Of a stretch of DNA of 23,971 bases, positions 1 to 23,971 are shown one piece after another. Position numbers and translations under genes: made by a program. Origin of the DNA: a virus; IMG/VR virus record IMGVR_UViG_3300027734_000312, positions 1 to 23,971 of that record. The stretch is one strand, 5' to 3'. The first letter of the stretch is position 1, and each line of letters begins with the position of its first letter. The notes beneath the pieces were generated by a model. The model was given only the letters and a program-made list of their open reading frames with translations, was not told the origin of the DNA and made no database searches.

Positions 1-1475
1 GGGCTAATGGTTATTCAGTCAACAGCGCAACTGAAGTTTCGATGGCTCAGTTTAACGACAAGATGTACCTAGCCGATGCTGACGGAGACTTTCATTATTG
101 GGATGGTAGCATTATTACAAGGCAAGGTGGCAAGGTTCGTGCCGTAACAGTTACTACCGCTGGAAGCGGATATACCAGCGCAACGGCAATTGCTACTGGA
201 CCTAATTTGGGCGGGACAGTGCCAACCTTTATTACAACAGTTGCTGGTGGTGCGGTAACAGGCGTGACTGTTGTTGATGGTGGCTCTGGTTATTTGGCGG
301 CACCTACAATCACAATCGTTGGCAATGGGTCAGGCGCGACTGCCACAGCCACGGTCAGCCCACCGCCGCAAGGATTGAGGCTTTTGATTAACACGGAGAA
401 TAGGTTGTTTGCAGTTGGTTCTGCATCCAACCGAAACACGCTTTACGCCTCGGACATATTAGATCCTTCCGTATGGGATGCGACCAATAGCATCGTTGTC
501 AACGGAGATGATGGTGACGAGATAACTGCAATTGTTCCGTACTACAAGAATAGGATCATCGTATTCAAGAAACGCAGGGTGTTCCAGGTGGAAGTTCCAA
601 GTGATGCAGTCACAGCAGCCGATTGGATCGTGTCAATCATATCCAACAATACAGGGTGCGTTGCTACTGGTACTGCGGTTCAAGTTAGTAGCGATATATT
701 GTTCTTGTCCGACAACGGAATTAGGTCGCTGGTGCGGTCAGTGGCGGATGATTTTAGCTCAGTTGGAATACCTATTTCGGAGATAGTGAAGGATGTTATC
801 CAGAGCATCAACACGCAGGCTATCGCAGTATCTACCGCCATGTATTACGATAATAGATACTTCTTGTCTATACCTACTGAGGCCAATGATACCAACGATA
901 CCTTGCTGGTTTACAACACCGCGCTAGGGGCGTTTGAAGGAACCTGGACTCTGAAAGCAATGCAGTTTGCCCTAACCAATTTCAACGCTGAAGGTTCAAG
1001 GTTGATGCTGAAAAATACCACAGGACTTATTAGTAAGTACGCTGGGTTTAAGAGTCCTGCTGGAACTACTTCATCTGATTACGTTGATTCTGGAACATCT
1101 TATGAGTCCTTCGTAAGAACCAAAGATTTTGACTTTGGTGATCCTTTTTCCCTAAAATATGGCAGTCACTTTGAGATTGTATTTGATAACTCATTCTCAA
1201 GCGATGCGAATGTATTTATTCAGCGTGACGTTGACGTTGGGGATGTAAGCGTTGCTCCCAACATAAACATTGCAAGTTCGACCTTAACCTTGCCATTCAC
1301 TTTACCAGCCATCTTACCTTCTTCGGTAAAGAAGAGGCTTGCCAGCGACCTTCGTAAGTACGAGAAATGGCGTTTAATCAATATCAAGATTTCAAGTTCA
1401 GCAAACAAGATGGCTATCCGCCAGATTGTGGCAGCGGCCAATCCAGATACAATTGAAGTACAAAAGACCATATGA
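1..1475 (+). CDS. Tail nozzle/stabilization-type beta-propeller protein (5' partial)
   Basis: The frame is open from base 3 and has no stop before the first internal ATG at 42, so the gene almost certainly begins outside the window; at least 490 codons are present. The visible part has LYASDILDPSVWD, a stretch around YYKNRIIVFKKRRVFQVEV, then LFLSDNGIRSL and LLVYNTALGAFEGTW. Such short hydrophobic strands ending in aromatic turns are usual in phage tail nozzle or stabilization proteins (T7 gp12 or P22 gp10 type propellers). Near residues 30-105 (counted from the ATG) sits an inserted pair of glycine-rich repeats, each carrying GSGY and ending in a TA-rich strand. It lies just upstream of the ejection protein genes, and its stop overlaps the next start (ATGA). 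The structural class is inferred from pattern and position; the exact family is uncertain. Confidence 0.6.
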   Translation, partial: ANGYSVNSATEVSMAQFNDKMYLADADGDFHYWDGSIITRQGGKVRAVTVTTAGSGYTSATAIATGPNLGGTVPTFITTVAGGAVTGVTVVDGGSGYLAAPTITIVGNGSGATATATVSPPPQGLRLLINTENRLFAVGSASNRNTLYASDILDPSVWDATNSIVVNGDDGDEITAIVPYYKNRIIVFKKRRVFQVEVPSDAVTAADWIVSIISNNTGCVATGTAVQVSSDILFLSDNGIRSLVRSVADDFSSVGIPISEIVKDVIQSINTQAIAVSTAMYYDNRYFLSIPTEANDTNDTLLVYNTALGAFEGTWTLKAMQFALTNFNAEGSRLMLKNTTGLISKYAGFKSPAGTTSSDYVDSGTSYESFVRTKDFDFGDPFSLKYGSHFEIVFDNSFSSDANVFIQRDVDVGDVSVAPNINIASSTLTLPFTLPAILPSSVKKRLASDLRKYEKWRLINIKISSSANKMAIRQIVAAANPDTIEVQKTI

Positions 1476-1840
1476 ACGCTGTTGAGTACATTGAGCAAAG
1501 CGGTGTTCCAGAGGCTATGTGGCCTAACTTGGCTGAGTGGTTTGGATGGTTTGAGAGGCAAGGCATGGTTGGAATTGTACGCGATAAGGATGGCATAGCT
1601 GGGGTGGCTTTGGCTAGGTGCATAAAGGATGGGCAACAGCCTAATCATTATGTGCATAGCGAAGATGGAGAGAATGTCTTTGTGGACTTGACGATCTCCT
1701 CAAAGGGTGCTAAATCCTTGGGATGCTTGCTGTTGCTCCTGGCGGAGCGTTTTGGTCCCCGCAAGCGGATCACCTTTAATCGTTCTGGTAAACCAAGGAG
1801 TTATGACTATATGAGTTTTATGCGAAAGGCGTTACGCTAA
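1472..1840 (+). CDS. Small virion-associated protein, GNAT-like or gp13-like
   Basis: A 122-residue protein whose start overlaps the previous stop (ATGA), so the two are probably translationally coupled. It has an N-terminal helix, a strand with GIAGVALARC near residues 42-51, a strand with NVFVDLTI near 69-76, a hydrophobic helix (LGCLLLLLAERFG) and a basic C-terminus. This order resembles small acetyltransferase-fold proteins found between tail tube and internal virion genes in podoviruses, including the T7 gp13 neighbourhood. No acetyl-CoA P-loop of the R/Q-x-x-G-x-G/A type is clear, so catalytic activity is doubtful. A virion assembly role is inferred from position only. Confidence 0.5.
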   Translation: MNAVEYIEQSGVPEAMWPNLAEWFGWFERQGMVGIVRDKDGIAGVALARCIKDGQQPNHYVHSEDGENVFVDLTISSKGAKSLGCLLLLLAERFGPRKRITFNRSGKPRSYDYMSFMRKALR

Positions 1841-2391
1841 TGGGCGGATCACCATCTATCCCCTCACCGCCTCCCCCGCCCGATCCGATGAAGGCGGCGC
1901 AGGCCAATTCTCTATTTTATCGTTCCTCGCTTGAAACATACATTGAGAAGTCTCCAGACATTGCTGCGCTTGAGAATGCACTTCGCATCAAATATATGCC
2001 CGAACAACGCCAACTGGAGCGTCAGCTTACGGCTGCCGACCAGCTTGCGCAGGTTCAGTCTGGATTACAGCTAGAGCGTCAATATGGCGGTCAACGCACG
2101 CTGGAAGGCTTGCGTAGGCAGTATGAATACAGCCCACAAGCTTATTCCTTAAACCGCGCACTTGGCAATCAGCTTACAGCCCAATTTGGAAGAACTTACG
2201 GTCAAGCACCACAAGCCTCGGTTGAGCGCGAAGTCGCAATGGGAGGCGGCGTAGCACCAGTCAATTATACGGCTGGCATATCGCAACCTATCGCTGCTCC
2301 TTCATACACGACAAACATTGAAGATGTATTAGCAAGGAACGAAGAAGCCAAGAAGGTCACGACCAAGAAGTACCAGGCTGGAGAAATTTAG
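1840..2391 (+). CDS. Internal virion/ejection-type protein, proline-rich N-terminus
   Basis: A 183-residue protein starting in a TAATG overlap with the previous gene. The N-terminus is glycine-, serine- and proline-rich (SPSIPSPPPPPDP) and is followed by long polar helices rich in Gln, Leu and Arg (residues about 45-120), then a low-complexity C-terminus. Proline-rich starts of this kind are common in small phage proteins encoded beside DNA ejection proteins. There is no signal peptide or membrane segment. It is first in a run of four proteins of similar composition, so a role in the virion interior or the ejection complex is the best inference. No enzymatic motif was seen. Confidence 0.5.
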   Translation: MGGSPSIPSPPPPPDPMKAAQANSLFYRSSLETYIEKSPDIAALENALRIKYMPEQRQLERQLTAADQLAQVQSGLQLERQYGGQRTLEGLRRQYEYSPQAYSLNRALGNQLTAQFGRTYGQAPQASVEREVAMGGGVAPVNYTAGISQPIAAPSYTTNIEDVLARNEEAKKVTTKKYQAGEI

Positions 2392-2392
2392 T

Positions 2393-3922
2393 ATGGCAAA
2401 AAGAATTGGGAACACCTCGGAACAATTGGCGGAAAAGTATCCACCAAGATACAAAGTTAATGAGGACGGGACAATTTCTACCTATCCATCGCCATCGCCA
2501 AACACAAATGATGTGTTTTTTTACAATAGGGATGCTGGTCAATTTCCATACGCAAACATAGTTGACGCTCAAAATCAAGTGGCAAAGCAACAGCGGGACA
2601 GCTTAAAGAATCTTCAAGACACATACGAAAAGCGGTTGTCCGATGTCACCAACCAAGAAAACACTCGCAATACTCTTGCCTCACAAATCCAAGCGTTGAC
2701 AGGTGGAGCAGGAATGAGGGGGCAAGGTGTTTCTCAATTCTCAAACCAAGCACCATCCAGCCTTTCGGCTGATGCCAACTTTGGTGCGTCAGACCTATCT
2801 ACTCGCTTGAATTTTCAAGTTGCAGATCAAGACATTATCAATGACTACAATAATAGTAAGCTTGGAAAGCTCAATAGGATTGTAGAGGATGGCAATTCAC
2901 AGATTGCTGGGATTACAAGCAGGCTAGAGGCCGCACAGAGTTTATACAATCAGCTTCCTTCTGGTGATGCTAGGGCAGTATCTGCCAAGGTAGCAATCGA
3001 CCAGCTTAAATCCGACCTAGCCAGCGTGCAGGGTGCAGTTACTAAAGCAGGCCAGCAGGTCACAGATTTTAAGCCAATTACTTCAACTGACGATGAGGGC
3101 TTAAAACAGATCACATCCTTCCGCGAGTTTGCTAAATTACCAGAACAGCGTGCGAGCGATCAGCTACGCCAGATTGATCCAGAAGCCTATAGAACTGCAG
3201 TTGGTCTTGGCCGTCAATATCGCCAGATGGCTACCCAGCCACTAGGCGCGACTACTACTCCGCAGACTGAGGAACTTCGCAACACGCTTGAGCAAGAGGC
3301 ATTGAACCAACTCCGCCTTGGCTCCACTATTGGAGCAGAAGAACGGCGTGGCTACGAACAGGCCATCCGTGGGGCGCAGACTGCTAGGGGCAATATCTTT
3401 GGCCTTGGACCAGCAGTGCAAGAAGCCTCGCAGATTGGTGCGGCTGGTGAAGCACGCAAGCTTGCACGCTATGGTGCGGCTCAAAGCTTCCTTGGCTCTG
3501 GCGAGACTACTGGTGGTGCTGCTGCTAGGGATTTGGCGTTGCGAGAAGGATTACAGCAGAATAGGCTTGGTGCTGCATCCAACTTCATTGCTGGCGGTCC
3601 TTCGCTTTACAATTTGGCTGGTCAGAGGCTTGCGCAGCAAAATGCGTCATTCCAGAATTACATCAACGCAAATCAAGCCATGCCTGGTCAGTTCCAGACA
3701 GGTCCTGCGGCTAATCAATTCTATCAGACAACTAACCCCGCAATCCCAACTCAGCTTGCAGGAAACGCTGCGAGCATTTACAATACGATGTCTGATTACA
3801 CTGCTAGGACATACGGCGCGCAGGTTGGTGCAATTGCAAGTCAGCCTAGTGGCGCGCAACAGTTTGGTGCAATTGCGTCTGGTATTGGTTCATTGATGCC
3901 TAGTTTTTCATTTAGCAAATAG
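2393..3922 (+). CDS. Internal virion/ejection-type protein, 509 residues
   Basis: The start lies one base after the previous stop, and GGAGA in the end of that gene can serve as ribosome binding site. The protein is mostly helical and rich in Ala, Gln and Gly. Residues about 60-110 and 155-235 look like coiled coil (for example SQIAGITSRLEAAQSLYNQL). The second half is a long Gln/Ala/Arg helical stretch ending in a Gly/Ser/Phe-rich tail. This composition is common in podoviral DNA ejection proteins that lie between tail and lysis genes. No catalytic motif is visible. Function is inferred from composition and position. Confidence 0.5.
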   Translation: MAKRIGNTSEQLAEKYPPRYKVNEDGTISTYPSPSPNTNDVFFYNRDAGQFPYANIVDAQNQVAKQQRDSLKNLQDTYEKRLSDVTNQENTRNTLASQIQALTGGAGMRGQGVSQFSNQAPSSLSADANFGASDLSTRLNFQVADQDIINDYNNSKLGKLNRIVEDGNSQIAGITSRLEAAQSLYNQLPSGDARAVSAKVAIDQLKSDLASVQGAVTKAGQQVTDFKPITSTDDEGLKQITSFREFAKLPEQRASDQLRQIDPEAYRTAVGLGRQYRQMATQPLGATTTPQTEELRNTLEQEALNQLRLGSTIGAEERRGYEQAIRGAQTARGNIFGLGPAVQEASQIGAAGEARKLARYGAAQSFLGSGETTGGAAARDLALREGLQQNRLGAASNFIAGGPSLYNLAGQRLAQQNASFQNYINANQAMPGQFQTGPAANQFYQTTNPAIPTQLAGNAASIYNTMSDYTARTYGAQVGAIASQPSGAQQFGAIASGIGSLMPSFSFSK

Positions 3923-3931
3923 GAGATAAAT

Positions 3932-4879
3932 ATGGGACTAAGTTTTAACATTGAAGGACCAGAAACTAAAAAGCTTCGTGAAGCCGATATGCAAGAGCGT
4001 GAACTTCGAACAAGGATGTTGCGAATGGCTGTTGAGAAAGAAGACCCAGCTACGCGAGGTGCGGCAATAGACGCATCATTACAAGTATTGCAAGATCCAA
4101 ACGCTACAACTGGTCAAAAAGCTGCTGCTTACACCAGAGCTGGTGAACTTGGTGGAACTAGGCAGGTTGAGGGAATTGGGGCAGTTCCAACCGTCATACC
4201 AGAAGAACAAGTAAATGATGTAATGACGCGCCGCACTCAAATGGGAGCGCAAAGATTGGCATCAATCAATCAGCAAATTGACCAAGCAGACCAAGCTGGG
4301 GATAAATACGGTGCTGACGCATTAAGGGCAATGCGCGACATTCAATTCAAGAATGCCAAAGAAAACTTTAAGAAGTTGCCGATCAAACAAGCCGAGGATC
4401 TTGTTGAGTTCAAGAATCTTGTTCAGCTAGGATCAAAAGCACTTGAAACAACTAGCGAAAATCTTTATGGCCCAGTTTCTGGTCGGATTGAAGCTGGAAA
4501 ATCCTATCTTGGAATGAGTCCAGATTTCACTACAATGAATCAAGCGTATGCTGGAGTTAGAGATCAAATATTAAAAGCAAGGTCTGGCGCGCAAGTAACA
4601 GATGAAGAGGCAAAAAGATTTTTACAAGAAATTGGAGATCCATATACTGGAGATTATAAGCAAAGACTTGAATTATTTACAGCCCAGCGCAAGAGGGAAT
4701 ATTTGGATAAATTGCAGGCCTATCAAGAGGCTGGATTTGATATTCCTCAGTCGCTACAAATTGGTGGCGGAACTGAAACTGGAACTGTGCAACCAAGCCA
4801 GACTTCCAAAGGGGCAACTGGAGTGGTTGGCAAATATACAACTGATCCAGCCACTGGAAAAGTAATACGAGTTAAGTAA
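3932..4879 (+). CDS. Internal virion/ejection-type protein, 315 residues
   Basis: Nine bases separate this gene from the previous stop; TAGGAG just before the start is a fair ribosome binding site. The protein is helical and highly charged (ETKKLREADMQERELRTRML near the N-terminus), with a Gln/Asp-rich central helix (SINQQIDQADQAGDKYGADA) and a helical core at about 140-270. It ends in a Gly/Thr-rich linker and a short basic tail, and its stop overlaps the next start (TAATG). There is no membrane segment. It is probably a partner in the same ejection or core complex as its neighbours; I recognise no specific family. Confidence 0.48.
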   Translation: MGLSFNIEGPETKKLREADMQERELRTRMLRMAVEKEDPATRGAAIDASLQVLQDPNATTGQKAAAYTRAGELGGTRQVEGIGAVPTVIPEEQVNDVMTRRTQMGAQRLASINQQIDQADQAGDKYGADALRAMRDIQFKNAKENFKKLPIKQAEDLVEFKNLVQLGSKALETTSENLYGPVSGRIEAGKSYLGMSPDFTTMNQAYAGVRDQILKARSGAQVTDEEAKRFLQEIGDPYTGDYKQRLELFTAQRKREYLDKLQAYQEAGFDIPQSLQIGGGTETGTVQPSQTSKGATGVVGKYTTDPATGKVIRVK

Positions 4880-6957
4880 TGGCATTCATTGAGATTGAGA
4901 ATATAGGGAAGATTGAAGTCCCAGACAATCTCTCCGAGGTAGAACAAGATAGAATAGCGCAACAAGTAATTAGCGACTATTCTGAGGCTAAATCTGCTGT
5001 ACAGCCAGAAGGAGTTGGTGAGGCTTTAGCGAGGGAAACTGGACTTACGGCAAGAGCAGCAATTAACCCAATCACAGTTGGTGCTGCTACTGGTGCTGGA
5101 ATTGGTGCAACGCTCGGTGGGGTTGGCGCACTCCCAGGAGCAGCCGTTGGTGCTACGGCTGGACTTCTTACAGATATTGGATCTAGGGTGTACTCTTCAT
5201 TGACTGGTAGAGGAAAGCCTCTTGGCGAACTTCTTGATGAGATAAAGACTGACATTGGATTGCCTCGTCCAGTAACTGCTGGAGAAAGGATGCGCTCCAA
5301 TATTATTGAGGCAACTACTGGAATGGGCGGTGGAATGGCTGCTGGCAAATTGGCAACGCAAGCTGTCTCGCCAGTATTGCGTGGAGTTGGGCAAGTTTTA
5401 ACCGAACGCCCAGCCATGCAGGCTGCATCTGGAGTTACTAGCGCAATAGGATCTAGCCTTGCAGAGCAGGCTGGAGCAGGTCCAGTAGGACAAGCGGCTG
5501 CTGGATTGGCTGGTGCTATAATCCCAACCGCAGGACCTCTTGGTGAGGCATCATTGCGTCAGCTTGGTAGAGCAAGGGCAAGCCAAGAAGAAATACGCAG
5601 AAATATCGAGTCTTTTGCGGCTGCTGGAACAACGCCATCTGCTGGGCAGGCAACTGGTAGCGGTGTGATACAAGGTCTTGAGACAACGATTGGAAGGCTT
5701 CCAGGCTCTGTTTCTATGATGAGAGAAAAAGCCATAAGCCAGCAAGCAGAAATAGGTGCTAGAACAAAACAAATTGCTGAAGAATTATCAAGAGTAAAAG
5801 AACCCACTATTGCTGGTGCTGGAATCCAGAGAGGCGTTGAGGATGTGTTTCTTCCAAGAGCAAGATCAGTTGAAAGCGGATTATACAATAATTTAGATAC
5901 AGTCATACCAAAAGTTAAGCCAGTCAAAGCGAGCAATACATATTCCGCGCTTGAACAGCTTTCAAGGCCAATTGAGGGCGCACCAGCACTATCAAGAAAT
6001 CAACTTATAATGAGTCAAGAAATAGGCGCGCTCAAGGGCGACTTAGAGGCTGACTTGTTAAACGCAGAGGGAGATATTCCGTTTTCGGCTCTAAAGGGAT
6101 TGCGTTCTAAGATTGGAGAAAAACTTAGCTCGGTTCAGTTGATGTCAACCATTTCGCAGGGGCAGTATAAAAGGATTTATGGTGCGTTAACGGAAGACTT
6201 GAGAGCAGCAGCAGAAGAAGCTGGTCCTAAAGCTGTAAATGCGTTCAATAGAGCAAATAAATATACCCGCGCATTGCATTCAAGAATGGAAAAGCTCCAA
6301 AGCTTTATAAACAAGAACGAGCCAGAAAAGATATTTAGAGCAGCATTTGAAGGTTCAGATATAGGTGCAACAAGATTGCGCACTGTTATGCAGAGCATAC
6401 CCGAACCAGAGCAAAAAGCGGTTGCCTCTTCGTTTATATCAAGAATGGGCAGGGCGTTGCCAGGGCAACAAGATGAAGCTGGAGATATTTTTAGCACTGA
6501 AAGATTCCTAACTAATTGGAATAGGCTGAGTCCAGAAGCAAGGACTACGCTATTTGGAAGATTTGGAGACAAGTACCAGCGTGATATGCAGAAAATTGCA
6601 GAAACTGCTGCCAAGATTAGAGAGGGTTCAAGGGTGCTTGCAAATCCATCTGGAACTGCTGTTGGCGGGACACAAACAATGACCTATCTTGCTACCGCTG
6701 GATCTCTTGGTGCTGGAAAATATGGAATTGTTACTGGAATTGCGGCGGTTGCCTTGGGTGGAAATGCGCTTGGACGAGCCTTCATAAATCCAAAGTTTGT
6801 GAGTTGGCTTGCTAGAAATTCAGAAATACCAACAAGCGCAATTCCTGCAGCCATATCAAATTTAACCGCCATCGCAAGAAATGATAAGGATGAAGACCTT
6901 GCCGCAATCGCAGCACAATTGAAGAAAGAGGAAATAGCCAAAAGGATCGCTCGATAA
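4879..6957 (+). CDS. Large internal virion / DNA transfer protein with glycine-rich hydrophobic segments
   Basis: A 692-residue protein. The N-terminal about 40 residues (IEIENIGKIEVPDNLSEVEQ) form a small module often seen at the start of phage ejection proteins. Three Gly/Ala-rich hydrophobic stretches follow: residues about 61-100 (GAATGAGIGATLGGVGALPG), about 183-222, and about 598-635 near the C-terminus. They are separated by long polar helices. Glycine-zipper segments of this type are expected of proteins that leave the capsid and insert into or cross the host envelope, as in P22 gp16 or T7 gp15/gp16. Start and stop both overlap neighbouring genes (TAATG at both ends). No transglycosylase motif is seen here; the hydrolase is the next gene. 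The role is inferred. Confidence 0.55.
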   Translation: MAFIEIENIGKIEVPDNLSEVEQDRIAQQVISDYSEAKSAVQPEGVGEALARETGLTARAAINPITVGAATGAGIGATLGGVGALPGAAVGATAGLLTDIGSRVYSSLTGRGKPLGELLDEIKTDIGLPRPVTAGERMRSNIIEATTGMGGGMAAGKLATQAVSPVLRGVGQVLTERPAMQAASGVTSAIGSSLAEQAGAGPVGQAAAGLAGAIIPTAGPLGEASLRQLGRARASQEEIRRNIESFAAAGTTPSAGQATGSGVIQGLETTIGRLPGSVSMMREKAISQQAEIGARTKQIAEELSRVKEPTIAGAGIQRGVEDVFLPRARSVESGLYNNLDTVIPKVKPVKASNTYSALEQLSRPIEGAPALSRNQLIMSQEIGALKGDLEADLLNAEGDIPFSALKGLRSKIGEKLSSVQLMSTISQGQYKRIYGALTEDLRAAAEEAGPKAVNAFNRANKYTRALHSRMEKLQSFINKNEPEKIFRAAFEGSDIGATRLRTVMQSIPEPEQKAVASSFISRMGRALPGQQDEAGDIFSTERFLTNWNRLSPEARTTLFGRFGDKYQRDMQKIAETAAKIREGSRVLANPSGTAVGGTQTMTYLATAGSLGAGKYGIVTGIAAVALGGNALGRAFINPKFVSWLARNSEIPTSAIPAAISNLTAIARNDKDEDLAAIAAQLKKEEIAKRIAR

Positions 6958-7676
6958 TGGCTAAATTTGACATTAGCGGATCAGCTTCTCGTCAAACTGG
7001 TCTAGAATCAAGAATGCGCGATGACTCAATTCGCAGGGAGTTAGATCAAACTGTGGCCGCACCACAACAACAAGCACCTAGAATTGAACCTATGAGTGAA
7101 TACGCAAAACCAGCATTAGCACCACAAGAACAAGGACAGCTTCCATTACCAATGCAAACCGTAGATTGGGAGGCTCGGAAAGATGCACAAGGCTATCCAG
7201 CGGTTTACAAGTTGCCATCTGGAGATATGGGAGGAAACTATGAGGTAGCTGGAATAAATGACAGATACCACCCAAAAGCGTTCCAAGTCATCTCAGCGTT
7301 GCCAGCGCAAGAAAGAGCGAAAGCAGCGGCAGAGTACATCCAAGGATATACCTCTCCGCTCGTTGAAAAACTACCTCAAGCACTCCAGCCGTTCGCACAA
7401 GATCTCGCGTTTAATCGCGGGATGGGCGGTGCAACGAAGTACATCCAGCAAGGATTGAACACGCTGGGGCAGAAGGTGGCGGTAGATGGTGGGTTTGGTC
7501 CCAAGACATTGGCCGCAATCAACCAGGTTGAGCCAAGAGCCTTAATGCGTGCTGCCAGCGATGCTCAATTGCAGGATGAATACAAGATGGCTGAACGCAA
7601 CCCAGCCAGAAAGAAATTCATTCCTGGCCTAGAGGCTAGGATTAGGAATAGATTGTCAACCTTTGGGCAAGGCTAA
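6957..7676 (+). CDS. Peptidoglycan hydrolase, GH108/PG_binding_3-like
   Basis: A 239-residue protein. The first about 65 residues are Gln/Pro-rich and disordered-looking, like the neighbouring virion proteins. The rest resembles the GH108 plus PG_binding_3 lysozyme arrangement: a GGNYEVAGINDRYHP segment near residues 90-104, a helix ending FAQDLAFNRGMGGATKYIQQ, then VDGGFGPKTLAAINQ, the typical peptidoglycan-binding loop. In the family the catalytic Glu lies just before the Gly-Tyr turn; here the best candidate is the Glu of VDWEARKDAQGYP, spaced more widely than usual. It could be a lysis endolysin or a virion-borne hydrolase; the virion-like N-terminus and the operon position favour the latter, or a dual role. 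No signal peptide is present and no adjacent holin was found. Confidence 0.65.
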   Translation: MAKFDISGSASRQTGLESRMRDDSIRRELDQTVAAPQQQAPRIEPMSEYAKPALAPQEQGQLPLPMQTVDWEARKDAQGYPAVYKLPSGDMGGNYEVAGINDRYHPKAFQVISALPAQERAKAAAEYIQGYTSPLVEKLPQALQPFAQDLAFNRGMGGATKYIQQGLNTLGQKVAVDGGFGPKTLAAINQVEPRALMRAASDAQLQDEYKMAERNPARKKFIPGLEARIRNRLSTFGQG

Positions 7677-8027
7677 TTATTTAGACTTATTATTTGAGAA
7701 AATATATGTCGAACCAGATTTTCCGCTATAATAGTTTCCGTCTTGAACCTTTATTCCCTGTGAACCATAAAATAAATATCCACTTTTTGTGGCAATTTGA
7801 CCATTCCCATAATAAAAATCTCCGCAACGAGATATAATACCTTTTGGAGTTAGGGTAAGAATCCCATCCTCAACCAACAATCCGTGCTGTGTAATTGCCA
7901 ATCCTTTGCCACCACTAAACACAGCCGAGCCAGAATCATAAACTCCACCAGATACATCATCCAGTTCATCCGCCATCACCGATGCCATCAGCATCGCCGT
8001 CAGTGTTATCATTGTTATTGCTTTCAT
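7677..8027 (-). CDS. Secreted/periplasmic small repeat protein, probable moron
   Basis: A 116-residue protein on the strand opposite to both neighbours. The start at 8027 is preferred over an in-frame start at 8066 because it places a textbook signal peptide at the N-terminus: Lys near the start, a hydrophobic core (MITLTAMLMASVM) and an Ala cleavage site before DELDD. The mature part is built of short Gly-centred strands (GLLVEDGILTLTPKG, GDFYYGNGQ, GYLFYGSQG, GNYYSGKSG), suggesting a small beta-rich repeat fold. One Cys is present. Its stop is directly adjacent to the stop of the hydrolase gene (no spacer). A lone, oppositely oriented gene with an export signal is typical of morons that alter the host envelope, for example in superinfection exclusion; that role is inference. 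Confidence 0.7.
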   Translation of the reverse strand: MKAITMITLTAMLMASVMADELDDVSGGVYDSGSAVFSGGKGLAITQHGLLVEDGILTLTPKGIISRCGDFYYGNGQIATKSGYLFYGSQGIKVQDGNYYSGKSGSTYIFSNNKSK

Positions 8028-8035
8028 GTAAAAAG

Positions 8036-8062
8036 TCTCTAGCACAAACCGAAAGCCGTCAA
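8036..8062 (-). promoter_or_regulatory. Possible promoter for the minus-strand secreted protein gene
   Basis: On the minus strand TTGACG (8062-8057) is followed after 15 bases by TAGAGA (8041-8036), preceded by TGC as in an extended -10. The start codon lies 8 bases farther on. The -35 is close to consensus, but the -10 is weak and the spacer is short, so this is only a candidate. It sits inside the overlap with the divergent gene starting at 8065. Confidence 0.25.
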
Positions 8063-8064
8063 GC

Positions 8065-8448
8065 ATGAAATTATCGTCACGCCAAGTTGGAGCAGTTGGG
8101 GTAGCTCGCGTTACTGGCGCGTTGCTGCGGTGCGGGTATAACGTGCTTACGCCATACGAGGATTTTGCTGGGTACGATGTGGTGGCGGAGAAGAATAATA
8201 AGTTTTACCGCATCCAGGTTAAGACCGCCCAAGCCATAGAACAAGGGCGCACCAAGTACCGCTTCACTACCAGCAGTGGCAATGGATTTAATATCCCAAA
8301 GCGCGCCATCAGTGGCGTGGATTATGTGGCCTGCTGGGGCATGAACGATGATCTGTTCTGGCTGTTGCCAATTGCCAAGTGCAAAAGCATAACAACTAAA
8401 CTTTGTCCATCGACAGGCCAGAACTGGCGTGTATTCCAAAGCTTGTGA
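8065..8448 (+). CDS. PD-(D/E)XK nuclease-like protein (PDDEXK_5 type)
   Basis: A 127-residue protein with the layout of the small PDDEXK_5 (intron-endonuclease-like) family: an N-terminal helix, GYNVLTPYEDFAGYDVV near residues 24-40, then KFYRIQVKTAQ near 46-56. Asp38 and the Gln51-x-Lys53 pair match the expected metal-binding core. The acidic residue normally found in the first helix (G-x-x-GE) appears replaced (GAVGVARV), so activity is uncertain. It opens the recombination/replication operon and diverges from the secreted protein gene. No strong ribosome binding site is visible. It may act in phage DNA processing or host DNA breakdown. Confidence 0.65.
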   Translation: MKLSSRQVGAVGVARVTGALLRCGYNVLTPYEDFAGYDVVAEKNNKFYRIQVKTAQAIEQGRTKYRFTTSSGNGFNIPKRAISGVDYVACWGMNDDLFWLLPIAKCKSITTKLCPSTGQNWRVFQSL

Positions 8449-8624
8449 ACGAGAAAGAGGCTTGGGCTAAGTTCGAGGAAGGGCTGAAGGATGCAGAATC
8501 CTTCGATGAGGCTGTGGCTTGGGTCAAGAAGAATAAGAAAATTGTCGAGAAGCTAACCATGATGGCAATGATTAGACGATTTAATGAGGATATTAGCAGA
8601 GCTAATAAGACTTGGCGTAACTGA
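8445..8624 (+). CDS. Small helical hypothetical protein
   Basis: A 59-residue protein starting with GTG in a GTGA overlap with the previous stop. A longer version from TTG at 8403 is possible but would overlap the upstream gene by 46 bases. It consists of charged helices (KEAWAKFEEGLKDAESFDEA, then KKNKKIVEKLTMMAMIRRF) and has no membrane segment or known motif. It could be a partner of the nuclease-like protein before it. Not recognised. Confidence 0.55.
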   Translation: MNEKEAWAKFEEGLKDAESFDEAVAWVKKNKKIVEKLTMMAMIRRFNEDISRANKTWRN

Positions 8625-8654
8625 AATAGATTAAAATATATATCGACACCATCG

Positions 8655-8674
8655 CGGGTTGACAGCTAAACCCG
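8655..8674 (+). promoter_or_regulatory. Hairpin just upstream of the resolvase-like gene
   Basis: CGGGTT (8655-8660) pairs with AACCCG (8669-8674) across an 8-base loop. It ends 4 bases before the start codon at 8679, and the start has no clear Shine-Dalgarno sequence. The hairpin may limit ribosome access or mark an RNA end. AT-rich sequence (8628-8645) upstream could hold a promoter, but no convincing -10/-35 pair was found. Confidence 0.35.
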
Positions 8675-8678
8675 ATGG

Positions 8679-9140
8679 ATGGGCAAAATCAATAGTCGGG
8701 CTAAAGGCGCAGCGGGTGAGCGCGAGTTAGCAAACTACCTGCGGGAGCAGGGCTGGCAAAAGGCCAGAAGGACCGCCCAATACGCAGGCAATCCAGAGGG
8801 CGGTAGCGGTGATGTAGTCTGCGAGAACTTTCCTTTTCATATCGAGGGCAAGCGATGCCAAGCACTCAAACCCGAAGAGTGGATGGAGCAATCCAAGCGT
8901 GATTGTCCCAAGGGCAAGATACCATCTGTATTCTTCCGCCGTAATGGTCGCAAGGAATGGCTTGTTATTTTAACCGCCGACAGCGTGTGTGAATTAGCTC
9001 GACAGATCGCGCCTTCCAATGTGAAGATCGAATATGTACCCAGCAATCCTATGTCAACCACAGTCGGTGCTGGATTTTGGGTACACAATCAAGAAGAACT
9101 TACCCCATACATACAACCAAAACTAAACCCAAACAAATAA
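8679..9140 (+). CDS. Holliday-junction-resolvase-like PDDEXK nuclease
   Basis: A 153-residue protein matching a common phage family. It has a basic start (NSRAKGAAGERELANYLRE) with Glu14 in the first helix, an ARRTAQYAG region, Asp45 in GGSGDVV, and Glu56-x-Lys58 in FHIEGKR. These make the E...D...ExK core shared by archaeal Hjc-type resolvases and related phage nucleases. Expected role: cutting branched DNA during recombination or before packaging. It lies directly before an SSB-like gene and a RecB-like nuclease gene, which supports a recombination role. Another ATG at 8675 is out of frame. Family-level assignment is good; substrate is inferred. Confidence 0.75.
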   Translation: MGKINSRAKGAAGERELANYLREQGWQKARRTAQYAGNPEGGSGDVVCENFPFHIEGKRCQALKPEEWMEQSKRDCPKGKIPSVFFRRNGRKEWLVILTADSVCELARQIAPSNVKIEYVPSNPMSTTVGAGFWVHNQEELTPYIQPKLNPNK

Positions 9141-9153
9141 AGGAGATACTACA

Positions 9154-9795
9154 ATGGCATTAACCATAAGTGAATCGCAGAAAATGGAACGCAAGTTGCC
9201 CGAAGCTGGCGCAACTGTTGGCGTTCTGTATAGCCTAGTTGATCTAGGCCACCAGAAAACGAATTGGGACAACCAAGAGAAGTGGACACCAAAAGTCCGC
9301 TTGACCTTTGAGTTGCCCGATCAAACCGATGAGTTTGAGGTCGAGGAGAATGGCAAACGCACCACAGTCCAAAAGCCTATGGTCGTTTCCATCGAGCAGA
9401 CCCGCAGCCTTGGCGAGAAAGCAAGCTTGCGGAAACTGCTTGAGCAGTGGAGAGGCCAGACCTTTACCTCCAAGGAACTACAAGCGTTCAGCTTGAAGAA
9501 CCTTCTTGGTAAGCCAGCCATGCTCACGCTGATCCACAAGACCAGCCAGCAGGGTCGGCAGTATTGCGCCATTGCGGGTGCGTCCAAGCTGCCCAAGGGC
9601 ATGAAAGCACCAGCTACCACCACCAACGATCAGTTGTACTACGAGATCGAGCAGGGTGAGGCTGGGCAGTTCAACGATATGCCCGATTGGTTGCAGGAGA
9701 AGATCCGCGCTTCCAAAGAGTTTGCGACCGCTGCGGGCAAGTCTACGGCCATCAAGGCCGAGGTTGACGCAGACGGCAACGCTATGCCGTTCTAG
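9154..9795 (+). CDS. Single-stranded-DNA-binding-like phage protein
   Basis: A 213-residue protein with an AAAGGAG ribosome binding site at 9138-9144. The pattern fits a widespread phage family usually labelled SSB-like: VGVLYSLVDLGHQ at 23-35, a conserved KVRLTFELP strand, SLGEKASLRKLLEQWRG, and SLKNLLGKPAMLTLIHKTS, followed by SKLPKGM and PDWLQEKI. The C-terminus is polar and acidic and ends in MPF, recalling the acidic hydrophobic tip of bacterial SSB (ends in IPF), which binds partner proteins. Position between two recombination nucleases fits ssDNA binding during recombination or replication. The fold is inferred; no structure is known to me for this exact protein. Confidence 0.7.
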   Translation: MALTISESQKMERKLPEAGATVGVLYSLVDLGHQKTNWDNQEKWTPKVRLTFELPDQTDEFEVEENGKRTTVQKPMVVSIEQTRSLGEKASLRKLLEQWRGQTFTSKELQAFSLKNLLGKPAMLTLIHKTSQQGRQYCAIAGASKLPKGMKAPATTTNDQLYYEIEQGEAGQFNDMPDWLQEKIRASKEFATAAGKSTAIKAEVDADGNAMPF

Positions 9796-9800
9796 GTTAT

Positions 9801-10634
9801 ATGGCACTTACTATTACAAGTAAGTGGGATAGCTCCTCGGCTAATTCCAGATTGGTCACTGTTGAAAGCAGCGGCCACTGGTACGATGCCGAGGGGCGAT
9901 CTGCCCACGTTATTCTTGGGAAGAATGGGAAGGAAAGAAACACTACTGTTGCTGACGCACGCAAGATGGGATTGTTGCCATCGGTTACTAGCGTCCAAGG
10001 AATTTTACATAAAGAGCAACTTGTCTCTTGGAGAATTGAGCAGGCCATAATGTCTGCATTGACTCTCCCAAGAGAGGAAGGAGAGGATCTTGGTGAATAT
10101 GCGAAAAGAGTCGTTAAAGACAGTAAAGAACAAACAACCAAAGCAGCGTTGCACGGGACAGCCATGCACGTTGAGTTGGAGAACATCCTACTTGGAAGAC
10201 CTGTATCCAGAGATGAGGCACTTGCTCCATACATCAAAACATTCAGCGAGTGGGCAGAAAAGAATGTTGAGAAAACCTACTGGTGCGAAAAGGGTCTTGT
10301 TGGCGCGGGGTATGCTGGAAGATGCGATGCCTACGTCAAGCTACGGGGTATTGGTGACGCTATCATTGACCTAAAGAATCGTAAGGTTAACAAGAAGTAC
10401 AACACGCCACCCTTTTATCCGCACGATGGGCAGCAGCTTTGGGCTTACAGAAATGCAAGCGAGAATCCTAAAGCAGCTTGCGTCTCAGTTGTTCTGGCAT
10501 CCAATGATCCAGAATACATAGAGCATCATCAGTGGGACGAAGACGAACTCTACCAAGCTGGTATTGCCTTCTGCGCTATGCAGAAAGTATGGGCTTGGGT
10601 CAAGGGCTACACGCCTCCTGGGATGAAATTATGA
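9801..10634 (+). CDS. RecB/Cas4-like PD-(D/E)XK exonuclease
   Basis: A 277-residue nuclease of the PDDEXK_1 type. Visible motifs in order: LPSVTSVQGIL near 59-69, HGTAMHVELE at 118-127 (first motif His), GYAGRCDAYV with Asp176, AIIDLKNRK with Asp190-x-Lys192, and HDGQQLWAYRNA, the Gln-x-x-x-Tyr motif usual in RecB-family nucleases. In phages such enzymes act with an SSB or recombinase as end-processing exonucleases, and the SSB-like gene lies 5 bases upstream. Its stop overlaps the start of a 23-codon gene (ATGA). No iron-sulfur Cys cluster of the Cas4/AddB type was seen. Confidence 0.78.
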   Translation: MALTITSKWDSSSANSRLVTVESSGHWYDAEGRSAHVILGKNGKERNTTVADARKMGLLPSVTSVQGILHKEQLVSWRIEQAIMSALTLPREEGEDLGEYAKRVVKDSKEQTTKAALHGTAMHVELENILLGRPVSRDEALAPYIKTFSEWAEKNVEKTYWCEKGLVGAGYAGRCDAYVKLRGIGDAIIDLKNRKVNKKYNTPPFYPHDGQQLWAYRNASENPKAACVSVVLASNDPEYIEHHQWDEDELYQAGIAFCAMQKVWAWVKGYTPPGMKL

Positions 10635-10702
10635 TCGACCCATTAGATGTCTTATGGCTAGAGGGATTACTAGACCAATTCTATAGGAGGCTTGCAAAAT
10701 GA
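10631..10702 (+). CDS. 23-residue leucine-rich micropeptide
   Basis: A 23-codon frame joined by ATGA overlaps to the genes on both sides: its ATG (10631) overlaps the nuclease stop, and its TGA (10700-10702) overlaps the next ATG. The peptide (MIDPLDVLWLEGLLDQFYRR then LAK) is amphipathic, with an acidic Leu/Trp-rich first half and a basic end. The double overlap is the evidence for a real gene. It may instead only carry ribosomes across to the next gene, whose ribosome binding site (AGGAGG) lies inside it. Function unknown. Confidence 0.5.
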   Translation: MIDPLDVLWLEGLLDQFYRRLAK

Positions 10703-10995
10703 CTGCACCAACAATCCAAGAGATGGGTAACGCTGCGCAGGAGATTGTGTGGCGCGTGATGGGTAAGGGTTCTGACAAGTCTGGTTACGGCGATTGGCTG
10801 GAGAAGGATCGGCCAACTCACGATTACCATATTGCGCGCGCTGTTCGTCACCTAGCTACAGCGCAGATGCAATTGCACAAGTCCTCGCCTTGTCCTGATA
10901 ATAACGGTGAAACAAGTGTTGACCACTTGGAGCGTGCGCTGGTAAGAACATTGTTTGTGTTGGCTCAAATAAAGAAAGAAGTACCAAGATTATGA
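10699..10995 (+). CDS. Hypothetical phage protein, 98 residues
   Basis: The start is supported by AGGAGG at 10685-10690. The protein has DYHIARAVRHLATAQMQLHK near residues 42-61 and HLERALVRTLFVLAQIKKE near 76-94: two long helices with regularly spaced Leu, Ala and His, as in small all-helical phage proteins. MazG-like or nucleotide pyrophosphohydrolase-like helices look similar, but the metal-binding E-x-x-E motifs are not clear, so no enzyme name is given. The stop overlaps the next start (ATGA). Confidence 0.6.
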   Translation: MTAPTIQEMGNAAQEIVWRVMGKGSDKSGYGDWLEKDRPTHDYHIARAVRHLATAQMQLHKSSPCPDNNGETSVDHLERALVRTLFVLAQIKKEVPRL

Positions 10996-11174
10996 TGTGG
11001 ATTAAAAAAGAGTTTGATGATGACGGCAGGCCAGAGTGGGCGGTCTACATTGACGAGTCTGGCGAAGGCAGAGAAGAGGATTGGTCGCACTATGATACCT
11101 TTGAGACTAGGGACGAGGCAATCAAGGGTTGCAGGAGCGTCACCTGGGAAGACTACGATTGTAGCGACAAATGA
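10992..11174 (+). CDS. Small acidic hypothetical protein
   Basis: A 60-residue, strongly acidic protein (FDDDGRPEWAVYIDESGEG, later TWEDYDCSD) starting at 10992 in an ATGA overlap; the adjacent ATG at 10995 is an alternative. One Lys-rich turn near the N-terminus, many Trp/Tyr and a beta-alpha pattern suggest a small folded domain. Acidic small early proteins of phages can mimic DNA or bind host enzymes, but nothing here proves that. It is overlapped at its end by the next small gene. Confidence 0.6.
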   Translation: MMWIKKEFDDDGRPEWAVYIDESGEGREEDWSHYDTFETRDEAIKGCRSVTWEDYDCSDK

Positions 11175-11347
11175 AGCTTGCCCTGTCATGGCTGCTCTAC
11201 TTTTTGGGTGACATAATAAGTTGTACGCTTTTACGTATGGGTCTTGGATACGGACTATACAAGACGCTGATGCTTTGGTCGGTCGAACTGGATGACAAGT
11301 TTGATGTATGGAAAGAAGTTAAACCTAGCGGAAGGGGCAAAAAATGA
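11171..11347 (+). CDS. Small membrane protein, 58 residues
   Basis: Start and stop both lie in ATGA overlaps with the neighbouring genes. Residues about 2-22 (LALSWLLYFLGDIISCTLL) form a probable transmembrane helix, followed by a shorter Gly/Leu/Tyr-rich amphipathic segment and a charged Lys-rich tail. Because no holin was recognised by family, this is one of several candidates; it could equally act on the host membrane early in infection. Product class is from hydrophobicity only. Confidence 0.65.
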   Translation: MKLALSWLLYFLGDIISCTLLRMGLGYGLYKTLMLWSVELDDKFDVWKEVKPSGRGKK

Positions 11348-12009
11348 AACAAGCAATGGTAACACAATCGTTTGGTGAGGACTGGCAAAAGATTCTTGAT
11401 CTGACTAGGCCACGCATGGAGGCGTACTGCAAGCGTCACAACTGCGACTTCATTCTAATTGACAAACCCCTAACCCACCCGATGCAATATTCTAAGTCTG
11501 CTATCGGAAACATCATGGCCACTAAGGGCTATGACCAAGTGACATTCGTTGACGCTGATGTTTTGATTACAGCCGATTGCCCCAAGCTTTCCGATGACGC
11601 TGGGGTGTTCTGCGCCTTTGACGAAGGAGCTTATCTGGATCGCAAGCCAGAGATGGTCAAACTGGCTGGAGCTTTCGGCGGGATGATCGAGCCTAAGTTC
11701 TACGTCAATACTGGCGTATTCGTAGTTCACACTAAGGCCGTGGGTATCTTGTCGATGCCCCCAATCGGCCTGCACCCCAATCACTTCGCCGAGCAGACTT
11801 GGCTCAACGTGATGGCGCACTTGTGGAACATCCCGCTAACCGAGCTTGACCCGTCCTTTAATTGCATGACGAGTGTGGAGTCGCACTTTGGTTTAGACCG
11901 CTACAAGGACGCGATGATTATTCATTACGCTGGCCAATCAAACGATCTGGTTAAGTTAGCTGGCCAGATTAAAGAAGACGAAGCGAAGCTGGTGGAGTTG
12001 GGTAGGTGA
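11344..12009 (+). CDS. GT-A glycosyltransferase (GT8-like)
   Basis: A 221-residue protein with the landmarks of a GT-A enzyme: an N-terminal strand and helix (KQAMVTQSFGEDW), a second strand (CDFILID), a SKSAIGNIM helix, and the metal-binding VDADVLI motif with Asp70-Ala-Asp72. FYVNTGVFVVH at about 119-129 matches the acceptor-side motif of GT8 and related families, and IIHYAGQSND near 192-201 resembles the C-terminal His-x-x-Gly motif. It would transfer a sugar from a nucleotide-sugar donor; donor and acceptor cannot be told from sequence. It is embedded among small genes, upstream of a 2OG oxygenase and a GT9-type enzyme. Phage targets could be DNA bases, virion proteins or host surface glycans. 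Confidence 0.75.
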   Translation: MKQAMVTQSFGEDWQKILDLTRPRMEAYCKRHNCDFILIDKPLTHPMQYSKSAIGNIMATKGYDQVTFVDADVLITADCPKLSDDAGVFCAFDEGAYLDRKPEMVKLAGAFGGMIEPKFYVNTGVFVVHTKAVGILSMPPIGLHPNHFAEQTWLNVMAHLWNIPLTELDPSFNCMTSVESHFGLDRYKDAMIIHYAGQSNDLVKLAGQIKEDEAKLVELGR

Positions 12010-12332
12010 GGTCCACGCACCTTTGTCGTGGTGATTATGACGAAAGGTTGCAGCAGTTGGCTGGAGAGGTTGCGCTGCAAGCCATCCGTGATCTGCGGAT
12101 GCTACGCAAGCGAGGGATGGTTAAGGGCATGAAGATCATTAAGGATCACCAAGGCGTGCCACTCAACGATGCGCTGGAGTACAAGAACTCCCATGAGGTG
12201 CAGAAGCTACTGCGAGATTTTAAGAATGGAACGGTTGGCTGGTGGTGCAGAGCCAGCGGAGTAAGGATCGACAATCGGACGCTACTGCGCAAACTACAGG
12301 AGAATGACTATGCTTTGCCTACTGGAGCTTAA
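12006..12332 (+). CDS. Hypothetical basic protein, 108 residues
   Basis: The start is GTG at 12006 in a GTGA overlap with the glycosyltransferase stop; GGAG at 11995-11998 can serve as ribosome binding site. The protein is helical and basic (QAIRDLRMLRKRGMVKGMKI) and then carries a segment with TVGWWCRASGVRIDN. No zinc cluster or enzyme motif was found. A DNA- or RNA-binding role would suit the charge but is not shown. A small membrane protein gene overlaps its last 23 bases in another frame. Confidence 0.6.
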   Translation: MRSTHLCRGDYDERLQQLAGEVALQAIRDLRMLRKRGMVKGMKIIKDHQGVPLNDALEYKNSHEVQKLLRDFKNGTVGWWCRASGVRIDNRTLLRKLQENDYALPTGA

Positions 12333-12456
12333 AGACATCGTGTGGGCAATCAGTTGGTTTATTCTTTACAGTTGGCTGATTCTTTCGATAATCTACTGCG
12401 CTGGCTTTATCATCTTAAAGCTGATTGATTACATAAGAAAGGAACTGGATCTATGA
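12310..12456 (+). CDS. Small membrane protein, 48 residues
   Basis: A 48-codon frame starting inside the end of the previous gene and ending in an ATGA overlap with the next. Residues about 9-36 are almost entirely hydrophobic (IVWAISWFILYSWLILSIIY and onward), enough for one long or two short membrane helices. A basic/acidic tail (DYIRKELDL) follows. It fills what would otherwise be a 120-base gap. A holin, antiholin or other membrane-acting peptide is possible; no family was recognised. Confidence 0.65.
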   Translation: MLCLLELKDIVWAISWFILYSWLILSIIYCAGFIILKLIDYIRKELDL

Positions 12457-12653
12457 GGAAAAGAAAAGGCAAGAGCATTAAGCTGGTTAAGACCGAGGAG
12501 TACAAAGCAGTAAAAATCTTTGTCGATGTGGACGATGATCTTTACGAGGCTCTAGCCGAAGCTGGCAAGCAACACATTCTCAAAGACAAGACGGCTTGCT
12601 TTGAGTACGCATTAAACAAAGCATTGCTGGAACTTTGCGAGGAAGTCAAATGA
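12453..12653 (+). CDS. Small basic protein, possible ribbon-helix-helix
   Basis: A 66-residue protein with a very basic first 12 residues (RKRKGKSIKLVK), a strand (AVKIFVDVDDDLYEAL), and two helices (LAEAGKQHIL; FEYALNKALLELCEE). Strand-helix-helix in this order and size is compatible with a ribbon-helix-helix DNA-binding fold, but the motif is loose. ATG at 12453 overlaps the previous stop, and its TGA (12651-12653) overlaps the next start. A regulatory role is only a suggestion. Confidence 0.55.
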   Translation: MRKRKGKSIKLVKTEEYKAVKIFVDVDDDLYEALAEAGKQHILKDKTACFEYALNKALLELCEEVK

Positions 12654-13213
12654 GCGAGTTTAAGCAGAAGGTTTTGACCGCAGCCGTAGACCGCTATGTG
12701 TTGACGCCCACGCAGTGCATGATGCTACGCCAAGATGCAGAGGTGATCGGGATGAAGCGTGCGACTGTGATGAAGAAGGATGGCACGACCAGAAGATCGT
12801 TTGCGCGTAGCTGTTCGTCTTGCTGGGTTCCGATGGCTCCGCACTACAAGTGGCTTTACTCAATTGTAAACGAATTGACTATGGCCGTAAACGCCGAGCA
12901 TTACCGATTCGATATTACGGGGGTGCAGCAGTTGCAGATCCTAAAGTACAATCCACTCCAGCAGTTCTGGTGGCACTACGATACGTTTACTGGATCAGAT
13001 CGCAAGATGACGATGGTGGTCAATCTGTCTGACCCAAGCGAATACCTAGGCGGCGGCTTGCAAGTTAAGGCTGACATCGAGAACGCTAGGTTTATTCGAG
13101 AGCAAGGGGCGGGTTGCTGGTTCCCCTCCTACATCGAGCATCGTGCGCGTGCGCCTATCTGGGGTACACGCTGGGTCTTGGTCGCTTGGTTAACTGGACC
13201 AGCTTGGCGATGA
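12650..13213 (+). CDS. 2-oxoglutarate/Fe(II) oxygenase, prolyl-hydroxylase type
   Basis: The start at 12650 (187 residues) is preferred to TTG at 12635 because GAGGAAG lies 5-12 bases upstream and ATG makes the ATGA overlap. The core double-stranded beta-helix motifs are visible: WWHYDTFTG with iron ligands His109 and Asp111, LGGGLQVK, and EHRARAPIWGTRWVLVAWL with the third ligand His164 and Arg174 for 2-oxoglutarate. This matches the P4H/PKHD-type dioxygenases found in many phages. Expected reaction: hydroxylation of a protein side chain or nucleic acid base with release of CO2 and succinate. The substrate is unknown; two nearby glycosyltransferase genes make hydroxylation followed by glycosylation a tempting idea. 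Confidence 0.8.
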   Translation: MSEFKQKVLTAAVDRYVLTPTQCMMLRQDAEVIGMKRATVMKKDGTTRRSFARSCSSCWVPMAPHYKWLYSIVNELTMAVNAEHYRFDITGVQQLQILKYNPLQQFWWHYDTFTGSDRKMTMVVNLSDPSEYLGGGLQVKADIENARFIREQGAGCWFPSYIEHRARAPIWGTRWVLVAWLTGPAWR

Positions 13214-13293
13214 GCATTGACGATCAGATCCGCTTAGTCGGAGTAATCGCAATTGGCCTTGGGCTGTTGACATTGCTGTGGGGAAATAAATGA
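13210..13293 (+). CDS. 27-residue membrane micropeptide
   Basis: A 27-codon frame linked by ATGA overlaps to the oxygenase before it and to the gene after it. The peptide has a charged start (MSIDDQIR) and a single hydrophobic stretch (LVGVIAIGLGLLTLLWG) long enough to cross a membrane. It fills the only space between the two neighbouring genes exactly, which supports its reality. Function unknown. Confidence 0.55.
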   Translation: MSIDDQIRLVGVIAIGLGLLTLLWGNK

Positions 13294-13880
13294 CCCACGC
13301 CGCCAATCTACCCCGCCACTTGTACGTCAAGTGCGATATGGAGTTTGTGTCTGATGGCGAGAAGCAAGGCATAGAAGATGCTGTTTGGTTTGGCCTAACA
13401 GCAATTCCTGGCCGAGCTTGGGGTTGTACTGTTATGCTCAAGTGCGGTGCGCTCTATCGAGGACTTCCACTCCACGCTTTGGCACACGGTGATATCGCAA
13501 TTATGGATTGGGGTATCAACGATGCTCAGCGTTGGGATTGCTTCGGCTGGAATTTTTCAGTCTTAGAATATGATTACCTCATGGGGTTATCCTGCAAGGT
13601 TTGGATTGCGAGCAAAAAGACTTGGGAGGTTGGTCGCTACCTATTCACAGCAGAGCCTTACGGAGATGGGTTCTCTATGTCTCCAAGCCAAACCAAGTCA
13701 CACCATTTTATCGCACTTAACAATGGACGCATCACGGCTGTTCCAGGTAACAATGTCCTTTGGCGCGAATCAAGCTTCACTACTCAATCCGAAAAGCCTA
13801 AGTGGTTGAGAACGCAATCGCAGGTTTGGAATGGGGAAGAGGCCACATGGGATGATGTGGTTGGTGAGGAGACAGCGTGA
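13290..13880 (+). CDS. Hypothetical protein, 196 residues
   Basis: A Trp/Gly/Cys-rich protein with many short strands. Notable segments are HLYVKCDMEFVSDGEKQGIE near residues 10-29, AWGCTVMLKCGALYRGLPLHALAH near 43-66, and a WDWGxND-like turn (MDWGINDAQRWDCFGW). A compact beta-rich fold is likely. The C-terminus is acidic. I do not recognise a family. It starts in an ATGA overlap and ends in a GTGA overlap, firmly within the operon. Confidence 0.6.
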   Translation: MTHAANLPRHLYVKCDMEFVSDGEKQGIEDAVWFGLTAIPGRAWGCTVMLKCGALYRGLPLHALAHGDIAIMDWGINDAQRWDCFGWNFSVLEYDYLMGLSCKVWIASKKTWEVGRYLFTAEPYGDGFSMSPSQTKSHHFIALNNGRITAVPGNNVLWRESSFTTQSEKPKWLRTQSQVWNGEEATWDDVVGEETA

Positions 13881-14098
13881 AATCAATTTACAAATACGCA
13901 CGGCTGGAGGTGAATGCGCTGGCCGAGATGCTGGACAAGAACGCCTGCCAGCCTGGGCAGTTGCTGGAATCAAACGTGTCACCCCTAGCATGGATTATGA
14001 ATCAAATGCTTTACGACAAGTTTCACGGACACGGCTGGGTGTTAGACCTACTAGCTGGTAGCTTTGTGAAACAAAAGGAGAACAAACAATGCCATTAG
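13877..14098 (+). CDS. Hypothetical protein, 73 residues
   Basis: It begins with GTG at 13877, overlapping the previous stop (GTGA), with GAGGAG at 13866-13871 as ribosome binding site. The protein is helical: YARLEVNALAEMLDKNACQP, then SPLAWIMNQMLYDKF and GWVLDLLAGSFV. It ends 10 bases inside the next gene. No motif or family recognised. Confidence 0.55.
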   Translation: MKSIYKYARLEVNALAEMLDKNACQPGQLLESNVSPLAWIMNQMLYDKFHGHGWVLDLLAGSFVKQKENKQCH

Positions 14099-14268
14099 GT
14101 AAGAACGTAAGTAAGAACATGAGTGAACTAGCAGCAGATAACCGCAAGAAGGGTAGCGAGCGTGGAGCAGGCGGTAAGCCGCGCTCACGCGAGCAGATGA
14201 TTGCCATTGCCCTGTCGGCAGCGGGCAAGAGTAAGCCACGCAAGTTTCGGATGCGGTCAGGTTCGTAA
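14089..14268 (+). CDS. Small basic protein with SREQMIAIALSAAGKS motif (DUF6496-like)
   Basis: A 59-residue, Lys/Arg/Gly-rich protein with AAAAGGAG shortly before the start. The central SREQMIAIALSAAGKS closely resembles the RKQAIAIALSEAG signature of small phage proteins often labelled DUF6496. The first half (KNMSELAADNRKKGSERGAG) and the tail (KPRKFRMRSGS) are strongly basic and probably disordered, so nucleic acid binding is plausible. The stop overlaps the next start (TAATG). Family name given from memory of the motif. Confidence 0.65.
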   Translation: MPLGKNVSKNMSELAADNRKKGSERGAGGKPRSREQMIAIALSAAGKSKPRKFRMRSGS

Positions 14269-14447
14269 TGCGGGTCGAGTCTAAAGATAGGCTCAAGTGG
14301 TCACGCGATATGCTTCTGATCGCACGCGATAAGTTGGCCATAGAGAGGGATCGCGTTTCTCATGGCCATGCTATCGACCTAATCCAGATCATAACGATGG
14401 TCGATGCAGCGGCTTTGATAGCGAAGGAAGTGCTGGAGGAAGAATGA
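14268..14447 (+). CDS. Small helical hypothetical protein, 59 residues
   Basis: A 59-codon frame that starts in TAATG and ends in ATGA overlaps. It is highly charged and helical: SKDRLKWSRDMLLIARDKLA, then a His-containing turn (SHGHAID) and a helix of Ile, Ala and Glu. It could be a small coiled-coil or helical hairpin. Without it there would be a 175-base gap. No family recognised. Confidence 0.6.
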   Translation: MRVESKDRLKWSRDMLLIARDKLAIERDRVSHGHAIDLIQIITMVDAAALIAKEVLEEE

Positions 14448-14719
14448 ACATACGAGATCAAATCCTGGAAGACTTTGGCGATGAGGCTGAGACAATCCTA
14501 TTCGCAGATGGATTCGATGATGCGATCCTGGGGGTGGGTAATACATTCGGTGGTGATCTCTGCGCGATCTACGATATTGACGCAATCATCGAGATTCTTA
14601 TGAAGCAGGGCATGGATTACGCCGAGGCACTGGAACACTTTGATTTTAATATTGCAGGATCTTATGCAGGTGAGCAGACTCCGATCTTCATGCACAAAAT
14701 AGAAAGGCAGGCCAAATGA
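14444..14719 (+). CDS. Conserved small phage protein (FADGFDDAILG type)
   Basis: A 91-residue acidic protein with FADGFDDAILGVG near residues 20-32, YDIDAIIEILMKQGMDYAEA near 43-62, and HFDFNIAGSYAGEQTPIF near 65-82. This ordered pattern (DGFDDAI..., IEILM...GMDY..A, F-N-x-x-G-x-Y-x-G-E-x-TP-I-F) recurs in many phage genomes as a conserved protein of unknown function. It begins and ends in ATGA overlaps. No enzyme motif is known to me for this family. Confidence 0.65.
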   Translation: MNIRDQILEDFGDEAETILFADGFDDAILGVGNTFGGDLCAIYDIDAIIEILMKQGMDYAEALEHFDFNIAGSYAGEQTPIFMHKIERQAK

Positions 14720-15861
14720 AACTCTGGACAAATAACTCAAACTCAATTCACAAAGTCGATGACAATATGCTCTACCCGCGCACCACTTATATGCTGCCTG
14801 ACGAGCTAACTGGACCAACTTGGGAGGATTCAATCCCTTGCCCACACGAGATCAAGCCGTACTACAAGGGCAGAGCTGCTGGTGGTGCAACAGCCGTCTA
14901 CCGCGCTGGGGCAATTGGTGATGCAATCATCGCTACTGCTTTCGTCAACTACTTGGTGCAGGAGTCGGGTGGGGTGGTGGAGGTTTACGCTCCTGCCCGC
15001 AACCTTCCTCTCTACGCTGGGCTGGGTGCGAAGCTGTGGCCGTTGCCTGCATCGCTAGAGGCATGGAGGTCATTTGATGCTCACTTGCCTACGGATGATT
15101 TGTTCAGCGGTCAGGTTGGCAACACCAAGCTAGGCACTGGCGGTGGTAACTGCTACCAGCGGATCTACGAGTGGATGGGTGTGTGGGACGAGAAGAAGAT
15201 GGCGAAGTATTGTAAGCCAGTGCTGCATCTCATCGAGCCAGACCATGAAGAGTTAAAGGCGATGGGTAAGTGGCCGATGCCTAGTCCGTTCTTTGCCTAC
15301 CACGTTTCGTCCAGCGGTCCGACCCGCACCTACCCACCAACGATGGGGCAGGAGGCGGTGCTGGCGTTGCTTGAGGCTTACCCCAAACATCACGCTGTGA
15401 TTATCGGGCTAGATAACTCAAACAACTTCAAGGTGGATCATCCTAGGGTGATTGACTTATTTAACTGCACCAAGGCTGTGCGCTCGCTGTTCCCGATTAT
15501 CAGCGGGGCTGACTTTGTTGTCGCGCCCGATAGTTCAGTCAATCACATGGCTGCTGGGTTGGATACGCCTTGCATTTCATTATGGGGAAGCTATCATCCA
15601 GATTGGAGAGTTAAGTATTACCCAAGGTCATATCCATTATATGCGCCCGAAGTATGTCCGCACGCTCCATGCGCTCCTCATGCTGGACTGCCACAATCCA
15701 AGTGTAAGGACGCATCAAATAAAACAAATAGAACTCAGTTTTGGTGTAACGCCCTAAGAAACATATCGGCAGACATGATTGTTGGGGCAGCCAAGAAAGT
15801 ATTTGAAGATAATGAAAAACAAGAATTGCCCACACTGCAAACAAATAAAGCCAATATCTGA
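14716..15861 (+). CDS. GT9/heptosyltransferase-like glycosyltransferase
   Basis: A 381-residue GT-B-type protein. The N-terminal domain has YRAGAIGDAIIATAFVNYL (about 62-80), the typical G-x-x-G-D loop and first helix of GT9 enzymes. The C-terminal domain has SGADFVVAPDSSVNHMAAGL (263-282) followed by TPCISLWGSYHPDWR (284-298), the donor-binding signature. GT9 enzymes transfer heptose or similar sugars from ADP- or other nucleotide donors, usually to LPS. A Cys-rich stretch (VCPHAPCAPHAG) follows near 313-324. The last about 17 codons overlap the HNH gene in another frame, so the native C-terminus may have been replaced. Acceptor unknown. Confidence 0.75.
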   Translation: MKLWTNNSNSIHKVDDNMLYPRTTYMLPDELTGPTWEDSIPCPHEIKPYYKGRAAGGATAVYRAGAIGDAIIATAFVNYLVQESGGVVEVYAPARNLPLYAGLGAKLWPLPASLEAWRSFDAHLPTDDLFSGQVGNTKLGTGGGNCYQRIYEWMGVWDEKKMAKYCKPVLHLIEPDHEELKAMGKWPMPSPFFAYHVSSSGPTRTYPPTMGQEAVLALLEAYPKHHAVIIGLDNSNNFKVDHPRVIDLFNCTKAVRSLFPIISGADFVVAPDSSVNHMAAGLDTPCISLWGSYHPDWRVKYYPRSYPLYAPEVCPHAPCAPHAGLPQSKCKDASNKTNRTQFWCNALRNISADMIVGAAKKVFEDNEKQELPTLQTNKANI

Positions 15862-16432
15862 CTTCTCTAAAAGAAGCGATTCAAAGCTTGGACTGATGTC
15901 ATGGTGCAGGCCATGCAATGGTAGTAAGGTTGAGAAATGGAGGCTTAATAACAAGGAAAAGTGTTATGCAAGTATGCTCAAGTGGAAGCGGAAAAACAAG
16001 GCAAAGGTATCGGCTATACAGAAAAGATACAGATCAAACAACCCGCTAAATGTGCGGTCAACTAAAATGGTTTGTGAGGCCAGATCAAAGTCATTAATAA
16101 AAAACTTGCCGTTTAACATTGATTTTCAATATGTTTATAATTTGTGTAAAACTGGTAAATGTGACATAACTGGCATTGAGTTTAACACGAAAAGCGGGAA
16201 GAACCCATACTCTCCAAGCCTTGACAGAATAGTTCCTGAGTTGGGATATATAAGGGGGAATGTCAGGGTAATACTTTGGGCTTTAAATGCGTTTAAAAAT
16301 AAATGGTCTGATTCTGAGATTTATCCTATTGCAAAACAATTTTGCAAGTCATATGAAGAAAGGCTTGCCAATCCAGCGAATGGTGCGCAGAGAGATTCTG
16401 CGACTGGTGTCCTCAGTGTGTCCACCACTTGA
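15812..16432 (+). CDS. HNH homing endonuclease with N-terminal zinc ribbon
   Basis: The start is taken at ATG 15812 (206 residues); TTG at 15779 is a possible longer start. Residues 6-35 have two Cys-x2-Cys pairs (CPHC and CRPC), a zinc ribbon common in free-standing HNH endonucleases. A basic linker follows, then KCDITGIEF near 116-124, SLDRIVPELGYIRGNVRVI near 136-154 and NAFKNKW, the HNH nuclease core. The gene is more AT-rich and Lys/Asn-rich than its neighbours, and its first 50 bases overlap the end of the glycosyltransferase gene, both signs of an inserted mobile gene. The C-terminal about 20 residues (ANPANGAQRDSATGVLSVST) read like added host-phage sequence. Confidence 0.8.
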   Translation: MKNKNCPHCKQIKPISDFSKRSDSKLGLMSWCRPCNGSKVEKWRLNNKEKCYASMLKWKRKNKAKVSAIQKRYRSNNPLNVRSTKMVCEARSKSLIKNLPFNIDFQYVYNLCKTGKCDITGIEFNTKSGKNPYSPSLDRIVPELGYIRGNVRVILWALNAFKNKWSDSEIYPIAKQFCKSYEERLANPANGAQRDSATGVLSVSTT

Positions 16433-16451
16433 AACAAAGCTGGTTTGATTT

Positions 16452-17384
16452 ATGACCCCCGCACAACGACAAGCTGAAGAGATCGTAGGCCAAGTGGATT
16501 GGCAGTCCGAGAACCACGGGCTGTGCAAGTGTCCTGGTGAGGCTGCTCATACCAGTCACACTCGCATCAGAGATACAACGGTGTTCGTAGATGGCGCGCC
16601 GACTATCTTCTGCTGGCATACTTCCTGCACGCCGTATCGTGATGAGGCTAACCGCAAGCTGCGCCGAGCTATAGGTGGCGATGTTCTTTACAAGCCAGTC
16701 AACATCATGTCGGGTGGTACTGCCACGCCCAAGCTAGTCATCAAGAAAGATCCGCACGCCGAGGTCTTGGATAGGATTAAGACGATTGCTGAGTCAAACA
16801 AGCAACGCTACCTGACCCACTACAATTGGGACCCAGCCGATATGTACGAGGAGAGTCCAGTTAAGCTAGGCGATCCAGCGCAGGACTATCAGTTGTTCCT
16901 GTCGATGTTTAATGTCGCTGATAATATCTGGATCGGTGATGTCAAGGACAGCGGGAGACACCCGCAGAACTTTAGGTCAGCTTGGGATTGGAAGAAGTTA
17001 GACGAGCCAATCGGGCAGTACACAACTGGCGCAACCTACAAGTTGGATACGGTTAGCAGATCCAACGACACCGTTGAGCATAGGGTGTTCCTAGTTGTCG
17101 AGTCAGATGTGTTAACCAAGCCAGAGATGGGCGCGGTGTTCCAATTGATGCGCGATTTATTCAGCATGAAACTACACGCTGTTGTGGATACTGGCGGAAA
17201 GAGCTTGCATGGTTGGTTTGAGATGCCACCAAAGAACGAATGGGTGGATCAGTTAAAAGCTTTTCTTATTCCGTTAGGATGCGATCCTGCAACATTCAAA
17301 CCCAGTCAACCCGTTAGGATTCCTGGGGCAAAAAGAAACGACAAGATGCAAAGCCTACTTTGGTTTTGCAAAGGAGGAAAATGA
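16452..17384 (+). CDS. Archaeo-eukaryotic-type primase (prim-pol-like) with zinc motif
   Basis: A 310-residue protein. The N-terminus has a Cys/His cluster (Cys25, Cys27, His33/His36, Cys54, His56, Cys59), consistent with a zinc-binding primase module. The C-terminal half carries VFLVVESDVL with Glu217/Asp219 as motif I, DTGGKSLHGWF with Ser251-x-His253 as motif II, and QPVRIPGAKRN near 286-296, the pattern of the AEP/prim-pol fold. It would make primers, and perhaps extend them, for phage DNA synthesis. The next gene, a RepA-like helicase, overlaps its stop (ATGA); primase-helicase pairs of this kind are common in phages without a DnaG/DnaB pair. No DNA polymerase gene is in the window. Confidence 0.75.
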   Translation: MTPAQRQAEEIVGQVDWQSENHGLCKCPGEAAHTSHTRIRDTTVFVDGAPTIFCWHTSCTPYRDEANRKLRRAIGGDVLYKPVNIMSGGTATPKLVIKKDPHAEVLDRIKTIAESNKQRYLTHYNWDPADMYEESPVKLGDPAQDYQLFLSMFNVADNIWIGDVKDSGRHPQNFRSAWDWKKLDEPIGQYTTGATYKLDTVSRSNDTVEHRVFLVVESDVLTKPEMGAVFQLMRDLFSMKLHAVVDTGGKSLHGWFEMPPKNEWVDQLKAFLIPLGCDPATFKPSQPVRIPGAKRNDKMQSLLWFCKGGK

Positions 17385-18394
17385 TAGAACCAGCCGTAGC
17401 ACTTGGTATCAAGCCGAAGACCGATGAGTGGCCACCGATTAAATCTTATGCACAACTTATTAAGGAAGACTTACCCGCACCAGAGACGCTAATTGAGGGA
17501 ATGTTGCACAGAGGCGGGAAGATGTTGCTGGGCGGAGGAAGTAAGGCGTTTAAGAGTTGGAGCTTAATTGACCTAGCCTTATCACTACACGCTGGCGTGC
17601 CGTGGTGGGGGCAACAGTGCAAGATGTCGCGGGTGTTGTTTATCAATTTCGAGATCCAAGAGTGGAGCTTTCGCAATCGGTTGGCTGATGTTGTCAAGGC
17701 AAAAGGACTGGAAGACAAGGCCGATGACTTCGATACATGGACGCTCCGAGGCCACGCTGCCGACTTAACTCTCATCCGCCCTATGATCGAGAAGCAGATT
17801 GAGGGCAAGGGATACCAAGCTATCATCCTTGATCCAAACTATATGCTGATGGGGGAGAGGGATGAGAACAGTGCGGGCGATATGTCAAGTCTGATGAATG
17901 AGTTTGAGTACCTAGCGACACGCCACAACTTGTCGATCATCCTATCCCACCACTTCTCCAAGGGTAACAAGAGTGGGTCGGAGTCGATTGATAGGTTTAG
18001 TGGTAGCGGGGTGTTCGCGCGCAATCCAGACAGCTTGGTGGTCTTGACACCGCACGAAGAGGATGAGCGCACCTTTACTTGCGAGGTGACGCTGCGCAAC
18101 TTTAGCCCCATGGATGCCTTCGTTGTCCAGTGGTCTTACCCACTGTTCCGCCAGAACTTTAACCTCAACCCAGATAAGCTAAAGAAACCAGGCGCACACA
18201 AGGCGGTTGACGATAAAAAGTTCCTAACCGAGATGGGTTCAAAGGAGTGGCAGGCGGGCGATTTATGCCGCCATATCATCGAAAAGCTGGAAGTATCAGA
18301 ATCTACCTTTTATCGCTATCTTAAACGCCTTCACAAGGCTAAGAAGATACTGTCTGACAATGGCTTGTATACTGCCAATCAGACTACTTTCTAA
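17381..18394 (+). CDS. RepA-like AAA_25 replicative helicase
   Basis: The start at 17381 (337 residues) has a perfect AAGGAGG at 17371-17377; an upstream TTG at 17360 is rejected. The RecA-type core has a variant P-loop GGGSKAFKSW at 51-60, in which the usual GK is FK, a strand VLFINFE near 85-91, Walker B AIILDPNYML near 147-156, and IILSHHFSKG near 186-195. The C-terminal about 70 residues read like a winged helix (EWQAGDLCRHII, then VSESTFYRYLKRL). This matches hexameric helicases of the RSF1010 RepA type in phages. It should unwind DNA ahead of the primase encoded just upstream. The Lys55/Lys58 arrangement is the main point of uncertainty for ATP binding. Confidence 0.78.
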   Translation: MIEPAVALGIKPKTDEWPPIKSYAQLIKEDLPAPETLIEGMLHRGGKMLLGGGSKAFKSWSLIDLALSLHAGVPWWGQQCKMSRVLFINFEIQEWSFRNRLADVVKAKGLEDKADDFDTWTLRGHAADLTLIRPMIEKQIEGKGYQAIILDPNYMLMGERDENSAGDMSSLMNEFEYLATRHNLSIILSHHFSKGNKSGSESIDRFSGSGVFARNPDSLVVLTPHEEDERTFTCEVTLRNFSPMDAFVVQWSYPLFRQNFNLNPDKLKKPGAHKAVDDKKFLTEMGSKEWQAGDLCRHIIEKLEVSESTFYRYLKRLHKAKKILSDNGLYTANQTTF

Positions 18395-18435
18395 TCTACT
18401 TTCAAGTTACTATCATTTATAGAGCAGTCAGACCC

Positions 18436-18458
18436 TTATATATATATAAATTAAATTA
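18436..18458. other. AT-rich tract after the helicase gene
   Basis: A 23-base run of A and T only (alternating TA followed by AAATTAAATTA) starts 42 bases after the helicase stop. Such tracts melt easily and are common in replication origins and promoters. It opens the 266-base region without a gene (18395-18660) that also holds a hairpin, short repeats, a G-quadruplex motif and a promoter. Confidence 0.45.
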
Positions 18459-18472
18459 CGCGAAGGAAAGTA

Positions 18473-18504
18473 GGGGGAAGGACTCCTTAGTCCGTCCTCC
18501 CCCC
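18473..18504 (+). other. GC-rich hairpin downstream of the helicase gene
   Basis: GGGGGA (18473-18478) can pair with TCCCCC (18498-18503), and inside it GGACT (18480-18484) pairs with AGTCC (18489-18493) across a CCTT loop. Alternative pairing of GGAC with GTCC is also possible. No T-run follows on either strand, so it is not a standard intrinsic terminator. A smaller hairpin, CTACG/CGTAG, lies at 18511-18527. Confidence 0.5.
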
Positions 18505-18513
18505 ATACCACTA

Positions 18514-18623
18514 CGTTCTTTCCGTAGCGTGTTTCTGGTAATCAGAACAAAGAACGAAAGCTGGGCTGGGGCTGGGCTGGGTTGGGCTGGCTCAAGACAT
18601 CCTCACACCTGCCAAAGAACGAA
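18514..18623. repeat. Three copies of AAAGAACG around the G-quadruplex motif
   Basis: CAAAGAACGAA occurs at 18548-18558 and again, perfectly, at 18613-18623, flanking the G-rich tract. An inverted AAAGAACG (read as CGTTCTTT) lies at 18514-18521. Short repeats of this kind can be protein-binding sites, for example iterons; that is inference. Confidence 0.5.
18563..18590 (+). repeat. G-quadruplex-forming tract
   Basis: Five runs of three or four G (18563-65, 18568-71, 18574-76, 18579-81, 18584-86) are separated by exactly two bases (CT, CT, CT, TT), and a final GG follows. This is an unusually good match to the parallel G-quadruplex pattern with very short loops. It lies outside any likely gene, because the start at 18661 is preferred over one at 18529 that would translate it. 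Confidence 0.75.
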
Positions 18624-18624
18624 G

Positions 18625-18654
18625 TTGGTTATCAGGTGGGGGATGTGGTACAAT
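18625..18654 (+). promoter_or_regulatory. Sigma70-like promoter, near-leaderless
   Basis: TTGGTT (18625-18630) and TACAAT (18649-18654) are 18 bases apart, and TGG directly before the second box makes an extended -10. The ATG at 18661 begins only 6 bases after the -10, so transcription would start at or beside the start codon and the mRNA would be leaderless or nearly so. No strong Shine-Dalgarno sequence is present, which agrees. Confidence 0.55.
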
Positions 18655-18660
18655 CGTGAA

Positions 18661-18801
18661 ATGAACAAAGCGAAACCAGGTTTATACGCAAACATCAACG
18701 CCCGCCGTAAGGCTGGCACTAGCCGTCCTAAATCCAAAAGCACCATCAGCCCCCGCACTTGGCGGATGATGAAGGCTAAAAAAGGCGGTTTTGCAGAGTG
18801 A
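18661..18801 (+). CDS. Small basic phage protein (KPGLYANINARRKAG type)
   Basis: A 46-residue protein with KPGLYANINARRKAG at residues 5-19, a signature I know from many small phage proteins (K-P-G-L-Y-A-N-I-x-A-[KR]-R), and a tail rich in Lys, Ser and Arg. ATG 18661 is chosen over 18529 because the family begins just before this motif and because the upstream part is non-coding G-rich sequence. It is preceded by an extended -10 promoter. It probably binds nucleic acid or a virion component; function unknown. Confidence 0.7.
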   Translation: MNKAKPGLYANINARRKAGTSRPKSKSTISPRTWRMMKAKKGGFAE

Positions 18802-19072
18802 TCGGGAGCAACTGAAGGCGAGCCATAAGTTTATCGGCCTACTTCAGCGAGAGAATGCCCAGCTACACGGCGTACTGAGGCTACTAGGGCAACTCGTAGA
18901 CGATATGAATGCCAACTGCTCTTTTGAGGTGTTCGAGGCACAGTGGAATGGGCTGACAGAGCAAGTGAAGAGGCTGTCAGGCTTCTTTGAGAGCCACCAG
19001 AAGGCACTACAATCGCTTCAGGACTCGATTCCTGATGATTTTGACACTGATGAGGTAGATGATGAATCCTAG
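18791..19072 (+). CDS. Coiled-coil hypothetical protein
   Basis: A 93-residue frame whose only early start is TTG at 18791, overlapping the previous gene by 11 bases; AAGGCGG at 18782-18788 can serve as ribosome binding site. It is helical throughout (KFIGLLQRENAQLHGVLRLL, then a helix with FEAQWNGLTEQVKRL) and ends in an acidic tail (PDDFDTDEVDDES). A coiled-coil dimer is likely. Start codon uncertain, family not recognised. Confidence 0.55.
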   Translation: MQSDREQLKASHKFIGLLQRENAQLHGVLRLLGQLVDDMNANCSFEVFEAQWNGLTEQVKRLSGFFESHQKALQSLQDSIPDDFDTDEVDDES

Positions 19073-19298
19073 AGAACTGCCATGCAACAGCCCCAGAAGG
19101 ACACCTGGTGAGGCGCGTAAATTTGTAGTCCGCGCCTGTAAGGATGGGCAAAGCAAGGTTATCCGCTACGGAGATCCCAAGATGACCATCAAAAAGAGCA
19201 ATCCAGCCCGCAGGCGTAGCTTCAGGGCTAGGCATAAGTGCGACAGCAACCCTCCCAACAAGCTAACAGCGCGTGCGTGGAGTTGTAAGAACTGGTGA
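19059..19298 (+). CDS. Conserved small phage protein with SFRARHKCD motif
   Basis: A 79-residue basic protein. The ordered segments KFVVRACKDGQSKVIRYGDP, MTIKKSNPARRRSFRARHKC and ARAWSCKNW match a small protein family conserved in many environmental and T4-like cyanophages, where it is thought to be structural or assembly-related. Cys and His residues (RHKC, WSCKNW) could bind metal. The adjacent ATG at 19062 is an alternative start. It overlaps the end of the coiled-coil gene by 14 bases. Its presence in an early region rather than a head operon is a little unusual. Confidence 0.65.
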   Translation: MMNPRELPCNSPRRTPGEARKFVVRACKDGQSKVIRYGDPKMTIKKSNPARRRSFRARHKCDSNPPNKLTARAWSCKNW

Positions 19299-19299
19299 T

Positions 19300-19464
19300 A
19301 TGCCAAAGGCAGCCAAAAAAACACGCCACAACCTATCAGAATCGAGCAGAAAGCCTGTTTCTAGGCGTTTTGACTCGAAATGTGATGCCCGAGACATTCC
19401 AGTGGTCAAATTCAAGGTTGAACCGCTAGATAACAAAGCCTGCTGCTGCCGTATCGGACGCTAG
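19300..19464 (+). CDS. Small basic cysteine-containing protein
   Basis: A 54-residue frame starting one base after the previous stop; a longer start at 19273 would overlap it. It is Lys/Arg/Ser-rich at first (PKAAKKTRHNLSESSRKPVS) and ends with KACCCRIGR, where three adjacent Cys might bind metal. It is the last plus-strand gene before the convergence point. No family recognised. Confidence 0.45.
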   Translation: MPKAAKKTRHNLSESSRKPVSRRFDSKCDARDIPVVKFKVEPLDNKACCCRIGR

Positions 19465-19480
19465 ACTGCCGTTTATAGTA

Positions 19481-19543
19481 CCCTTATAGGGCTATTCTAC
19501 ACACCCCTTATAGGGCTATTCTACACGCCCCTTATAGGGCTAT
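19481..19543. repeat. 24-bp tandem repeats at the convergence point
   Basis: The unit CCCTTATAGGGCTATTCTAC plus four bases occurs at 19481-19504 and 19505-19528 (one base different: ACAC versus ACGC), with a third partial copy at 19529-19543. Each unit starts with CCCT/AGGG around TAT, a small dyad. The array lies between the last plus-strand gene and the last gene of the minus-strand cassette. Iteron-like origin sites or a two-sided transcription block are the likeliest roles. Confidence 0.8.
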
Positions 19544-19544
19544 C

Positions 19545-19700
19545 GCTCCCGCGAAAGGCTGCCCTACCGTTTGGATGCCTGCGCTTCCGTTTGACGCTCC
19601 CGCCGAAACTTATCCCAACGCTCCCGCTGAGACTTGCCCACCTTGGCATAATGCTCCCGCGATAACTTGCGAGCCTTGCAAGATCCCTTGACGCTCCCGC
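19545..19700 (-). repeat. GCGGGAGC repeated five times
   Basis: GCTCCCGC on the plus strand occurs at 19545, 19596, 19620, 19653 and 19693. Four copies lie in the coding region 19564-19752 but not all in the same reading frame (three read as CGG GAG, one as GGC GGG AGC), and one lies outside it. So the repetition is at DNA level and not caused by a protein repeat. Confidence 0.65.
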
Positions 19701-19752
19701 CTTTCTTACCTAGGCGCGAAAGGTAGGCCTTAATAATTTCTTCTTCTGTCAT
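19564..19752 (-). CDS. Small basic protein with LGKKGGSVKG motif
   Basis: A 62-residue, Lys/Arg-rich protein preceded by AGGAG 11 bases before the start. LSRLGKKGGSVKG followed by KARKLSREHYAKVGK resembles the [LM]-G-[RK]-K-G-G-x-x-K small proteins found on phages and plasmids, thought to bind DNA. Its coding sequence holds four GCGGGAGC copies and ends in two AAACGG repeats, so part of the sequence may serve as sites rather than as protein. It is the last gene of the minus-strand cassette. Function unknown. Confidence 0.55.
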   Translation of the reverse strand: MTEEEIIKAYLSRLGKKGGSVKGSCKARKLSREHYAKVGKSQRERWDKFRRERQTEAQASKR

Positions 19753-19782
19753 ATTTTTATGTGCTCCTTATAGGTGGCTATG

Positions 19783-19808
19783 CTTCCGTTTGTAAAGACG
19801 GAATGCCT
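19783..19808. other. Inverted repeat between two minus-strand genes
   Basis: TTCCGT (19785-19790) and ACGGAA (19798-19803) form a 6-bp stem with a 7-base loop, extendable to GC/GC through a one-base bulge. It lies in the 100-base gap 19753-19852, which otherwise holds only AAACGG repeats and the ribosome binding site of the next gene. No T-run follows, so a terminator is not proven. Confidence 0.35.
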
Positions 19809-19852
19809 GCGCTGCCGTTTATAAGCAAGCGCGAACTGAGTGTGCCGTGGTT

Positions 19853-20056
19853 CTAGTATTCAAGGTCAATGCTTTGAACCCTAGCCTTCTTCCCGTTTGT
19901 TAAGATAATGTTCTCCAGTCCGTCCGTCCTGCTACTTGGCACAAGTTCCGCGCCGTCAACCAAGGCATAGGGAATCCATTGCCCAACTCCTTTTATATGC
20001 CCAAAAATAGAGACACAATCTTTCCAGTAATCATCTTTCAATACTTTAACTTTCAT
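19853..20056 (-). CDS. Hypothetical protein, 67 residues
   Basis: ATG at 20056 is preferred over TTG at 20062 because a perfect AGGAGG lies 8 bases upstream of the ATG. The protein looks like a small beta-rich domain: KVKVLKDDYWKDCVSIFGHI, GQWIPYALVDGAELVPSS, then IILTNGKKARVQSIDLEY. No known motif. It is a member of the minus-strand cassette of small genes. Confidence 0.6.
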   Translation of the reverse strand: MKVKVLKDDYWKDCVSIFGHIKGVGQWIPYALVDGAELVPSSRTDGLENIILTNGKKARVQSIDLEY

Positions 20057-20058
20057 TT

Positions 20059-20244
20059 TCAATTCCTCCTTCTTTCTTTTATATCATCAGCCACCAACTT
20101 GTTAATCAGTTTCAGCGAATAATCCCCCCATTGTTCCATCGCTATTTGCACCGCCCTTTTATAGGTTACGCCTTCTTTTTTTGCCATCTTTCTAAGATAG
20201 CTTTCAGTAATTCCAACTTCATCCAATTGCTTTGGGTGTGTCAT
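20059..20244 (-). CDS. Hypothetical helical protein, 61 residues
   Basis: It ends 2 bases before the next gene's start region. The protein is mostly helical and basic, with LDEVGITESYLRKMAKKEGV, a run like a helix-turn-helix (GITESYLRKMAKKEGVTYKR), then AVQIAMEQWGDYSLKLI. A small DNA-binding regulator is possible, but the motif is short. The ribosome binding site is weak (AAGAAAG). Confidence 0.5.
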   Translation of the reverse strand: MTHPKQLDEVGITESYLRKMAKKEGVTYKRAVQIAMEQWGDYSLKLINKLVADDIKERRRN

Positions 20245-20265
20245 GGTGTTTGTCTTTCTTGTCCA

Positions 20266-20460
20266 TTACGCCCCGATGTTGTCCCAGTCTCTTATTACTA
20301 CGTTTATATTTTCGGGCTTGCTAACTACTTCAGCAACACCGCCGCGAACGTCAATAACTACTGTTATGGATTCATAATGCTCCTTTAATCTCACCGCTTC
20401 CTCGAATAGCCTACTCATCCTTGCGTTATATCTTTGCGCTCCTGTTCTTGTCTTAATCAT
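20266..20460 (-). CDS. Conserved small protein (VVIDVRGGVAEVV type)
   Basis: A 64-residue protein with an N-terminal helix (RMSRLFEEAVRLKEHYE) and SITVVIDVRGGVAEVVSKPE followed by VVIRDWDNIG, a pattern recurring in small bacterial and phage proteins of unknown function. The start is supported by AAAGAGGA 7 bases upstream. Strand-turn-strand with an acidic end suggests a small beta domain. Confidence 0.6.
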   Translation of the reverse strand: MIKTRTGAQRYNARMSRLFEEAVRLKEHYESITVVIDVRGGVAEVVSKPENINVVIRDWDNIGA

Positions 20461-20542
20461 TTTTATATCCTCTTTCTTTCTTATTCATTCGCGCATCACT
20501 GCGCTGCCGTTTGTAGGTTGACCCTATCGGATCTCACCTTTG

Positions 20543-20565
20543 CTTCCCCCGTGCTAAAGGGGAAG
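20543..20565. other. Inverted repeat in the gap 20461-20576
   Basis: CTTCCCC (20543-20549) pairs perfectly with GGGGAAG (20559-20565) across a 9-base loop. It lies downstream of the 31-codon gene on the minus strand and upstream of the gene starting at 20460. There is no T-run after it, so either factor-dependent termination or an mRNA-stabilizing hairpin is possible. The gap also holds one AAACGGCAG repeat copy at 20498-20512. Confidence 0.4.
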
Positions 20566-20576
20566 ACAAGGGAAGA

Positions 20577-20672
20577 CTATTTGCGTTTACTGCGTGGCCA
20601 CACCAGCCACACAAAGGCGAGCAGCAGCCCGCCATGGAGCAGCCCAAGGGCGTAGACTTGTGGGCAGTTCAT
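20577..20672 (-). CDS. 31-residue membrane micropeptide
   Basis: A 31-codon frame starting in an ATGA overlap with the previous minus-strand gene. The peptide has a hydrophobic segment (VYALGLLHGGLLLAFVWLVW, about residues 6-25) followed by a basic end (PRSKRK), as expected of a single-pass inner-membrane peptide with a cytoplasmic tail. Function unknown. Confidence 0.55.
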   Translation of the reverse strand: MNCPQVYALGLLHGGLLLAFVWLVWPRSKRK

Positions 20673-20842
20673 TCTTTCACCTCTTCCGCGCTTGTGGGAT
20701 TCCAGTCACCATCTCCTATGATTTCCGTCCACTTGCTTCCGTCTATCTGATCGGCTTTGTCCATTGCTTCCTCTTCGCTATTCGCCATCACCTCAAGCTC
20801 GTAGTGGCTTATACTGTTTGCGGATACTATATATTTTTTCAT
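20669..20842 (-). CDS. Small acidic protein, DpnD/PcfM-like
   Basis: A 57-residue protein with a good ribosome binding site (AGAGGA) in a purine-rich leader. It begins MKKYIVSANSISHYELEV, followed by ANSEEEAMDKAD: a strand, a strand and a helix of the kind seen in DpnD/PcfM-like small proteins of phages and mobile elements (strand, then A-x-S-E-E-E-A). The tail is acidic (EIIGDGDWNPTSAEEV). Family resemblance is moderate; function unknown. Confidence 0.65.
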   Translation of the reverse strand: MKKYIVSANSISHYELEVMANSEEEAMDKADQIDGSKWTEIIGDGDWNPTSAEEVKE

Positions 20843-20859
20843 TTTGTTTTCCTCTTTTT

Positions 20860-21123
20860 TTAGTCAACGTATGGGAAGGAAAGATTGTCATCCTCCCACG
20901 GTTTGATTGTGATTATGTAGTGGATACGATTGACAAAGTGATACCCCGCGACAATCGTCGGAACTCCATTGTCATCGTCCAGCAATGTCCAAACGTGCTT
21001 ATTGTCTTGAGTACCCACAAAGGCGATGTCTTCGCCGTACGTCTCAAACGCCATGCTGCCCTCCTCTCGCATTACTGGAAGATAGTCATCTATGCTTTCT
21101 TTTTGTTTTTTTGTTTTATTCAT
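20860..21123 (-). CDS. Hypothetical phage protein, 87 residues
   Basis: ATG at 21123 is chosen over 21165 because AGAGG lies 5 bases upstream. The core MAFETYGEDIAFVGTQDNKH and VWTLLDDDNGVPTIVAGYHF followed by VNRIHYIITIKPW forms alternating strands and is a pattern common to small conserved phage proteins. Start overlaps the previous gene's end by 8 bases. No enzymatic motif. Confidence 0.6.
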   Translation of the reverse strand: MNKTKKQKESIDDYLPVMREEGSMAFETYGEDIAFVGTQDNKHVWTLLDDDNGVPTIVAGYHFVNRIHYIITIKPWEDDNLSFPYVD

Positions 21124-21325
21124 TTTTTCCTCTCTTCTCTCCATATAGAACCTCAGCAGTTGCACTCAGCACCTCCCAATTGATTCCCACGTTGGCATCG
21201 TGATTCTTCTTTACGCTTCGCAGCACTTCAAAAGCCTGCTCACTATCTAGGTCAGGCCTTACGTCCAATACGTCTGCGATATGCCAAGTCACGGAAATTG
21301 ACATACCATTGCTTTCTTTTTTCAT
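21116..21325 (-). CDS. Conserved small protein (ISVTWHIADVLDVRPDL type)
   Basis: ATG 21325 is chosen (69 residues) over 21388. ISVTWHIADVLDVRPDLDSE, QAFEVLRSVKKNHDANVGIN and WEVLSATAEVL follow the pattern of a widespread small bacterial/phage protein (TW-x-x-x-D-V-x-x-xRPDL-x-x-EQA-x-EVL...HDA-x-x-GINW). It is compact, with a helix between strands, and known only as a protein of unknown function. A good candidate for a conserved host-interaction gene. Confidence 0.68.
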   Translation of the reverse strand: MKKESNGMSISVTWHIADVLDVRPDLDSEQAFEVLRSVKKNHDANVGINWEVLSATAEVLYGEKRGKNE

Positions 21326-21468
21326 TTCGTGTTTTCCTTTTCTTTTCTTATTATCGCGCTCCACTCCATTCCCTCCCGCTGCGCCCAACGTAGGGCGCGA
21401 GCGTAGGAAGTGAACCGCGCGAAAAATTGACCGATTGAGTTGTAGACGGCGTAGGTGTGATTAGTCAT
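21322..21468 (-). CDS. Small hypothetical protein, 48 residues
   Basis: ATG at 21468 is chosen over 21531 because a full AAAGGAGG lies 4 bases upstream; the end overlaps the next start (ATGA). A strand (TYAVYNSIGQFFARFTSY) and a helix (ARALRWAQREGMEWSAIIRK) suggest a tiny alpha/beta domain. Family not recognised. Confidence 0.62.
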   Translation of the reverse strand: MTNHTYAVYNSIGQFFARFTSYARALRWAQREGMEWSAIIRKEKENTK

Positions 21469-21478
21469 TTTGCCTCCT

Positions 21479-21907
21479 TTACTGAGGGTCGAATGCGTCA
21501 CAATACGCCCTCGCCACTTCTTCGCCCGCATACCAAGCGAGGCCGTTCGGCACTAGGGTTTCATCTGTGGCACCCGCCAAACCCTCTACGATTTCGGTTT
21601 CTGTTGCACCCTTTAGGCAATTGAAGCCCTTAACCATTTCAAGCAATCCCATTCCAAACTCTTTTGATTGCTGGGATGCCATCTCAATGATCGCCTTTCT
21701 GTTGAGCTTGGCGAAGGGTACTGTTTCCGAATAATACAGGAAGCCATGAAAGCCTCCGCTGATTCCGTGGCGCGTTATGTCTGGCGCGGATTGCTTAAAG
21801 GATTCCCACCCGCCCATTTGACGGACTACTGCCCGCACAAGGGATTCGGGAATGTTGGTGGAGTCGATTAGGTTTGCGAGACTTGGTTTCTGTGTTGTGG
21901 TTGTCAT
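21479..21907 (-). CDS. Conserved phage/bacterial protein, DUF7222-like
   Basis: A 142-residue protein with LIDSTNIPESLVRAVVRQMG and GWESFKQSAPDITRHGISGG followed by FHGFLYYSETVPFAKLN, then AIIEMASQQSKEFGMGLLEM and a C-terminal LAWYAGEEVARAYCDAF. I know this ordered pattern from a conserved family of phage and bacterial accessory proteins (DUF7222 by memory). All-helical fold; function unknown. It is the largest gene of the minus-strand cassette and has a purine-rich leader with only a weak ribosome binding site. Confidence 0.65.
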   Translation of the reverse strand: MTTTTQKPSLANLIDSTNIPESLVRAVVRQMGGWESFKQSAPDITRHGISGGFHGFLYYSETVPFAKLNRKAIIEMASQQSKEFGMGLLEMVKGFNCLKGATETEIVEGLAGATDETLVPNGLAWYAGEEVARAYCDAFDPQ

Positions 21908-21928
21908 GTTTTGTTTTCTTTCTTTTGT

Positions 21929-22009
21929 TTAGTTTTTGCCAAAGTATCCCAACGCCATGAAGACGGCGCAGGGAGAGAGGAGAATAGTAACTAAAATGAA
22001 CTCGATCAT
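21929..22009 (-). CDS. 26-residue membrane micropeptide
   Basis: A 26-codon frame with CGAGGA before the start and an ATGA overlap with the upstream minus-strand gene. The peptide is nearly all hydrophobic (IEFILVTILLSPCAVFMALG) with a short polar tail (YFGKN). It fills most of the gap between the two flanking genes. Single-pass membrane peptide; function unknown. Confidence 0.55.
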   Translation of the reverse strand: MIEFILVTILLSPCAVFMALGYFGKN

Positions 22010-22296
22010 TTTGATTCCTCGGCTACTTGCGTCACAAAGTAAGTCGCAAACCTTCCAGAGAAAGATATGCGCTTCCATCCAAATAATTTCTTGAATTGGC
22101 TTTGAGCACTCCTCAGACTTTTTGCGTTTACGCTCAATACGGGAGAAATGATAGTTTGTGGAAAATCACCGAATCCATATTCGGCAGTGTTTTCGCTTTT
22201 ATAGCTTCTCCTATATAGAGTATATGGTTGAACTACATTTTCACGAGCGACTTTGACCGCGCTCGGTTCGGTATTGGTGTGTGTGTTGCTTGTCAT
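22006..22296 (-). CDS. Hypothetical basic protein, 96 residues
   Basis: First gene of the minus-strand cassette. ATG 22296 is chosen over TTG 22314. No Shine-Dalgarno sequence is seen. The protein is Ser/Thr-rich at the start (MTSNTHTNTEPS), then basic with aromatic residues (VVQPYTLYRRSYKSE, GFGDFPQTIISPVL), and ends with a basic helix and strand (AQSQFKKLFGWKRIS, FATYFVTQVAEES). A small regulatory or nucleic-acid-binding protein would fit its lead position, but no motif was found. Confidence 0.5.
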   Translation of the reverse strand: MTSNTHTNTEPSAVKVARENVVQPYTLYRRSYKSENTAEYGFGDFPQTIISPVLSVNAKSLRSAQSQFKKLFGWKRISFSGRFATYFVTQVAEESK

Positions 22297-22370
22297 ATAG
22301 TCAACATAATGCAATCGGCTGGTATTGTCTACACTTTCTTTTTACTTTAGATAAGGTATAAGGGTGACTT
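22297..22370. promoter_or_regulatory. Divergent promoter region between the minus-strand cassette and terminase
   Basis: This 74-base gap separates two divergent operons. On the plus strand TTGTCT (22325-22330) and TAGATA (22348-22353) are 17 bases apart, a moderate promoter for the terminase genes, with AAGGGTGA (22360-22367) as ribosome binding site. On the minus strand only a weak -10-like TATGTT near 22308-22303 was seen. A promoter for each direction is expected from layout. Confidence 0.4.
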
Positions 22371-22994
22371 ATGGATGAACTCGCGGACTCCACCGCACCC
22401 GAAAAGGCAAAGAACGGACGAGAGATATTTACTAAAGAATTGGCCGAGGAAATTATATCAGCGTGCGGGTCTGGATTTACTTTAGAAAAGGCTGGTGCGT
22501 TGGTCGGGGTCAATCCTTCCACGATTAAAACTTGGGCAAGCAGAAAGCCAGATTTCGCTAGGCGTGTAGAGTCCGCCAGAAAAAAGCACGAGCTTTCCTT
22601 ACTTCGAGACATAGAGCTGGCAGGGGCAAAGTCATGGCAAGCCAAAGCATGGATGGCGGAACGAATCTATAACCATGCCCAACCCTCTGCCCGTCTGAAT
22701 GTTACGCAAGATGTCACCCATGGCCTATCCTCAAACCTCGCCTCTTTACTCGCGGGCATCGCGGGGAGAAAGAAGACGCAAGTGATTGATGCTAAAGCAG
22801 TTGAGGTCAAAACAGCCATACCAATTCGAGACAATAGCTATTGTGCGACAGATGCCACGCAAACTATTGTAACCACAACGCCAAAAGTTTTAGGGAAGAC
22901 TAGGCATAGGCGCATGAAGACACGCAAACCAAGGGCGGAGAGCTTGGCCAAGTACACCACCACGCCCCCTGCCAGCCCCCCAGCCCCCGTTTAA
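22371..22994 (+). CDS. terS: Terminase small subunit
   Basis: A 207-residue protein directly before the large subunit. The N-terminal half is helical with a helix-turn-helix (FTLEKAGALVGVNPSTIKTW, residues about 36-55) for DNA recognition, then RRVESARKKHELSLLRDIEL and WQAKAWMAERIY, an oligomerization-type helical region. The C-terminal about 80 residues are basic and Pro/Thr-rich and end in a Pro-rich stretch coded by runs of C. TerS binds the packaging site and loads TerL. Symbol given for function and context; sequence families of TerS vary widely. Confidence 0.75.
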   Translation: MDELADSTAPEKAKNGREIFTKELAEEIISACGSGFTLEKAGALVGVNPSTIKTWASRKPDFARRVESARKKHELSLLRDIELAGAKSWQAKAWMAERIYNHAQPSARLNVTQDVTHGLSSNLASLLAGIAGRKKTQVIDAKAVEVKTAIPIRDNSYCATDATQTIVTTTPKVLGKTRHRRMKTRKPRAESLAKYTTTPPASPPAPV

Positions 22995-23011
22995 TACGCA
23001 TATACCCCCCC
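22965..23011 (-). repeat. G-tracts on the minus strand between terS and terL
   Basis: The plus strand has C-runs at 22965-69 (5), 22976-81 (6), 22984-88 (5) and 23005-11 (7), so the minus strand carries four G-runs of five or more. Loops of 16, 2 and 6 bases separate them. The first three lie in the Pro-rich end of terS; the fourth is in the 61-base gap before terL. Packaging-site or structural roles are speculative. Confidence 0.5.
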
Positions 23012-23055
23012 AAATTATTGTGGCTCAAAACAAAAAGAGGTCTTAAACATCACCC

Positions 23056-23971
23056 ATGCCAAAGCCTCCAAAACGCAGTCAAGAAGAGATACTAGAAGAC
23101 CTTGCCAAACCAGCCGCATTCGCCGCTAACGTATTGGGCATCAATCTTTATGACTGGCAAAGAAAGGTGTTACGCGATTTAGAGGCAAAGGACTGTCGCG
23201 TAGCCCTGCGTGCAGCCAACGGCTCTGGCAAGACTAGCACCGTCATTTCGGCTATTTTGATATGGCACGCGCTCGTTTACCAGCGTTCTATCGCCGTAAC
23301 CACAGCGGGCGTATTCCGCCAAGTCGAAAGCCAACTCTGGCCTAGCCTGCGCAATCACATTGCCAAGCTTGGCGGTGCGTGGGAGGTAACATCTGGCGAG
23401 ATCCGCTACCTCCACCCCAACGGCAACACATCACGCATTATAGGCTACTCAGCGACTGATCCTGGGCGCGCTGAAGGCTGGCACGCAGAAGACCACGAAT
23501 ACCATCCGTTGCTTATGGTGGTTGACGAAGCCAAGACCGTAGCCGACCCGCTATTTGAGGCTATCAGCCGATGTCAACCAACCCGCTTGCTAATCGCATC
23601 CAGCCCAGGCGGGACTAGCGGTGCGTTCTATCGCGCGTTTACCAAGGAAGCCAATATGTGGCAGAAGCACGCAGTCACAGCGTTTGACTGCCCGCACATA
23701 ACGCAGAATCAGATTGATGAGGTAGTCCAGAGATACGGCGAGAAGCACCCGCTGACCCGATCTATGATCTACGGCGAGTTTGTTGACATAGGGCTGGAAA
23801 GCCTAGTTATTAACCTCACCCAGCTACAGAACTGCCACAACACGCCACCTCGATTTAGACCAGGTGTACGCATAGCAGGCGTGGATTTTGCGGCTGGTGG
23901 CGATCAGAACGTGATCTGCATAAGCGATGGCAACAAGATCCTGCCCATGATTGCATGGCGCGAAAAGGATA
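23056..23971 (+). CDS. terL: Terminase large subunit (3' partial)
   Basis: An open frame from ATG 23056 runs to the window end (305 codons and one base), so the gene is cut. An in-frame stop at 23044 excludes longer starts. The ATPase motifs are clear: Walker A RAANGSGKT (residues 52-60, Lys59), Walker B LLMVVDEAK with Asp157/Glu158, and the coupling motif ASSPGG (181-186). VRIAGVDFAAGGDQN, with Asp277, begins the RNase H-like nuclease domain. It powers DNA translocation into the prohead and cuts concatemers. An AAAGAGG lies about 16 bases upstream of the start, farther than usual. Confidence 0.95.
   Translation, partial: MPKPPKRSQEEILEDLAKPAAFAANVLGINLYDWQRKVLRDLEAKDCRVALRAANGSGKTSTVISAILIWHALVYQRSIAVTTAGVFRQVESQLWPSLRNHIAKLGGAWEVTSGEIRYLHPNGNTSRIIGYSATDPGRAEGWHAEDHEYHPLLMVVDEAKTVADPLFEAISRCQPTRLLIASSPGGTSGAFYRAFTKEANMWQKHAVTAFDCPHITQNQIDEVVQRYGEKHPLTRSMIYGEFVDIGLESLVINLTQLQNCHNTPPRFRPGVRIAGVDFAAGGDQNVICISDGNKILPMIAWREKD

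Follow-up and report, generated by a model that had tools for sequence, protein, structure and literature searches.

A G-rich tandem repeat of variable unit number separating replication genes from an extended -10 promoter in a phage family

Genes and features of the locus

The window analysed here comprises 23,971 nucleotides, positions 1 to 23,971 of a viral record (IMG/VR IMGVR_UViG_3300027734_000312). The spacer between its helicase gene and the following small ORF holds a G-rich tract, and the genes and elements of this part of the window are as follows.

16452-17384, + strand: gene of 310 aa, 5' of the helicase gene and overlapping its start
17360-18394, + strand: AAA_25 helicase of the primase-helicase type (Pfam AAA_25, E 3e-26; phrog_2597 DNA primase, E 5e-59)
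18432-18455, no strand assigned: imperfect AT-rich palindrome; many relatives have a near-perfect form, TCCTTATATATATAAGGA
18459-18529, + strand: stem-loop directly 5' of the G-rich tract, its pairing kept with compensatory changes
18548-18558, + strand: left copy of the 11-base repeat CAAAGAACGAA, a perfect match to the right copy
18560-18592, + strand: G-rich GGGYT tandem array, containing the quadruplex motif at 18563-18590
18613-18623, + strand: right copy of CAAAGAACGAA, a perfect match to the left copy
18646-18654, + strand: extended -10 promoter element TGGTACAAT, found in nearly every relative, whichever module lies upstream
18661-18801, + strand: ORF of 46 aa, phrog_25774 (E 4e-16), of unknown function

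No match to the 310-aa gene was found in Pfam or PHROG, and its position and arrangement suggest a split primase/initiator. The helicase was only 35-40% identical to those from phages of Paenibacillus, Streptococcus and Faecalibacterium. No DNA-level relatives were found among named phages, and the host search in cellular genomes returned only distant helicase matches in two metagenome-assembled genomes. The mRNA of the 46-aa ORF is probably leaderless, because the extended -10 ends six bases 5' of its ATG, which is about one transcription-start distance. Just upstream of the promoter (18624-18640), two alleles, GTTGG-TTATCA-GG and GTTGG-TGATAA-GG, are exactly a 6-base inversion apart.

Sequence properties of the G-rich tract

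The tract at 18563-18590 (GGGCTGGGGCTGGGCTGGGTTGGGCTGG) reads GGG CT GGGG CT GGG CT GGG TT GGG CT GG, that is, five runs of three or four G with 2-base loops throughout and a sixth run of two G. A quadruplex motif of this make-up, lying 3' of the helicase gene with a promoter beyond it, had been claimed by the sequence-only reading, and the runs and loops, the location and the promoter were all found as described; the promoter was also conserved among relatives. With at least four runs of three G and loops of 1-7 bases, the tract has the form of a canonical three-tetrad G-quadruplex motif. It was the sole instance of a G3+ motif with loops of 1-7 bases when both strands of the window were scanned, and its mean G4Hunter score was 1.86. 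The whole window was shuffled 300 times with its dinucleotides preserved: no shuffle (0/300) gave five runs joined by 2-base loops, 4 gave a motif on the + strand whose loops were 1-3 bases long, and 51 gave some G3+ motif, on one strand or the other, with loops of 1-7 bases. The same stretch, located in the spacer between the helicase gene and the extended -10 promoter, was reported by Tandem Repeats Finder as a 5-nt array of 6 copies (18560-18590).

Several other identities of the tract were considered. A coding role was ruled out, since tract lengths across relatives ignore multiples of three, and no known RNA family in Rfam matched. The E. coli Chi sequence (GCTGGTGG) has zero copies inside the tract, and its counts in the window and three relatives equalled the expectation of a maximum-order Markov model. 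The 11-base repeats that had been pointed out on both sides of the tract are indeed perfect in the window but poorly kept in relatives; the left copy was retained only in the clade of the window, and the right copy was found only in some phages and was not conserved across relatives.

Conserved elements adjoining the tract

The conserved elements of the spacer are the stem-loop and the -10 promoter, which adjoin the tract. In the stem-loop, CGC pairs with GCG and GGAAA with TTTCC in the outer part, and GGGGG-AGGAC pairs with GTCCT-CCCCC in the inner part. These pairs were kept at 99.4% in 20 distinct sequences, with compensatory changes in four pairs, while slid controls were 36-58% paired, a comparison biased in favour of the stem-loop since the structure was taken from the same alignment. 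A hairpin was also present at the same place in the two loci whose helicase is 75% identical (L280 and L286). An ordinary intrinsic terminator was rejected because no T-run follows the stem-loop. The -10 was retained in nearly every locus; in L280 and L286 it is changed.

The same locus in two clades of relatives

A helicase search of environmental viral contigs gave 80 related loci, and promoter and ORF patterns added more. The tract was found at the same place in 70 loci, which represent 58 distinct alleles: 22 from the window's own clade, A, and 36 from the sister clade, B. The repeat unit is GGGYT, often arranged as a 10-nt double unit (GGGCTGGGTT); the units lie head to tail and their number varies between relatives, as in a short tandem repeat. 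The distance from the tract to the -10 was roughly constant among relatives.

A three-tetrad motif (at least four GGG runs, loops of 1-7 bases) was present in 27 of the 58 distinct tracts, that is, in 18/22 from clade A and 9/36 from clade B. The clade A array has the form GCT(GGGYT)n, with nearly intact G-runs and the loops, alternating between CT and TT, as its most variable part; its median best G4Hunter score was 1.68. The clade B array is typically [AG]GGCTGGCW(GGGCT)nGGCT, with 1 to 8 GGG runs, a first run that is often AGG or AAG, and lengths that move in steps of 5 (28, 33, 38). Here, changes fell on the first G of the unit (25 substitutions and 50 deletions) more than on the loops (15 T at Y and 21 at the last base). 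One locus (L250) has expanded to four GGCTGGGTT units. At the other end, a complete genome of clade B type (G001; 39,373 bp with 123-bp identical ends) has AAGCTGGCAGGGCTGGCT only as its tract, with too few G-runs for any quadruplex.

It had been proposed that the G-runs should be kept in related genomes while the loops vary. This held for clade A but not for clade B, in which the G-runs are eroded at least as much as the loops. The pattern of a conserved functional quadruplex, with G-runs kept across relatives and loops varying, was thus not found.

Loci without the tract and swappable replication modules

The tract was absent from type-1 clade C, with four loci of 93-94% helicase identity that keep the -10 (L030, L045, L046 and L048), and from L280 and L286, in which the -10 is changed. 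It was also absent from all phages with other replication modules at this site. Six of these loci (L214, L221, L236, L238, L258 and L290) differ from the window in their spacer. In L236, a 641-aa primase-helicase unlike that of the window, also matched in L214, L238 and L290, lies between the same neighbours, and the spacer (L236:5972-6266) contains repeated iteron-like TACCGCAA sites around CCCCTTATAGGGG. A third upstream sequence is common to L268, L270, L271, L275, L285 and L288 and corresponds to a 679-aa gene module, as shown in L275 and L288, and a fourth is common to L272, L281, L283, L284 and L289. The promoter and the ORF were kept in all tract-less loci, the exception being the changed -10 of L280 and L286. 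Six loci classed as "other, tract" were false positives of a loose pattern, and their upstream sequence is without the tract. Across the region corresponding to 18392-18661, this phage family has at least four different replication modules in front of one and the same promoter and ORF.

The control role that had been proposed for the tract was not borne out, as several groups share the promoter without any tract. In a version limited to clade A, the non-template G-rich strand would fold during transcription and either tune the promoter about 60 bases downstream or block read-through from the helicase operon. The 18/22 clade A tracts with the motif and their G4Hunter median would suit such a role, as would the coding strand being the G-rich strand and the roughly constant spacing to the -10. 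However, only 9/36 clade B tracts have the motif, four tract-less type-1 phages and the other module types keep the promoter, and the two phages with 75% identical helicase keep it, with a changed -10, without the tract; a functional quadruplex is therefore unlikely.

The exchange of modules also bears on whether the spacer is the origin used by the type-1 primase-helicase, with the AT palindrome and stem-loop as its core and the pentamer array as iteron-like candidate binding sites. Replication genes and spacer are exchanged as a unit, as in L236 with its other primase-helicase and other spacer between the same neighbours, and the stem-loop is conserved with covariation, both of which would be consistent with an origin. 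Co-transfer of the spacer is, however, also expected from linkage alone, and the absence of the array beside a 93-94% identical helicase speaks against its being essential. Cumulative GC skew has its turning point some 600 bp downstream; this point is a maximum, not a minimum, and coincides with the switch in gene orientation, so that it is uninformative or contrary. A replication origin here is accordingly considered quite improbable. Highly doubtful, too, is that the tract serves a phage origin specific to the cassette as a variable cis-site prone to quadruplex formation. In this reading, the type-1 primase-helicase would start replication at the AT palindrome and stem-loop while the coding-strand G-array would tune initiation or the neighbouring promoter. 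If this were true, replication genes and origin would be exchanged together between phages.

The repeat might instead promote exchange at the right edge of the replication cassette. When L236 is compared with the window, the two module types become similar again within some 20-30 bases rightward of the tract site, as would be expected at such a boundary. Modules without the tract are exchanged too, at other breakpoints (just 5' of the -10 in clade C and other modules), which makes a role of the repeat in recombination very improbable.

Rate of change of the array

At 93-95% helicase identity, the mean edit distance per base was 0.22 for the tract, 0.04 for the left flank and 0.125 for the right flank, so that at equal gene divergence the tract showed 2-5 times more change than its flanks, mostly as whole repeat units. 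Fourfold-degenerate sites within clade A showed 0.26 differences. In pairs with at least 97.5% gene identity, tracts were identical or slightly different at equal length (L052/L055). Since almost identical phages differ little or not at all in their tracts, slippage would not be very fast, and a rapid phase-variation (contingency) locus was rejected. The pace of change is that of neutral sites, and the array is not phase-variable.

A slippage-prone repeat as the favoured explanation

In our view, the feature is with reasonable probability a G-rich short tandem repeat prone to slippage, placed in the spacer that separates the replication cassette from the extended -10 promoter. The sequence of the tract, its variability, its absence in relatives and its conserved neighbours, all observed directly, are best read as a lineage-specific repeat that borders an exchangeable replication cassette and whose quadruplex potential would be largely a by-product of the repetition. 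Slippage is the mechanism that we infer: misalignment in replication or recombination would cause repeat units to be gained, lost and reshuffled. Any array reaching at least four GGG units would then contain a quadruplex motif automatically, and the potential would rise and fall with the number of units. Those functions of the spacer that are conserved would adjoin the tract, namely the stem-loop that the helicase transcript carries at its 3' end and the -10 of the small ORF. The tract itself would have no essential role, being most likely a spacer repeat that the phages can do without and not a conserved control switch.

Three observations count against this explanation. In clade A, nearly intact G-runs with CT/TT loops are the pattern expected from selection for a quadruplex; it is argued that spread of the double unit would account for this pattern in few events. 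In addition, 38 of the 44 phages with this helicase type keep some G-rich tract. The third is the close likeness of tracts in near-identical phages described above.

Even a textbook-strong quadruplex motif can thus arise from tandem repetition as a by-product and not stand up to comparison among relatives. The locus itself is more useful: one phage family swaps at least four replication modules, each with its own spacer, and all of them adjoin a constant promoter and ORF.

Comparison with known systems

The pilE quadruplex of Neisseria gonorrhoeae, with GGG runs and short loops upstream of a gene, is required for specific recombination. The phage tract likewise has GGG runs with short loops 5' of a gene, but unlike the pilE element it is not conserved and appears dispensable in nature.

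Intergenic short tandem repeats in Xanthomonas and Nostoc (GGGAATC and GGGGAYT) are reported to form quadruplexes by circular dichroism (PMC4692102, where a Neisseria quadruplex promoting antigenic variation is also mentioned). By analogy, the phage tract resembles these known variable quadruplex-forming repeats, in that a unit of a G-run and a short linker is intergenic and differs in number between close relatives. Unlike them, it occupies a single locus in the phage family, has a 5-nt unit and has a predicted fold, and clade B shows no preference for four units. Work in E. coli reports that quadruplex-forming repeats, (G3T)4 and (G3T)8 among them, are unstable (PMC7023247). These are also tandem repeats of G3 with short loops, and their mutability was measured in cells; they were placed in engineered reporters with T as the loop, whereas the phage tract is natural with YT loops.

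Other repeats in the window

A 24-nt repeat (CCCTTATAGGGCTATTCTACACAC) is present in 2.6 copies at 19481-19543, between the blocks of + strand and - strand genes. The sequence CCTTATAGG occurs again at 19766, and three relatives have it at a similar position. The small terminase gene closes with C-runs of CCCCC, CCCCCC, CCCCC and CCCCCCC (22965-23012); these give a G4Hunter score of -2.56, which is stronger than that of the tract at 18563-18590, and run lengths were similar in three relatives.
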